From Chlorobaculum limnaeum (lineage in GTDB: Bacteria; Bacteroidota; Chlorobiia; Chlorobiales; Chlorobiaceae), in contig NZ_CP017305.1 in the NCBI RefSeq assembly GCF_001747405.1, positions 2,712,001 to 2,776,000 of the forward strand: a stretch of 64,000 nucleotides of DNA, in the 5' to 3' direction. The notes under the pieces are model-generated. The model was not told where the DNA came from, did not search any database, and saw nothing but the letters and a program-made list of their open reading frames with translations. The position numbers were made by a program, and so were the translations under genes. This document shows, one piece after another, positions 1 to 64,000 of this stretch (its first letter is position 1; every line of letters starts with the position of its first letter).

Positions 1-1
1 C

Positions 2-148
2 GGCCTCGGCGCGCAGGTCGCCGTTTCCGGTAACAGCGCCATCACCGTTGGCTACCGCTTCCGCCACCTTTCGAACGCGGGCACCAGCGAGCCGAACCGC
101 GGCATCAACAGCAACGCGGTGGTGCTGAGCTATTCGCTGCTCTACTGA
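2..148 (+). CDS. Acyloxyacyl hydrolase (PagL-like lipid A deacylase), C-terminal part
   Basis: The reading frame is open from the window edge and stops at 146-148; 48 residues are visible. They contain YRFRHLSNAG followed by PNRGIN and end in an aromatic residue after a beta-strand-like run (VVLSYSLLY). The H-x-S-N-A and PN-x-G-I-N pattern is the catalytic signature of the PagL/acyloxyacyl hydrolase outer-membrane family, and a terminal aromatic residue is typical of outer-membrane beta-barrels. The inferred role is removal of an acyl chain from lipid A in the outer membrane. The N-terminal part, including the signal peptide, lies outside the window. Confidence 0.75.
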   Translation, partial: GLGAQVAVSGNSAITVGYRFRHLSNAGTSEPNRGINSNAVVLSYSLLY

Positions 149-186
149 CGAAGCCACGCGAACCGTTCCGCAACCGGAGCATCGCC

Positions 187-840
187 ATGCGCATCGTTGA
201 CCTGAGCCATCCGGTTTCGCCCGAAATGCCGCTCTGGCCGGGAACGCCCCGGCCGGAGTTTTCCGATCTCTGCACGGTCGGGCGCGACGGCTTTGGCGAG
301 CGCTGGCTGCAACTCTCCTCCCACACTGGCACCCACATCGATGCTCCGGCGCACCTCTTCGAGGGTGCGGCCACGCTCGACCAGCTCGATGCCAGGCGCT
401 TCGTTGGCAAGGCGATGCTGCTCGACTTCACGGACTCGCGCCACGAGACGATCTCGCTCGACGAGCTGGTTGAGTTCCGGACGCAAATCGAACAAGCTGA
501 ATTCCTGCTGCTGCATACCGGCTGGAGCCGGTTCTGGGGAAGCGATGCCTACAACCGCGATTATCCGGTGCTTTCGCCAGATGCGGCGGAGTGGCTCTGC
601 GGAATGGGCATGAAAGGGATCGGCATCGACGCGCCGTCGTTCGACGCCGCAGACTCCAGGGAGCTGCCGGTGCACCGTTGCCTGCTCGGCGCGGGCCTCA
701 TTCTCATCGAAAATCTCACTGCGCTGGAGTCTCTTGGCGACAGCGATTTTCTCCTTTCCGCGCTGCCGCTGCCCATTTCCGGCGCGGAAGCATGCCCCGT
801 TCGGGCGGTCGCCGTAATTCCTTCTTTCGATACCGAATAG
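187..840 (+). CDS. Cyclase-family metal-dependent hydrolase (kynurenine formamidase-like)
   Basis: The protein has 217 residues. The metal-binding signature HTGTHIDAPAH is at about residues 46-56, and the N-terminus (MRIVDLSHPVSPEMP) is typical of the cyclase/arylformamidase superfamily (PF04199). Length is normal for the family. Members hydrolyse amide or ester bonds, for example N-formylkynurenine, but the substrate cannot be read from sequence and no tryptophan-degradation gene is nearby. The gene begins 38 bases after the deacylase and ends about 95 bases before the cytochrome b gene of the fumarate reductase operon, so it could be transcribed with either. Confidence 0.8.
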   Translation: MRIVDLSHPVSPEMPLWPGTPRPEFSDLCTVGRDGFGERWLQLSSHTGTHIDAPAHLFEGAATLDQLDARRFVGKAMLLDFTDSRHETISLDELVEFRTQIEQAEFLLLHTGWSRFWGSDAYNRDYPVLSPDAAEWLCGMGMKGIGIDAPSFDAADSRELPVHRCLLGAGLILIENLTALESLGDSDFLLSALPLPISGAEACPVRAVAVIPSFDTE

Positions 841-935
841 ACGATTCAGCTTGTCATTTCGACAGGATGGCGTTAGCTTGCGAAAAAATCAACGGATGGC
901 GCGACCCGCATCCTGTCACTGAAAGTTCACGAGTT

Positions 936-1604
936 ATGGACGCCACAGAGCAGAGAACATTCTCATCCATTGCCAGCAAGGTGCTTATGGCGCTGGCTGG
1001 AGTATTTCTGCTCGTGTTCCTCGCGGTGCATCTCGGCATCAACATGCTGCTGCTGGTTGATGATGGCGGCAAGGCTTTTTCAGCGGCGGCGGGCTTTATG
1101 GGCACCCATCCGGTGATCCGTATTTTCGAGCTTGCGCTCTTTGGCGGCATCCTGCTGCACATCGCCTTCGGGGTAGCCGTCAGCATCCGGAACCGCATGT
1201 CGCGTCCGATCCGCTACCAGCACCAGAGCCGTTCCGAAACCTCGCCGTTTTCAAAGTACATGCTGCACAGCGGCATGATCGTGCTGCTCTTTCTGGCGCT
1301 TCATTTCGTCGATTTCTACTTCATCAAGATCGGCATTACCGCGCCGCCGCCAGGCGTCGAGCGTCACGATTTTTACAGCCGCGCGGTGCTGCTGTTTTCC
1401 GACCAGACCTATTCAGCGATCTATCTGGTTTCGCTTCTTGCGCTCGGATTTCACCTGAACCACGCCCTTCAGGCCGCCATGCAGACGCTTGGCCTGAACC
1501 ATCCCCGATTCACGCCGCTCATCAAGGCGGCAAGCGCGCTGTATGCGATGATCATTGCCGGGGGGTTCATGGCGATTCCGCTGCGCTTCACCCTGTTCAA
1601 CTAA
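936..1604 (+). CDS. sdhC: Fumarate reductase/succinate dehydrogenase cytochrome b subunit
   Basis: This is a 222-residue hydrophobic protein with about five membrane segments and several histidines in or next to them ([38 protein letters not shown]). It resembles the single-subunit, di-heme, menaquinone-reactive cytochrome b558 of Bacillus and Bacteroidetes-type complex II. It anchors the catalytic subunits to the membrane and passes electrons between menaquinone and the Fe-S subunit. The frame is open further upstream, into the cyclase gene, but the ATG at 936 gives the normal family N-terminus. It is followed after 28 bases by the flavoprotein gene. In a reductive TCA organism it probably works as fumarate reductase. 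The symbol could equally be frdC. Confidence 0.9.
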
Positions 1605-1632
1605 CGCCGGGCCGTATGGAGATCGAGTGCCG

Positions 1633-3573
<1,941 letters not shown>

Positions 3574-3582
3574 CCGTCGATC

Positions 3583-4356
3583 ATGATTTTCACCCTGAAG
3601 ATATGGCGTCAGAAGAACGCCACGGACAAAGGAGGGCTGGTCACCTACAAGATCGGGGATGTCTCGCCAGACAGCTCTTTTCTTGAAATGCTCGACCAGC
3701 TCAACCAGCAGCTTGTTGGCAAAGGCGAGGATCCGGTAGCCTTCGATCACGACTGCCGCGAAGGCATCTGCGGAGCCTGCGGCCTGTACATCAACGGCCG
3801 CCCGCACGGCCCGCTGAAGGGCACGACCACCTGCCAGTTGCACATGCGCGCCTTCCGCGATGGCGAGACGATCTACATCGAACCGTGGCGAAGCGAAGCC
3901 TTTCCGATAGTCAGGGATCTGATCGTTGACCGGAGCGCCTTCGACAAAATCATTCAGGCCGGCGGCTACATCTCGGTGAATTCCGGCGGCATGCCCGACG
4001 CCAACACCATCCCCGTGCCCAAACCCAACGCCGACTCGGCCTTCGACGCCGCTGCCTGCATCGGCTGCGGAGCCTGCGTCGCCGCCTGCCCCAACGCCTC
4101 GCCGATGCTCTTCGTTGGCGCGAAAATCTCCCATCTGGCGCTCCTGCCGCAAGGCCGCATCGAAGCTGCGCGCCGCGTCCAGAAGATGGTCGCCGCGATG
4201 GACACTCTCGGCTTCGGCAACTGTAGCAACGCCTACGCCTGCCAGGCCGAATGCCCCAAAGAAATCTCCGTCGCCAATATCGCCCGAATGAACCGCGAAT
4301 TCCTCGCCGCAAAAATGTTCGCGGAGAAGGAGAAGAATGTCGGCTTCACGTTGTAG
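3583..4356 (+). CDS. sdhB: Fumarate reductase/succinate dehydrogenase iron-sulfur subunit
   Basis: The protein has 257 residues. The N-terminal ferredoxin domain carries the 2Fe-2S cysteines C58, C63 and C66 (CREGICGAC) and C84 (TTTCQLHM). The C-terminal domain has [12 protein letters not shown] and [15 protein letters not shown], which bind the 4Fe-4S and 3Fe-4S clusters. It transfers electrons between the flavoprotein and the membrane cytochrome b. It begins nine bases after the sdhA stop and is the last gene of the operon. Downstream, base composition becomes AT-rich and the sequence is accessory. Confidence 0.95.
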
Positions 4357-4410
4357 GAAAGAAGCATTCTTAATAATTTTCTGATAGGGGGTAGTTTTCA
4401 AATTGCCCCT

Positions 4411-4779
4411 ATGAATCCACGACGAAAACCTATAGGTGGGGTGGTCGATGCATTTAGCACAATATCGGCCAAACGCATCAATCAACTTCGTAATACCCCC
4501 GGCGAAAAACTCTGGCAACGAAACTATTGGGAATACGTTGTGCGAAACGAAAACGATCTCGCCGAAATCCGCGAATACATCCGCAATAATCCAGCCAGAT
4601 GGGAATTCGATGATGTGTATTTTTATTATATGGGGCAGCTCGCGAAACGCCCTATTCTTGTCAAGAACCGGAAGCCTGACTTTCAGATAATGCCCTTCAC
4701 GCAAAATTCCCTGAATTCCTGTATGTTTCGAAAAGTGTCCGACAATTCGCGTCATGATTCATCGAGAAAACAGAGATAA
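4411..4779 (+). pseudogene. REP-associated tyrosine transposase (RAYT), C-terminal remnant
   Basis: The 122-residue frame contains AFSTISAKRINQLR followed by KLWQRNYWEYVVRNENDL and IREYIRNNPARWEFD, the C-terminal end of Y1/IS200-like REP-associated transposases. The N-terminal half with the HUH metal-binding motif is absent, as is a plausible family start, so this cannot be an active transposase. The part after about residue 75 does not resemble the family. The remnant lies between the fumarate reductase operon and a nuclease gene. REP-like palindromes of the type mobilised by such enzymes occur at 21931, 23692 and 38335. Confidence 0.75.
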
Positions 4780-4794
4780 TCAGGAGATTGCCGC

Positions 4795-6560
4795 ATGAAA
4801 TTCACCTCCATCAAATTCAAGGGCTACAGATGTTTTCAGGATGATTGGGCTGGCTTTGACGACGTCAAGCCGATCACAGTGATTATCGGACGGAATAATG
4901 TCGGAAAATCACATTTGCTACATCTTGTTAAAACTTCTTGCGAGGAATGGATTATTCCTCCGGTAAACGGCGCAAAATACCAGATTGGAGGAACACTTGA
5001 CGAGATGATGCTTAGACCGATATTTCCAGATCAGTATGATGGGCGGTTTATGTATAATTACTGGAGCAGTTTTGGATGCCATTTGGTCGGTAATCACATT
5101 TTAGCAAGCGTCATCAATACAGGACATGGAATTACATATAAGATAGATGATTTGTCATTTTTAGATGCTTTGCCGAATCAGTATCCTCAATTCATCGACG
5201 AAAATATCACAAAATTTACAAACATATTCAATAACGGTTCTCATACATTCGCCACATTCAATTTTCGTCACTTACTTGCTGATCGAGACGTTCAACCTGA
5301 ACCAGCAGTTACATCACTAAAACTCGAATTAGACGGAGCCGGAGCTACAAATATTATTCGTCGTTTTATTACTTCAGCAGTTGAAGATTATCCCCGTGAG
5401 CTGATACAGCAAGAGCTTTTACAATCGCTTAATCGCATCTTTGCGGAAGATGGACATTTTACTGAAATCCAAGTGCAAGAACATGATGCTACTCAAGACG
5501 GCGAACATCACTTGGCAGGCCGCTGGGAAGTTTACCTTGGGGAAGAACACAAGAAACTGGTTTCCCTCAGTAATTCAGGCAGCGGCTTGAAAACTGTTTT
5601 TCTTGTTCTGTTGAATCTTCTCGTGATTCCGAATATCGATAAGAAGCCAAAGCATATGTATGTTTATGCTTTCGAGGAGTTGGAAAACAATCTTCATCCT
5701 GCTTTGTTGCGGCGGTTGTTCAGGTATCTTGAGGAGTATGCAGTCGAAAACAACGTCCATATCTTTTTAACCACCCATTCGAGCACGGCTCTCGATCTTT
5801 TTGGCAGCTCGCCAAATGCGCAGATCGTCAGCGTCACGCATGATGGCAAGTCTGCTCGTGCAAAAACCATTTCAGCGCATTTCGATCAACTGAGTGTTAT
5901 TGCAGAGCTTGGCGCGAAGCCTTCGGATTTGTTGCAGGCCAATGGGATTATCTGGGTGGAAGGGCCTTCGGATCGTGTCTATATCAACAAATGGATTCAA
6001 CTGTTCAGTGATGGCAAGTGGCGCGAAGGGCGCGATTACCAGTGCGCGTTTTATGGCGGCGCATTGCTGGCTCGATTGGGCGTCGCTGACCCCAAAGCCG
6101 AGGAGGATTTTGTCAATCTGCTTCAGATCAATCCGAACCTTGTTCTCATTTGCGATGGCGACCGCACAGCGGAAAAAAATGGGCGGGTTCACGTCTGAAA
6201 GAGCGTGTCAGAAAGATCAAAAAGCAGGTCGAAAATGTACCAAATTCTCATATCTGGGTAACGGAAGCCAAAGAGATTGAAAATTACCTGTCCGGTGAAT
6301 TGCTCTCAAGTTATGCCGCAAATGGCACGCCAAGAGATCCCAAGCAATATGATCGATTCTTCCCTTCAAAGAAAACAGACAAAGACCTTTCGTATCTCGA
6401 AAGTCAGCTTGAGCGGAAATCCATCGACAAAATGGAACTCGCGTTCGAGGTCGCGCCCCGGATGACCAAAGAGATGATGCGCTTGCGCTTCGATCTGGAA
6501 AAGCAGATGACTGCAATCATCGAAAAAATCGCGCTGTGGAATGATGAAGGTGAAGTGTAG
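4795..6560 (+). pseudogene. OLD-family ATP-dependent nuclease, frameshifted in the TOPRIM domain
   Basis: The first frame (4795-6198, 467 aa) begins with an SMC-like ATPase: Walker A GRNNVGKSH at about residues 33-41, a signature-like SNSGSGLK, and a Walker B-like AFEELENNLHP. It continues into a TOPRIM nuclease domain (WVEGPSDRVYI, LICDGDR) and stops at 6196-6198. The rest of the TOPRIM domain (RKIKKQVENVPNSHIWVTE and onward) continues in the -1 frame to 6560. The frames join exactly at a run of seven A (6173-6179). Adding one A, or slipping back one base, restores a protein of about 587 residues. OLD nucleases often act in phage defence. This may be a true mutation, a sequencing error, or a functional slip site. 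Composition is AT-richer than the flanking core genes. Confidence 0.8.
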
Positions 6561-6578
6561 GGTTCAATACCCAATCCG

Positions 6579-7433
6579 TTACTCTTCAGACCCATCATTT
6601 AACCCATCGGGATTCTTTAACGACCTCTTTTCTTCTGAAGCCAGGCGGCGCTCGACTTTCTTGACATCTTCTCCAGGAGGAAGAGTTTCAGGGCGAATTC
6701 CCCGTTCAAGCAGCGTGTTCCGAACAGCGGTATTATTGGTTACATGCTCTCTCGATATGTCGGATTCGGTACTCATACCATGCTCACGGGCATTGAAGAT
6801 GGTTATCTCGGTAGCGAAGTCTTTAGCTTTCAGGATAATGGTAGGAGCAAAATCAGCAAGTGGTCGTTTATCCGGTACATTCCACTGTGCCTTCATCGCC
6901 TGGGTGCTTTTCCCGAAAAGAGCATTATCACCTTTGCTGCGAATTAAAGCGAAACTATCCAGATTACCGATCTGCTCGAAAATGACACCTGACAACTCTT
7001 TTTCAGTTGCACTAAGCTTTTTGCGCGCCGATACCCGTTCCGCCTCAAGCAATCGCTGCTCGATAACCTCCGCCTTACGGGTCTGTATAGCAAAGTAGGT
7101 CTGAGCGAACGCGATTTCCTGCTTCCTCGGATCACCGTTCTGGGCAATGAGATAGCAGGCATACCGGGTCAGCATGATGTCGTCAATCTCCCGCTGCCCA
7201 CCAGACCCAAGATTGACCATTTTGTTGACGTCAACAAAATGGTCATTAACAGCATAGCCCGATACTTCGCAGGCGATTTTGGCTTTAGAGACAACAGTAC
7301 AAAAATTACGCCACTCTCCATAACCTAAAAGCTGCTGAATATCTCGGGCAAGCCAGAACTCAATACCTCCGTCAGTTTGCTGAGCATTGGCTTCAAAAGA
7401 AGAGGTAAGCGAATGAATCTGTTCTTTTTTCAT
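6579..7433 (-). CDS. dinD: DNA damage-inducible protein D (DinD)
   Basis: The protein has 284 residues, close to E. coli DinD (274 aa). The N-terminal region has the Bro-N-like FWLARDIQQLLGYGEWRNF and an ARYACYLIAQNGDPRKQEIAFAQ-type stretch (about residues 89-110). A central helical part is followed by TEKELSGVIFEQIGNLDS. In E. coli, DinD inhibits RecA filament activity and is SOS-induced. Here it is convergent with the split nuclease gene and lies in the same AT-rich accessory patch. About 65 bases upstream is a GAAC-N6-GTTC palindrome that could be an operator. Function in this organism is inferred from the family. Confidence 0.85.
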   Translation of the reverse strand: MKKEQIHSLTSSFEANAQQTDGGIEFWLARDIQQLLGYGEWRNFCTVVSKAKIACEVSGYAVNDHFVDVNKMVNLGSGGQREIDDIMLTRYACYLIAQNGDPRKQEIAFAQTYFAIQTRKAEVIEQRLLEAERVSARKKLSATEKELSGVIFEQIGNLDSFALIRSKGDNALFGKSTQAMKAQWNVPDKRPLADFAPTIILKAKDFATEITIFNAREHGMSTESDISREHVTNNTAVRNTLLERGIRPETLPPGEDVKKVERRLASEEKRSLKNPDGLNDGSEE

Positions 7434-7497
7434 GATTCAGGAATTCAATGGTTGAAATAATCAACACATAAGCTTTCAACCGGAACAGCATGGTACA

Positions 7498-7511
7498 GAA
7501 CCACATTGTTC
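7498..7511 (-). promoter_or_regulatory. Candidate operator palindrome upstream of dinD
   Basis: A GAAC-N6-GTTC palindrome lies 65 bases before the dinD start. Its half-sites resemble LexA half-sites of Gram-positive type, but the spacer is six rather than four bases. The assignment rests only on symmetry and on the damage-inducible nature of dinD elsewhere. Confidence 0.25.
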
Positions 7512-7566
7512 AACGTAAATAATTTGTATCTTTTTAGCAACCGCAAACGCCGAAACTCACTTATTC

Positions 7567-7624
7567 CATTTATAGTGACTTATAACGGATTATAGCAACG
7601 TATAACAACATTCCGCTATAAATG
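7567..7624. repeat. 10-bp phased TATA repeat array inside an inverted repeat
   Basis: Four units of ten bases each begin with TATA(G/A) at 7571, 7581, 7591 and 7601. Units 1 and 3, and 2 and 4, are most alike, giving a 20-bp period (TATAGTGACT, TATAACGGAT, TATAGCAACG, TATAACAACA). The array is enclosed by the exact inverted pair CATTTATAG (7567-7575) and CTATAAATG (7616-7624). It lies between dinD and the transaldolase terminator, outside any gene. Helical phasing suggests a protein-binding array, an intrinsic bend or a recombination site; none of these can be decided here. Confidence 0.6.
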
Positions 7625-7663
7625 ACTTTAATCGGGTATCTGCAGAATCGCGGACACTGCCCA

Positions 7664-7698
7664 TAAAAAAAGCCGGACATGCACTGCATATCCGGCTT
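7664..7698 (-). terminator. Rho-independent terminator of the transaldolase gene
   Basis: AAGCCGGA (7670-7677) pairs with TCCGGCTT (7691-7698). On the minus strand the stem is followed by a T run (six A on the plus strand at 7664-7669). It lies about 30 bases after the transaldolase stop. Confidence 0.85.
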
Positions 7699-7727
7699 CA
7701 AGACTCAATTCCGAAACTACTTACCGC

Positions 7728-8396
7728 TCACCCCTTCATCACGCTCGCGTCTTCCATGAATTTTTTCAGGCCGCTGTCGGTCAGCGGGTGGTTGGCGAGC
7801 TGTTTGATGACACTGTAAGGGATGGTGGCAATGTCGGCTCCTGCCATCGCCGATTCGACGACGTGCAGCGGGTTGCGCACGCTGGCGACGATCACTTCGG
7901 TGAGGTAGCCGTAGTTGTCGTAAATCGTGACGATCTGCTTGACCAGCTCCATGCCGTTGGTGCTGATGTCGTCGAGCCGACCGACGAACGGGCTGACGAA
8001 GTCCGCTCCGGCTTTGGCGGCAAGCAAGGCCTGCGTTGGCGAAAAGACCAGCGTGGCGTTGGTCTTGATGCCGTTTGAGGAGAAGTGCTTGATCGCTTTC
8101 AGGCCATCCACGGTGAGCGGGCACTTGACGACGATGTTCTTGTGAATGGCCGCAAGCTCCTCGCCCTGGGCGATCATCTCCTCGGCTTTGAGCGTGGTGA
8201 CCTCAGCGCTGACCGGGCCATCGACGATTTCGCAGATTTTGGCGATGTGCTCCTTGAAGTCGGCGTAGGTGAAGTTGGCCGGGTCTTTGACGATCTTGGC
8301 GATCAGCGACGGGTTGGTCGTCACGCCGTCGAGCACGCCGAGTTCAGCGGCGGCGCGGATTTCGTCGAGACTGGCGGTGTCGATAAAGAATTTCAT
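7728..8396 (-). CDS. tal: Transaldolase, TalC/FSA type
   Basis: The protein has 222 residues, the length of the short, single-domain transaldolases. MKFFIDTAS at the N-terminus, GVTTNPSLI at about residues 24-32, the Schiff-base lysine in NIVVKCPLT (K91) and KTNATLVFS are diagnostic. It moves a dihydroxyacetone unit between sugar phosphates in the non-oxidative pentose phosphate pathway. Its start follows the deoxyhypusine synthase-like gene by nine bases, so both probably share one transcript ending at the hairpin at 7664-7698. Some family members act as fructose-6-phosphate aldolases, which sequence alone cannot exclude. Confidence 0.92.
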
Positions 8397-8405
8397 GGGG
8401 CCTCC

Positions 8406-9458
8406 TCAGGCGTTGACCGGTTTTGCGTCGAGCATGGCGTTGAAGTTACGTGCCGGGCGGCCCTCCCAGTTGCGCTTGTGGTAGGCGTAACCGGCGATGA
8501 GCGGCATGGCGACGGTGGCTTCGGCGAAGACCATCTGCTCGTAAACCGTATCAACCTTACCCCACGAGCTGGCCTCCTTGAGGGTCGAGCCGGAGAGCGC
8601 ACCGTCGCGTTCGTCGGCCACGGTGATCTGCACGGCGTAGGTGTGCATCGAAACATCCTCGTAGCCGAGCACCTCAGCCGCAACGACAATGTCCTGCGTA
8701 AAGTTCTTGGGAACGCCGCCGCCGATCATGAAGATGCCGGTCTTGTCGTTCTCGATCTTGATTCTGGTCAGCTCGCGGAAATCCTTGACCGAGTCGATGG
8801 AGACGTGCTGGTCGGGGTTGTGCCACTGGTGGTGCACCAGACCGAAACCGGCGGAGCAATCGGAGAAGGCCGGGCAGAAGATCGGCACGCCTTTCTCGTA
8901 AGCCTTGTAAACGATGGAGTTCTTGTCGAGCCCCTTCTCTTCGATGTATTTGCCCATCTCGACGATGAACTCGCGCGACGAGTACGCGCCGGGCTGCATC
9001 GAGTTGGCGATGATGGCCATGGTGTCGTCGCAGACGCGCAGTTCGTCCTCGTCGATGTAGGTGTCGTAGATGCGGTCGATGGCGAGGTCGCGCAGCTCGG
9101 CGTCATCGGCGAACTGGCTGCCTTTCCAGTGCTTGAAGCCGAGCGCCTCGAAGAAGTCCTGATCGACGATGTTCGCGCCGGTCGAGACGATAGCGTCAAC
9201 CATGTTGTTGTCGAGCATGTCGATGATGACCTGCTTGAGGCCAGCGCTGATGAGCGAACCGGCGAGCGTCAGGATGACGGCGCACTCCTTGTCCTGCTGC
9301 ATTAAGTCGACGATGGAAGCCGCGCGAGCCAGGTTGCGCGCCTGGAAGGCCATGTCGGCCATCTGCTCGACCATCGGCACGACGTTGTGTTTCTTGATCT
9401 CGATATGCCGGATCGGCTCTCGCAGAAATTCCCCTTTTTTCATCGTTCTCTCTTCCAT
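8406..9458 (-). CDS. Deoxyhypusine synthase-like protein
   Basis: The protein has 350 residues. Motifs include STGANIVDQDFFEALGF at about 92-108, CPAFSDCSAGFGL near 195-207, MIGGGVPKNF at about 244-253 and SWGK with the lysine at 301. That lysine corresponds to the residue that carries the covalent aminobutyl intermediate in eukaryotic deoxyhypusine synthase. Bacteria lack eIF5A, so family members probably act on a small amine such as putrescine or agmatine (homospermidine-type chemistry). The start at 9458 has a clear AGGAG six bases upstream; an alternative ATG lies 15 bases further in. The gene is probably cotranscribed with transaldolase. Confidence 0.85.
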   Translation of the reverse strand: MEERTMKKGEFLREPIRHIEIKKHNVVPMVEQMADMAFQARNLARAASIVDLMQQDKECAVILTLAGSLISAGLKQVIIDMLDNNMVDAIVSTGANIVDQDFFEALGFKHWKGSQFADDAELRDLAIDRIYDTYIDEDELRVCDDTMAIIANSMQPGAYSSREFIVEMGKYIEEKGLDKNSIVYKAYEKGVPIFCPAFSDCSAGFGLVHHQWHNPDQHVSIDSVKDFRELTRIKIENDKTGIFMIGGGVPKNFTQDIVVAAEVLGYEDVSMHTYAVQITVADERDGALSGSTLKEASSWGKVDTVYEQMVFAEATVAMPLIAGYAYHKRNWEGRPARNFNAMLDAKPVNA

Positions 9459-9699
9459 TGGTGACTCCTGTAATATTTTAGGTGCTTCTGTTTGATTGTA
9501 ATGCTGGACTGACGAGTCGGGAGACTGCTGTGTTTGAGGAAAATCTCCTCCCGCTCAAGTCATTCTGATACAGAACGGGCCGGCCCCGAAATGACCGTGA
9601 ATCCCGAAATTTCTCAGGCCCGAACGCTCAGTTTATCGATTTCGATCCCGATTTCAATCTCGGCCTGAATCTGTTTGCTGATTTTTCACAATAAAAAAA

Positions 9700-9801
9700 G
9701 GAGAGCAAGCTGACTATATCACACACTCACATTACCGGATGCTGCTTCCTTCCGGACCTGACATGGTTGGGCAAGAGAATGCTGTATAGGACTTACTCTC
9801 C
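9700..9801 (-). ncRNA. ffs: Signal recognition particle RNA (small bacterial type)
   Basis: On the minus strand the conserved apical domain GTCAGGTCCGGAAGGAAGCA is present (within about 9743-9766). The ends pair as GGAGAG (9801 downward) with CTCTCC (9705-9700), giving an RNA of about 102 bases. A T run follows at 9699-9693, so the closing stem also serves as terminator. It is the RNA scaffold for Ffh in targeting membrane proteins. It lies between the deoxyhypusine synthase-like gene and the divergent trpS gene. Confidence 0.93.
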
Positions 9802-9842
9802 TAAATCTGCTATGTTCCTGTTTTTATCAGCGCCATTCAGAC

Positions 9843-9862
9843 GGCCTGAGTAAAAACAGGCC
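9843..9862. repeat. Short inverted repeat upstream of SRP RNA and trpS
   Basis: GGCCTG (9843-9848) and CAGGCC (9857-9862) form a hairpin with an A-rich loop in the space between the divergently transcribed SRP RNA and trpS. No T run follows on either side. It may be regulatory or incidental. Confidence 0.3.
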
Positions 9863-10018
9863 TCTAATATAGCGTTCTGAAGTTAAAATACAAAAACAAA
9901 GCTTTTTTCTTTGTGACAACTGTTATAACTTCGTAACCGTCCCGGAGAATCGCCTCCGGATTCAGCCATCTTATTGTCACGCAACGTTCGTCAGAACAGG
10001 AGCCAGAACCCCGACGCT

Positions 10019-11053
10019 ATGTCGATACAAAGGATTTTAAGCGGGATGCGGCCTACCGGAAGGCTGCATCTCGGCCACTACACCGGAGCACTCGAAAACT
10101 GGATCGCGCAGCAGAACCTTCTCCACCCCGACGGAAGCCGGGCCTACGAGACCTGCTTCCTGATCGCCGATTACCACAGCCTGACCACGTCGCTCGATAC
10201 GTCGAGCCTGTATGCGCACTCCATCGACATGCTCATTGACTGGCTCGCGGCGGGGGTCGATCCCGAAAAAAGCCCGGTTTTCCGGCAGTCGCAGGTGAAG
10301 GAGCACGCCGAGCTGTTCCTCATCTTCTCGATGCTCATCACCACGGCGCGGCTCGAACGCAACCCGACGCTCAAGGAGCAGGTGCGCGACCTGAACATGG
10401 AGACGCTCGTGTACGGCCATCTCGGCTATCCGGTGTTGCAGGCGGCGGACATTCTGCTCTACAAGGGCAACGTGGTGCCGGTGGGCGAGGATCAGATTCC
10501 GCACGTCGAGATCACCCGCGAGATCGCCCGCAAGTTCAACAGCCACTACCAGCATCCGACGCTGGGCGACGTCTTCCCGGAACCCGCGCCGAAGATCACG
10601 AAGTTCGCGCGGCTCGTCGGTCTCGACGGCAAGGCGAAGATGTCCAAATCGCTTGGCAACACGATTCTGCTCTCCGACGGCCCGGACGAGGTGATGGCGA
10701 AGATGCGCCCTGCCGTGACCGACACGCAGAAGGTGCGCCGCAACGATCCTGGCCGTCCCGAGGTGTGCCTGGTCTACAGTTACCACCAGAAGTTCACCGC
10801 CGAACCGCAGCTTGCCGAAATCGAGGCGGGATGCCGCTCCGGCGCGCTCGGCTGCGTGGACTGCAAGAAGATGTGCGCTGCGAACATTTCGGCGGAGCTG
10901 GCTCCGATCCTCGAACGGCGCAAGCACTACGAAGAGAGGCCCGAGATGGTGAAGGAGATTCTGCACGAGGGTGAAACCAAAGCGCGGAAGATTGCGGGAG
11001 AAACGATGAAAGCGGTCCGAGAGGCCATGAACCTTGGAGAGATAAACGCATGA
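10019..11053 (+). CDS. trpS: Tryptophanyl-tRNA synthetase
   Basis: The protein has 344 residues. It begins MSIQRILSGMRPTGRLHLGH, with the class I HIGH-type signature at about residues 14-19, and has AKMSKSLGN near residue 207. It attaches tryptophan to tRNA-Trp in the cytoplasm. The frame is open from a TTG at 9974, but the ATG at 10019 gives the normal family start. An insert near the C-terminus contains GCVDCKKMCA, typical of this bacterial subfamily. The stop overlaps the next start (ATGA), indicating translational coupling with the HAD phosphatase. Confidence 0.96.
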   Translation: MSIQRILSGMRPTGRLHLGHYTGALENWIAQQNLLHPDGSRAYETCFLIADYHSLTTSLDTSSLYAHSIDMLIDWLAAGVDPEKSPVFRQSQVKEHAELFLIFSMLITTARLERNPTLKEQVRDLNMETLVYGHLGYPVLQAADILLYKGNVVPVGEDQIPHVEITREIARKFNSHYQHPTLGDVFPEPAPKITKFARLVGLDGKAKMSKSLGNTILLSDGPDEVMAKMRPAVTDTQKVRRNDPGRPEVCLVYSYHQKFTAEPQLAEIEAGCRSGALGCVDCKKMCAANISAELAPILERRKHYEERPEMVKEILHEGETKARKIAGETMKAVREAMNLGEINA

Positions 11054-11757
11054 AGATGACATCTGCCGACAGCAGCCCGAAAGCCTTCATTTTCGACATG
11101 GATGGAGTGCTGGTCGATAACATGAGAATGCACGCGCAGTCATGGGTCGATCTGTTCGCCGACTACGGTCTTTCGGGCCTCGATCCGGAGCGCTACCTGG
11201 TCGAAACCGCAGGCATGAAAGGACTCGACGTCTTGCGCTACTTTCTCGATCCCTCGATTTCGCACGAAGAGGCTGACAAACTCACGGAGCTGAAGGATAT
11301 TCTCTACCGCGTGATGAACCGCCACGCCATCGTCGCCATGCCCGGGCTCGAACCGTTCCTCGACCGCGCCGCAAGCGCTGGCGTCCGGCTCGGCATCGGC
11401 ACGGGAGCCGGGCCGAAGAACATCGACTACGTGCTCGGCCTGACCGGCCTGACGCCTCGCTTCGAGGTGGTGGTCGGCGCGCACATGGTGAGCCGCGGCA
11501 AGCCCCATCCGGAGACATTCCTTCAGGTTGCCGAACGTCTCAGCGCCGATCCGGCCTCGTGCATCGTCTTCGAGGATGCGCTTCCCGGCGCGGAGGCTGC
11601 CGCCGCCGCGGGCATGAGCTGCGTGGCCGTGACCACCACCAACCGCCCCAAGGCGTTCTCGGCGTTCGACAACGTCATCGCCACCATCGACCATTTCGAA
11701 GGGCTGATGCCCGAAGCACTGCTGGAACTGTGCGGCGCTGCAAAAACCATGTCTTAA
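11050..11757 (+). CDS. HAD-superfamily hydrolase (beta-phosphoglucomutase-like)
   Basis: The protein has 235 residues. Motif I is FIFDMDGVLVDN at about 13-24, motif II is IGTGAG, motif III includes SRGKPHPETF, and motif IV is VFEDALPGAEAA. The order and the helical cap of about 70 residues after motif I mark it as the phosphatase/phosphoglucomutase subclass. The substrate cannot be predicted. It overlaps trpS by four bases and precedes argS by 12, forming a tight group. Confidence 0.85.
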   Translation: MKMTSADSSPKAFIFDMDGVLVDNMRMHAQSWVDLFADYGLSGLDPERYLVETAGMKGLDVLRYFLDPSISHEEADKLTELKDILYRVMNRHAIVAMPGLEPFLDRAASAGVRLGIGTGAGPKNIDYVLGLTGLTPRFEVVVGAHMVSRGKPHPETFLQVAERLSADPASCIVFEDALPGAEAAAAAGMSCVAVTTTNRPKAFSAFDNVIATIDHFEGLMPEALLELCGAAKTMS

Positions 11758-11769
11758 CGATTCATTCCG

Positions 11770-13425
11770 ATGCGAGCTTTTTTCCTCCCATTCATTCAGG
11801 ACGCCCTGCAAAAAGCGGGCATAGAGACCGACAAGGAGATTCAGATCGACAAGCCGACCGACAAGAAGTTCGGCGATTTCTCGACCAACATTGCCTTTCT
11901 CCTGGCCAAAGAGGCGCGGAAAAATCCGCGTGAGCTTGCGGGACAGCTTATCGGACTTCTGTCGTTCCCGGACGGCACGGTGACGAAAACCGAGGTGGCC
12001 GGGCCCGGTTTCATCAACTTCCATCTTGATTCGGCCTTCGTGATGCGCTCGGCGAGCGCGGTGCTCGACGAAGGCGCGTCGTTCGGCTGCAATGAGTCGG
12101 GAAAAGGACAGAGGGCGATCGTGGAGTACGTAAGCGCCAATCCGACCGGCCCGCTGACCGTCGGACGCGGACGCGGCGGCGTGCTGGGTGACTGCATCGC
12201 CAACCTGCTCGAAACGCAGGGGTACGAGGTGACGCGGGAGTACTATTTCAACGACGCCGGACGGCAGATGCAGATTCTCGCCGAGTCGGTGCGTTACAGG
12301 TACCTCGAAAAGTGCGGCCACGAGATCGATTTCCCGACGACGCACTACCAGGGCGACTACATCGGCGAGATCGCCGAGACGCTCTTCATCGAGCATGGCG
12401 ACGGGCTCGCTTCGCTTGACGATCTCGCGCTCTTCAAGGAAACCGCCGAGGGGATCATCTTCAGCTCGATCCGCAGAACGCTCGAACGGCTCTCGATCAC
12501 GCACGACAAGTTCTTCAACGAGCACACGCTCTACCTCTCGCACGAGGGCCAGCCGTCGGGCAACCAGCAGGTGATCAATGCGCTCGACGCCAAAGGATTC
12601 ATCGGGCGCTACGACAATGCCACCTGGTTCATGACGACGAAACTCGGGCAGGAGAAGGACAAGGTGCTCGTCAAATCCTCCGGCGACCCGAGCTACCGTT
12701 TGCCGGACATCGCCTACCACGCCACCAAGTTCGAGCGCGGCTTCGACCTCATGGTGAACGTTTTCGGCGCGGATCATATCGACGAGTACCCCGACGTGCA
12801 GGAGGCGCTGAAGATTCTCGGCTACGACACCTCGAAGATCCGCGTGGCGATCAACCAGTTCGTCACCACCACGGTCGGCGGCCAGACGGTCAAGATGTCC
12901 ACCCGCAAGGGCAACGCCGACCTGCTCGACGACCTGATCGACGACGTGGGCGCGGATGCGACTCGCCTCTTCTTCATCATGCGCAGCAAGGATTCGCACC
13001 TGAATTTCGATGTCGAGCTGGCCAAGAAGCAGTCGAAAGACAACCCGGTCTTCTATCTCCAGTACGCCCATGCGAGGATTTGCAGCCTCGTGCGCATGGC
13101 CTCGAAAGAGGTCGGCTTCGACGAATCATCGGTGATCGGCGAAGGGCTGCCGCTGCTGGCGAGTGAAGCGGAGATCGACCTGGCCTCGGCGCTGCTCGAC
13201 TTCCCGGATGTCATCGCCTCATGTCTGCGCCAGCTCGAACCGCAGAAGATGGTGGAGTATCTGCACACGGTGGCCGAGCGCTACCACAAGTTCTACCAGG
13301 AGTGCCAGATCCTGAAAGCGGAGCCGGAAATCCGCTACGCGCGCCTCGTGCTCTCGCTCTGCGTCCGCCAGGTGCTGCAGAACGGCTTCAGAATCCTCGG
13401 CATCTCAGCGCCGGAGTCGATGTAA
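11770..13425 (+). CDS. argS: Arginyl-tRNA synthetase with an altered HIGH motif
   Basis: The protein has 551 residues, a normal length. It has the N-terminal Add-1 domain, the catalytic core ([19 protein letters not shown] at about 117-135), the KMSTRKGN motif near 378, and the C-terminal anticodon-binding DALR domain ending in [14 protein letters not shown]. It charges tRNA-Arg. The position normally filled by H-x-G-H reads T-V-G-R, so both catalytic histidines of the class I signature are replaced, while the surrounding residues are conserved. The rest of the protein is intact, so it is presumed functional. Confidence 0.93.
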
Positions 13426-13457
13426 CGTTGGGAATAGTATGCGGTTTGTGTGGCGAA

Positions 13458-14045
13458 TCAGACGCGATACAAACCGTGTGATGCGATGTAGGCCGCGATT
13501 GGCGGGGGAACGAGGTGCGAGATTGGCTGACCGGCGGCGGCGAGTCGCCTGACCTCCGTCGCAGAAACCGGCATGTCGAAATCGATGAGCGTTGCGGGCG
13601 GAAGAGTCTCACCGCACGACCCGACGGCAAGTACGCTGCCGGAACGTCCGAACACGGCGATGTCGCAAAGTTGCGCGATCTCCCGCGACTCCCGCCACTG
13701 AGGCATCTGCCGGTAGCTGTCCTCCCCAACGAGAAGCACGAGATCGTCGCCCGGATGAAGCGCCGCGACGTGGCGCAGAAGATCGATGGTGTACGAAGGC
13801 CCCGGCTGCCGCAACTCCCAGCCACTCATTTCGGCGAATGCGCCAGCAGCGTTGATCTCTGCGACGAGCAGGGTGGCCATTGCGGCGCGATCATCGTCGG
13901 AAGCATCGGCTAACGCTTTGAAAGGATTTTTTGAGACCGAAACGATCAGCCGCTCAACGCCCGCAAGCTCCCGTGCATAGAGGCACAGCGCGAGATGACC
14001 GTTATGCGGCGGATCGAAACTTCCTCCAAAAACAGCAGTTCTCAC
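13458..14045 (-). CDS. nadD: Nicotinate-nucleotide adenylyltransferase
   Basis: The protein has 195 residues. The nucleotidyl-transferase motif GGSFDPPHNGHL is at residues 7-18, and the second phosphate-binding motif is VSATEVRRL near residue 160. It converts nicotinate mononucleotide and ATP to deamido-NAD in NAD synthesis. The start overlaps the end of the BamD-like gene by four bases (ATGA), so the two are cotranscribed on the minus strand. It is convergent with argS. Confidence 0.93.
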   Translation of the reverse strand: MRTAVFGGSFDPPHNGHLALCLYARELAGVERLIVSVSKNPFKALADASDDDRAAMATLLVAEINAAGAFAEMSGWELRQPGPSYTIDLLRHVAALHPGDDLVLLVGEDSYRQMPQWRESREIAQLCDIAVFGRSGSVLAVGSCGETLPPATLIDFDMPVSATEVRRLAAAGQPISHLVPPPIAAYIASHGLYRV

Positions 14046-14974
14046 TCTTTCGATTTCGGATCTCGCGAATTCGAGTAGTGTGAAAGGACTTTCTTCGCGG
14101 CATCTTCAACAAGCTTCTCCTTACCAGGAAAGAGCTGCTGGAAGGTCTCGATCGACTGACGCGCTTCGAACCAGTTGGCGCGCTTGATCTCCGTATCGAT
14201 TTTTCCAACCCAGGCAGGCTCGATCCATTTGGTATCGGCATACTGGTTGATAACCACATCATAATATATTTCTGCGGCCTGGTACTTTTTGAGCCGGACA
14301 TATTGCCGGGCAATCGAGAAACGGTTATGAGCGAGCTTCTCCCTGAGCACCGGAATGGCCTGGCTACTGTAGCGCGCGGGAGACTCGCTGGAAAGCACCG
14401 CCATCGCGGCCTCGTACTTTTGCCTGTAGGACGCGTTCGACGGGTCAACCTCCATCAGCTTTTTGTACATATCGGCATCGCTGGCCGCCTCTTCTGAATC
14501 ATCTGATGGATACTGATCAAGGTAGGTGGTGAATTCGCTGATCGCCTTGACGGTATACTCCTGATCCAGCTCATGGAATGGAGAGAGCTTTTCATACGAC
14601 CGAGCAAGCTGGAACTGCGCATTCCTCGCATGAGGCGAGTCCGGAGTCTGCTGAAGCAGGCGGCGGTAAGTGTCGGCGGCCAGGATATACTCTTTGGTCT
14701 TGAAATAGGAATCAGCCGGCGCGTTGAGCACATCGTCCTCCAGCTCGGTCGCCCGCGTCGAAAACATGAGGGACTCGAGAATGACGATCGCTTTGTCGTA
14801 ATTCTTTTTTTCGATCCTGTCCGTGGCTTCACGGTAACGCTGTTCAGCCGGAGTGACCGTCATGGCGGTGGTTGACGCTGATTTCGATGACGAGCAGGAC
14901 GAAAGCGGCAAGGCAAGACAAAGAAGACCGGGAAGAATCCTGAGTGCCGACTTTTTCATGAGCGATTGAGACAT
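14042..14974 (-). CDS. bamD: Outer-membrane assembly lipoprotein, BamD/YfiO type
   Basis: The protein has 310 residues. It begins with a lipoprotein signal peptide (ALPLSSC, lipidation at the cysteine near residue 27) and continues with TPR-like helical repeats (YREATDRIEKKNYDKAI, SYFKTKEYILAADTYRRLL, NAQFQLARSYEKLS). This is the architecture of BamD, the essential lipoprotein of the BAM complex that inserts beta-barrel proteins from the periplasm. ATG codons at residues 1 and 6 are both possible; the second gives a more compact signal peptide. Gram-negative envelope structure of the organism fits. Confidence 0.82.
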   Translation of the reverse strand: MSQSLMKKSALRILPGLLCLALPLSSCSSSKSASTTAMTVTPAEQRYREATDRIEKKNYDKAIVILESLMFSTRATELEDDVLNAPADSYFKTKEYILAADTYRRLLQQTPDSPHARNAQFQLARSYEKLSPFHELDQEYTVKAISEFTTYLDQYPSDDSEEAASDADMYKKLMEVDPSNASYRQKYEAAMAVLSSESPARYSSQAIPVLREKLAHNRFSIARQYVRLKKYQAAEIYYDVVINQYADTKWIEPAWVGKIDTEIKRANWFEARQSIETFQQLFPGKEKLVEDAAKKVLSHYSNSRDPKSKE

Positions 14975-15271
14975 AAAGGCTCCCTTGAAGCATGTGAAAA
15001 AATAACGTCCAAAAACCCTTGCCTGACAACAGGCTGGCCGAACTCACGTAAACCGGTGCAAAAGCTGAGAATACAGATACAGAGCCAGGCGGGTTTACGG
15101 CTGTATGGTGCAAACCGGATGATTCAGCTTCTTTTGGCTGTAATCGCTCCGGCACTCCGGTTCGACGAGCGAAGGAACACCCGGAAAACGGCTTCATGCG
15201 CAGGAGAAGACATCGGTGCCCGGCCTTGCGGGACATGACCTCAGCGAACAGCATGGAACCGGCGGGGTTTG

Positions 15272-15344
15272 TGGAGCTTAGGGGAGTCGAACCCCTGACC
15301 TTCTCATTGCGAACGAGACGCTCTACCAACTGAGCTAAAGCCCC
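15272..15344 (-). tRNA. tRNA-Ala, anticodon CGC
   Basis: Seventy-three bases fold as a full cloverleaf without encoded CCA: acceptor GGGGCTT with AAGCTCC, D-stem GCTC/GAGC, anticodon loop TTCGCAA, and T-arm AGGGG-TTCGACT-CCCCT. The anticodon is CGC, reading GCG. The acceptor has the G3:U70 wobble pair that identifies alanine tRNAs, and the discriminator base is A. Confidence 0.95.
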
Positions 15345-15404
15345 GAAACAGAAGAACAGTGTACCGCTATCCGGCACGGGCACAATATAATGTTTTCACA
15401 ATCA

Positions 15405-15438
15405 CAAAAAAAGCCTGCGTGTCGGCAGGCTTTTTTTT
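15405..15438. terminator. Bidirectional terminator after the F0 operon
   Basis: AAGCCTGC (15411-15418) pairs with GCAGGCTT (15425-15432), with an A run before and a T run after the stem. It lies 20 bases downstream of the atpH stop and ends the minus-strand ATP synthase operon. Confidence 0.9.
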
Positions 15439-15456
15439 GAAAATAACGCGTCGTAA

Positions 15457-16002
15457 TCAGGCCGGTTCAGCAAGCAGAGAGTGCTTAAGCATCTCGAGCT
15501 GATGGCTGATGCTTCCGTCAATGATCGTATCGCCGATCTTCACGCTCACGCCACCGATAAGGTTCTCGTCGAGCAGCATCCTGGCGCGAATCTTCTTGCC
15601 AGTGCGAGCAGAGAGGCTGTTGACCAGCTCTTTGGCCTGCTCGTCGCTGAGCTTGACGGCGCTTTTCACATCGGCGTTGATGACGCCATTGCGTTCGTCG
15701 ATCAAAGCGTTGAATTCGGCAATCACTCCGGCAAGCAGGTTCGCCCTTTTTTTGTGGGTGAGCAGCTTGATGAAAGTCATCGTTTTCTGATCGATCTCAC
15801 TCCTGAATATCTCTTCGAGAATTTTCGATTTGAGATCGACATTGATCAGCGGGCTTTTGAGGGCCAGAACGAGCTCATGACTGCCGGCGAGCACTTCCTG
15901 TATTTTCCGCAGGTCTTCGGTAACCGTCTCCAGAAAGTTACCTTCAACGGCCACTTCGAGCAAGGCCACCGCATATCGACGGCCCGCAATTGCACTTGAC
16001 AT
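15457..16002 (-). CDS. atpH: ATP synthase F1 subunit delta
   Basis: The protein has 181 residues, with IAGRRYAVALLEVA at the N-terminus and a C-terminal region ending DENLIGGVSVKIGDTIIDGS-type signature (about residues 145-164). It links F1 to the peripheral b stalk. It is the last gene of the operon, followed directly by a terminator. The alpha and gamma genes that follow delta in most bacteria are absent here. Confidence 0.94.
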   Translation of the reverse strand: MSSAIAGRRYAVALLEVAVEGNFLETVTEDLRKIQEVLAGSHELVLALKSPLINVDLKSKILEEIFRSEIDQKTMTFIKLLTHKKRANLLAGVIAEFNALIDERNGVINADVKSAVKLSDEQAKELVNSLSARTGKKIRARMLLDENLIGGVSVKIGDTIIDGSISHQLEMLKHSLLAEPA

Positions 16003-16021
16003 AGTTCCGAGGTTTTATTAA

Positions 16022-16549
16022 TCAGTTACGATTGGAGGCCATTTCCCTGATCATATCGTTGACCACCGCTTTCTGCTTGTCCGCATCGAGAGTGGCACGG
16101 ATAATTTTTTCAGCGCCTTTCACCGCCATATCGGCAACCTCGTTCCTGAGTACATCCAGCGCGCGGCGCTTCTCCTGCTCGATCTCTTCCTTGGCGGAAG
16201 CAATCATCTTGCGGGACTCTTCCTGGGCTTTCTCAGTGAGTTCGGTGCGAACCTTGTCGGCCATCTCCTTGGCTTCCCTGATGATTTTATCAGCTTCGGA
16301 ATCTGCCCTGGCCAGCAATTCCCGGTTTTTCTTCAGGATCGACTCGGCCTCGTCTTTTGCGTTGTGAGCACGGTCAATCGCTGACTGAATGCCTTTAGAC
16401 CGCTCTTCGAGCATTGACAGGATCGGTCCCCAAGCGGTTTTGCTGAGAATGAGCAGAACGATCAAAAACGTGAGCGCTGTCCAGAATATGAGGCCAGGAT
16501 TCGGGTTGAGAAGCCCGCCTTCGAGCAGAATAATCCCTGACGTTAGCAT
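16022..16549 (-). CDS. atpF: ATP synthase F0 subunit b
   Basis: The protein has 175 residues: one membrane segment near the N-terminus ([18 protein letters not shown], about 19-36) followed by a long, highly charged helix (coiled coil) with [17 protein letters not shown]. This is the peripheral stalk that holds F1 stationary. It lies between c and delta, 19 bases upstream of atpH. Confidence 0.94.
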
Positions 16550-16634
16550 GAACGCAGTCCTTTAACAGTTTGATAAAAAACCGTCTGCGGTTTCAAATAG
16601 ATTACGCAGACGGATTAAGCTATGGCACGAAGCA

Positions 16635-16856
16635 TCACTTCAGGGCAAGAAGAACGCAGATAACCTCGCCGAACAGCGCGACACCCTCGATAAGAGCGGC
16701 AGCGATGATCATCGTGGTACGGATATCCGAAGTAGCCTCGGGCTGACGGGCAGTGCCTTCAGCTGCGGAAGCCGCGGCGTTACCAATACCAAGACCTGCA
16801 CCGATAGCTGCCAGACCTGCGCCGATGCCCGCACCCAAATAACCCAAACCTTCCAT
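16635..16856 (-). CDS. atpE: ATP synthase F0 subunit c
   Basis: The protein has 73 residues arranged as two hydrophobic helices around the polar loop ARQPEATSDIR. The ion-carrying carboxylate is E57 in ALIEGVALF. The residue after it is glycine rather than the serine or threonine of sodium-binding rings, so proton coupling is inferred. The N-terminal helix has the glycine pattern GAGIGAGLAAIGAGLGIG. It forms the rotor ring. Confidence 0.95.
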   Translation of the reverse strand: MEGLGYLGAGIGAGLAAIGAGLGIGNAAASAAEGTARQPEATSDIRTTMIIAAALIEGVALFGEVICVLLALK

Positions 16857-16954
16857 CTTTAAATTGCCTCCATGATTGTTGTTGTAAAATGAATGCTACT
16901 CCTTGTAGCCGTTCTAAAAAAGTTAACTGAACGTCGTTACGCCACCATATCGTC

Positions 16955-17995
16955 TCAGTGATGACTGGAAGCTTCAAGCTCGTGACCATCGTGACCGCCC
17001 TCATGAGCCGTCGCCAGACCGATAAAGAGCGCCGAGAGCATGGTGAACACGAATGCCTGCAGGAACGCCACGAAGAGTTCAAGCAGATAGATGAAGATCG
17101 CGAACGGAATCGAAACCGCCACGGCGACGATGTAGCTCTTCAGGATGAAGCTGATGAAGAACAGGCTGAGAATGATGATATGACCTGCCGTCATGTTCGC
17201 GAAGAGTCGGATGGTCAGAGCGAACGGCTTGGTGAACTGTCCGAGAATTTCGATCGGCACCATGATGATCCAGAGCGCCCAGTGGGTACCGGCGGTCAGG
17301 TGCTGCAGGTAGCCCTTGATGCCGTGAGCCTTGAACGCAGAGAACTGGGTGACGATAAAGGTGAAGGTAGCCAGGGTCAGCGTGACGTTGACGTTGCCTG
17401 TAGCCGTCGCGCCATAGGGAATGAGACCGAGCAGGTTGCAAACCAGAATGAAGAAAAACACCGTCAGCAGGTAGGGAAGGAACTTCTCGTAACCGTGACC
17501 GATGTTGGGTTTGGCGACGTCGTTGCTGATAAAATCGACAAGCGACTCGAACACGTTGGCGAGTCCTTTCGGGGCCTGGTTTGTGGACATTTTCCTGAAA
17601 CTCGCGCCAGCAGCGCTCGCGATTACGACAAGCAGTATCGCGGCAAGCCAGATCATCACGACATGCTTAGTGATCGAAATATCATAACCGGCGACTTCGA
17701 GATGGGGCAAATGCACCTCTCCGAATGGTTCGAAAGCGAAGGTGTGGCTATCGAGAATATGGTGCATGATCAGGTCGCCAGGCTTCTCTTCGCCCCCTTC
17801 GACATGAGCAGCTTCTGCCTCTGCGGGTGCGGCGGCGTGCGCCTCGATGTTTGCCGGTACTGCCGGAGCAGTTGCCGCTACAGGCTCCGTGACAGGGGCC
17901 TCATTCTGACCAGGAGTTGCGAATACAGGACTGTTCAGGCTCAGGAGAACAGGCACCACCAGTGCCAGAATTCTTGAAATCGCTTTCTTTCGCAT
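16955..17995 (-). CDS. atpB: ATP synthase F0 subunit a, with long N-terminal extension
   Basis: The protein has 346 residues, about 75 more than E. coli subunit a. It starts with what looks like a signal peptide ([16 protein letters not shown], to about residue 26) and an Ala/Glu/Pro-rich stretch before the first core membrane helix. The core contains [15 protein letters not shown] with the essential arginine. The C-terminal helix ends in a histidine-rich tail ([16 protein letters not shown]). It provides the ion half-channels. The extension resembles that of Bacteroidetes/Chlorobi-type a subunits and should be periplasmic. Confidence 0.93.
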
Positions 17996-18003
17996 ACCGT
18001 CTG

Positions 18004-18396
18004 TCAGTTTTTTGCCGGTTTTTTTTTCAGTTGATTCTTTTTCTGGTAAGCGAGAATCTCGAGCACCAGGTAAATACAGTAAAATGAGATGAAGGATACT
18101 ACGAAATCGATCGACTTGACCATGCCCAGCAGATTGATGACCAGCACCAGCACCATGACTATAAGAAGCCTGAGCGCGACACCGCCGAAAACGACGAGCG
18201 TAAAAACTTTCGACTCCTTGTCAAATCCATACTCAAAGAGCAGGTATCCCGTGAGGCTGTTGAGGACGACCATAAGCCATGCCACGAAGACTGAACCGAT
18301 GTCAATCGGGTAGTTCGAGGCCCCCCAATACACGACCCCCCATAAAATGCCCGACAAGATAATTAACTTTACAAGAAAATCAAACAAAGCCTTCAT
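18004..18396 (-). CDS. Small membrane protein of the F0 operon (AtpI-like position)
   Basis: The protein has 130 residues with about four hydrophobic segments ([72 protein letters not shown]) and a lysine-rich C-terminus ([12 protein letters not shown]). It lies eight bases before atpB and overlaps the preceding small gene by four bases. I do not recognise the family with certainty; the position suggests an AtpI-like assembly factor for the c ring. Confidence 0.7.
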
Positions 18397-18716
18397 GTCT
18401 GGCTATCCTTTTCATGGTTTCGTGTGTGTTGATGTAAGCGGTCATGGTCGCGGTCTGCCTGCCGGATGGTTTTCATGAGCACGAGCACCATGCCAACCAT
18501 GCCAACAAGCACTCCGGCTAACAGAAGCAGAGGGGAGGTGCCAAGCTTCGAATCCGCCCAGTAACCAAGGAAGACGAAAAGCGCGAAGCTCGATGCGATC
18601 TGAACCCCGATTCCGAGATAATCCGACAGCGCCCTGACCGAATTTCCAAACTGCTCCGTGAATTTATCCTTTTTCCTGTCATTATCTAACATGGTCATCA
18701 CCTTTAAGGGAGTCAA
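18393..18716 (-). CDS. AtpZ/AtpI-type F0F1 accessory membrane protein
   Basis: The protein has 107 residues with two membrane helices (GVQIASSFALFVFLGYWAD and LLLLAGVLVGMVGMVLVLM) separated by a short loop SKLGTSPL. This layout and the GYWADSKLGTSP signature match the putative F0F1-ATPase accessory family PF09527. The start may be the ATG at residue 1 or at residue 7. It is the first gene of the F0 operon. Members are thought to help assembly or magnesium uptake for the synthase, which is not firmly established. Confidence 0.78.
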   Translation of the reverse strand: MTPLKVMTMLDNDRKKDKFTEQFGNSVRALSDYLGIGVQIASSFALFVFLGYWADSKLGTSPLLLLAGVLVGMVGMVLVLMKTIRQADRDHDRLHQHTRNHEKDSQT

Positions 18717-18748
18717 CGGCTGTCGGTGCGAATTACTCCAGAAAAGCT

Positions 18749-19738
18749 TTATCGCCCTCCGGAATCAGCGTTAACGTCCCGGTAAACATTCCAGGTCGAT
18801 TCGACCAGCGTGTCGAGATCGCTGTGCCGCGGCGTCCAGCCGAGCAGTTCACGAGCCATCGCCGAAGTCGCCACCAGATTGGCCGGATCTCCTTCGCGGC
18901 GCGGCCCAAACTCCGCCGGAATCTCCCGGCCCGTCAACCTGCGGGCAGCATCGAGCATTTCGAGCACGGTAACGCCGGTCTCGCTGCCGAGGTTCACCGA
19001 CAGACTCTCGCCCGTCTTCAGCACCCGCTCGAATGCGAGCACATGCGCCGAGGCCAGATCGTTGACGTGAACGTAGTCACGAATGCAGGTGCCGTCACGA
19101 GTCGGATAGTCCGTACCGAACACCGAGAGCATCGTTCTCACGCCCGCCGCGACCTCCATGATGACCGGCAAGAGATTGGCCGGATTCTGCTCCAGCCCGC
19201 GAATGCGCCCCTGCACATCGAAGCCCGCCGCGTTGAAATAACGCACCGCAGCGAACTTCAGCCCCTTGAGCTTGTCGTACCATTCGAGGATGCGCTCGAT
19301 TTCGAGCTTGGTGAAGCCGTAGTAGTTCTCCGGCTCCTTGGGATGTTTCTCGTCGATGGGCAGATAGGCCGGGCTGCCGAAGATTGCTGCGGACGAGGAG
19401 AAGAGGAAGCACCGGATGCCGCTCGCCACAGCCTGGTTGATAGTGCCGATCGTGCCGCAGATATTGTGCACGGAGTACTCCTGCGGCTTCTGCATCGACT
19501 CTCCGGCAGCCTTCAGCGCCGCAAGGTGCACGCACCCGTCGAACCCGCGATTCATCACCTCCGCAAGCGTGCCGGCATCGAAAATATCGCCGCGAACGAA
19601 TTTGGCGTCACTGAACAGGTTCTCCTCCCGCCCGGTAGAGAGGTTGTCGAACACCGTAACCTCATAGCCCCGGTCGAGAAACTCGCGAGCCACGTGACTG
19701 CCGATATACCCTGCGCCGCCGATAACGAGAATTTTCAT
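18749..19738 (-). CDS. galE: UDP-glucose 4-epimerase
   Basis: The protein has 329 residues. MKILVIGGAGYIGSH at the N-terminus is the NAD-binding motif, SSSAAIFG (about 122-129) holds the catalytic serine, and YYGFTKLEIE the Tyr-x-x-x-Lys pair. It interconverts UDP-glucose and UDP-galactose, supplying galactose units for envelope polysaccharide. The frame continues upstream but the ATG at 19738 gives the standard start. It lies 32 bases downstream of the F0 operon start on the same strand. Confidence 0.93.
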   Translation of the reverse strand: MKILVIGGAGYIGSHVAREFLDRGYEVTVFDNLSTGREENLFSDAKFVRGDIFDAGTLAEVMNRGFDGCVHLAALKAAGESMQKPQEYSVHNICGTIGTINQAVASGIRCFLFSSSAAIFGSPAYLPIDEKHPKEPENYYGFTKLEIERILEWYDKLKGLKFAAVRYFNAAGFDVQGRIRGLEQNPANLLPVIMEVAAGVRTMLSVFGTDYPTRDGTCIRDYVHVNDLASAHVLAFERVLKTGESLSVNLGSETGVTVLEMLDAARRLTGREIPAEFGPRREGDPANLVATSAMARELLGWTPRHSDLDTLVESTWNVYRDVNADSGGR

Positions 19739-19857
19739 ACCTGAACATTTAGGGGATTGATACTCGATTACAGCAAAAGATAACACTTCCCGCCGGAATA
19801 ATCACGGAGAGTTCACCTACCGTTTACAGCAAGATGCTCACTCGACAGATGCGATGA

Positions 19858-20289
19858 GTCTCGATCAACCTCGGCACGAGGGCAAACAAGGCGGTTTGGG
19901 TCGAGGTTTCCGACAGACTGAAAAGCTTGCTCCGCCTTTTTGTTGACAAAGGCTTGCTGGTGATCGATACTTTTACGTGCGAGGAGGTCAGTCAAATCGT
20001 GAGTTATGCGCAGAAACATCGTGCATTGTCATTCGAGGATTGCTCGCTGGTTGTTACCAGAAGAATGCACAACGCACTGGTCATCACCGGAGACAGAAAA
20101 CTGCGAACAGTCATTGAATCCAAACAGCTCGAAATTCACGGGATTTTGTGGCTGTTCGACAGAATGGTTGATAATTCGGATATCACGAATAACCTGGCCG
20201 CTGGCAAGTTGCAGGAATTGCGGACGATGAATTGCCGACTGCCAGTCGATGAGATGGAGGAGCGGATTAGGTTGTGGGAAATTGAATAG
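19858..20289 (+). pseudogene. PIN-domain protein, truncated at the N-terminus
   Basis: The frame is open from 19858 after a TGA but has no ATG; the first usable start is TTG at 19927 (120 aa). Recognisable PIN residues are LSFEDCSLVVTR and NALVITGDRKLR, followed by the family's typical HGILWLFDRMV and NCRLPVDEMEERIRLWE. The N-terminal strand with the first catalytic aspartate is missing, so RNase activity is unlikely. PIN proteins are often toxins of VapBC systems; no antitoxin gene is seen next to it. Confidence 0.65.
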
Positions 20290-20392
20290 AATACCATAGA
20301 TTTAGAGGCTTCACAAAAGGCCTTTAAGAAATCAATAACAGAACAAATCATGTCAGAAAAACAAGTCAATATCCGATGAGCTAGCGAGTGGT

Positions 20393-21079
20393 TTGGGTTC
20401 TATTTTATCCCGTGTCGGTAAGTTTTTCCACATATTTGAGTTATCATATATTATTGCCGGAGCTATCACGCTAAGTGCACTTGTATTTTTTTATATCAAA
20501 TTGGGATTGATATTTCCCGATTGGTTTCCATTCCAACAATGGGAAGGTATCGCCATTATCATCGTAGCCTGTTATGTTTGTGGTCTTTTCTCCTATGTCG
20601 CTGGTCGCTCTCTAAGCGAAATACTACTTCGATGGTGGACACACCAGATAATAATGAGCAACGCACTTAAAAATCATGATATAAATGAAATAGAGAAAAT
20701 CAAAAACAACTTTTCGCAGAATATTCTGAAAAGAAAAGGGCATTATGATGCGCTCTATCGACAGATGTGGTGCGAAATGACCCACGAGATAACAGGTGAT
20801 CAATCAACGCAACATCATTTTCAAAATCTGATTCCTTATTGGTCGATGTCCGCCACTTATGATGGTGTTGCTTTCGCATTTCTCGCATGGGCACTCGTAC
20901 TGATGAGCACACAATATTATTTATGGGTGATAATAAGTCTTATTGCTGCAGTATTCACATTTCATCGCGGCTTTATTTACTATCAGAATCAGATTAAAGA
21001 TATTGTAGCTTATTATACAATGAAGCATCCGCCGTTGATACCAATGAATCAGGTTGATTCGCCGCTCCAAGATCAATGA
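20393..21079 (+). CDS. Hypothetical membrane protein, AT-rich
   Basis: The protein has 228 residues from a TTG start. Hydrophobic segments are at about 18-38 (SYIIAGAITLSALVFFYIK), 49-70 (WEGIAIIIVACYVCGLFSYVAG) and two near the C-terminus (VAFAFLAWALVLMSTQYYLWVIISLIAAVF region). I do not recognise the family. The gene is AT-rich and without codon bias like its neighbours, suggesting transfer. An ATG at 20350 begins nine codons (MSEKQVNIR) in another frame; one extra base near 20373 would fuse them in frame to this ORF, so the true start may be 20350 with a frameshift. Confidence 0.6.
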   Translation: MGSILSRVGKFFHIFELSYIIAGAITLSALVFFYIKLGLIFPDWFPFQQWEGIAIIIVACYVCGLFSYVAGRSLSEILLRWWTHQIIMSNALKNHDINEIEKIKNNFSQNILKRKGHYDALYRQMWCEMTHEITGDQSTQHHFQNLIPYWSMSATYDGVAFAFLAWALVLMSTQYYLWVIISLIAAVFTFHRGFIYYQNQIKDIVAYYTMKHPPLIPMNQVDSPLQDQ

Positions 21080-21148
21080 TCCGCAAAAACTCCTTACATT
21101 GCTGACTGAATATCGTCCATCCATCACGAAAATCGCAACCGGACCACC

Positions 21149-21916
21149 ATGCCCAAGCCCCCAGCAATCGCCCCCCTCCACCCCTCCATCTTCTCCGCCA
21201 TCCCCAACCTCGTGGCGCTTCAGACGACTCGCTCCGGCGGAGTGAGCGAGCCACCGCTGGATTCGTTGAATCTTGCGTGGCATACCGGAGACGATCCGGG
21301 GCATGTGCGGGAGAATTACCGGCGGCTGTGCGCGTATCTCGGGATCAGCCCCGAGAGCATCGTGACGACCGGACAGGTGCATGGCACGGAGATCGCGCTT
21401 GTCACCGCGCCGGGCAACCTCGACGGATATGACGCGCTCATCACCAACACTCGCGGCCTCCTTGTCGGCATCATGACGGCGGACTGCTACCCGATCCTCA
21501 TCCACGACCGCCGGACAGGCGCGTCCGGCGCGGCTCATGCGGGATGGCAGGGCGCGGCGGGGCGGATCGCTGAAAAAACCGTCCAGGCGATGCGCGAATC
21601 CTTCGGCACCCTCCCGCAGGATTGCCTCGCCTGGGTCGGCACCGGCATCTCCGGCGAGCGCTACGAAATCGGCGGCGAGGTGGCGGCCCGCTTCGACAGC
21701 CGCTACCTCAAGCCAGCGCCATCCGGCGAAGGCAAGCACCTGCTCGACCTCTCGGCAGCCAGCCGCGACCAGCTCCTCGAAGCGGGCCTCCCGTCAGAGC
21801 AGGTGCAGCGCTCCGAGTACTGCTCATACCGCGACGCCGACCTCTTCTTCTCCTACCGCCGCGACAACGGCAAAACCGGACGGATGCTTGCGCTGATCGG
21901 GGTGAGGGAACAATGA
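21149..21916 (+). CDS. pgeF: Multicopper-oxidase-like/YfiH family protein (PgeF)
   Basis: The protein has 255 residues. Signature elements are TTRSGGVSEPP (about 27-37), TTGQVHG (about 72-78), ADCYPILI (about 110-117) with the metal cysteine, and AAHAGWQG (about 128-135). These are the zinc/copper-binding motifs of the laccase-domain family PF02578. Members have been described as purine nucleoside phosphorylase/adenosine deaminase and as peptidoglycan editing factor. The gene lies between an AT-rich accessory gene and a repeat cluster. Confidence 0.88.
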   Translation: MPKPPAIAPLHPSIFSAIPNLVALQTTRSGGVSEPPLDSLNLAWHTGDDPGHVRENYRRLCAYLGISPESIVTTGQVHGTEIALVTAPGNLDGYDALITNTRGLLVGIMTADCYPILIHDRRTGASGAAHAGWQGAAGRIAEKTVQAMRESFGTLPQDCLAWVGTGISGERYEIGGEVAARFDSRYLKPAPSGEGKHLLDLSAASRDQLLEAGLPSEQVQRSEYCSYRDADLFFSYRRDNGKTGRMLALIGVREQ

Positions 21917-21930
21917 AACTCTTGAACAAT

Positions 21931-22041
21931 TGCCCCGGACTTCAGTCCGGGGTACACAGATAAAGCAAAAATAAATCGGGGCTTTAGCCCAATTTCTTCC
22001 GTTATTCAGTCGGCAATAAAGAAATTGGGCTAAAGCCCGGA
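21931..22041. repeat. REP-like palindrome pair (BIME-type)
   Basis: The palindrome CCCCGGACTTCAGTCCGGGG (21933-21952) is followed by two inverted copies of about 21 bases, CGGGGCTTTAGCCCAATT (from 21977) and its complement ending GGGCTAAAGCCCGG (to 22040). A diverged copy of the first part occurs at 38335-38410. Such interspersed palindromes are the substrates of RAYT transposases, of which a remnant lies at 4411. An IS element begins immediately after this unit. Confidence 0.8.
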
Positions 22042-22047
22042 AAAGTA

Positions 22048-23670
22048 GGGTTTGCTGAAGAATTCAAGCCATCGCCCCGCGGCACTCAATCGCCGCTCGG
22101 GGAGGTGACCACGCGAACAAATTTCTGATTACATCAAGCTCCAAAAGGAGCCATTCAAACAGGCGCAAAAAAGGAGCGGCGAGCAGCCGGTCCAAGTTCA
22201 TCACGAGGAACGTGATCGAGACCACACTCAGACTGCTCTCGGCAAGCCTCGCCATTACCCGGCCCAGCCCGTATCGGCGCTTCGCCTTACCGAACATGCC
22301 TTCGACGGCATTCCGGACTCCTTCGTCTTCCCTGATCTGCCGCCGGCGGGCCCGGTTCTTCTCAACATCCTTCGGGGGCCGACCGAGCGGCACGCCGCTC
22401 AGCCGGATTCCTCGTGCCTTGCACCACATCCGGTTGGCCAGCGTCCGGTAGATCTTGTCGGCATGGACTGATTCGGGATAGTGCCCGTAGCGCTCGCGAT
22501 ATCGCTCGATATCCCGCACCAGGTCGCAGCCTTCGTTGTAGGCGTTCCAGCTCATCCGTTCCGGCAGGCTGATGCCGTCGACGACGCTGATGGAGAGCTT
22601 CATGCCGAACTCCGTCCTGGCTGCGGCCTTGCCCCGTACGATCGGCCTGACATGGGGCTGGCTGATGCTGACGATTCGATCGCTGATGCTCTTCCTGTCA
22701 CTCTTGTACATTTCCTGTTGCTGCCGATACAGCTCATCGATCACCAGCAGGTCGCGATACCGCGCTGTCGAGAGGACGGTCAGCGGTACAGCGGCGCTGA
22801 GCGCTTCGATATGCTTCAGGTTTCGACCGATGTACTGCAACTGCTGGCGAATGGCTCGACGAAGCGCTTTTTTCGACAGGTTCCGCTTCATGATTGCCGA
22901 GAGAAACGCTTTCCTGGCCTTCTTGCGATACGTCCTCGGCTTGCCCAACTCCTGCGGAGCATTGGCACACAACTGGTCGATGATTTTCTCGGTCTTTTCC
23001 CGTGCTTCGTTGAGCAGACCAATATCCGTCGGATAGGCGATGTCTGCCGGTGCGCAGGTGGCATCAACGATGAGTTTGCCCTTGTTGCCGGAACCACCGT
23101 CTCCGTCGTCATTCTGGTTCCTTTCCTCAGCCTTCCTGCGCTCTTCAGCCAGATGGCGTTGCAGGAGTTCCTCCTGCAACGCGGCCAGATCGGTATGCTT
23201 CAGCCGCTTCCGAAAGTGGGTCAGCATCGAGGCATCGAAGGGCGCTGCATGCTGGTACGTTTCAAGACCGATAAAGAACTGGAGATACGGGTTCTCCTTG
23301 ATCTGTTCGACCGTCTCGATATCCGAAAGGCCGAGCTTCTCCTTGATAATCAAGGACCCCAGCGCCATGCGAACCGTCAGTGCAGGAGCGCCCCGTTTCG
23401 ACATGAAGTTTTTGGCATACATCGTCTCGGCGACGTGCCAGGGAATTACGTCGGCGAGCTTCACCCACCGGTTTTCCGGATCGAGTTTACCACCAAACGG
23501 CAGATGGAAATTTTCGAACGTGAGCTGCTGAAACTTCGGCTGGTACATGAATCGGCGGTATCGAGGTGCAGGGTTTTTGGGGCTTTTTCAGGCTTTTCCT
23601 TGCATTCAAGATACAAAAATACCGCTTAATTCATTACCATAAAACAATTTAACCATTATTCAGCAGACCC
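22048..23670 (-). mobile_element. IS5-like insertion sequence with terminal inverted repeats
   Basis: The left end GGGTTTGCTGAAGAATTC (22048-22065) and the right end, read inward from 23670, GGGTCTGCTGAATAATGG agree at 14 of 18 positions. AAAGTA flanks both sides (22042-22047 and 23671-23676), an apparent 6-bp target duplication. Between them is one intact transposase gene. The element interrupts a REP-type repeat cluster. Length is about 1623 bp. Confidence 0.82.
22064..23548 (-). CDS. IS5-family (IS1182-like) DDE transposase
   Basis: The protein has 494 residues. The N-terminal DUF772-type domain includes LTVRMALGSLIIKEKLGLSD, and the catalytic residues are carried by KLIVDATCAPADI (first D), SVHADKIYRT (second D) and VRNAVEGMFGKAKRRYGLGR (E). 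It is full length and has no internal stop, so the element may be active. The stop overlaps the left terminal repeat. Confidence 0.9.
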   Translation of the reverse strand: MYQPKFQQLTFENFHLPFGGKLDPENRWVKLADVIPWHVAETMYAKNFMSKRGAPALTVRMALGSLIIKEKLGLSDIETVEQIKENPYLQFFIGLETYQHAAPFDASMLTHFRKRLKHTDLAALQEELLQRHLAEERRKAEERNQNDDGDGGSGNKGKLIVDATCAPADIAYPTDIGLLNEAREKTEKIIDQLCANAPQELGKPRTYRKKARKAFLSAIMKRNLSKKALRRAIRQQLQYIGRNLKHIEALSAAVPLTVLSTARYRDLLVIDELYRQQQEMYKSDRKSISDRIVSISQPHVRPIVRGKAAARTEFGMKLSISVVDGISLPERMSWNAYNEGCDLVRDIERYRERYGHYPESVHADKIYRTLANRMWCKARGIRLSGVPLGRPPKDVEKNRARRRQIREDEGVRNAVEGMFGKAKRRYGLGRVMARLAESSLSVVSITFLVMNLDRLLAAPFLRLFEWLLLELDVIRNLFAWSPPRAAIECRGAMA

Positions 23671-23691
23671 AAAGTAAACAGCTATCAATCA

Positions 23692-23757
23692 CCCCGGCCT
23701 GTAAGCCGGGGCGACTGAATGTAAAGAGCCAGAATGTCCGACGGGTTAAAACCCGTC
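23692..23757. repeat. REP-like palindromes
   Basis: Two palindromes lie close together: CCCCGGCCTGTAAGCCGGGG (23692-23711) and GACGGGTTAAAACCCGTC (23740-23757). They belong to the same cluster as 21931-22041, which the IS element has split. Together they form the 3' border of the repeat region. Confidence 0.7.
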
Positions 23758-23793
23758 TGAACGCAAGGTACTGCTCCGGCGCTTTTTCTGTTT

Positions 23794-24000
23794 TCAGCCC
23801 TTCTTCAGTTCTCTGACGGCAACCAGCATTGTGCCGAGCTTGTCTTCGAGGGCCTGAAGCGTGGCGATCTCCTCCGTGTTGAGGTCATCGGAAACGACAT
23901 CATACGTGGAGAACGACAACAGGGTTTTGCCGAGCTTCTGTTCGAGGGAGCGGATCTCTTCGAGCTGCTCCGGGGTGAGTTTGGAGAGGCTTGATAACAT
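23794..24000 (-). CDS. Small conserved-looking protein of unknown function
   Basis: The protein has 68 residues made of two internally similar halves: LTPEQLEEIRSLEQKLGKTLLSF and LNTEEIATLQALEDKLGTMLVAV each contain a helix ending in a K-L-G-(K/T)-x-L motif. An ATG at 24000 is preceded at about eight bases by AAGGAG. It is divergent from bchU. I do not recognise a family. The pattern suggests a short alpha-helical protein, and the good ribosome site and internal repeat argue that it is real. Confidence 0.6.
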   Translation of the reverse strand: MLSSLSKLTPEQLEEIRSLEQKLGKTLLSFSTYDVVSDDLNTEEIATLQALEDKLGTMLVAVRELKKG

Positions 24001-24215
24001 GATGAACTCCTTTGTTTATGCGCCTTCCGCGAATCGGAAAACGCGGTTGACTGAATCCAGAGAACATCCCGCCAGATAGGGCGGTTACTGCGATTTATTG
24101 ACCTCGCTGTTGGTTAACAGCTCTTTTTGGGATAAATTGAGAGTCGAATTTCCGTGCGCCAGCACACGCTGTTTTTCTACTCGTCTCTCATATCAAATAA
24201 AGACAATTATCGACA

Positions 24216-25232
24216 ATGAGCAACAATGACCTCCTGAGCTACTACCACAGGGCAAACGAGCTGATCTTCAAGGGCCTCATCGAGTTCAGCTGCATGAAAG
24301 CCGCCATCGAACTCGACCTTTTCAGCCACATGGCAGAAGGCCCCAAGGATCTCGCAACGCTGGCCGCCGACACCGCTTCGGTACCGCCCCGTCTCGAAAT
24401 GCTTCTCGAGACGCTCCGCCAGATGAAGGTCATCAGCCTCGAGGATGGAAAATGGTCATTGACTCCGTTTGCCGAGTACATGTTCTCGCCGAATCCGAAA
24501 GAGCCGAACCTGCACCAGTTGCCGGTCGCCAAGGCGATGGGCTTCCTCGCCGACGACTTCTACATGGGTCTCTCCCAGGCTGTCAGGGGTCAGAAGAACT
24601 TCAAGGGTCAGGTGCCCTATCCGCCGGTCACGCGCGAAGATAACCTCTACTTCGAGGAGATTCACCGCAGCAACGCCAAGTTCGCCATCCAGCTCCTGCT
24701 CGAAGAGGCCAGGCTCGACGGCATCAAAAAGATGATCGACGTAGGCGGCGGCATCGGCGATATTTCGGCGGCCCTCGTCAAGAACTTCCCGGAACTCGAT
24801 TCCACCATCCTGAACCTGCCGGGCGCTATCGACCTCGTCAACGAAAACGCCGCCGAGAAGGGCGTGGCCGACCGTCTGCGCGGCATCGCGGTGGACATCT
24901 ACAAGGAGTCCTACCCGGAAGCCGACGCGGTGATGTTCTGCCGCATTCTCTACTCGGCCAACGAGCAGCTCTCGACCATCATGTGCAAGAAGGCGTTCGA
25001 CGCCATGCAGTCCGGCGGTCGCCTCCTGATTCTCGACATGGTGATCGATGACGCGGAAAACCCGAACTTCGACTACCTGAGCCACTACATCCTCGGCGCC
25101 GGAATGCCCTTCTCGGTGCTCGGCTTCAAGGAGCAGGCCCGCTACAAGGAGATTCTCGAAAGCCTCGGCTACACCGACGTCACGATGGTGCGCAAGTACG
25201 ACCACCTGCTCGTTCAGGCCGTGAAACCGTAA
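24216..25232 (+). CDS. bchU: Bacteriochlorophyllide d C-20 methyltransferase
   Basis: The protein has 338 residues, the same length as C. tepidum BchU, and is very similar to it. The N-terminal dimerisation domain is followed by the SAM site VGGGIGD at 176-182. Y246 and H290, reported as important in the C. tepidum structure, are both present (FCRILY, YLSHY). It methylates C-20 of the chlorin ring from SAM, turning the bacteriochlorophyll d pathway into that for bacteriochlorophyll c of the chlorosome. The gene is intact, unlike in strains that make bacteriochlorophyll d because of a bchU mutation. It is a single gene with its own terminator. Confidence 0.97.
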   Translation: MSNNDLLSYYHRANELIFKGLIEFSCMKAAIELDLFSHMAEGPKDLATLAADTASVPPRLEMLLETLRQMKVISLEDGKWSLTPFAEYMFSPNPKEPNLHQLPVAKAMGFLADDFYMGLSQAVRGQKNFKGQVPYPPVTREDNLYFEEIHRSNAKFAIQLLLEEARLDGIKKMIDVGGGIGDISAALVKNFPELDSTILNLPGAIDLVNENAAEKGVADRLRGIAVDIYKESYPEADAVMFCRILYSANEQLSTIMCKKAFDAMQSGGRLLILDMVIDDAENPNFDYLSHYILGAGMPFSVLGFKEQARYKEILESLGYTDVTMVRKYDHLLVQAVKP

Positions 25233-25265
25233 GACAAGAATAGGTCAAACAGGATTAAACGCGAA

Positions 25266-25295
25266 ACGGCTGCCCCGGAAAAGGCAGCCGTTTTT
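25266..25295 (+). terminator. Rho-independent terminator of bchU
   Basis: ACGGCTGCC pairs with GGCAGCCGT around an eight-base loop (25266-25291), followed by a run of T. It begins 34 bases after the bchU stop. Confidence 0.88.
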
Positions 25296-25400
25296 GCGTT
25301 TGGGGGGAAAAGGACTGCAAGGACAACAGGGTGAACACTGAAGATTTTGCCCGGAGACCCTGGTTGGGCGGACACTCGTACCGCCCGGCCAGATTCCCCT

Positions 25401-25441
25401 GATTATCCATTTTCAATTGTCAATTATCCATTAAACAATTG
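25401..25441. repeat. Gene-end repeat, copy 1 (supplies a stop codon)
   Basis: Read on the minus strand this is CAATTG-TTT-AATGGATAATTGACAATTGA and onward. It is closely similar to 52481-52516 read on the plus strand. It contains the last codons (CLMDN) and the TGA of the acetyl-CoA hydrolase gene. See the matching copy at the end of the DUF1232 gene. Confidence 0.65.
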
Positions 25442-26718
25442 CTCTTCCGCCCGTACAGGTCGTGGGCCTTGCGAAGGATATCTTCGCGGAAGTCGGGGTG
25501 AGCGATGGTGGCCATCGCTTCGGCTCGCTGGCGTAAATTTTTACCGTGCAGGTTGACGATGCCGTATTCGGTGACGACGTACTGCACGTGCGCCCGAGTG
25601 GTCACGACGCCTGCTCCCGGCTTGAGCTGTGTGACGATCCGCGACTCGCCCTTGCTGGTGGTGGCGGGCAGGGCGATGATCGGCTTGCCGCCGGGCGAGA
25701 GCGCCGCGCCGCGGATGAAGTCCATCTGCCCGCCGACGCCGGAGAAGTGGCGGATGCCGATGGAATCGGCGCACACCTGGCCGGTCATGTCGATCTCGAT
25801 GGCGCTGTTGATCGCCGTGACCTTCGGGTTCTTGCGAATCTCCCTGGTGTCATTGACGTAGTCTGAGCCGAACATCTCGACCTGCGGATTGTCGTCCACG
25901 AAATCATAGAGTTTGCGGCTGCCGACCAGAAAGCTCGCCACGATGATCTCGTTGTGCGTCTTCTTGCAGCGACCGTTCACTACCCCCTTTTCGACCAGCT
26001 CGACCACGCCGTCCGAGAACATCTCCGAGTGGATGCCGAGGTCTTTGTGGCCGGTCAAGGCGGCGAGTGTCGCGTCGGGAATCGCGCCGATGCCCATTTG
26101 CAGGGTTGCACCGTCCTCGACGATGGAGGCGATATGCTGGCCGATCTGGCGCTCGACGTCGGTCAGCTCGTGGCGTGGCGTCTCGGGCAGCGGATCGTCT
26201 ACCTCGACGAGCGAGTCGATCTTGCTCACATGGAGCAGCCCTTCGCCGTGGGTGCGCGGCATGTTCGGGTTTACCTGCGCGATGACGTGCTTCGCAGTGT
26301 GCACGGCTGCGCGGGCCGCATCGACCGACACGCCAAGCGAGCAGTAGCCGTGGCGGTCGGGCGGAGAGACGTGCACCAGCGCCACGTCGAGCGGCATGAC
26401 GCCGTCGTAGAACATCGCGGGCACGTCGCTAAGGAAGATCGGAATGGCATCGGCGTAACCGCACTGTACCGCCGAGCGTACGTTCTTGCCGACAAAGAAG
26501 GCGTTAAGCCGGAAGCTCTCCTGAAATTCGGGCCTGACGTAGGCCGCCTCGCCCTCGGTGTGCAGGCTGACGATCTCGACATCGCGCAGGTGGCTGGCGC
26601 GGCTGACCATGGCGTCGATCAGCCTGCGGGGGGTCGCCGCCGCCGTGTGGAGGAAAACCCTGTCGCCCGACCTGATGGCCATGACGGCCTCTTCGGCGGA
26701 TATTGTCCGGTAACTCAT
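25420..26718 (-). CDS. Acetyl-CoA hydrolase/CoA-transferase family protein
   Basis: The protein has 432 residues from the ATG at 26718 (MSYRTISAEEAV); the frame is open further upstream but that part overlaps ftsZ. Motifs include GIGAIPDATLAAL, DLGIHSEMFSDG and GVGGQMDFIRGAALSPGGKPIIALP, typical of the acetyl-CoA hydrolase/4-hydroxybutyrate CoA-transferase family (PF02550/PF13336). The catalytic glutamate of family I transferases would be in the IHSEMFSDG region. It may move CoA between acetate and another acid. It lies 148 bases downstream of ftsZ on the same strand. Its last residues and stop lie within a dispersed repeat. Confidence 0.87.
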   Translation of the reverse strand: MSYRTISAEEAVMAIRSGDRVFLHTAAATPRRLIDAMVSRASHLRDVEIVSLHTEGEAAYVRPEFQESFRLNAFFVGKNVRSAVQCGYADAIPIFLSDVPAMFYDGVMPLDVALVHVSPPDRHGYCSLGVSVDAARAAVHTAKHVIAQVNPNMPRTHGEGLLHVSKIDSLVEVDDPLPETPRHELTDVERQIGQHIASIVEDGATLQMGIGAIPDATLAALTGHKDLGIHSEMFSDGVVELVEKGVVNGRCKKTHNEIIVASFLVGSRKLYDFVDDNPQVEMFGSDYVNDTREIRKNPKVTAINSAIEIDMTGQVCADSIGIRHFSGVGGQMDFIRGAALSPGGKPIIALPATTSKGESRIVTQLKPGAGVVTTRAHVQYVVTEYGIVNLHGKNLRQRAEAMATIAHPDFREDILRKAHDLYGRKSNCLMDN

Positions 26719-26866
26719 GATGATGGAATCCTTTTTGAAGTGGTTGCAGCTCCGCCGTTCGCCCGGAATTCCGGCGACCGCGCCTGGAGGACAGCGAAGC
26801 TTGTGGAAAGTGTCAAGGAACGGCGGCGGGCCGGGAAAAGCGGCAGCGCCCTTCTCCCGGTTCGCA

Positions 26867-28168
26867 TCATTGCAGTGGCGGGTTGTTTTTCCGGCGGAGG
26901 TAGGCCGGAGTGTCGGTGGAGCCTTTCTGTATCTGCTCGTGGTCATCGTCCTGGGTTGACAGGAGATTCGATCCAGCCGTCGGACGAGGGGCGGTGCTGC
27001 ATGAGCGGCCGATATCGAACGGCTCCTGGATGGAGCGGCTCTTCCTGATATAGGCGGGAATTCGCATATCCTCGACCACCGATTCGGGATAACCGGAGAC
27101 TTGCACGGGGCGTCCGAACCCTTGGGCGGGAGGCGCTTTCGGCGCGGCCTTTTCCTGGGGGCCCGGTTGCACTCCGGATTGCCGCGCCTCTTCCGGCTCC
27201 AGTCTTCTAAAGCCGGTGACGATAACCGTGACGCGGATTTCTCCCGACACCTGCGGCTCATCGACATAGCCGTTGATGATCTTCGCCTCGCTGCCGACCT
27301 GCTCCTCGATGTAGTTCATGGCGTCGGCGATGTCACGCATGGTAACGTCGCCGGTGATATTCACCAGCACCCCCTTGGCGCCTCGCATCTTGACCCCCTC
27401 CATCAGCGGACTGGTGACTGCGTCCGACGCCGCTTTCAGGGCGCGGCGCTCTCCTGCGGCGGCGGCGGAACCCATGACGGCGTCGCCCGCCCCCTGCATG
27501 ATGCTGCGGACATCGGCGAAATCGACGTTGACATGGCCGTGGTGGGTAATGATGTCGGCGATCCCCTTGACCGCCCGGAAGAGAACATCGTTGGCCATGT
27601 TGTACGCCTCGGTGGCACTGACCCCTTCGTCGGCGATGCTCAGGATTTTCTCGTTCTCGACGATGATGAGGGTGTCGATATACTTGCGCAGCTCGACGAT
27701 CCCGGCGTCGGCGATGCGCGACTTGATCTGGCCTTCGAAGCTGAAGGGACGGGTGACGACGCCGATGGTGAGAATGCCCATGTTGCGCGCGATCGAGGCG
27801 ACCACCGGTGCGGCGCCGGTGCCGGTGCCCTTGCCCATGCCCGCAGCGATGAAGACGAGGTCAGCTCCGCGCAACTGCATGGCGATCAGCTCGCGGTCAT
27901 CCTCGGCGGCGAGCCGTCCCTTGCCCGGATCGGCTCCCGCGCCCAGTCCGTTGGTGGCCTTCTTGCCGATCTGCACCCGAATCGGCGCTCTGGAGTTCAG
28001 GAGCGCCTGACGGTCGGTGTTGAAAACGACGAATTCGGTGCCGCAGATCTTCCGGTCCATCATATTGTTGACGGCATTGCCGCCGCATCCGCCAACGCCA
28101 ACGATCTTGATATTGACTCCGCTGCCCTGATCGCTGTCGAACAGGCCCGGATCGAGTTCGAATGCCAT
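26867..28168 (-). CDS. ftsZ: Cell division protein FtsZ
   Basis: The protein has 433 residues. [13 protein letters not shown] lies at about 24-36 and the GTP-binding signature near 112-121 reads [12 protein letters not shown]; the T7 loop region includes [13 protein letters not shown]. The disordered linker ends in the conserved C-terminal peptide [10 protein letters not shown] that binds FtsA. It polymerises into the division ring on the inner face of the membrane. In the signature, lysine stands where GGGTGTG is usual, a change seen directly in the codon AAG. It is the last gene of the division cluster. Confidence 0.96.
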
Positions 28169-28287
28169 GTTTGTCTATTCCTTGTTTATCCTGTCGAGAC
28201 CTTCTCTTTATCTGTTACGAATCCCGATTGCGCCTTAATCCCTCCTGCAACCGGAATTCTCACGCTAAAAAAACCGGGATGCCTTGC

Positions 28288-29613
28288 TTACAACTGATCC
28301 CAGAACTTCTTCAGACGGTCAACAAACTTCTTTCCGGCTTGCGGGGCATCGGGATTCTGATCAGCGCTCTGCTGGGGCTGCGCCGGTTCGGGCTGAGGTG
28401 TAGCCGGCTCTGGAGCCTGTGCGGGCTTTTCCTGGGTCACCTCGCCGTAATCCTGGTAGAGATTGTTCTGCAACGAGTGGGCGACAAGCCCCATGACGGT
28501 TGCGTACATCGGGTTGTTGATCGCCTCCTTGATGCCGCCCGACACCCCTTCGGGATAGCCGGTGCGCACGTCAAGGCCGAGAATCTCCCCCGCCAGCTCG
28601 CTCGTGCCGGGCAGGAGCGCGCCGCCGCCGGTGATGATCACTCCGGCGTTGAGATATTCGTAATAGCCGGAGCGCTTGATGATGTCGCGCACCAGCTCGA
28701 AAATCTCCATCATGCGGGCCTCGACGATCACCGTCAGCGAGCTTTTCTGGAACGACTTGCGTGGACGACCCTCGATCCCCTCGATCAGAATCTCCTCGTC
28801 GCTGTCGAGCACCTTCGACCAGGCGCAGCCGTAGCGGATCTTGATCTCTTCGGCCACGTCGTTGAGCGCCTTGATGCCGTAGGCGACGTCGTGCGTCACG
28901 TCGTTGGCCGCCACCTTGATCACCTCGGAGTAGCGGATCGCGCCATCGATGTAGATGGCCACCTCGGTGGTGCCGCCGCCGATGTCGATCACAACCACGC
29001 CGCTCTTTTTCTCGCTCTCCTTCATGACGGCCAGACCCGATGCCACGGGTTCGAAGGTCATGGCGCTCACTTCGAGACCCGCCTTCTCGATGCACTGCTT
29101 GATGTTGCGGATCTTGGTGCGCAGCCCCACGACGATATAGGCGCTGCCGCGCATGGTGGTTCCGGCCATGCCAATGGGATCGAGCACGCCATCCTGGTCA
29201 TCGACGATGAACTCCTGCGGAATGACGTGGATGATCTCGTGGTCGATGTCGAGGTAGCGGATGTTGGTCTTGGCCTTTTCGAGAAAGCGCCGCACGTCGG
29301 ACTCGTTGACGATGCCCGACTGGTTGACGCTGATTTCGGAGTTGCTGTAGATGCAGTGGACATGCGCGCCGGAGATACCGACGTTGACCCCTTTTATCTT
29401 GATCGAGGACTCGCGTTCCGCATCGGCCACCGCCTTGCTGATGGCGTCAACCGTCTTGTTGATGTTGACCACCGTCGCCCGTTGCAGCCCCTCGGAGTTG
29501 GCGCGTCCCTTGCCGAGGACGTTGAGTTTGCCAACGTCATCCTTTTCGGCGACAACGACGCAAACCTTGGTTGTACCTATATCGAGACCGATTACAATAT
29601 TGCTCTTCGGCAT
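28288..29613 (-). CDS. ftsA: Cell division protein FtsA
   Basis: The protein has 441 residues. The actin-fold phosphate motif is VIGLDIGTTKVCV (about 6-18), and the second phosphate motif is VVIDIGGGTTEVA (near 205). A C-terminal Pro/Gln-rich linker ends in the amphipathic membrane helix FVDRLKKFWDQL. It tethers FtsZ to the membrane. The ATG at 29613 was chosen; a TTG at 29631 overlaps the ftsQ stop and cannot be excluded. Confidence 0.95.
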   Translation of the reverse strand: MPKSNIVIGLDIGTTKVCVVVAEKDDVGKLNVLGKGRANSEGLQRATVVNINKTVDAISKAVADAERESSIKIKGVNVGISGAHVHCIYSNSEISVNQSGIVNESDVRRFLEKAKTNIRYLDIDHEIIHVIPQEFIVDDQDGVLDPIGMAGTTMRGSAYIVVGLRTKIRNIKQCIEKAGLEVSAMTFEPVASGLAVMKESEKKSGVVVIDIGGGTTEVAIYIDGAIRYSEVIKVAANDVTHDVAYGIKALNDVAEEIKIRYGCAWSKVLDSDEEILIEGIEGRPRKSFQKSSLTVIVEARMMEIFELVRDIIKRSGYYEYLNAGVIITGGGALLPGTSELAGEILGLDVRTGYPEGVSGGIKEAINNPMYATVMGLVAHSLQNNLYQDYGEVTQEKPAQAPEPATPQPEPAQPQQSADQNPDAPQAGKKFVDRLKKFWDQL

Positions 29614-29627
29614 GAGGCGTTTTGTGT

Positions 29628-30572
29628 TCAATGACGTTCATCGGGAAGTTGGCCGCCCGCAGGCGGGGCTGCCGGTGCCGCTGAGGAATCCGCGGTCGCT
29701 GCTTCGCTCATGGGCGACGTGGCGAAAACCCTCTCCCGGAAACGAAGATCGACCGACTCGTAACAATCGATACCTTTCTTTGCAACAACCTTTTGCCAGA
29801 ATATCTCGAATTTTTTCAATTTTTCCTTGAAATTACCGTCATTGCCGACAACAAAGCGCATAGGCGAACCCGCCACGGTGAACCATGTCTGGTTGTCACG
29901 GGTGAGATGAATCTCTGACACCATCATTCTGGCGTAGGTGCTTTTGTCGAAGGCGTCGAGCAGGGCGAAAAGTAGGCTCCGCTCCTTCTCGCCCAGCCGC
30001 CGGACGCCGCCCGCCCGCACCGGCCCGGCAATTCGCGCGCCATGCACCTTCACGAGCCGGAACCGCTCGGCAACCCCCTTGCCGGGTAACAGATTTCCGG
30101 TGGTATCGATGATCAGGCTCCGCCCCTCGCTTTCCAGCAGGGCCGCCGGACGCCGCTCTTCGATCCTGATCCGCAGGATGCCGTTCAGCTCCTTGCCAAT
30201 CTGCACCGTCTCGATATAAGGCTCCGAAGCGAGCGCCCGGCGGACGGCCACGATGCGAACCTCGTCCAGATTCTTTCCCATGAAGCGGTTCAAACGGCGT
30301 TCGATGCTGGACGGCGAAATCAGGGTAGCGCCGCTGACCACCACGCGGCTGACCGTCACCTGCCGCTTCCACTGCGTCGCGTACCACGAGAGCGCCGCGA
30401 CTGCTGCGAGCAGCAGCGCGATGAAGCTCATCATCACCGGCGGAGCGCTGAAAATGCGGCCCAGCTTGCCCTTGCGGGGACGAACCGTTTCCGGCTCCAG
30501 CTCGTCATACTCCGGCTGAAACGGATCGTTCAGCGGATCATTCTTCGAGCGCTCATTTTTCGGGCGAGCCAT
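29628..30572 (-). CDS. ftsQ: Cell division protein FtsQ/DivIB
   Basis: The protein has 314 residues: a charged cytoplasmic N-terminus (about 50 aa), one membrane segment (SFIALLLAAVAALSWYAT), then a POTRA domain (VSRVVVSGATLISPSSIERRL) and the FtsQ domain. It ends with a Pro/Ala-rich tail (AAPAAPPAGGQLPDERH). It connects the periplasmic divisome with FtsL and FtsB. It sits between murC and ftsA as expected. Confidence 0.9.
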   Translation of the reverse strand: MARPKNERSKNDPLNDPFQPEYDELEPETVRPRKGKLGRIFSAPPVMMSFIALLLAAVAALSWYATQWKRQVTVSRVVVSGATLISPSSIERRLNRFMGKNLDEVRIVAVRRALASEPYIETVQIGKELNGILRIRIEERRPAALLESEGRSLIIDTTGNLLPGKGVAERFRLVKVHGARIAGPVRAGGVRRLGEKERSLLFALLDAFDKSTYARMMVSEIHLTRDNQTWFTVAGSPMRFVVGNDGNFKEKLKKFEIFWQKVVAKKGIDCYESVDLRFRERVFATSPMSEAATADSSAAPAAPPAGGQLPDERH

Positions 30573-30608
30573 GCCTGTCGCTCCTGTTCTGTTCCTCGAC
30601 GGCGAAGA

Positions 30609-32036
30609 TCATGACGCGGGTGCGTTTGCGTTACCGCGATTTTCGGCGCACCATGCCGCGAAGCGCGCGGCGAGGTGGGTGATGTCGCCCGCCCCCATGA
30701 AGAGCATCAGCGTATTCGGCGCGGCCTCCTCCTTCAGCGCCGAGAGCAGCTCGTCGCTGTCACCGGCGAAGACGACCCGTTTCGCCCCGGCGGTTCTCGC
30801 CCCTTCGGCCACCAGCTCGCCGGTGATACCAGGGTAGTCGGCGGCCTTCTCCCGCGACGGATAGATGCCCGCCACGCAGACCATGTCGGCGCGGGAGAGC
30901 GCCCAGCCGAACTCGCCGGCGAACTCCGCGGTGCGCGAATAGAGATGCGGCTGGAAAACCGCCACGATGCGATGCTGTTTCCATCCCTCGCGGGCTGCCT
31001 TGACGGTCGCCTTCACCTCGGAGGGGTGGTGCGCGTAATCGTCGATGACGAGCAGTCCATCGCCGCCACGGTACTTCGTCTGGAAGCGGCGGCGCATCCC
31101 GCTGTATTTAGCGAGGCCCGCGATGATCCGCTCCGGCGGCAGGCCGAGTTCGAGGCCGACCGAAAAGGCCGCCAGCGCGTTGAGCACGTTGTGCCGTCCC
31201 GGCACGCCGAGCCGCACGCCGGGATAGCGCTCCCCGAACGCCTCGACCGTGAAGCTGCTGCCGCCCTCGACGGATTCGATCCCGGAGGCCATCACATCGG
31301 CGTGCTCTTCGATGCCGAAGGTGGTGTAGCGGCGGTTCAGGCGCGGAATGATGCGCCGGATCTCCGGCCAATCGGCGCAGCAGATGACGCGCCCGTAAAA
31401 CGGCACCTTGTTGGCGAACTCCGCGAAGCAGTCGCGCAGGTTGTCCATCGTGCCGTAGGTGTCCATGTGCTCCGATTCGAGGCTGTTGACGACGGCGATG
31501 GTGGGGGTGAGCTTCAGGAAGGCGCGGTCATACTCGTCGGCCTCGATCACCATGTACCGCCCCTCGCCGACCACCGTGCTGCCCTTGAGGTAGTCCGACA
31601 CGCCGCCGATCATCACCGTCGGCGACTCGCCCGCGTCGAGCAGCATGGTGGCGATCATGGCCGTGGTGGTGGTCTTGCCGTGGGTGCCCGAGACGCAGAT
31701 GCCCGCCTTGTGGCGCATCAGCTCGCCGAGCATTTCGTCGCGTTTGATGACCGGAATGCCGAGCTTCTGCGCAGCGAGAATCTCGACGTTGCTTTCCGGG
31801 CGCACCGCCGAGGAGTAAACGACAACATCGCTCGCGCCGACATTCCCGGCATCGTGCCCCTGATGGATAACCGCCCCGCGCTCGCGCAGCTTTTCGATCA
31901 CCTCGCCGGACGAGAGATCGGAGCCGCTGACCGCGAATCCTGATTTCAGCAGCAGCTCGGCGATGGCGCTCATGCCTGCGCCGCCGATACCGACGATATG
32001 CACATTCCTCGTTTTTCCCAGTTCCATCTGGAGCAC
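30609..32036 (-). CDS. murC: UDP-N-acetylmuramate-L-alanine ligase
   Basis: The protein has 475 residues. It shows [18 protein letters not shown] at the N-terminus, the ATP motif [15 protein letters not shown] near 112-126, and the Mur-ligase [10 protein letters not shown] region. It adds L-alanine to UDP-MurNAc in the cytoplasm. The ATG at 32036 or the one three codons later may be used. It lies between murG and ftsQ. Confidence 0.96.
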
Positions 32037-32039
32037 TCC

Positions 32040-33134
32040 TTATGATTTTGATAGCGCGATTATTCTTTCCGCAAGCTTTGCCGCCGCGCCGGGATGGCCC
32101 TCCCGCCTGGCCGCCTCGCCCATCCGCGCGAGCTTGTCGCGGTCGCGGAAGAGCGCGAGGATCGCCTCGAACGACGCTTCATCGCCGATCTTCGAGTCGT
32201 CGATCATGACCGATGCGCCCGAGCCGACAAGCGCCTGCGCATTGTGGCGCTGATGATCCGCCGCCGCATAGGGATAGGGAATCAGCACCGAGGGCTTGCC
32301 GAGGTTGGTCAGCTCGGCGAGGCTCGACGCGCCCGCGCGGCAAAGCACGAGGTCAGCCGCGCCGTACGCCTTGCCCATCTCCTGAATGTAGGGGCCGATC
32401 CACCGGGTCGCCGAGGGGCCGGCCTCCGCCCGCACCCGGTCGGCGTCGAGCGCACCGGTCTGCCAGATGAGGTTGATTGTGCCTTCGAGGCGGCGGCAGA
32501 GTTTCAGCACGGCGTTGTTGATCGCCCGCGCACCGCGGCTTCCGCCGAAGACGAGCAGCGTCGGCAGGGTGCGGTCGAGGCCGAAAAAGTCGAGGCACGA
32601 CTCGCGGCTCTCGCCGCCGAACTCCCGCGCCGGGTTGCCGGTGACGAAGACCGAAGCTTTCGCGCCGAAGAACTTCCGGCTCTCTTCGAAGGAGAGATGC
32701 ACCTCCGTCGCCATCCGCGCCAGCAATCGCGTCGTCACTCCCGGAAAGGCGTTCTGCTCCTGGATGAGCGTCTTGCGCCCCGAAAGCTGCGCGGCGAGCA
32801 GCAGAGGCGCGCTGACGTAGCCGCCGGTACCCACCACCACGTCTGGGCGCTCCTTGCGGATGAAGGCCATCGCCATTGAGAGCGCCTTGACGAAATCAGC
32901 GAGAATGGCCGCGTTGTCCGCAATCGCGCGGACGGCCAACCCTCGCTTCAGTCCCCTGACCGGCAAAAGGATGAGCGGATAGCCGAGGCGCGGCACCTCG
33001 GTCGCCTCGATTCCTGCGGAGGTGCCCGCGAAAGAGATGCTGATGCCGGGCACGCGCTTCTTCAGCTCCGCCGCCATCGCCACGCCGGGGTAGAGATGGC
33101 CGCCGGTGCCTCCGCCCGCGAAGAGCACTTTCAT
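32040..33134 (-). CDS. murG: MurG, lipid II-forming N-acetylglucosaminyltransferase
   Basis: The protein has 364 residues. GGGTGGHLYPGVA (about 7-19) and LVFGGSRGARAIN are the two glycine-rich motifs, and the donor site includes LCRAGASSLAEL. It transfers GlcNAc from UDP-GlcNAc to lipid I at the inner face of the membrane. It overlaps ftsW by four bases and precedes murC by three, so translation is coupled. Confidence 0.96.
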   Translation of the reverse strand: MKVLFAGGGTGGHLYPGVAMAAELKKRVPGISISFAGTSAGIEATEVPRLGYPLILLPVRGLKRGLAVRAIADNAAILADFVKALSMAMAFIRKERPDVVVGTGGYVSAPLLLAAQLSGRKTLIQEQNAFPGVTTRLLARMATEVHLSFEESRKFFGAKASVFVTGNPAREFGGESRESCLDFFGLDRTLPTLLVFGGSRGARAINNAVLKLCRRLEGTINLIWQTGALDADRVRAEAGPSATRWIGPYIQEMGKAYGAADLVLCRAGASSLAELTNLGKPSVLIPYPYAAADHQRHNAQALVGSGASVMIDDSKIGDEASFEAILALFRDRDKLARMGEAARREGHPGAAAKLAERIIALSKS

Positions 33135-34354
33135 GAAACACCTCCTTTCGATTCGAGCAGCGCCTGCGCCCGCTCGATGGTTTCGACCTTTTTGCGGTAA
33201 CGTGAAATGCTGACGAGCAGCCCGATGCCGAGCGAGTTGAAAAGCAGCGCCGTGCCGCCGTAGCTGATGAATGGCAGCGCCACGCCGGTAGTCGGCATGA
33301 GGTGGCTGGCCACGGCGATGTTGATGAAGGCGAAGAAGACGATGGCGAAGGTGACGCCGACGGCGACGTAGCGCCCGAAAAGATCGGGGGCGCGCTTGGC
33401 AATGATGATGCCGCAGACGAAAATACCGGTAAAGAGCAGCAGAATGACCATCGCGCCGATGAAGCCGTACTCCTCGCCGATGACGACGAAAACGAAGTCG
33501 TTGTACGAGAGCGGCAGGTAGAGATCGCGCTGCTTGCTCGCCCCGAGGCCGAGGCCGAACAGGCCGCCGTTGCCGAGACCGAGCAAGGCCTGACGCACCT
33601 GGTAGCTCAGCTCCTTCTCACCGCCACTGAACGAGACGAGACGGGCGACGCGGTAGGGCGCGGCGATGGCGAAGACCGCAGCGATAGGAATCAGCAGCGA
33701 GGCGGTGGCGAGCAGGTACTTGATGCGGATACCGCCGATGAACATCAGCGTGAAGCCGATGATGGCGATGAGCGAGGCCGTGCTGAAGTTCGGTTCGAGC
33801 GCCACCAGCGCGACCACGGTCATCAGGAGAATCAGCATCGGATAGTAGCCGTCATGCAAGTCCTTGATGTACTCTTTCTTTTCGGACAGCAGCCGCGAAA
33901 AGTGAAAGATGATGGCGTATTTGGCGAGATCGGAGGCCTGGAACTTGAGCGGGCCGAACCCGATCCGGCGGGCCGCGCCATGAATCACATGCGCCAGCTT
34001 GAGCAGCAGCAGAAGGGCCAGAAGACCGATGCTGACGAAGAGAAACAGCTTGCTGATTTTTCGGAAAATGTGGTAATCGATCGTGCCCACCACGAAGATC
34101 AGCGCCATGCCCGCCACGGCGAAGGTAAGCTGACGCCACAGGAAGTACTGCGGATCGGAGTATTTCTGCTCCGCCCACCCGGCGCCGCTGCTATAGACAA
34201 CGACCACGCCGATGCACATCAGCAGCGCGACGATCAGGAAGAGCAGCTTACCGGCAATGGTATCCCCGCGTCCGGGCTGCGCCGGAAGCAGCGCCATCGA
34301 TTCGGCAGGCGAATCGTCGAGCGCCATATCCAGGCTCAGATCGTTGAGCTTCAT
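33131..34354 (-). CDS. ftsW: Septal peptidoglycan polymerase FtsW
   Basis: The protein has 407 residues with about ten membrane helices. SEDS-family features include FSTASLIAIIGFTLMFIGG, the large extracellular loop with YQVRQALLGLGNGGLFGLGLG, and FAFINIAVASHLMPTTGVALPFISYGGT. It polymerises lipid II at the septum together with the transpeptidase encoded at 39933. It overlaps murD by four bases. Confidence 0.95.
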   Translation of the reverse strand: MKLNDLSLDMALDDSPAESMALLPAQPGRGDTIAGKLLFLIVALLMCIGVVVVYSSGAGWAEQKYSDPQYFLWRQLTFAVAGMALIFVVGTIDYHIFRKISKLFLFVSIGLLALLLLLKLAHVIHGAARRIGFGPLKFQASDLAKYAIIFHFSRLLSEKKEYIKDLHDGYYPMLILLMTVVALVALEPNFSTASLIAIIGFTLMFIGGIRIKYLLATASLLIPIAAVFAIAAPYRVARLVSFSGGEKELSYQVRQALLGLGNGGLFGLGLGASKQRDLYLPLSYNDFVFVVIGEEYGFIGAMVILLLFTGIFVCGIIIAKRAPDLFGRYVAVGVTFAIVFFAFINIAVASHLMPTTGVALPFISYGGTALLFNSLGIGLLVSISRYRKKVETIERAQALLESKGGVS

Positions 34355-35748
34355 TGCTGCTCCCGGACAAACTGCTTGAACTGGCGCCCGCGATCCTCGA
34401 AGTCACGGAACATGTCGAAGCTCGAACAGGCGGGCGAAAAGAGCACGCTCCCGCCGGGCCGGGCGTTCCGGCGGGCGAGATCGACCGCTTCCGGGAGCGA
34501 GGCGGCGGAGAGGACAGTGACGATACCCCGGAAGGCATTGGCGATCTTCTCGCGCGACTCGCCAATCGCCACGATGCAGGCGACCTTCTCGCGAACGATG
34601 TCGGCGATGACGCTGTAGTCGTTGCCCTTGTCACGTCCACCGGCGATGAGCACCATGCCCGCGGGCACGGCCTGAAGCGCCTGGCGGAGGGCGTTGACGT
34701 TGGTGGCCTTCGAGTCGTTGATCCAGTCGAGGCCGCACGCATGACCCGCAAACTCCTGCCGGTGCTCCACGCCGCCGAACCCGGCGAGCACGCGCCGCAT
34801 CGTCTCCGCCAAAACGCCAGCGGCAGAGGCCGCCGCGACGGAGGAGAGCACGTTGTAGAGATTGTGGTCGCCGCGAAAGCCCGGCTTCATGATCTCGTCA
34901 ACCCGCATCAGCTTTTCGGTCGAGCCGGAGGTTCTGACGACAATCTCGCCCTCTTCGACTGAAACGAAGTCGCCCGGCGTGGCGTCGAGCGTTTCGGCAC
35001 GCAGGCTGACGCGCACCACCCGGAAGGGCCGCGGCTCCTCTTGCTCGAAGTGCGCCCGCAGGATCGGATCGTCGTGGTTGTAGATCAGCGTGTCGCCCGC
35101 GCCCTGCTGGGCGTGAATACGGAACTTCGCAGCGGCGTAGGCTTCGATGCTGCCGCCGTAGCGATCCATGTGGTCGGGCGTGACGTTGGTCAGCACGGCG
35201 ATGTTTGGCCGGAACGAGAAGCACCCTTCGAGCTGGTAGCTGCTCAGTTCGAGCACGGCGATGTCCGCCGACGTCATGGCAGAGACCTCCGACGAAAAGG
35301 GGATGCCGATGTTTCCCACGCTGAAGGCGCGGTATTGCTGACGCTCGCCCTCCGATTCGCAAATCTTGTGGATCAGCGTGGCCGTGGTGGTCTTGCCGTC
35401 CGTGCCGGTGATGCCGATGACGCGGGCGGGGCAGAACCAGCTTGCCAGCTCTATCTCGCTCACCACCGGAATGCCGCGCGCGTGCATCTCGCGGATGACC
35501 GGCACTGTTTGCGGAATGCCGGGACTGACGACGCACAGTGCTGCATCGAACACCCGCTCCGAATGACCGCCCTCTTCGAACGGCACGCCAAGCTGCCGCA
35601 GTGCTTCCGCCGCTGCGGGGGCGACCGCGCCAAATTCGCTCACGAATGGCCACGCCCCGGCCCGCGCGAGCAAGCCCGCCGCCGCCACGCCGCTCTTTCC
35701 CGCGCCGATGATCGACGCCGCTTTTCCTTTCAGCTCTTCCGGTTTCAC
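34351..35748 (-). CDS. murD: UDP-N-acetylmuramoyl-L-alanine-D-glutamate ligase
   Basis: The protein has 465 residues. An N-terminal Rossmann domain (GAGKSGVAAAGLLA) is followed by the ATP motif GITGTDGKTTTATLI (about 115-129), with LTNVTPDHMDRYGG and INDSKATNVNA as further Mur-ligase motifs. It adds D-glutamate to UDP-MurNAc-alanine. It is overlapped by ftsW at its end and follows mraY directly. Confidence 0.96.
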   Translation of the reverse strand: MKPEELKGKAASIIGAGKSGVAAAGLLARAGAWPFVSEFGAVAPAAAEALRQLGVPFEEGGHSERVFDAALCVVSPGIPQTVPVIREMHARGIPVVSEIELASWFCPARVIGITGTDGKTTTATLIHKICESEGERQQYRAFSVGNIGIPFSSEVSAMTSADIAVLELSSYQLEGCFSFRPNIAVLTNVTPDHMDRYGGSIEAYAAAKFRIHAQQGAGDTLIYNHDDPILRAHFEQEEPRPFRVVRVSLRAETLDATPGDFVSVEEGEIVVRTSGSTEKLMRVDEIMKPGFRGDHNLYNVLSSVAAASAAGVLAETMRRVLAGFGGVEHRQEFAGHACGLDWINDSKATNVNALRQALQAVPAGMVLIAGGRDKGNDYSVIADIVREKVACIVAIGESREKIANAFRGIVTVLSAASLPEAVDLARRNARPGGSVLFSPACSSFDMFRDFEDRGRQFKQFVREQQ

Positions 35749-35749
35749 G

Positions 35750-36856
35750 TTATCGCAGTTTCAGAGTCATGAGGCTTGTCAAAAAAAGCAGGATCGAGAT
35801 GATCCAGAAGCGGATAACGATCTTCTGTTCCGCCCATCCTTTCAGCTGAAAATGGTGATGCAGCGGAGCCATGAGGAAAATCCGCCGCCCTTCGCCATAC
35901 AGCTTCTTCGAAATCTTGAACCAGCCGACCTGCAGGGAGACCGAGAGGGTCTCGACGAAAAAGATTCCTGCCAGCACCGGCAACAGCAGCTCCTGCTTGA
36001 TCATGAGCGCGATGACGGCGATGGCGCTGCCGAGCGAGAGCGAACCGGTGTCGCCCATGAACACCTCGGCGGGACTCGAGTTAAACCAGAGAAATCCGAC
36101 GCACGCCATGACGATGGCCATACTCACCACGGCAACTTCGCCCGCGCCGGAGATGAAGGGAATGCTGAGATACCCGGCGTAGACGGCGTTACCGGCAAGG
36201 TAGGCGAACCCGCCGAGGGCGAAGGTCACGATGGCCGCATTGCCCGCCGCCAAGCCGTCGAGGCCGTCGGTGAGGTTGACCGCGTTGGAGACAGCCGTGA
36301 TGATAAAGATCACCACCGGGATGTAGAAAATGCCGTAATCGACTGAGAGATTCTTGAAAAACGGAACGGTAGTATCGGAAAGCAGCACCGAAAAAGAAGG
36401 GTCATTCCAGGTGTAAAAGCCGATGACGAGGCCAAGAATGACTTGGCCGATCAGCTTGTAGTGACCGGCAAGACCACCTTTGACCTTCAGCACCACCTTC
36501 TGGTAGTCGTCGATGAAGCCGATCAGCCCCATCCAGAAAACGGCGAGCATGATCAGCCAGACGTGCGGATCGTCGATCTTGGCCCAGAGAAACGCTGATA
36601 TTTCAATAGCGAAAATGATCATGAGGCCGCCCATGGTAGGCACATCCTTTTTCTTGCGATGCTCCGGCGGCGCCTCCTCCTTGATCGGCTCGACGAATTT
36701 CGATTTGAGGAAGCGGATGAATGACGGCCCGGCAAAAATGGTAATCAGAAGGGCCGTGATGGCCGCCGCGCTGGCCCGGAAGGTCAGGTATTCGATGACC
36801 CCCATGCCGGGGAAACTGTAAAGTTCGTTGATATACCGGAGAAAGTAATACAGCAT
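35750..36856 (-). CDS. mraY: Phospho-MurNAc-pentapeptide translocase (lipid I synthase)
   Basis: The protein has 368 residues with about ten membrane helices. The catalytic aspartates sit in FIDDYQK and [15 protein letters not shown], and [14 protein letters not shown] is the conserved histidine-rich loop. It joins phospho-MurNAc-pentapeptide to undecaprenyl phosphate at the membrane. It begins seven bases after the murF stop. Confidence 0.96.
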
Positions 36857-36863
36857 CGTTGGT

Positions 36864-38288
36864 TCAGATCGTGTGCTTTTGGTACTGTTTGATGAGATCG
36901 TCCGCCGCCAGTTCGAGCCTCATGCCCCGCGATCCCTTGAAGAGCACCGCGTCGCCCGGCTGGACGTAGCCGGCCAGGAATTGACGAAGCTCGTCCATCG
37001 TCCCGAAGTGACAGAGGCAGCGCTCCCCCGATTCACGGCAGATGAGCCGGGCGTCATCGCCGTAGGCGAGGCACGCATCGATCGGCAGCTCGCGAATATA
37101 CTTGCCGATCGCCTCATGTTCAATGGCCGAATTGCCGCCGAGTTCGAGCATGTCGCCGAGCACGGCAATTTTACGGCCCTGGCATTCGATGGCGGCGAGC
37201 GTGTCGAGCGCAAATCGCACCGAGTCGGGGTTGGCGTTGTAGGTGTCGTTGAGCACCACGATCTCGCCGTCGTCGAACAGCTCCATGCGCTTCCACCCCT
37301 TGGCGGGCTGGAGCGAACCGAGGCCGTCGGCGATCTGCGACGGATCGAGGCCGAAGTGCGCGCCAACCGCCGCCGCCGCCACGGCGTTGATGACGTTGTG
37401 CCGTCCGACGAAGCGCATCGCCACCGGCTGGCGGACGCCGGATCCGGACGAGAGCGTGAACGACACGCGCCCCACCCGGTCAGCGCCGATGTTCCCGGCC
37501 CACCATGCGCGTCCTTCGCCCGGCTCCATCCCGTAGCCGGTCTTGCGCGACAGCGTCGCACCGGCGGCGGCGAGACGGTGGTCTTCGAGATTGACGAACG
37601 CCGTGCCGCCGTGCGCTTCGAGGTAGCGGAACAGCGCCGCCTCGGCATCTGCGACGCCGTCGAGGGAGCCGAAAAATTCGAGATGCTCGTGGCCGATGTT
37701 GGTCAAGAGGCCATGCGTCGGACAGGCAATCGAACAGAGAAACTCCATCTCGCCGGGGTGATTGATGCCCATCTCGATCACCGCCACTTCGGTGTCGCGG
37801 CGCATCTGCAAGAGCGTCAGCGGAACGCCGAGGTGGTTGTTGAAGTTGCCCTGCGTCACGAGGACGTTGAAGCTGGTCGAGAGCACGGCGGCCACCATCT
37901 CCTTGGTGGTGGTCTTGCCGTTGCTGCCGCCGATGCCGATCACCGGAATGTTGAAGCGCTCCCGGTAGGCGGCGGCGAGCTGCTGGAACGCCGCGACCGG
38001 ATCGTCGGCGACGAGGAAGCGGTGGCCGGGGCCGCTGAACTCCGCCCCCTTTTCGGTGAACCACTGCCGCGACACCACGGCCCACGCGGCTCCGGCGGCG
38101 AACACCTCGCCGATGAAGCGGTGCCCGTCGGTGCGCTCGCCCGGCAGCGCCACGAACACCGCGCCCTCGACCGCCTTGCGTGAATCGATCACCACCACCG
38201 GATCGTCGAGCCGGTAGCCCTCCGCCATATCGCGGGCCACGATGGTTCCCGCCCGCTCGAAATCGCTGAAGATCAGCGCGCCTTTCAT
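36864..38288 (-). CDS. murF: UDP-MurNAc-tripeptide-D-alanyl-D-alanine ligase
   Basis: The protein has 474 residues from the ATG at 38288, which is preceded by GAGGAAGAG; the upstream open frame runs into a repeat. [15 protein letters not shown] is the ATP motif, and [16 protein letters not shown] is diagnostic of MurF. It adds the D-Ala-D-Ala dipeptide. A REP-like repeat of about 75 bases separates it from murE, the only wide gap in the cluster. Confidence 0.95.
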
Positions 38289-38334
38289 ATGCTCTTCCTC
38301 TCGTCCATTGTTACTCTGGGGATTACAAATCTTA

Positions 38335-38410
38335 AACAATTGCCCCGGACTTCAGCTCGGGGGGGATATGGATAACACAAAATAAATCAGGGCGTTAGCC
38401 CAATTTCTTA
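38335..38410. repeat. REP-like repeat between murE and murF
   Basis: TTGCCCCGGACTTCAGCTCGG and, 40 bases on, AATCAGGGCGTTAGCCCAATT repeat the unit at 21931-21998 with a few differences. The palindrome is damaged here, so this is probably an older copy. It is the only dispersed repeat inside the division cluster. Confidence 0.8.
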
Positions 38411-38452
38411 TTTCGGAGACTTTTGTGACGTATTGTCTTCGGTTCGATACGT

Positions 38453-39949
38453 TCATGGCCTTTGCGCGAAACACGCCTCCAGATGCTCTCGGTCGGAGAA
38501 GTGCTGCTTCACGCCCCGGATCTCCTGGTACGCTTCGTGCCCCTTTCCGGCCACCAGCAGAATGTCGCCTTCGCCGAGCTGCCCGACCGCCCGGCGGATC
38601 GCCTCGGCGCGGTCGGCGATGCGCAGATGCGCCCGACCCGCCATGCCCGCCTCGATCTCGTCGAGAATCGCTTCGGGATTTTCGTCCCGCGGATTGTCGG
38701 AAGTGAGGATGACCCGGTCGGCAAGTTCGGCGGCGATGCGGCCCATCTCGGGGCGCTTCTGCCTGTCGCGGTTGCCGCCGCAGCCGAAGACGACGGCGAG
38801 CTTCGCGCCCGCTGGCGTGACGGTCCGCAACGCTTCGAGCGCCTTTTGCAGCGCATCGGGCGTGTGGGCGTAATCGACAACGGCGCAGCGGTGGCGGTCG
38901 TGGCTCCAGATGCGCTCCATCCTGCCGTCCACTGCATCGGCGGCAGCGAGACCGCGCATCGCCGTTTCGGGATCGATGCCGAGGCCGACGCCCACGGCGA
39001 AGGCTTCGAGCATGTTCATGACGTTGTACGCGCCCGGCAGCGGGACTTGCATCGCCATCATCCGGCCCCGGAAAGTCACCTCCGCCTTCGTGCCCTCGAC
39101 GCTCATCTCCAGCACCCTCGCCTCGAAGCGCTGGGCGGAGTCGCAGAACGAAGCGCCGCCGCCGGTCGTGCAGCAGAACACGCGCTCCGGCGGGAGATTG
39201 GCAACCATGAAGCTCGCGCGGGGATCGTCGGCGTTGAGGACGGCGAAACCCTCGTCGTCGAGGCGGTCGAAGAGCAGACGCTTGGCTTCGGCGTACTCCT
39301 CCATCGTCGCGTGAAAGTCGAGATGCTCGGGGGTCAGGTTGGTGAACACCGCCGCGCGGAAACGCAGGCCGTGCACGCGGTCGAGCACCAGCGCGTGGGA
39401 GGAGACCTCCATCACTGCCGCCCGGCATCCGGCATCGACCATCTGACGGAAGAGATCGTGCAACCCGTTCGACTCGGGAGTAGTACGTTCGAGCGGGATG
39501 TCGCGGCTGCCGATGCGGCAAAGCCCCGTGCCGATGTATCCGGCGAAGATGCCCGAGGCGTTGAGCATCGAGGTGACGAGCCGCGCGGTGGTGGTCTTGC
39601 CGTTGGTGCCGGTCACGCCGATGATCATGAGCCGATCCGAGGCGTTGCCGTAAAACGCCTTCGAGAGTTCGGCGAGCGCCTTGCGGGCATCCGGCACCAG
39701 AAGCCAGCAGACCGAATCGGCTCGCTCCGCCGGAAGCTCCTCGCACACCACAGCCACCGCGCCCGCCTCGACCGCCGCGCCGACAAAGCGGTGGCCATCG
39801 GCGCTGAAACCGCGCACCGCCACGAACACCGCGCCCGGCGCGACCTGGCGCGAATCGCACGTCACTCCGGTGACGGCACGCGGCCCGCACGCTCCCCGGC
39901 GCTCGATCAGCGCCCCGAGAGCGGCGACGAGATCATCGAGCAGCACCAT
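38453..39949 (-). CDS. murE: UDP-MurNAc-tripeptide synthetase, meso-diaminopimelate type
   Basis: The protein has 498 residues. The ATP motif is GVTGTNGKTTTARL (about 114-127), with ERTTPESNGL and FTNLTPEHLDFH as further signatures. The substrate-specifying motif reads SDNPRDENP, and DNPR is characteristic of enzymes that add meso-diaminopimelate rather than lysine. Its start overlaps the end of the transpeptidase gene by 17 bases. Confidence 0.96.
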   Translation of the reverse strand: MVLLDDLVAALGALIERRGACGPRAVTGVTCDSRQVAPGAVFVAVRGFSADGHRFVGAAVEAGAVAVVCEELPAERADSVCWLLVPDARKALAELSKAFYGNASDRLMIIGVTGTNGKTTTARLVTSMLNASGIFAGYIGTGLCRIGSRDIPLERTTPESNGLHDLFRQMVDAGCRAAVMEVSSHALVLDRVHGLRFRAAVFTNLTPEHLDFHATMEEYAEAKRLLFDRLDDEGFAVLNADDPRASFMVANLPPERVFCCTTGGGASFCDSAQRFEARVLEMSVEGTKAEVTFRGRMMAMQVPLPGAYNVMNMLEAFAVGVGLGIDPETAMRGLAAADAVDGRMERIWSHDRHRCAVVDYAHTPDALQKALEALRTVTPAGAKLAVVFGCGGNRDRQKRPEMGRIAAELADRVILTSDNPRDENPEAILDEIEAGMAGRAHLRIADRAEAIRRAVGQLGEGDILLVAGKGHEAYQEIRGVKQHFSDREHLEACFAQRP

Positions 39950-41927
39950 CGACGCGTCTGTCTTGTTTTGTGTCCATCACTTGTTGAACTCTCTTCGCCA
40001 GGCTCACCCTGACCGTTGTCTCTTTCTGAACCTTCGCGCCGGGAGCGATGCTCTGCGAAATCACGCTGCCGCCGCTGCTCCCCGCAGGCTCCATCTTCAG
40101 GCCATACCATTCAAGCAGCTTGGCTGCCTCGCTCTCGCGAAGCCCCTTCAAATCCGGAACGATCACTGTCGAAATGCTGTCGAGCAACTCCTTTTCGGGG
40201 GCTTTCATGCTCAGGCGTTTCTGCATTTCGAGAGAAGAGGCCAGCGCCCGTCCGCAGACCCTCGAAAAAACCGGAGCCGCCACGGCTGACGCATAATACT
40301 CTGTCTGCGGCTCATCGACAACGATAATCGCCGCATACTGAGGATTGTCGTAAGGAAAAAATCCGGCGAAGGACGCCACGTAATAGCGCCACCCCTGATA
40401 GCTGCCGTTATGCAGCTTCTGCGCCGTGCCGGTCTTGCCCGCAACCGGTATTCCCTCGATAGCCGCCAATTTTCCGGTGCCATTTTCGACCACCTCGCGG
40501 AAATATTCTTTTGCCATGTATCGGGACGTTTCCGGCTTCAGAGCCTGAGCCACTTTCAGCGGCGCGTTTTCCATCACCTTCTTGCCCTCGGAATCGGTGA
40601 CGCTTCTGATGACGAACGGCCTCATGCGAGTGCCGTCGTTAGCCATTGTCGCGTATGCCTGAAGCACCTGGAGCGGGGTCGCCATGACCTGGTAGCCGTA
40701 GCCCATCCAGGGGAGCGTCAGCTTGCCCCAGCGCGAAACCGGCTTGAGCCGTCCCCCTGATTCACCGATAAGACCAACCCCACTCTTCTGGCCGAAACCG
40801 AGCGCTCGGGCGTAGCGGTAAAAAACCTCCGGGCCGGCCTTCATGGCGGTGGTCGCCGCGATGACGTTGCTCGACACCGAAATCGCCTTCTGGAAGGTGA
40901 TCACGCCGAACGGCTCGTGATCACGGATGTGCTTGCCGTAAAGCGTGAGCGTGCCGCCATGGCCGTCCACCGGCTGATCCACCCTCCATTGCAGCGACTC
41001 GGTGGCCGCCGCGGCCATGACGATCTTGAAGGTCGAACCCGGCTCGAACATATCGGTGACCGCGCGGTTGCGCATCTGATCGGCGGTAAGCCCGCTCCGG
41101 CGGTTCATGTCGAAGGTGGGGTAGTTGGCCATCGCGATGATTTCGCCCGTCCTGGCGTCCATCACGATACCCATCGCGCTGCTTGCCTTGAACTCCGCGA
41201 CCGCGCGGGCAATCTCCTCTTCGAGGATGCCCTGCACGTCGGCGTCGATGGTCAGCATCACGTCGTTACCGTTCATGGGCTGCACCTGCTCGGCATCGGG
41301 GGCGGGATAGCGCTCTCCGGTGGCCGAACGCTGAAAGACCCGCACACCGTCGCGTCCACGCAACTCTTTGTCGAAGCTCTTTTCAAGCCCGCTGATTCCC
41401 TTGTTGTCGCGATCGGTCAGTCCGATGAGCTGGGCGGCCACGTTGAGATAGTGGCGGTGCTGCTCGCGCCTGAAGCCGATGCCCTCGATTTTGCGGCTCA
41501 TCAGGCTCGCGGCCTGCGCCACCGGCACATTTCGCTCCAGCCAGACAAAGCGCCTCTTCTTCCGGAGCAGGTCGAGATAGTGGCCGCGGCTCTTGCCGAA
41601 AGTTTCCGATAAAAGACGCGCCGCCGCGCCAGCGTCCGTCACCAGTTTTGGATCGGCGTAAAATGAGATGCTCTCGACGCTCTCGGCCAGCGGCCTGCCC
41701 TGACGATCCAGAATGCGACCGCGCCGGGCCTTCTCGGTCAGCATAACCTCGTACTGGCGGCTCGCCTTTGCCCGGTATTTTTTGACATCGAGCACCTGGA
41801 TGCCGAGAAGCTTCGAAACGATCGCCAGAAAAAACAGCAGCATGAGCGCCGTCATGACGCCGAGGCGCAGGCCGAATTCATGGTCGCTGGTGCCTTTGGC
41901 CTCCGGTGTCGTCTGCTGTTGGTTCAT
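39933..41927 (-). CDS. ftsI: Septal transpeptidase FtsI (class B PBP) with a PASTA domain
   Basis: The protein has 664 residues: an N-terminal membrane anchor (GVMTALMLLFFLAIVSKLLG, about 23-42), a dimerisation domain (RGRILDRQGRPLAES), and a transpeptidase domain with the active serine in EPGSTFK (about residue 297), SSN, and KTGTAQK. A C-terminal PASTA domain (VPDLKGLRESEAAKLLEWYGLK) ends the protein. It crosslinks septal peptidoglycan. The PASTA domain is absent from E. coli FtsI but found in Spo VD/PBP2x-type proteins. Confidence 0.94.
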   Translation of the reverse strand: MNQQQTTPEAKGTSDHEFGLRLGVMTALMLLFFLAIVSKLLGIQVLDVKKYRAKASRQYEVMLTEKARRGRILDRQGRPLAESVESISFYADPKLVTDAGAAARLLSETFGKSRGHYLDLLRKKRRFVWLERNVPVAQAASLMSRKIEGIGFRREQHRHYLNVAAQLIGLTDRDNKGISGLEKSFDKELRGRDGVRVFQRSATGERYPAPDAEQVQPMNGNDVMLTIDADVQGILEEEIARAVAEFKASSAMGIVMDARTGEIIAMANYPTFDMNRRSGLTADQMRNRAVTDMFEPGSTFKIVMAAAATESLQWRVDQPVDGHGGTLTLYGKHIRDHEPFGVITFQKAISVSSNVIAATTAMKAGPEVFYRYARALGFGQKSGVGLIGESGGRLKPVSRWGKLTLPWMGYGYQVMATPLQVLQAYATMANDGTRMRPFVIRSVTDSEGKKVMENAPLKVAQALKPETSRYMAKEYFREVVENGTGKLAAIEGIPVAGKTGTAQKLHNGSYQGWRYYVASFAGFFPYDNPQYAAIIVVDEPQTEYYASAVAAPVFSRVCGRALASSLEMQKRLSMKAPEKELLDSISTVIVPDLKGLRESEAAKLLEWYGLKMEPAGSSGGSVISQSIAPGAKVQKETTVRVSLAKRVQQVMDTKQDRRVDGAAR

Positions 41928-41954
41928 GCATTCGTCGATGAAAAAGGGGTTCGG

Positions 41955-42422
41955 TCAGGGTTCGATCTCGACCGGCGGTATGAAAGAGGAGTCAAGCCCG
42001 ATTTTTTTGGCATGAACGGAAATGTACCGGATGCTCTGAAGCTCCTGACTCTTCAGCGCCTCGGCGGTCGAGACGCTGGTGCTGATCCTGAGCTGCTCCC
42101 GCAGGCGCTCGTTGCGCCGGGCCAGCTCGTTGATGGCGAGCGTATTGTTGATCTGCACGAGAAAAAGCACCGTGGCGACAATGAGGTATACAAAGGTCCT
42201 CAGCCGAAGCAAGGAACCGATGTCGAAAATCTCGGACGAAGACGCCGGTTGCGATGCCTTGAAACGCGATTCCGGCTCGAAGGCGAAAGGCCGACCTTCG
42301 AGCACATCGACGCCGCCAAGCTCATAGCCTGCAATGCCGCTTCCGTTCTCCTGCCCGAAAAGCTCACCCGTTCTTCCGGCAAACCCGGCAAACGGCTTAC
42401 TGGCAGAGTTCAACACGTTCAC
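41955..42422 (-). CDS. FtsL-like divisome protein
   Basis: The protein has 155 residues: a polar N-terminal part of about 70, one membrane helix (LRTFVYLIVATVLFLVQI), then a coiled-coil stretch (NTLAINELARRNERLREQLRISTS) and ELQSIRYISVHAKKIGL, the usual FtsL C-terminal pattern. FtsL has little sequence conservation; position between rsmH and ftsI, size, and topology support the call. It would form a complex with FtsQ and FtsB in the periplasm. The long cytoplasmic N-terminus is unusual. Confidence 0.75.
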   Translation of the reverse strand: MNVLNSASKPFAGFAGRTGELFGQENGSGIAGYELGGVDVLEGRPFAFEPESRFKASQPASSSEIFDIGSLLRLRTFVYLIVATVLFLVQINNTLAINELARRNERLREQLRISTSVSTAEALKSQELQSIRYISVHAKKIGLDSSFIPPVEIEP

Positions 42423-42441
42423 GGCACACCTCCCCTGAGAA

Positions 42442-43392
42442 TTAAAGTTTCTGAATGACTCTGAGACGCGCGCTTCTCGCTCTCGGATTGCGAAGGGTCT
42501 CGTCCGCCGCGGCCTCGACCGGCTTCCTGGTGACCAGCACCGCTTCGGCGGGCTTCAGCGGCTCGCGAAGCGCGACCCCTTTCGGCCCCCAGTCCGCCGA
42601 ACATCTGGCGGCGAAAAAACGCTTGACAATCCTGTCCTCCAGCGAATGGTAACTGATCACCGCCAGCCGTCCGCCGGGAGAGAGCAGCTCGAATCCATCC
42701 GCCAGCGCCTGTTCGAGAACGCCAAGTTCATCGTTGACCTCGATGCGCAGCGCCTGGTAAATCCTCGACAAAGTCTTGATCGCCAGGTCTTTTCGCGGAC
42801 AGGCGGCCCTCACCACCGAGGCCAGTTCGCCGGTCGTCGTCAGCGGCACGGCACTTCTCGCCGAAACGAGCGCCCTGGCGATCCTGCCGCCGAGCGGCTC
42901 CTCGCCATACCGGAAAAAGAGCTTCGCCAGCGCGGCCTCGTCGTAGTCGTTGACCACGTCGGCTGCGGTCAGCGGTCCGTCCGGATCCATGCGCATGTCG
43001 AGCGGACCGTCCTTGAGATAGCTGAATCCGCGCTCCGGCGTGTCGATCTGAAACGACGACACACCGAGATCGAGCAGAAATCCCATGACCGGCAACGCCG
43101 CGCCGCGCGCGATTGGCGTCACAAGCTCCTTCACCATGCCGAAGTTGCCCCTGACCAGGCGATAGTTGCCGCCGACCGCCCCGAGCTTTTGGCCCGCCGC
43201 TTCGAGCGCATGGGTGTCCTGATCGATGCCGACAAGGAGCGACTCGCCGCCGAGCGTTTCGAAATGCCGGAGCAGCAGTGACGAATGGCCCCCGCCGCCA
43301 AGCGTGCCATCGATGTACACTCCCGGAAGCGTGACCAGCAGCGACACGGATTCTCCGGCAAGCACCGGCTCGTGGTAGTCCTGATAATCCAT
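42442..43392 (-). CDS. rsmH: 16S rRNA m4C1402 methyltransferase RsmH (MraW)
   Basis: The protein has 316 residues. The N-terminus [14 protein letters not shown], the SAM motif [14 protein letters not shown], and the [18 protein letters not shown] signature are diagnostic, as is the C-terminal [14 protein letters not shown]. It methylates cytosine 1402 of 16S rRNA. It begins two bases after the mraZ stop. Confidence 0.96.
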
Positions 43393-43394
43393 GT

Positions 43395-43862
43395 TCAGAT
43401 GTACCGGCTTGCAAGCGGCGCGAACCGGCCTGCGTTATCACTCAGCAGCCGGTCGAGACGAATCGGCTCCCAGACGACCATTTTCGCGTTGGCCCCGATG
43501 ATGACCGCATCCCTGACGATGCCGGCATGATCGAGCATCTCCCGCGACAGCGCGATCCTGCCGGAGCGGTCGAGCTCCGCCTGGTCGAGACGCGAATAGA
43601 TCATGGTGGTCAGCAGACGTTCGTCTGGATTGAAATCGGAGAGCTTGAGCAACTGCTGCTCCTTTTCGTTCCAGACCGAAGGTTCGTAGAGTTCGAGCGA
43701 CCCGTCATCGGCCTTGAAGACATAGAGTTCTATCGAACGGCCGGGCGCGTCCGTTCCGGAATCGCCGCTCTGCGACAAGAAGCGACGCCGGAACCGGGCC
43801 GGAATCAGAAGTCGGCCCTTCTCATCGACGCTATGCTGCTCTCTTCCGATAAATCCGGGCAT
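43395..43862 (-). CDS. mraZ: Transcriptional regulator MraZ
   Basis: The protein has 155 residues from the ATG at 43862 ([21 protein letters not shown]). It has two SpoVT/AbrB-like halves: [14 protein letters not shown] and [18 protein letters not shown]. MraZ binds DNA as a ring-shaped oligomer and regulates its own operon, here the whole division cluster. Three phased repeats directly upstream fit its known sites. Confidence 0.95.
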
Positions 43863-43869
43863 AAATCCC

Positions 43870-43896
43870 CCACTTTTTCCCACTTTCCACCACTTT
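43870..43896 (-). promoter_or_regulatory. Three-copy MraZ operator
   Basis: On the minus strand AAAGTGG occurs three times at an exact 10-base interval (43896, 43886, 43876 as first bases), each followed by three variable bases. It starts 34 bases upstream of mraZ and ends eight before it. Clusters of such direct repeats are known MraZ binding sites, with AAAGTG(G/T) described in Mycoplasma and TGGG-type repeats in E. coli. Autoregulation is inferred. Confidence 0.82.
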
Positions 43897-44199
43897 AATG
43901 TATACAATCGAATGTTGAAAAAAAAGAGCGGGAACAATGTAAAAAGGACGGGAAACAGCGAAAATAGCGTTTCACGCGGCACGATTAAGGTTTTGACTCG
44001 GCCGACCCGGAGACGGTTACTGTGCTCGTTCAGCAAACGGTTATTTCCTCAGCAGCCAATTTAGCGCATACCGGGAAGCTCTGGTTCTTATAAAATCCGT
44101 GAATTACGGAACCCGTCGCCCAAAGGGCGTTCCTTTGCAGAACTGACGGGCATCGATGCCATTGCCTGAAACGGCGGGAAATCTGGTGAGTTCTGATTA

Positions 44200-45307
44200 T
44201 TACTCCGGCCAATAAAGGTATCAATTTTTGGCATAGCGAACATTGGGATGATCAAACAGTTTTTCGACTTTGCAAGGACTTTTCTGAAGATGTCTCATAT
44301 GCGAAATCGTCTTGTCGTGAATTGCCGCTTTTGATCGGGCTACTCCACCATAATTGCCATGCACGGCGTGTTTCAAATCGTTGTTCAGATATTCGTCTGG
44401 ATTCAATTCCGGTGAGTAGGACGGTAAATAAAACACCTCGATCTTTTCCGTATGCTTTCCCAGCCACTCTTTGACCGGTTTGCTGTGATGCACTTTCAGA
44501 TTGTCCAGAATGAGGATCACTTTTCGGCCTGCATCCTTGACCAGACGCTTCATGAACTCGATGAGTCGTTTGCTGTTCATGGCATCTTCATAGAGCATGA
44601 AACGAAGCTTGCCCTGGTTGTTGATCGCTGAAATCATGCTGATGTGCTCCTTGCGCGCATTCAGTCGTAACTCAGGCGTTTTTCCGGCAGGAGCATAGCC
44701 TCTGACCAGGTTGCCATTGGTTGCGATGCCGGTCTCGTCAGCCCAGTAAATCTCGGCATTTTCAGTCTTTGCCTTCGCTTTGATGGCTGGATAGGACTCC
44801 TGCATCCAGCGCTCGACTTCGGCTGGACGCTGTTCATAGGCTTTCCTGATCGGACGTTGCGGTGTATAGCCCCAGCGTGACAGGTAGTGGCCAACCGTGC
44901 GAATCGGCATGTTGATGCCAAACTGCTGAAGAATCAGGAGTTGGATTGCCTGACGATCCCAAAGCGCGAATGGCAGTTTCAGTTGTTCAGGGTAATGATC
45001 GACAATCATTTTCTGAATCTTCTTTTCCTGTTCAGGATTCAGACTCCTTTGTTCTCCATGTTTTCGACCCCGTTTTGGCTCCGCAAGCATGGACTGGCCT
45101 TCTCGCTGGTATCGTTGCCACCAACGACTCGTTGTTTCAGGGGACAACCCCAAGAGTTCGGCAACTTCATTGTTGCCTTTGCCTTGCTTTCGCAAGCGAA
45201 TCACCTGGTTGCGCAATAAAGCGCGCTCCCGGTCAGAGACTTTTCTAATATCGATTTTTTCCATACCCGCAATATAATATATTTGCGAGTTTTATTGGCT
45301 GGATTAA
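44200..45307 (-). mobile_element. IS630-family insertion sequence
   Basis: The left end TTACTCCGGCCAATAAAG (from 44200) and the right end read inward from 45307, TTAATCCAGCCAATAAAA, differ at three of 18 bases. TA flanks both ends (44198-44199, 45308-45309), the expected IS630 target duplication. One intact transposase gene lies within. The element lies between the mraZ promoter region and the lipoprotein operon and does not visibly break a gene. Confidence 0.87.
44221..45264 (-). CDS. IS630-family DDE transposase
   Basis: The protein has 347 residues. An N-terminal helix-turn-helix (NNEVAELLGLSPETTSRWWQRYQ) is followed by the DDE domain: IYWADETGI (first D), LILDNLKVHHS (second D), and LPSYSPELNPDEYLN with the third acidic residue. 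No stop or frameshift is seen, so the copy may be active. Confidence 0.92.
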   Translation of the reverse strand: MEKIDIRKVSDRERALLRNQVIRLRKQGKGNNEVAELLGLSPETTSRWWQRYQREGQSMLAEPKRGRKHGEQRSLNPEQEKKIQKMIVDHYPEQLKLPFALWDRQAIQLLILQQFGINMPIRTVGHYLSRWGYTPQRPIRKAYEQRPAEVERWMQESYPAIKAKAKTENAEIYWADETGIATNGNLVRGYAPAGKTPELRLNARKEHISMISAINNQGKLRFMLYEDAMNSKRLIEFMKRLVKDAGRKVILILDNLKVHHSKPVKEWLGKHTEKIEVFYLPSYSPELNPDEYLNNDLKHAVHGNYGGVARSKAAIHDKTISHMRHLQKSPCKVEKLFDHPNVRYAKN

Positions 45308-45603
45308 TAACAGTGGAAGAGATGCGATCATCTGCAAAACAGCCTGGGAGATAGACTGATTTCCTTCGTTATCGCGCTGAATCTGCATCCTCCCCACGCT
45401 TGAAAGCTTACGAGCTGAAGAGCACGCGCCTTGTCCATACCCGAAAGGGGGGCGTCCGCTCCGGCACAGCCATTTGAGCGTGAGTCTGGCGGCGCTTCGA
45501 TGACCGCCATGGACTCACTTCAGCAAATAATGTTCTTTCTCCGCATTTGCCTTTCCACAGAAGCTCCGAGAAAGCACTTGCACAAAGAATACTTATAAAG
45601 GGA

Positions 45604-46260
45604 TTATTTCTCCGACTGATACATCGGCGACCTTGGGCCATAGAGCAATCCGTTCGGCCTTGGCGAGAGTAGCCGTGAACTTGTGATTTTGGAGATGTCA
45701 TGTCCCTGATCGACAGCACTGCTGACAACCTGCTTGACGATCGCCTTGACCAGCAATCCGGCAAGACCAAGATTGCTATTGTTGTCTGATTCGGCACTGG
45801 AAGCGGTGGCATTGCCCGACCACAACAACGCTCCTGTTTTCGCGTCGATCAATCGGGCATCCGCTGTAACGACCGTATCGCTGCTCACCACCTTGTAGGA
45901 CGCGCCATAACTTTCTATAGTTATATACAGAACCGCATCCGCTCCGAATATCTCCCTTAATTTGTTCAGCGGAGCATCATGCATTTCCGCAGGGTTTTGC
46001 AATCCGTTTTCCTTGAAGGTCTGATCGACCAGAGCGACGGGAAACACATAATAACCGCCCTCGGCGAGTGGCTTTGTTGCGGTGGATAAAAACCCATAGG
46101 TAGCTTTGATATCTGGTGAATGATTCACCGGAGGCAAGACCAGAATCGAGGCTGGTTTGGAATTCCGATAATTCGTGTAATCCTGCTTTGCCACGGTTCC
46201 GGCACATCCTCCAAGCAATGATAAAACCGACAAGGTCAAGACAGATTTGAAGAATTTCAT
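45604..46260 (-). CDS. DUF799 family lipoprotein (GNA1162-like)
   Basis: The protein has 218 residues with a lipoprotein signal peptide (SVLSLLGGC, lipidation near residue 19). SILVLPPVNHSPDIKATYGFLST at about 38-60 and LREIFGADAVLYITIESYG are typical of DUF799, known from the Neisseria outer-membrane lipoprotein GNA1162. Function is unknown. It is the last of three adjacent lipoprotein genes (CsgG-like, DUF4810, DUF799), the order found in Neisseria and other Gram-negatives. Confidence 0.87.
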   Translation of the reverse strand: MKFFKSVLTLSVLSLLGGCAGTVAKQDYTNYRNSKPASILVLPPVNHSPDIKATYGFLSTATKPLAEGGYYVFPVALVDQTFKENGLQNPAEMHDAPLNKLREIFGADAVLYITIESYGASYKVVSSDTVVTADARLIDAKTGALLWSGNATASSAESDNNSNLGLAGLLVKAIVKQVVSSAVDQGHDISKITSSRLLSPRPNGLLYGPRSPMYQSEK

Positions 46261-46272
46261 TATCTTCTCCCT

Positions 46273-46614
46273 TTATTTAATTTTATCAATGATTCGAGTC
46301 ATGTACTGCTTTGATTCCGGAAACAGTTCTTCCTCGCTGATAAAAGATTTTTTCGCCTCTTCCGGCTTGCCCACCTTGTAGTACAATACTCCGAGCTGCG
46401 CATGATACCCTGGAGGAAGCGGCCTGTTCTTCGATTTCGCAACCTCATAATCAGCCTGAAGTTTCGCTATATGCTCTTCGGGCGACAACTTGTCGGGATG
46501 AGCATATCCCTGATATAACAAATCTTCGTAACGCCCCCATTCATACATGGGCGGATTGCTGGAAGCACACCCCTGTATTGCCAGAATCAGAAAAAACGGT
46601 ACTATTTTTTTCAT
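46273..46614 (-). CDS. DUF4810 family lipoprotein
   Basis: The protein has 113 residues from the ATG at 46614, with a lipoprotein signal peptide (FLILAIQGC, lipidation at residue 16). YEWGRYEDLLYQGYAHP and the TPR-like PPGYHAQLGVLYYKVGKPEEAKKSF match DUF4810. A TTG 24 bases upstream is less likely because it lies within the preceding gene. Function is unknown; it is the middle gene of the three-lipoprotein operon. Confidence 0.85.
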   Translation of the reverse strand: MKKIVPFFLILAIQGCASSNPPMYEWGRYEDLLYQGYAHPDKLSPEEHIAKLQADYEVAKSKNRPLPPGYHAQLGVLYYKVGKPEEAKKSFISEEELFPESKQYMTRIIDKIK

Positions 46615-46619
46615 GATAT

Positions 46620-47303
46620 TCAATTTTTTGGTTTCCAAAGACGCTGATCGATTCCCTCGACCAATCGGTTTACCGCTTCTCTTATAGCAAGATCCAGAAC
46701 CTTGCCGTTAAGCGTCGAGTCGTATGATGTCGTACCGCCAAAGCCGATCACCTCTCTGCTCGAAAGCGCGTATTAGCCTGCCCCCTGCGCTGAATAGACA
46801 ATTTCTGAAGTCAAGGCATCAACGACATTCAGCGTGACTTTCGCATAGGCTACCTGCGAAGTGCCCCTGCCGAGAATACCGAAGAGTTGCTGATCCCCGC
46901 TCTCTTTTCTGCCGAACTCCGTCACATCACCCGTAATCAGATAAGAGGCGCTTTTTATATTCTGGGTCTTTCCCCCAAGATTCGCTTCGAATTTGGTCTC
47001 ATTCATGTTATCCCTGTCCATGACATTGAAATAATTCGTCTGCTGCAGATGAGACAGGAGGATGGTCTTCGCCTGACTACCAAGACGGTCATTGCCATCG
47101 GAAAACAGCCCTCGCATGAAGCTCGAACGATTTTCAAATTTTCCAACGACAAGATTAGATTTGACGCCTGCGTAATGCTGTGAGGCACTGTTGACTTTGT
47201 CAACAACCAGCGCCTGATGGGTTTCTGTAGCGCAACCAGCCAGCAATGACAAAGCTATCATTGGGACCAGCGGTTTCAATGCCGAAAAATGTCTCATATC
47301 CAT
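46620..47303 (-). pseudogene. CsgG-like lipoprotein gene interrupted by a nonsense codon
   Basis: The frame opens at 47303 with an SD (AGGAG, eight bases upstream) and a lipoprotein signal peptide (LSLLAGC). It runs 176 codons through LVVGKFENRSSFMRG, ASYLITGDVTEFGRK and VVDALTSEIVYSAQGAG to a TAA at 46773-46775. The same frame then continues for 50 codons (YALSSREVIGFGG, LDLAIREAVNRLVEG) to a TGA at 46620, six bases before the DUF4810 start. The tail is conserved in CsgG-like proteins, and a Glu codon is usual where TAA stands, so a single G-to-T change would explain it. The protein, if made, lacks its C-terminal domain. Confidence 0.85.
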
Positions 47304-47742
47304 ATTTTTTCTCCTATTTAACTTGTCAAAACAAACAATTCATTTATGAAGCTGAAAGGCGTTACACACGTACCCTATAACGTCTCACTTCAAGCATAAC
47401 GAATATCACTATAGATATAGCTCAACAAAATTCGTATATATACTCCATCAAAAGGAACATATTCAACGATATAAAAAAATATATCAGAGTCGACCTGTAA
47501 ACAAAAGCGACAAACGCAACTATACGTTTAGAGTCATCTTATCCAAGAGACTTGAATTGGGGGGGGATAACTCGGGAAACACTTTGCATGTTACGAAATT
47601 CTGAAGAAAAACAGAAAAAACACTTGAATCACCGTCCGCAGTGCGCTAAGCCGCACTGTGCAGCAGAAGGCAATCGAATGTTCTGAAAAAATTGTAGACT
47701 CACCGCGACAGGGGCGAAGAAACAGAACACAGCAAAAGAGGC
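47304..47742. other. AT-rich intergenic region
   Basis: This 439-base stretch separates the divergent lipoprotein operon and the NYN gene. It is AT-rich near the lipoprotein side and contains a run of eight G near 47560. I see no gene, RNA or clear promoter, though both flanking transcripts must start here. Confidence 0.5.
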
Positions 47743-48264
47743 ATGGCATCGAGTTACCGGGAGACCGTCGTTGACGGTTACAATCTGATTCACAAGCTTG
47801 GCAAGGTTGGGGTCGGAGCGCCGATGGCGGAGCTGCGCGAACGGCTCGAAGCGATGCTTGCACGGTACCGGCAGAGGTCGCGGCGGCATGTCATTCTTGT
47901 CTATGATGGCGGCAGCGGGCCGAAGCCGCTCACTTTGACCGGGGCCATCGACGTCACCTTCAGCGGCACCGTCAAATCCGCCGACCGCTGGATCATCGAC
48001 CATGTCCGTTCGCTGGGCGCTCGCGCCTCCATGACGCTCGTCGTCAGTTCCGACCGGGAGATCCAGCGCTACTCGACGGCGCATGGGGCGAAGTTCGTCG
48101 ATTCAGAGACCTTTATCGACGAACTGGCGGCGATGGGCATCGCTTTCGATGAAAACCGTCGGCGGGAAACGCGGAGAGCTGGCAGAGTGAACAAAAGCGC
48201 GCCTGGGCCACTCTCAGACAGCGAGGTCGATTACTGGCTCCGCCTCTTCGACAGAAAACAGTGA
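47743..48264 (+). CDS. NYN-domain protein (YacP-like ribonuclease)
   Basis: The protein has 173 residues. VVDGYNLIHKLG at about 9-20, VILVYDGG near 50-57, LVVSSDREIQRYS and KFVDSETFIDEL mark the PIN-like NYN fold of the YacP/Rae1 family with its acidic residues. Related B. subtilis Rae1 cleaves mRNA at the ribosome; that role is not proven here. Confidence 0.82.
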   Translation: MASSYRETVVDGYNLIHKLGKVGVGAPMAELRERLEAMLARYRQRSRRHVILVYDGGSGPKPLTLTGAIDVTFSGTVKSADRWIIDHVRSLGARASMTLVVSSDREIQRYSTAHGAKFVDSETFIDELAAMGIAFDENRRRETRRAGRVNKSAPGPLSDSEVDYWLRLFDRKQ

Positions 48265-48355
48265 CATCGATAATCTGCGTCTGTTTCTTGAGACAATTTA
48301 TTATAATCCAAGGTCAATTGTTATTACCTACCCCCCTTAACCGACGACCGTAATC

Positions 48356-48682
48356 ATGTCCGAAAGTCGTGCAATGAACAACGATCACTGGCGGGAACTT
48401 GAAGAGTGGCGAGGCAAAATCGACGAGATCGACCGCCAGGTGGCGGCACTCCTCTGCCAGCGCTTGCAGTTCGCCGGAAATATAAGCGCCGTCAAATCGA
48501 GAATCGGCGAGACCGTGCTTCAGCCTGAACGTGAAAAAGAGGTATTCGTCAACGTCCTCAGCCACGCGGATTCTCCGCTGATGAGCCAGGCGCTCGAAAA
48601 GATCTACCACTGCATTCTCAATGAATCGCGCCTCTTCCAGCAGGAGTGCAAGAACGGGCAACAGAACCATTCCGCCCGATAA
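48356..48682 (+). CDS. Chorismate mutase, AroQ type
   Basis: The protein has 108 residues. WRGKIDEIDRQVAALLCQRLQFAGNI, then AVKSRIG and LQPEREKEVF show the all-helical AroQ fold with its conserved arginines, lysine and glutamate. It converts chorismate to prephenate for phenylalanine and tyrosine. The start may be the ATG at 48356 or at 48371. The stop lies 14 bases before the mltG start. Confidence 0.9.
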   Translation: MSESRAMNNDHWRELEEWRGKIDEIDRQVAALLCQRLQFAGNISAVKSRIGETVLQPEREKEVFVNVLSHADSPLMSQALEKIYHCILNESRLFQQECKNGQQNHSAR

Positions 48683-48695
48683 TCCGCAAACTTCC

Positions 48696-49742
48696 ATGCC
48701 TCCCCGAAAATCTCCCCTTCGGCCAACCGCGCCGAGGGTTACGCTGCTGGCCATGGTGATCGCCGTGGCAGCCCTCCTGTTCGTGCCGGGCTTCAACACG
48801 ATGCAGCCGGAGGAGGAGCGGGCGGCGATCACCGTCCATCGGGGCGAGGGGTTCCGCCAGATCGTCGAAGCGCTGCACGACGCCGGGATAATCCGCTTCC
48901 GCTGGCCGCTGCTCACCGCCGGGGCGCTGATTCCGCCGCTGCACAAAATCAAGCCAGGCCGATACCTCCTCACCGGCAACCATTCCACCGTGAGCCTGCT
49001 CTGGCACCTGCATTCACACCCGCAGGACGAGGTGCGGATCATGATTCCGAACGGCTTCGAGCAACGGAAAATCGCCGCGATCATCGCCCGGAACTTAGAC
49101 ATCGATTCGACCGCCTTCATGGCCGCCTCGCGCGACCCGCGCCTGCTCGCCTCGCTCGGCATCGAAGGCAAGAGCACCGAGGGCTATCTCTTTCCCGGCA
49201 CCTACAACTTCGCCTGGGGCAGCACACCGAAAGAGGTGATCACCTTCCTCACGAGCCGCTTCCGGGCGTTCTACTCCGACAGCCTCAAGCAGGAGGCGGC
49301 AAAAGCGGGATTTGACGAAAACCGCCTGCTCACGCTCGCATCGATCGTCGAGGCAGAAACGCCAATCGACGCCGAGAAGCCGCTCATTGCCAGCGTCTAC
49401 CTGAACCGGCTGAAGAAAAAGATGCGCTTGCAGGCCGACCCGACGGTGCAATACGCCATTCCGGGCGAGAGCCGTCCGCTCTATTACAAGGATCTCGCCA
49501 TCGATTCGCCCTACAACACCTACCGGAACGCGGGGCTGCCGCCCGGGCCGATCTGCAACCCCGGCGAAGCGTCGATCCGCGCGGTGCTGAATCCGGCGAA
49601 GACGGACTATCTCTACTTCGTGGCGAACGGGCAGGGCGGACACACCTTCGCCACGACCCTCGCCGGACACGCCCGCAACGTACAGATTTACCGGGCCGTC
49701 AGAAAAGCACAGCAGACGAGCGCGAGCGGCAGCGAACTCTGA
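48696..49742 (+). CDS. mltG: Endolytic murein transglycosylase MltG
   Basis: The protein has 348 residues from the ATG at 48696. It has one N-terminal membrane helix (VTLLAMVIAVAALLFVPGF), a LysM-like segment (ITVHRGEGFRQIVEALHDAGII), and the YceG catalytic part with LASIVEAETPIDAEKPLIASVY (catalytic glutamate) and LQADPTVQYAI. It cleaves nascent glycan strands in the periplasm. Confidence 0.94.
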   Translation: MPPRKSPLRPTAPRVTLLAMVIAVAALLFVPGFNTMQPEEERAAITVHRGEGFRQIVEALHDAGIIRFRWPLLTAGALIPPLHKIKPGRYLLTGNHSTVSLLWHLHSHPQDEVRIMIPNGFEQRKIAAIIARNLDIDSTAFMAASRDPRLLASLGIEGKSTEGYLFPGTYNFAWGSTPKEVITFLTSRFRAFYSDSLKQEAAKAGFDENRLLTLASIVEAETPIDAEKPLIASVYLNRLKKKMRLQADPTVQYAIPGESRPLYYKDLAIDSPYNTYRNAGLPPGPICNPGEASIRAVLNPAKTDYLYFVANGQGGHTFATTLAGHARNVQIYRAVRKAQQTSASGSEL

Positions 49743-49832
49743 CGAATGGCTCCGCGTATGCCGCGGATGCTGGATATTATGTATATTCACAAAGTCAAAC
49801 ACTTTTAATTCCACCAACCAACTCACAGGGAA

Positions 49833-51026
49833 ATGCAGAAAAAGACGTTGTCTGACATATCGTTACAGGGAAAACGCGTCTTGATGCGAGTCGATTTCAA
49901 CGTACCGCTCGATCAGGACAGAAACATCACCGACGAGAAAAGAATCGTGGAGGCGCTGCCCTCGATTCGAAAGGTTATTGACGAAGGTGGCCGACTGATT
50001 CTGATGTCGCACCTCGGCAGACCGAAAGGCAAGGTCAATCCGGCATTCTCCCTCGCTCCGGCGGCAAAGCGCCTCTCCGAGCTGCTCGACTGCCCGGTAA
50101 CGATGGCGGGCGACTGCATCGGCACCGAGGTAATGCAGCAGGTGCTCGCCCTTCAGGACGGCGAAGTGATGATGCTCGAAAACCTTCGCTTCCACTCCGC
50201 CGAGGAGGAGAACGACGCCGATTTCGCCAGAGAGCTCGCCTCGCTGGGCGAAATTTACGTCAACGACGCATTCGGCACCGCGCACCGCGCGCACGCCTCG
50301 ACCGAGGGAATCACCCGCTACGTCCAGACCTCGGTGGCGGGCTACCTCATCGAAAAGGAGCTGCGCTACCTCGGCACGGCGCTCAACGACGCGCAGCGTC
50401 CGTTCGTGGCCATTCTTGGCGGCGCGAAAATTTCCGGCAAGATTGATGTGCTGGAAGCACTCTTCAACAAGGTCGATACGATACTGGTTGGCGGCGCGAT
50501 GGTTTTCACCTTCTTCAAGGCGCAGGGCCTCGAAGTCGGCAATTCGCTCGTCGAGGAGAACAAGCTCGAACTTGCCACCGCGCTGCTTGAAAAAGCCAAA
50601 GAGAAAGGCGTCCGCCTGCTGCTCCCCGAAGATGTGGTGGTGGCTGGCGAAATTTCCGCCGACGCGCCGTCACGGGTCGAGCCGATAACGGCCATCTCCG
50701 AAGGGATGATCGGTCTGGACATCGGCCCGGCAACCATCGACGCTTACACCAAAGAAATTCTGGGCGCGAAAACCGTGCTCTGGAACGGCCCGATGGGCGT
50801 CTTTGAAATCGACCAGTTCGCCGCCGGAACCTTCGCCGTCGCCAGGGCGCTTGCCGACGCAACCGCCACGGGCGCGGTGACGATCATCGGCGGAGGCGAT
50901 TCAGCCGCTGCCATCGCCAAAGCCGGACTGTCAGAGAACGTAACGCACGTCTCGACCGGCGGCGGCGCAAGCCTCGAATTCCTCGAAGGCAAGGAGCTGC
51001 CGGGCATCGCCGCCCTGAACGATTAG
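49833..51026 (+). CDS. pgk: Phosphoglycerate kinase
   Basis: The protein has 397 residues. [42 protein letters not shown] and [10 protein letters not shown] are the canonical phosphoglycerate and nucleotide-binding motifs. It transfers phosphate between 1,3-bisphosphoglycerate and ADP in gluconeogenesis/glycolysis. It is followed by a strong inverted repeat at 51083-51135. Confidence 0.97.
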
Positions 51027-51082
51027 GCCATGCCGCGCATTGATCGTCACGGAAGCGACTTCCGAACCGAATGAACAATCAT

Positions 51083-51135
51083 GGGCGCTTCTGAAAAACA
51101 GCTCGACCACGAGCGGCATATTTTCAGAAGCGCCC
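51083..51135. other. Long nested hairpin between pgk and the rhomboid gene
   Basis: GGGCGCTTCTGAAAA (51083-51097) and TTTTCAGAAGCGCCC (51121-51135) are a perfect 15-base inverted pair. The loop holds a second stem, GCTCG (51101-51105) with CGAGC (51110-51114). No T run follows, so it is not a classical terminator; it ends 19 bases before the rhomboid ATG. It may act as a rho-independent-like stop, a stabilising 3' structure for pgk mRNA, or a cis-regulatory leader. Confidence 0.8.
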
Positions 51136-51154
51136 TCATTGCAAACACTGCTGA

Positions 51155-51979
51155 ATGACCCGATACGACCAGCCATACATGCCCGGCGGCTTCCAGGTGA
51201 TGCCTCCGGCGATCAAGGCGATCATCATCGCCAACGTGATCGTCTTCCTGTTCCAGAACACCGCTTTCGGCCCCTTTCTGACGACCGTTGGAGCGCTCTG
51301 GCCCATTGGCTCCCAAAATCCGGGAGAGTACACGTTCCGGCTCTGGCAGCCCATTTCCTACCTGTTCCTGCACGGTAGCTTCACGCACCTCTTCTTCAAC
51401 ATGTTCGCTCTCTGGATGTTCGGCGCGGAGATCGAAAACTACTGGGGCACGAAGAACTTCGTCACCTATTACTTCATCTGTGGCGTAGGCGCGGCGCTCA
51501 TCAATCTCGTGGCGACCGCCGGCAACCCCTACCCGACCGTCGGCGCATCCGGCGCTATTTTCGGCGTGCTGCTCGCGTTCGGCATGATGTTTCCCGAACG
51601 CTACATCTACATCTACTTTCTTCTGCCGGTCAAAACGAAGTACTTCGTGGCCGGTTACGCACTGATCGAGTTCATCGCGGGCTTTGGCAACCGAACCATG
51701 GGCAGCGGCAGCAACGTCGCCCATTTCGCGCACCTCGGCGGCATGGTTGTCGGCTATATCTATATTTTGATCCGGCGCAACGACGGGTCGATCAACAGGA
51801 TGTTCAGGAAGTTCTCGCTCCCGAAAAAGCAGAAAGGCCCGGTTCTCTGGCAGGGCGGCGCGGATGACGATGTTTCGGAAGCCGAGATTGACAGGATTCT
51901 CGACAAGATTTCGAGCAGGGGTTACGACTCCCTGACGGCGGAGGAAAAACGCAAATTACTCAAGGCGGGAAAACGCTGA
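51155..51979 (+). CDS. Rhomboid-family intramembrane serine protease
   Basis: The protein has 274 residues with six membrane helices. The pattern WQPISYLFLHGSFTHLFFNM, then GASGAIFGV with the catalytic serine (about residue 131) and FAHLGGMVVGY with the catalytic histidine, is complete. The cytoplasmic C-terminus (about 75 aa) ends in a helical segment. It cleaves membrane proteins within the bilayer; substrates are unknown. Confidence 0.9.
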   Translation: MTRYDQPYMPGGFQVMPPAIKAIIIANVIVFLFQNTAFGPFLTTVGALWPIGSQNPGEYTFRLWQPISYLFLHGSFTHLFFNMFALWMFGAEIENYWGTKNFVTYYFICGVGAALINLVATAGNPYPTVGASGAIFGVLLAFGMMFPERYIYIYFLLPVKTKYFVAGYALIEFIAGFGNRTMGSGSNVAHFAHLGGMVVGYIYILIRRNDGSINRMFRKFSLPKKQKGPVLWQGGADDDVSEAEIDRILDKISSRGYDSLTAEEKRKLLKAGKR

Positions 51980-52018
51980 TCCTCCGACGGCGCAAACCTG
52001 CACGAGCATCACTCCGGG

Positions 52019-52498
52019 ATGAAAAGCAAAAAAGAAGGGCGCATTTTCGAGCGCGCCCGCAAAGCAGCCGAACAGACCCTGCGTGACCCTGAAAAAATCA
52101 GGAATGTCATAGACACCGCCCTGCACATGGCTGGTAGCGCGAGCACTTCGTCGCCGTTTCATGAGCTGACAGACAAGTTCCAGGCGCTCATCAGGCTTGT
52201 TCGCGCCTACATCAACCGCCAGTACCGGATCGTGCCGTGGCAAACGATCACCCTTGCCGTTGCAGCGCTCATCTACTTTGTCAATCCGCTCGACGCGATT
52301 GCCGACTTCCTGCCTCTGGTCGGCTTCTTCGACGACGCCGCCGTGCTCACCGCCGTGCTCGCCTCGATCAACCACGACCTCACCGCCTTCCTCGAATGGG
52401 AAAAAAGCGTCGATCAAAACCCGGCGGAGCCGATGCCGAGGGTGATCGATGCTGATTTTGAAGAGGTGAAGGTGGAAAAAACAATTGATAATGGATAG
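52019..52498 (+). CDS. DUF1232 (YkvA) family protein
   Basis: The protein has 159 residues. The DUF1232 core is ITLAVAALIYFVNPLDAIADFLP with LVGFFDDAAVLTAVLAS (about 75-120). The family is small and membrane-associated, of unknown role. The last codons (TIDNG) and stop come from a dispersed repeat, which therefore sets this end of the gene. It begins 39 bases after the rhomboid gene. Confidence 0.8.
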   Translation: MKSKKEGRIFERARKAAEQTLRDPEKIRNVIDTALHMAGSASTSSPFHELTDKFQALIRLVRAYINRQYRIVPWQTITLAVAALIYFVNPLDAIADFLPLVGFFDDAAVLTAVLASINHDLTAFLEWEKSVDQNPAEPMPRVIDADFEEVKVEKTIDNG

Positions 52499-52516
52499 TT
52501 GACAATTGATAGTTGT
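52481..52516. repeat. Gene-end repeat, copy 2 (supplies a stop codon)
   Basis: ACAATTGATAATGGATAGTT followed by GACAATTGATAGTTG is nearly the same as 25401-25441 on the other strand. It spans the last five codons and the TAG of the DUF1232 gene. Both copies keep the same orientation relative to their gene. Confidence 0.65.
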
Positions 52517-52588
52517 GGAGAAATGGTCGGCTGCCATTTTTGTCCGTGTCTGTCTTCTTCGTCCACAAAGTCCACTTCCGCCAAACCC

Positions 52589-53107
52589 ATGCAGCAACCA
52601 GCTCACATACACGCGCTAAAGGCGGACATCACCACGCTGGAGGTCGATGCCATCGTGAATGCGGCGAATGCTTCGCTGCTTGGCGGCGGAGGCGTTGACG
52701 GGGCGATTCACCGGGCGGCGGGGCCGGAGCTGCTCCGCGAATGCCGCTCGCTTGGCGGGTGCCGCACTGGCGAAGCGAAGATCACCAAGGGCTACCGGCT
52801 GCCCGCAAAGTTTGTCATACACGCCGTCGGCCCGGTCTGGCGCGGTGGCAACCAAGGCGAACCAGAGCTGCTCGCTTCGTGCTATCGCAACTCGATGAAG
52901 CTCGCCGCCGAAAACCACTGCCGCACCATCGCCTTTCCCTCCATCAGCACCGGAGCCTACGGCTACCCGATCGACGAGGCCGCCGCCATCGCCGTCGCGA
53001 CAGTGCGAGCAACACTCGCGGACGAAAGCTGCATCGAAGGGGTGATCTTCTGCTGCTTTTCAGAGCACGATCTTGACGTGTACCGCAAGGCGCTGATCGC
53101 CGGATAA
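52589..53107 (+). CDS. Macrodomain protein (ADP-ribose hydrolase-like)
   Basis: The protein has 172 residues from the ATG at 52589. [22 protein letters not shown] at about 19-40, VIHAVGPVW and [14 protein letters not shown] are the ADP-ribose-binding motifs of MacroD-type proteins such as YmdB. It probably hydrolyses O-acetyl-ADP-ribose or removes ADP-ribose from acidic residues. It is preceded by the gene-end repeat and is convergent with a small secreted protein. Confidence 0.92.
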
Positions 53108-53155
53108 CCGCGTCGTTTCGAGAAACCCTTGCCGCCGACATGGTCAACCGTCCTG

Positions 53156-53188
53156 AAAAAAGCGATCCCCCGGAGCGTCGGGGGATCG
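53156..53188. terminator. Terminator hairpin between convergent genes
   Basis: CGATCCCCCG (53163-53172) pairs perfectly with CGGGGGATCG (53179-53188). An A run at 53156-53161 gives a U tract on the minus strand, so it best terminates transcripts coming from 53480; it may also end the macrodomain transcript. Confidence 0.75.
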
Positions 53189-53219
53189 GAATCAATCTGT
53201 AGATGCGAGCGAAAGCGCG

Positions 53220-53480
53220 TCACTTCGGAGCATTCGGCCCGTTAGGCGAATTCAGGCCACTCCCATCTGAAACACCATCGCCAGACTGCGGCGCCGAGCC
53301 GAATGGGCCTTCGGGCTCCGATGACGGCTCTCCCGGCGGTTCGTCTGCCGTGGCGCTGACTTTCACCACTTCGCCGGTAACAGGATTCGGAATCATGATT
53401 CCACCCCCGCCCGCCAGCGCCGGCGACGTCCCGACAACGAAAAACAGCGCCACGATACCGGCTGCAAAAAATCGTTTCAT
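53220..53480 (-). CDS. Small secreted Gly/Pro-rich protein
   Basis: The protein has 86 residues with a signal peptide (MKRFFAAGIVALFFVVGTSP, cleavage after ALA near residue 23). The mature part is short and rich in Gly, Pro and Ser (GGGGIMIPNPVTGEVVKVSA, then EPSSEPEGPFGSAPQSGDG). The ATG at 53480 is preceded by AAGGAGGTAGCA, a strong ribosome site. I do not recognise a family; it is presumably periplasmic or exported. Confidence 0.7.
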   Translation of the reverse strand: MKRFFAAGIVALFFVVGTSPALAGGGGIMIPNPVTGEVVKVSATADEPPGEPSSEPEGPFGSAPQSGDGVSDGSGLNSPNGPNAPK

Positions 53481-53610
53481 TGCTACCTCCTTTTTTCGGG
53501 TTACATCGAAAAAGAGCCACAAAAGCAATTGACTTTGCAAGTTATGCAATGGAACCCGTTGCCGGAAAGATGAATCGAACGAAGCGCCCTCATTTCACGG
53601 CATTCTGACG

Positions 53611-53991
53611 TCATGAGGAACTTCTTCTCGGAAAATAGTCGTCGCGGAGCGTCCATACGGCTTTCATCGTCAGCGGTTCGCCGTCGAAAACGATCTGGCG
53701 ACTCTGTTTGTCTGAGCGATTTTTCAGGTAGCTCGTGACGTTCATCCAGCGGATGGTTTGCTCGCCGGTGCGCTCGTCCGTCTGGCGGATGACGAGAAAA
53801 ACATCGACCGGCTGGCTGAGCCAGTATTCGAGATGGCGCTCGTGCTTCACGTCGAAGATTTCCCTGCCATCGCTCCGGCGGGTGCGCAGATACGAATTGC
53901 CGCTCTTGAGCTGCACGTAGATTTTCCGCCCACTCGGCTGGCCGCTGTTGTCCCGAAACTCCACCTCGCCATCGATGCCGTAATCGAACAT
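53611..53991 (-). pseudogene. DUF4365-like protein fragment
   Basis: The frame encodes 126 residues beginning MFDYGIDGEVEFRDNSG, followed by KIYVQLKSGNSYLRTRR. This is the nuclease-like DUF4365 core (a PD-(D/E)XK-type motif with the D and Q-x-K). Complete members have some 40-60 more residues in front, and the upstream in-frame codons do not resemble that region. It follows the ATPase-TOPRIM gene by 60 bases. DUF4365 occurs in defence-related loci; this copy looks 5'-truncated, though an internal start could still give a protein. Confidence 0.6.
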
Positions 53992-54051
53992 GCTGGCTGG
54001 ACAGCAATTTATAAAAATACCGATAGTTCCGGCACCGCTGACAACAAGAAA

Positions 54052-55863
54052 CTATCTTTGTTCAGCAGGCAAACTCTCCTCACCAGTGTTGGCACGCTCA
54101 AAGAGAAACTGCAATAGATCCAGTTTCTCATAGACTTCTTTAGAAATGCTTCCGGGTTTCACATATTCAACTAACCGGTGTAGCTCGCCTTTTTTCAGAA
54201 GCATGGCATGGCCTAGTTTACCCGCAAGGCGACGGAAAAACTCTTCGGCGAAGTCGCTAAGCTTGAGGCGCTCTGTTTTGGATGTCCAGAGTAATTGGGC
54301 AACCTCCGGAGGAGCTGCCCGCCAAGTCTGATAGTCGTTCTGCTCTCCGGCAAACACTCGCTCAAGAATCAATGCGGTAAGCACCTCATCAGCTTCATCG
54401 GCAAATCCACCGAACAATGACATATCAGAGTAGGCATTACTCACATAATTTTTCAGCACAATCGGTGTAATGAAATAATTCTCAGCCTCATAGCGTCGCC
54501 AGTAGACGATTTTCAGACCGTTGTTTTCCCAATCCTGACGATTACGCCCATCATTGTCAAGAATCGCCAACCCCTTCAGCTCTCCCAACATTCGGCGAAG
54601 ACCGTGAAAATGTTTTTCAGGCGTAATCCCGAAGCCCCCCTCGACACGTTCGAGTTCCGCCTCAAGGTCCTGATCCGGATAGTTATTTTGAACATAAAAG
54701 GTGTTGATACGTTCGTCCCATATATCGAGAACAGGATGGCCAATTCTTCTGGCAAGAGCGTGCAACATATCGATGTCTGTACCTCCCTCAACATACAACA
54801 CATAGCCGCGTTCACGTGCCTTGATGTAATGTTCCGCGCCGAAGTGCTTAAGGGTGTTCTTAATCTCTGATTTGGCCGCAAGGTCATCAGCCTTTCCATC
54901 GAGAAGAAGTGTCAGGTTGTGATCGAGAGCCTCATCGAGTATCACTTCCGAATGAGTCACTAAAACAACCTGTGACTGATTTTCAGCAGCAATTTCTCGA
55001 AGAAGTATATACACCTGTTTCTGGCGCAAAATTTCAAGATGGGCGTCGGGCTCATCAACAAGTAACACACTACGTTTATGGGAGAAAAGATAGGCAAAGA
55101 TCAGAAGCATCTGTTGATAACCACGACCAGACATCGCTATGTCAAGTGGCTCCTTCACCCCTCGCTGATTGTAATACAACTCGATGCTTCCGCGAGAGGT
55201 CTCTTTGGGCTCTCCAATTTGAACCGAAAACAATCGCATCATCAATTGTCTGATTCGCTGCCAATCATCAGGAGAGTCTTTATAGACAAGCAAACAAAGA
55301 TTGCGCAATACCTGTGCCGTCTGCCCCTGACCAAGCAACACATCGATGCGGCCCGGTTGCAGAATCGGCTCTTCGGTCTCCAGTCCGGACATGGGATAGA
55401 GCAGTTCTACATTGATCCTGGCCGCAGCCTCCAGCAACGTCATCCTATCGATCATGGCTTCAGCCGGAGAACAATAGACTAACTCATCGCCCTGATTGCG
55501 GAAGCGCATCGAGACGGGCTCAACCTTGTTCTCATGCATGACGCCGAGGGTGATAATCAGCGGTATATCCTTGTTCCCTGTTCGAACCTGCGTGTTATGC
55601 CAGAAGTATCGGGTACGCTGAACCGGAACCGCAACGATGTTCAGACGGTTCAGCGCTGTTGCCGTGCGCTCCTTGGCGCTGGAGTTCCGTTTTGCATCCA
55701 GCCAGGTTTTCAGCGCCTGTGACCAGAGAGCAATCGCCTGAATGGCTGTCGTCTTTCCGCAATTATTAGGACCAATCAAAACGGCAGGATGATCCAGCGC
55801 TATGCGCTGCTTGTCACCGAATCGCTTGAAGTTCTCGATTTCGAGATAGTGTAAAAGCCGCAT
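54052..55863 (-). CDS. AAA ATPase-TOPRIM nuclease (OLD-like), stand-alone
   Basis: The protein has 603 residues from the ATG at 55863 (an ATG 33 bases upstream is possible). The ATPase part has IENFKRFGDK, Walker A GPNNCGKTTAI (about 32-42), a signature-like MSGRGYQQM, Walker B VLLVDEPDAHLE, and LVTHSEVILD. The TOPRIM part has YVEGGTDIDM (acidic E) and LAILDNDGRN (DxD). The C-terminal 150 residues are helical and not recognised. OLD-like enzymes are DNA nucleases linked to phage exclusion. Composition is AT-richer than the core genes. No helicase or other partner is next to it. Confidence 0.83.
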   Translation of the reverse strand: MRLLHYLEIENFKRFGDKQRIALDHPAVLIGPNNCGKTTAIQAIALWSQALKTWLDAKRNSSAKERTATALNRLNIVAVPVQRTRYFWHNTQVRTGNKDIPLIITLGVMHENKVEPVSMRFRNQGDELVYCSPAEAMIDRMTLLEAAARINVELLYPMSGLETEEPILQPGRIDVLLGQGQTAQVLRNLCLLVYKDSPDDWQRIRQLMMRLFSVQIGEPKETSRGSIELYYNQRGVKEPLDIAMSGRGYQQMLLIFAYLFSHKRSVLLVDEPDAHLEILRQKQVYILLREIAAENQSQVVLVTHSEVILDEALDHNLTLLLDGKADDLAAKSEIKNTLKHFGAEHYIKARERGYVLYVEGGTDIDMLHALARRIGHPVLDIWDERINTFYVQNNYPDQDLEAELERVEGGFGITPEKHFHGLRRMLGELKGLAILDNDGRNRQDWENNGLKIVYWRRYEAENYFITPIVLKNYVSNAYSDMSLFGGFADEADEVLTALILERVFAGEQNDYQTWRAAPPEVAQLLWTSKTERLKLSDFAEEFFRRLAGKLGHAMLLKKGELHRLVEYVKPGSISKEVYEKLDLLQFLFERANTGEESLPAEQR

Positions 55864-55896
55864 CGAATAACACTTTTGATGGTTTCTTTTTTCCAC

Positions 55897-56119
55897 ACAT
55901 CGATTTTCCCGTCACGACAAAGGCAAAGAAACTCATTCCGTTTGTTCGGTCCACAAAGCAAGCCTCAGATACTCCAGATAAAGCCGACGATTTCCTTATA
56001 CCATGAATTCCCGCTGTGCTGGTGACGTAGATAATCGATTGGACACAACAGCCAACATACGGAAATTCAGGGTATTATGCCTATCCAAGAAAGGTCGGCA
56101 AACAGCTAAGAGATTGTCA
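55897..56119. other. Non-coding accessory DNA
   Basis: I see no gene, RNA or repeat here. It lies between the ATPase-TOPRIM gene and the TIR fragment, both on the minus strand, and may hold eroded coding sequence. Confidence 0.4.
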
Positions 56120-56290
56120 TCAATAAAACTGCCTTGAAAAGCAATATTTCGCAAACCTGAAGGCAATCACCCGCTCGTCGAACCACACCCGCAGCCCCGC
56201 CGAACGCAACCGTTCAGCCAGCGCCCGCACCCGCGACTTGTCAGCGCTGTTGTGGCTCAGGAAAACATCGTATTGAAACGCAGAGCTCAT
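56120..56290 (-). pseudogene. TIR-domain protein, N-terminal fragment
   Basis: Translation from the ATG at 56290 gives 56 residues starting MSSAFQYDVFLSHNSADK, followed by VRALAERLRSAGLRVWFDE and RVI. This is the beginning of a bacterial TIR domain (box 1 and the following helix and strand). After residue 42 the similarity stops, and a TGA follows at 56120-56122. The catalytic glutamate and the rest of the domain are missing, so it is inactive. TIR proteins act as NAD-consuming effectors in several phage-defence systems. Together with the neighbouring ATPase-TOPRIM gene it suggests a decayed defence locus. Confidence 0.75.
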
Positions 56291-56716
56291 CGAAAACTCG
56301 TAAAAGGTTGTGATGGCAGTTGTTGTCGCGCCTTGAAAAATCGGGGGGATAGCGCTTCAGTGAAACTCTTGTAATATATCGAATCAAATGCCGAATAAGC
56401 GGGTTATTAGTCCTGCAACCAGCTCCTCACGAGTGTAAAGCATCGAGGCAATAACGCGGCCCGGCTGCGTCGAGATCGTATTTCCCGGCAAAGCTGTTGG
56501 CAACGATTTTGCTGGCATCCTCTGGAGAACTCCCGGGACGGCTCCGCCCGCCGAATGAATCACCCCCGTCCTGTCGTCTAATCTGTTGATTTTCCGGCTT
56601 TTTGCGCCTCGGCTCGCTCCGGGTTTTCAGGCTGGAAAATCGTACATTACAGGCTGGTGTTGCATTGCATGTTTTTACCGGTTTGTTTTTATTTATCCAA
56701 CGAAAAAACGGTTGCC
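56291..56716. other. Intergenic region before the SYLF gene
   Basis: No gene or RNA is apparent in these 426 bases. The GC content changes midway, from accessory-like to core-like. The SYLF promoter must lie near the downstream end. Confidence 0.4.
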
Positions 56717-57265
56717 ATGATGAAGAGGTTACATTTGATGCGGGCGCTGCTGATCGCTTTGGCGGCGGTAACGATGTTTTTTGGAACAGCTCGCGCGGGC
56801 TGGGATCCGGCCAACGAGGCAAAATCCGAGCGGACGATCAACCAGTTCAGGAAAGCCGATCCGTCTCTTGAGCGTTTCTTTTCAAGGGCTTACGGGTACG
56901 CGGTCTTTTCCGATATTTACAAGGGAGGAATCATCTTCCTCGGTGGCGGCCACGGCCAGGGCGTGGTGTTCGAGCAGGGACAGCCCATCGGGCAGTCAAG
57001 CGTGACGATGCTCAATATCGGGCCGCAGCTTGGCGGACAATCGTTTTCCGAGATCATTTTCTTCAAGGATCGCGATGCGCTGGTCAATTTCACCAATGAA
57101 AATTACGAGCTGAGCGCCCAGATTGCCGTCGTGGTCGTCAAGGCGGGCATGGCCACCAACACCGACTACTCGAACGGCGTGGCCGTTTTCGCCATGCCGA
57201 ACGCGGGCCTGATGGGCGAGCTCACCGTTGGCGGCCAGAAGTTCACGTTCGAGCCGTACCGGTAA
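56717..57265 (+). CDS. SYLF/YSC84-domain lipid-binding protein, secreted
   Basis: The protein has 182 residues with a signal peptide ending FFGTARA (about residue 27). [22 protein letters not shown] and [22 protein letters not shown], then [17 protein letters not shown], match the YSC84/SYLF family. Eukaryotic members bind phosphoinositides; the bacterial role is unknown, but export suggests a periplasmic or outer-membrane lipid-linked protein. The ATG at 56717 was chosen because it starts the signal peptide. Confidence 0.85.
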
Positions 57266-57311
57266 TGCACCCGGCATTCGACAAGGTTTTTATCACTATC
57301 TCATTTTCTCG

Positions 57312-58739
57312 ATGAACTATGAAATCGTCGTGGGCCTCGAGGTCCACTGTCAGCTCAATACAGAAAGCAAGGCCTTCTGCGGCTGCTCCGCGAAGTTCGG
57401 CAAGTCGGCCAACACCAACGTCTGCCCGGTCTGCCTCGCGCTGCCCGGCGCGCTGCCGGTGCTGAACGCCCGCGTGGTGGAGGACGCCGTCAAGCTGGGC
57501 CTCGCCACCAACTGCACCATCGCCCGCCACTCGATTCTGGCGCGAAAGAACTACTTCTACCCCGACCTTCCGAAGGGCTACCAGATTTCGCAGTACGAGG
57601 AGCCAATCTGCTCGGAGGGGATGCTCCATATCGATCTCGACGAGGGCGGCAAGGATATTCGCCTCGTCAGGATTCACATCGAGGAGGATGCGGGCAAGTC
57701 GATCCACGACATTGGCGACGACACCTACATCGACGTGAACCGCTGTGGCGTGCCGCTGCTCGAAATCGTGAGCTACCCCGACATGCGCACGCCGAAGGAG
57801 GCCTCGGCCTACCTGCAGAAGCTGCGCCAGATCGTCAAGTACCTCGGCATCTCCGACGGCAACATGGAGGAGGGCAGCCTGCGCTGCGACGCCAACGTCT
57901 CGGTCAGGCCGGTGGGCGCGACCGAGTACGGCACCCGCACCGAGATCAAGAACATGAACTCGTTCCGCAACGTCGAGCGGGCCATCGAGTACGAAGCCAA
58001 GCGCCACATCGAGGTGATCGAGGGCGGCGGCAAAATCGTGCAGGAGACGCGGCTCTGGGACGCCGACAAGCTCGAAACCCGCTCGATGCGCGGCAAGGAG
58101 CATGCGCACGACTACCGCTACTTCCCCGATCCCGATCTGGTGCCGGTGCTGGTGGATGACGGCATGATGCACCGGATGTGCGAGGAGCTGCCGGAGTTCC
58201 CGGAGGATCGCGCGGCGCGTTTCGTCTCGGAGTTCGGCATTCCGGCGTATGACGCTGGCGTGCTCACCGTGGAGCGCGAAGTCGCCGACTATTTCGAGGC
58301 GACCGTGAACGCTTCGGGCGACGCGAAGGCGTCGTCGAACTGGGTGATGGGCGAGGTGATGCGCACGCTGAAGGAGAAGTACCTCGACATTCACGAATTC
58401 GCCATTTCGCCCGAACGGCTCGGCGGCCTGATCAGACTCATCAACGCGGGCGCGATCAGCAACACCATCGCCAAGCAGGTGTTCGAACTCATGCAGGCGG
58501 ACGAGGCCACGCCGGAAGCGATAGTCGAGCGCGAAGGGCTGGCGCAGGTCTCCGACACCGGAGCCATCGAGACGGCGATCAAGGAGATTCTCGACGCGAA
58601 CCCGAAGCAGCTCGAACAGTACCGCAGCGGCAAGACGCAGCTCTTCGGCTTCTTCGTGGGCCAGTGCATGCAGAAGATGAAAGGCAAGGCGAACCCGAAG
58701 GTGGTGAACGACATGCTCAAGTCGATGCTGGAGGGGTGA
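57312..58739 (+). CDS. gatB: Aspartyl/glutamyl-tRNA amidotransferase subunit B
   Basis: The protein has 475 residues from the ATG at 57312 ([15 protein letters not shown]). The zinc-binding cysteines are in FCGCSAKFG and CPVCLALPG, and the kinase domain has [14 protein letters not shown] and EDAGKSIHD; the C-terminal YqeY-like tail ends [13 protein letters not shown]. With GatA and GatC it converts Glu-tRNA-Gln and Asp-tRNA-Asn to the correct amides. GatA and GatC are not in this window. Confidence 0.97.
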
Positions 58740-58776
58740 TTGCACTCTTACGGGGGTCGTCTCGAAAGAAAATGGT

Positions 58777-58899
58777 TGTCATTCTGAACGAAGTGAAGAA
58801 TCCAGCGTTTTTTCAGACAGTACGCTCATCGACTGATTAGCAATGTCTAACGAATCCTGCCTGGATTCTCTGCCCGACTGCGTCGGACCCAGAATGACA
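58777..58899. repeat. Fold-back repeat (MITE-like), 123 bp
   Basis: The ends are exact inverted copies, TGTCATTCTG (58777-58786) and CAGAATGACA (58890-58899), and a second inverted pair, AGAATCCAG (58797-58805) and CTGGATTCT (58861-58869), lies inside. There is no coding frame. The TGTCATTCTGA...GAAGAATC pattern resembles dispersed repeats of many bacterial genomes. It lies between convergent gatB and xseB. Confidence 0.7.
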
Positions 58900-58945
58900 T
58901 CCGACGGATGCAGAATGGCGAAAGAGCTGATTCCGGTTCGATCCG

Positions 58946-59242
58946 TCAGCTCTCCATGCCGAACAGGTCGGCGGGTTTCGGAGGTTCGGGTTTCGCCGGT
59001 TTCGCGGGCTTTTCCGGCTGGGCGGCGGCTTGATCGGGATTGATCGTTTCGAGCTTCTTGCGATTATCCTGCAAGCGCTTGCGGCACTCACCGGCAACCG
59101 AGAGGCCCTCCTCGTACAGCGCGATTGAGTTCTCCAGACCGGTATCCGGATTTTCTATCTGGCTGGTCAGCTCTTCGAGGCGCTGGATCAGCTCTTCGAT
59201 GGTCGGGGCGGTTGTCTGGTGTGATTTTCTGGAGGCGGCCAT
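58946..59242 (-). CDS. xseB: Exodeoxyribonuclease VII small subunit
   Basis: The protein has 98 residues. [27 protein letters not shown] and [24 protein letters not shown] are the XseB core (about 14-64). The last 30 residues are Pro/Lys/Ala-rich and variable. It forms exonuclease VII with XseA, which is not in the window. It is divergent from obgE. Confidence 0.93.
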
Positions 59243-59311
59243 CGGTCGGTATGGTTTAATATTCAGAGTAACTTAGGTAACGAGAGCGATTATTACAAAA
59301 AGGATGGCAGC

Positions 59312-60319
59312 GTGAAGTTTGTCGATAGTGCGAAAATCTCGGTGAAGGCTGGCGACGGCGGCCGGGGTAGCGTGAGTTTCAGAAGAGAGAAGTTCGTACC
59401 CAAGGGAGGCCCCGACGGGGGTGACGGAGGACGCGGAGGCCATGTGTATCTCCGTGCCAACCGGCAGCTCGCCACGCTGCTGGACTTCAAGTACCGCAAA
59501 TCCTACATCGCCGACCGGGGTGAACACGGCATGGGCGCGCGCAAGACCGGCAAGGATGGCAAGGATGTCGTCATCGGCGTGCCGTGCGGCACGGTGGTGC
59601 GCAACGCCGAAACCGGCGAGGTGATGTGCGACATGGTCGAGGACGGGCAGGAGGTGATGATCGCCAAGGGCGGTCGCGGCGGCTGGGGCAACCAGCACTT
59701 CGCCACGGCGACCCGGCAGGCGCCGCGCTTCGCCCAGCCCGGCGAAAAGGGCGAGGAGTTCGAGCTCGAGATGGAGCTGAAGCTGATGGCCGATGTCGGC
59801 CTCGTCGGCTTCCCCAACGCGGGCAAATCGACGCTCATCTCGGTGCTCAGCGCGGCGCGTCCGAAGATCGCCGACTACCCGTTCACCACGCTGGTGCCAA
59901 ACCTCGGCATCGTGCGATATGAGGATTACAAGTCTTTCGTCATGGCCGACATTCCGGGCATCATCGAAGGGGCTGCGGAAGGGCGAGGACTGGGCATCCA
60001 GTTCCTGCGCCACATCGAGCGAACCAAGACGCTTCTCGTCATGGTTCCGTCCAATACGGAGGATATTGCCGCCGAGTACGCCACGCTGTTGAAGGAACTC
60101 GAGAAGTTCGATCCGTCGCTGCTCTCCAAGCCGAGACTCGCGGTGATCACCAAAATGGACATCGCGCCGGAAGATTTCGCCATTCCGGAACTCGAACCGG
60201 GCGTGAAGGTGCTCGCCATTTCGAGCGTGGCGGGTAACGGCCTCAAGGCGCTCAAGGACGAGCTGTGGCGTCAGGTGTCACGTCAGAACCAGTCATCCGG
60301 AGAACATGCCGGCAACTGA
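59312..60319 (+). CDS. obgE: Obg-family GTPase
   Basis: The protein has 335 residues. The glycine-rich Obg domain ([21 protein letters not shown]) is followed by the GTPase: G1 [10 protein letters not shown]3 [11 protein letters not shown]4 TKMD. It helps large ribosomal subunit assembly. The C-terminal OCT domain of some Obg proteins is missing. It overlaps the next gene by 14 bases. Confidence 0.96.
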
Positions 60320-60773
60320 TACCTGCGTCAGAAACGCGCGTCTCGCCGACGCTTCAGCCATCTCCCGTATAACCCAGGGTTACGCGGATGAGGGAATCAT
60401 GCTCAAGCGCCCGGTCGAGAATATCATCGAGCATATCCGCGATTTTTTCGTAGCAGACTACAACGGGCGCGTCATCGGCTGCTGCGCCATCGCCTTCTAC
60501 ACGGTGAAGCTTGCAGAAATTCGCTCGCTCGCCGTGCTCGACGAGTTCCGAAGCAAGGGCATCGGGCGGCTTCTGGTCGAAAAGGCTGAAGCCGTGCTCA
60601 CCGAGGAGGGGGTCGAAGAGGTGTTCGTCTTGACCCTTAATCCCGGATTTTTCAGTAAGATGGGGTACCGACAGATCGAAAAAGAGTATTTTCCACAGAA
60701 GATCTGGCGTGATTGCACCAATTGTCCGAAACTCATGGCATGTGACGAAATCGCCATGGTCAAAACGTTGTGA
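60306..60773 (+). CDS. GNAT acetyltransferase, ArgA-like (N-acetylglutamate synthase)
   Basis: The protein has 155 residues. The acetyl-CoA motif [12 protein letters not shown] is near 79-90, and the C-terminal [19 protein letters not shown] is characteristic of the short ArgA-type enzymes that acetylate glutamate to begin arginine synthesis. The start overlaps obgE by 14 bases, suggesting coupled translation. Confidence 0.85.
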
Positions 60774-60831
60774 GGCCGCTCCGGCCCAGCCAGCTTTAAT
60801 CGAGCCATAACCTTTTAACCGACCAGAATCA

Positions 60832-61098
60832 GTGATCGTCCAGGAAGTGATCATCAGAAACAGCGCGGGTCTGCACACCCGGCCAGCGGCGGCGGTCGTC
60901 AAGCTCGCCTCGAAATTCAAGTCCGAGTTCTTCATCGAGATGGATGGCTCGGAAATCAACGCCAAATCGATCATCGGCGTCATGAGTCTGGCCGCCCCCA
61001 AAGGGTCGCGCATGGTGCTCAAGCTGGAGGGCGAGGACGAAACAGAAGCCGCCAGGCACCTCATCGAATTTTTCGAACAGGGATTCGGCGAAGCGTAA
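60832..61098 (+). CDS. ptsH: HPr phosphocarrier protein
   Basis: The protein has 88 residues from a GTG start. The active histidine lies in NSAGLHTRPAAAV (H15), and the regulatory serine region reads NAKSIIGVMSLAA (Ser46 context). No sugar permease is seen here, so the protein more likely has a regulatory role, as in other phototrophs that lack sugar PTS transport. It precedes the glycosyltransferase cluster by 41 bases. Confidence 0.9.
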   Translation: MIVQEVIIRNSAGLHTRPAAAVVKLASKFKSEFFIEMDGSEINAKSIIGVMSLAAPKGSRMVLKLEGEDETEAARHLIEFFEQGFGEA

Positions 61099-61139
61099 TA
61101 CGTAATAGTCAAAGCCGAATCAAACCGGAAGCCGATCCC

Positions 61140-62285
61140 TTGACCCCGCTGCGGATAGCGCTGCTCAGCCCCTTTCCTCCGCTCAAAGGGGGAATCGCCC
61201 GATTCAGCGACGAGCTTCGCCGGGCGTTCGAGGCGGCGGGTTGCGAAGTGGTGCCGGTGCCCTTCCGGCGGCTCTGGCCCCGATGGCTCATGAAGGGCCG
61301 CCCGGCGACGGAGTCGAGTGACGTGAATCTGCCCGCTTCGCCCTTCGTCCTCGATCTCGTGAATCCTTTCACCTGGTTTTCGGCAGCCCGCAAGCTTCGC
61401 GCGGCCAGGCCCGATGTGCTGCTCGTCGCTTACTGGAGCGGCGTTCTCGCGCCGCTGATGGCACTGATGCGACGGGCGAGCGGATTGCCGACCGTGGTGC
61501 TGCTCCACAATTTCACCTCCCATGAATCCATTCCGGGAGAATCGATGCTCAAGCGTTCGCTGGTTTCATCCTCCGACGGCTTCATCACCCTCTCCCGCGC
61601 CGTCGATTCAGAGCTGCGGGCCTTCGCTCCGGCGGCCCGGACGCTGCGCCTCTTTCATCCCCTCTACGAACGGCAAACATCAGCCCCCGCCAAAGCCGAC
61701 GCGCGGCGCTCGCTCGGCCTGCCGGAGGATGCGCCGGTGCTGCTCTTCTTCGGCTACGTGCGCGAGTACAAGGGGCTCGACACGCTGCTGGAGGCGATGG
61801 CCGCCGTGCTGCGCGAGCTGCCGTCGGCGCAGCTCGTCGTGGCGGGGGAGTTCATTCTCGATTCGTCTCGCTTTCGCGAGCACGCCCGGAGGCTCGGCAT
61901 CGATGGCGCGGTCGAGTTCCGCGAAGGGTACGTGCCCGCCGGTGAGGTCCCGACGCTGATGGCCGCCGCCGATGTGGTGGTGCTGCCCTACCGTTCGGCC
62001 ACGCAGTCGGGCATCGTGTCGCTCGCGCTTGGCCACGGCGTACCGGTGATCGCCTGCAACGCGGGCGGCCTCGGCGATCAGGTCGAGCACGGTCGCACCG
62101 GTTGGCTCGTCCGCGAAGAGGGGGCCGAAGCGCTGGCCGAGGGGATCATCGAATTTTTCGGCGAACGCGAGCGCCTGCCGCTGGCGGCGGGGATCGACGA
62201 GTTTCGCCGCCGCAACTCGTGGCGCGAGTTCGCCTCGCTGGCGGCGGCGTTTCTCGAAACGTGCAGCCGGAGGAGATCGGCATGA
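61140..62285 (+). CDS. Glycosyltransferase family 4
   Basis: The protein has 381 residues from a TTG start. It has the GT-B fold: N-terminal LLSPFPPLKGGIARFSDEL and a C-terminal donor domain with LLFFGYVREYKGLDTLLEAM, VVLPYRSATQSGIVSLALGH and GGLGDQVEHG. The substrate is not predictable. It overlaps the next gene by four bases and begins a run of sugar-related genes probably for cell-surface polysaccharide. Confidence 0.9.
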   Translation: MTPLRIALLSPFPPLKGGIARFSDELRRAFEAAGCEVVPVPFRRLWPRWLMKGRPATESSDVNLPASPFVLDLVNPFTWFSAARKLRAARPDVLLVAYWSGVLAPLMALMRRASGLPTVVLLHNFTSHESIPGESMLKRSLVSSSDGFITLSRAVDSELRAFAPAARTLRLFHPLYERQTSAPAKADARRSLGLPEDAPVLLFFGYVREYKGLDTLLEAMAAVLRELPSAQLVVAGEFILDSSRFREHARRLGIDGAVEFREGYVPAGEVPTLMAAADVVVLPYRSATQSGIVSLALGHGVPVIACNAGGLGDQVEHGRTGWLVREEGAEALAEGIIEFFGERERLPLAAGIDEFRRRNSWREFASLAAAFLETCSRRRSA

Positions 62286-63139
62286 GCGGCGAAAAAACAG
62301 CGGTGATCGTGCTGAACTGGAACAGCGCGGCGGACACGCTCGCCTGCCTGGCGTCGCTCGCGAAGGTCGAAAGCCAGGCGTTCACCACGCTGCTCGTGGA
62401 CAACGGTTCGAGTGATGGCACGGTTGGTCTTGTCCGACGAGCCTTTCCGGCAGTCGAAATCCTCGAACTTCCCCGCAACCTCGGCTTCGCGGGGGGCAAC
62501 AACGCGGGCTTCCGTTCGTTGCGCGGGCGCGGATTCGAGAGCGTGGTGTTCCTGAACAACGACACGGTGGTCGATCCGGGCTTTCTCCTGCCGCTGCTCG
62601 ACGAACTGCAAAAGCCGTGGGTGGGCATCGCCGCGCCGAAAATTCTCTACATGGACGATCCCGGGCGCATCTGGTACGCGGGCGGTGTGCTCGAATCAGC
62701 GACCGGGCTGATCGAACACACCGGCATTCGCCAGCCCGACGGGCCGCGCTTTGATACGCCGGAGCCGGTCTGGTACGCCACCGGGTGCTGCCTCGGGATG
62801 CGCTGCCGCGATTTCGATGCGGTGGGCGGGTTCGACGAGCGGTTCCGCATGTATGGCGAGGACGTCGATCTGTCGATCAAGGTGCGCAAACGCGGCCTCG
62901 TCATCATGTACCAGCCCGCCTCGCGCATCTGGCATCGCGTGTCGGCATCGTCAGGCGGCGAGATGAACCTCGGCAAGCAGCTCCGCAAAAGCGGCGCAGC
63001 GATGACGCTCTTCGCCAAACATGGTATGATCGGCAGCCTCGTGCTCTATCCGCTGCTCCTGCCCTTCCGCGCGGTGCTCGGTCTGCTGCGTTTCCAGCTC
63101 TTCCGGCGGATAGCATCGCAAGAGCGGGAGGAGGCATGA
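62282..63139 (+). CDS. Glycosyltransferase family 2
   Basis: The protein has 285 residues from the ATG at 62282. The GT-A motifs are VIVLNWNSAADTLACL, LLVDNGSSDGTV, FAGGNNAGFR and VVFLNNDTVVDPGFL; a YGEDVDLSIKVRKRG segment follows. It resembles rhamnosyl- and other surface-sugar transferases. It overlaps both neighbours by four bases, so the cluster is translated as one unit. Confidence 0.92.
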   Translation: MSGEKTAVIVLNWNSAADTLACLASLAKVESQAFTTLLVDNGSSDGTVGLVRRAFPAVEILELPRNLGFAGGNNAGFRSLRGRGFESVVFLNNDTVVDPGFLLPLLDELQKPWVGIAAPKILYMDDPGRIWYAGGVLESATGLIEHTGIRQPDGPRFDTPEPVWYATGCCLGMRCRDFDAVGGFDERFRMYGEDVDLSIKVRKRGLVIMYQPASRIWHRVSASSGGEMNLGKQLRKSGAAMTLFAKHGMIGSLVLYPLLLPFRAVLGLLRFQLFRRIASQEREEA

Positions 63140-63717
63140 CGGGCGGGCAGGAATTCAGGACGGTCGTTGACCACGCATGGAGCGCTGATCCGGCGCACCG
63201 GATGCGGTGGGAGAAAAGTCTGGCGTTTGTCCGTGGTTCATCGGCGCTGCCTCTCCCGCTCTGCGCGGGACTCGACATCGGCGACCGGACGCCCGCGACC
63301 GCCATGCTCGAAGCGCACTTCGGCTGCCGCTTCGACACGACCTCGGTCGATCTCGACACCGAGTCTCTCGACGTGGCGACGCGCTATCCTGTGGTGACCG
63401 CCTTCGAGGTGATCGAGCACCTCTACAACCCGCTGCACCTGTTGCTGGAAATCCGAAAGACGCTCGATCCCGCGCCGACCTCCCGTCTCTTTCTCTCAAC
63501 CCCGGCGTGGAAGCCGGGCTTTCTGCAAAGCCCCGACCACTTCCACGAAATGCCGAAGCGCTCGCTCGCCGCACTGCTGTCTCGCGCCGGATTCGAGATC
63601 GTGCGGAACGACGAGTTCGGCATCCGCTCGCCGTTTTTCTGCCTGCGCGGGGTTCGTCCGATGCTGCGATGCATTTTCGAAAAAATAAGGATTTACGAAC
63701 TTGCGGCGCGGCGCTGA
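63136..63717 (+). CDS. Methyltransferase-like protein (class I SAM fold)
   Basis: The protein has 193 residues. LPLCAGLDIGDRTPATAMLE resembles the first SAM-binding motif, VTAFEVIEHLYNPLHLLLEI is the typical motif II/post-I region, and LFLSTPAWKPGF with FHEMPKRSLAALLSRAGFEI are close to the type-11/23 family. The usual glycine-rich loop is weak (GLDIGDRT). The ATG at 63136 overlaps the preceding gene by four bases. It likely acts on a surface saccharide. Confidence 0.75.
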   Translation: MTGGQEFRTVVDHAWSADPAHRMRWEKSLAFVRGSSALPLPLCAGLDIGDRTPATAMLEAHFGCRFDTTSVDLDTESLDVATRYPVVTAFEVIEHLYNPLHLLLEIRKTLDPAPTSRLFLSTPAWKPGFLQSPDHFHEMPKRSLAALLSRAGFEIVRNDEFGIRSPFFCLRGVRPMLRCIFEKIRIYELAARR

Positions 63718-64000
63718 AGAGGATACGGAAGGGGGCGATCTCATCTGGTTCTCCGAAATCCAGTGGGATTTTCTCTCGACCCGGAAGCAGCGGCTGCTCG
63801 CCCGCTTTCCGGCAGAGTGGCGCATTCTCTTCATCGAGCCGTTCGCCGTGGGGCGGCCAAGTCACTGGCTGCCGGTGCAGCGCGGGCGGGTGACGGTCGT
63901 CACCGTGCCTTTTCTCAAAACCATACCGCCGGGCAAGCCGCAGCTCTTCGACAATCCGCTCGTCCGCCAGATCGTCACACTGGCGGGTCGGCTGATCGCT
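63701..64000 (+). CDS. Glycosyltransferase, N-terminal part (runs off the window)
   Basis: The frame is open from about 63701 (TTG) to the window end with no stop, giving 100 residues. IWFSEIQWDFLSTRKQRLLARFP-type sequence and WRILFIEPFAVGRPSHWLPVQ match the N-terminus of GT-B glycosyltransferases of surface-polysaccharide clusters. The start is uncertain. It continues the cluster beginning at 61140. Confidence 0.7.
   Translation, partial: MRRGAEEDTEGGDLIWFSEIQWDFLSTRKQRLLARFPAEWRILFIEPFAVGRPSHWLPVQRGRVTVVTVPFLKTIPPGKPQLFDNPLVRQIVTLAGRLIA

Follow-up and report, generated by a model that had tools for sequence, protein, structure and literature searches.

The window analysed here is a stretch of 64,000 nucleotides from the genome of Chlorobaculum limnaeum (G000; G006 and G016 are sister genomes). 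We found a phased array of TATA units between the dinD and tal genes, and the features of this region are as follows.

6464-6559, plus strand: end of an OLD-like ATPase gene; in G016 a 96-bp remnant of it (87.5% identity) adjoins the ATPase unit described below
6579-7433, minus strand: dinD (BRO-N), above the cut-off of the NCBIfam DNA damage-inducible protein D model and matching Bro-N; by synteny with G016 it holds the slot of the ATPase gene
7509-7524, minus strand: stretch common to several dinD upstream regions (5 of 16 loci have it exactly or nearly so, by eye), probably dinD's own upstream element
7567-7624, minus strand: phased array, in minus-strand order TATA-16-TATA-10-TATA-10-TATA-10-TATA, with a 9-bp inverted repeat formed by its outer units
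7627-7630, minus strand: probable decayed extra unit, TAAA here and TATA in G006 (by eye)
7670-7698, no strand: tal hairpin, terminator-like in look and outside the array
7728-8396, minus strand: tal, whose 3′ end is single here and duplicated behind the ATPase gene in G011 and G016

The array and its slot

The TATA units start at 7571, 7581, 7591 and 7601, in exact 10-bp steps, and then at 7617, after a step of 16 bp. An exact 9-bp inverted repeat joins 7567-7575 to 7616-7624. The first-pass annotation had described both the four units at 10-bp intervals and the exact repeat at the block ends, and both were borne out. The repeat is not a separate closure: its arms are the outermost units of an array whose halves oppose each other. 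The phasing had also been called unusual for chance, and the statistics agree: dinucleotide shuffling of 7434-7727, the region between the two genes, yielded in 20,000 rounds neither three TATA at 10-bp spacing nor four TATA at any period from 5 to 30. In the 2.8-Mb genome, three TATA at 10-bp spacing occur in three places, against one place for the reversed control, and four in a row (two overlapping matches) are found only at 7567-7624. Another three-unit site of the same genome (L009, 1501-1524, TATATAACCGTATAACCGAATATA) is either a relic or chance. A known RNA element found no support as an explanation: Rfam at gathering thresholds matched only tRNA and SRP RNA in the window, both away from the array.

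We read the tal 3′ flank by eye in 30 loci (54 genomes had a tal match). The G006 flank carries a block similar to that of the window, one 10-bp unit shorter and with its phase kept. The G011 and G016 flanks differ from the window in sequence and have spacing of the same kind, and no such array was seen in the remaining 26 of the 30. Within the first 12,000 bases of the window, G016 aligns with 1-4358, with 7659-12000 in pieces and with the OLD-like gene end at 6464-6559. The slot between this gene end and the array holds a tal duplication and an ATPase gene in G016, and dinD in the window. To the left of the array, neither G016 nor G011 aligns clearly with the window, and common descent of these arrays is therefore not proven. 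The window block has the 10-bp TATA units and the single 16-bp step of the array class, and dinD rather than an ATPase gene directly downstream. We found no ATPase match in G000 or in G006 and no ATPase remnant in the window; hence we term the window array an orphan, and the loss of its ATPase is deduced from the neighbouring genomes. The simplest order of events is that array and ATPase came first and dinD later, and the reverse order is also allowed.

Arrays and ATPase genes in other genomes

A search for the block in related genomes, proposed in the first-pass annotation, succeeded at the level of architecture and not of sequence. DNA alignment of 7540-7650 against 40 relatives gave no convincing match (best E 0.016). 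Within the order, 27 of 98 genomes contain the spacing TATA-16-TATA-10-TATA-10-TATA, which comprises the first four minus-strand sites, and none contains its reversed control, so that the pattern is not absent from related genomes. An ATPase gene lies beside 15 of these 27 arrays (some are cut by contig ends), an ATPase fragment consisting of the first 59 or the last ~29 residues lies beside two, and neither is found at ten. The latter comprise the window, G006, three loci with ATGGAT and a stop soon after it, one locus ahead of a different gene, and four that are probably unrelated: three near-copies of a single further sequence and an AT-rich place. At the three ATGGAT loci (L055, L061 and L063, with the array at 1501 or 1540), ATGGAT follows the array and the stop comes four more codons on. 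They are possible relics with the ATPase deleted.

Conversely, 24 Chlorobiales ATPase loci were scanned from the gene side. All 22 with a recognised start have TATA units spaced by 10 bp upstream, with the final TATA 17-50 bp 5′ of the ATG. Such closeness points to an overlap with the promoter and to a role in autoregulation. A scan of species genomes returned 359 relatives of the ATPase, with record titles that include Chlorobi, Proteobacteria, Deltaproteobacteria, Chlamydiales, Planctomycetes, Verrucomicrobia, Actinomycetes and Chloroflexi; the majority come from metagenome bins, whose individual taxon assignments may be wrong. The best 80 of the 359 were taken, and 78 of them had sufficient upstream DNA. 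Phasing was significant at p<0.05 in 65 of these 78 loci, which include about ten similar upstream regions, and at p<0.01 in 42; 13 of the 78 lay above p<0.05. Control stretches reached p<0.05 in 4 of 78 cases far upstream and in 2 of 75 downstream. In the last 110 bp before the start codon of 68 non-redundant loci, self-match peaks at lag 10 (z 29.7), lag 20 (18.2) and lag 26 (11.0), followed by lag 30 (6.8). The steps between neighbouring TATA upstream of the ATPases are mostly 10 bp (134 times), then 16 (41), 20 (18), 2 (14) and 8 (12). Inverted symmetry of the upstream regions reaches z 22 against shuffles, the comparison on which it rests, own-versus-cross arm identity being biased with centres picked by maximum. 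At L185, 23 of 26 arm positions are complementary. Different units can follow the same plan, as read by eye: CTATCAATGT at L187 and GGTTATTGGT at L203, each repeated within its locus. At loci where TATA units are lacking, the array was called from self-match alone.

The ATPase also has relatives in 110 plasmid records, nine of which were read upstream by eye. A Polaromonas plasmid carries a clear array (10-10-10-16-10) and a Protochlamydia plasmid a partial one; the other seven have no clear TATA array, and two of these contain GTTTAT/ATAAAC units. Among 35 viral-contig candidates, none was confirmed as a relative of the ATPase. One relative (38% identity) comes from a record that lacks annotation and bears the label ‘Bacteriophage sp.’, and no TATA array was seen upstream of it. 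A phage element is thus not supported.

The partner ATPase and the probable mobility of its unit

The product of the partner gene has about 395 residues and scores above the cut-offs of the Pfam models AAA_16 and AAA_22 and below that of ATPase_2. An AlphaFold2 model, built on 23 aligned relatives out of the 80 loci, has a mean pLDDT of 83.6 and a pTM of 0.81 (the remaining four models: 68-75). The predicted fold resembles archaeal AAA+ ATPases and Orc1/Cdc6, and the secondary structure of its C-terminal end reads as a winged helix. By Z score among 1000 re-aligned chains, the best whole-length matches are the archaeal AAA+ ATPases PABY2304 (2qen; Z 24.1, 4.6 Å, 321 residues) and SSO1545 (2fna; Z 22.6, 4.0 Å, 317 residues). 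Lower scores belong to Aeropyrum ORC2 (Z 19.8, 5.6 Å, 335 residues), to an NLR resistosome (19.4) and to Cdc6/Orc1 on origin DNA (18.5), and apoptosome ATPases, eukaryotic ORC and TnsC come next. Foldseek ranked Cdc6/Orc1 on origin DNA first, with TM-scores of about 0.5 and large rmsd. A sequence-profile search matched ORC subunit 4 alone and weakly (E 0.008), and the NCBIfam orc1/cdc6 model scored 18.2 against a cut-off of 181.3. The AAA+ domain with a C-terminal winged helix that characterises Orc1/Cdc6 is present in the predicted fold, and this likeness is not evidence of function.

Several loci suggest that the ATPase and its array probably form a mobile unit. Just 3′ of the ATPase gene, G011 and G016 carry a repeated piece of the end of tal (72 nt at 85% and 51 nt at 92%); a search of the window for another copy of this 3′ end found none. 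Direct repeats of 31 to 221 bp bracket array and gene, within 500 bp on both sides, at 9 of 74 loci and at 3 of 417 control intervals; the remaining 65 of the 74 have no close bracketing repeat. A wider search found some repeat at 21 of 74 loci, often at a distance from the unit, and a 954-bp repeat (99%) at L185 that exceeds the 500-bp limit and is not counted among the nine. The repeat at L192 lies 421 bp upstream, exists in several copies and may be of a different kind. At L149 the bracketing repeat takes in part of a tRNA-Leu, and at L157 and L183 it is the start of a long gene, putatively type I restriction hsdR; the gene directly 3′ of the ATPase unit is, judged by its start, presumably hsdR at L157, L164 and L183, in three organisms. 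The right-hand repeat begins 4-15 bp past the stop codon at L200, L183, L157 and L185, and the left-hand repeat ends 100-119 bp 5′ of the start codon at L183 and L200. At these last two loci, the repeats enclose the ATPase gene with its 100-119 bp of 5′ DNA and nothing more. The variable repeat lengths (31-221 bp, and 954 bp) do not support an insertion sequence with a target duplication of fixed length.

Interpretation of the orphan array

We regard the window block, with good confidence, as the orphan array of a probably mobile one-gene unit for an Orc1/Cdc6-like AAA+ ATPase, with dinD in the place of the partner gene. The first-pass annotation had proposed a multi-protein operator or the site of a lost element. 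Both come close to the array of an absent mobile ATPase unit, and the part of the proposal that fell away is the site-specific recombination site, for which we found nothing in support.

In the mechanism that we propose, the array would be the 5′ end of the ATPase unit, placed before and probably overlapping the ATPase promoter, and its half-sites of about 10 bp would form two opposed sets about the 16-bp step, so that one face of the helix would carry all the units. That the ATPase itself is the direct binder of the array we infer from the winged helix and from the joint occurrence of gene and array in distant phyla. It may bind the units through the winged helix, assembling along one face of the DNA, and the opposed sets would allow two stacks of subunits to meet at the 16-bp step. 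The ATPase might thereby control its own promoter or mark the DNA that carries it. The window lacks both the ATPase gene and the tal-end duplication that accompanies it; dinD fills their place, in the simplest order as the later arrival, and the array is left without its partner. A wider proposal, which we advance only tentatively, is that an array and one Orc1/Cdc6-like ATPase make up a minimal mobile element across bacterial phyla, in which the array might act as both operator and origin-like assembly site and insertion might leave long, variable duplications by an undescribed route.

Several known systems invite comparison. Archaeal Orc1/Cdc6 initiators have origin recognition boxes, DNA repeats next to the initiator gene. 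The ATPase shares with them AAA+ and winged-helix domains (predicted here) and DNA repeats beside its gene; however, it has 12-16% identity, is bacterial and has units of about 10 bp at its own promoter, and for it a role in replication is hypothetical. SSO1545 and PABY2304 are closer in structure but have only 15-16% identity, and the Pfam ATPase_2 model matches the ATPase only below its cut-off; such an array is not known for either protein. Plasmid iterons flank the gene of a DNA-binding protein and recur in direct orientation at close to a helical turn. The array resembles them in its direct repeats of about a helical turn next to the gene of a putative binder, but it has opposed sets about a 16-bp step and belongs to one-gene units on mostly chromosomal contigs. 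IniR of mycobacteria (PMC5760070) has an AAA+ ATPase domain likened to SSO1545 and binds a promoter region; it differs from our ATPase in its 818 residues, its MalT-like domain and its induction of the iniBAC operon. We recognised no description of the ATPase family, the array or its mobility among open-licence PMC papers, which does not prove novelty. The finding connects an unusual sequence pattern with a family of ATPases that is widespread and of unknown function, and it predicts this family's binding site. If the unit is indeed mobile, it would rank as a very small mobile element in which no recombinase has yet been seen.

Alternatively, the array might be the origin or mobility site of an autonomous one-gene element, used for replication or insertion and not for gene control. 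This idea partly overlaps the orphan-array reading, and the Orc1/Cdc6 and TnsC fold matches and the excess of bracketing repeats over control intervals speak for it; we judge it unlikely, as most loci have no such repeat close by and no relative was confirmed on viral contigs.

A rather improbable reading is that dinD has taken over the array as a regulatory site, with a host protein as binder. In G000 as in G006, the array does precede dinD, and its first half is by eye better preserved between the two than the flanking DNA, which, with the in-phase 10-bp shortening in G006, would fit use by dinD. Yet G006 keeps the array although a stop breaks up its dinD, of which only residues 1-171 match. 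The proposal to look near other dinD genes also went against such a site: the array is present at 2 of 16 dinD loci, both at tal, and missing before all 14 elsewhere, so a general dinD operator was rejected. Chance, or AT-rich bending DNA that has no specific binder, can hardly be credited: the array DNA is AT-rich and intergenic and its phased TATA steps could bend, but the shuffle and spacing statistics across many genomes oppose this, as does the 10-bp plan kept at loci with other units.

Some further observations concern dinD and the genes beside it. A perfect palindrome of 16+16 bp (TGACCATTTTGTTGAC/GTCAACAAAATGGTCA) lies within dinD at 7214-7245, and the G006 copy has the same. An OLD/GajA-like ATPase gene spans 4795-6560 over two overlapping frames (4795-6198 and 6150-6560) and is perhaps frameshifted. 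Since dinD matches the PADLOC candidate PDC-S13, these two genes make the tal 3′ flank look like a small defence island. A fragment at 4411-4779 matches a REP-associated tyrosine transposase under the cut-off.
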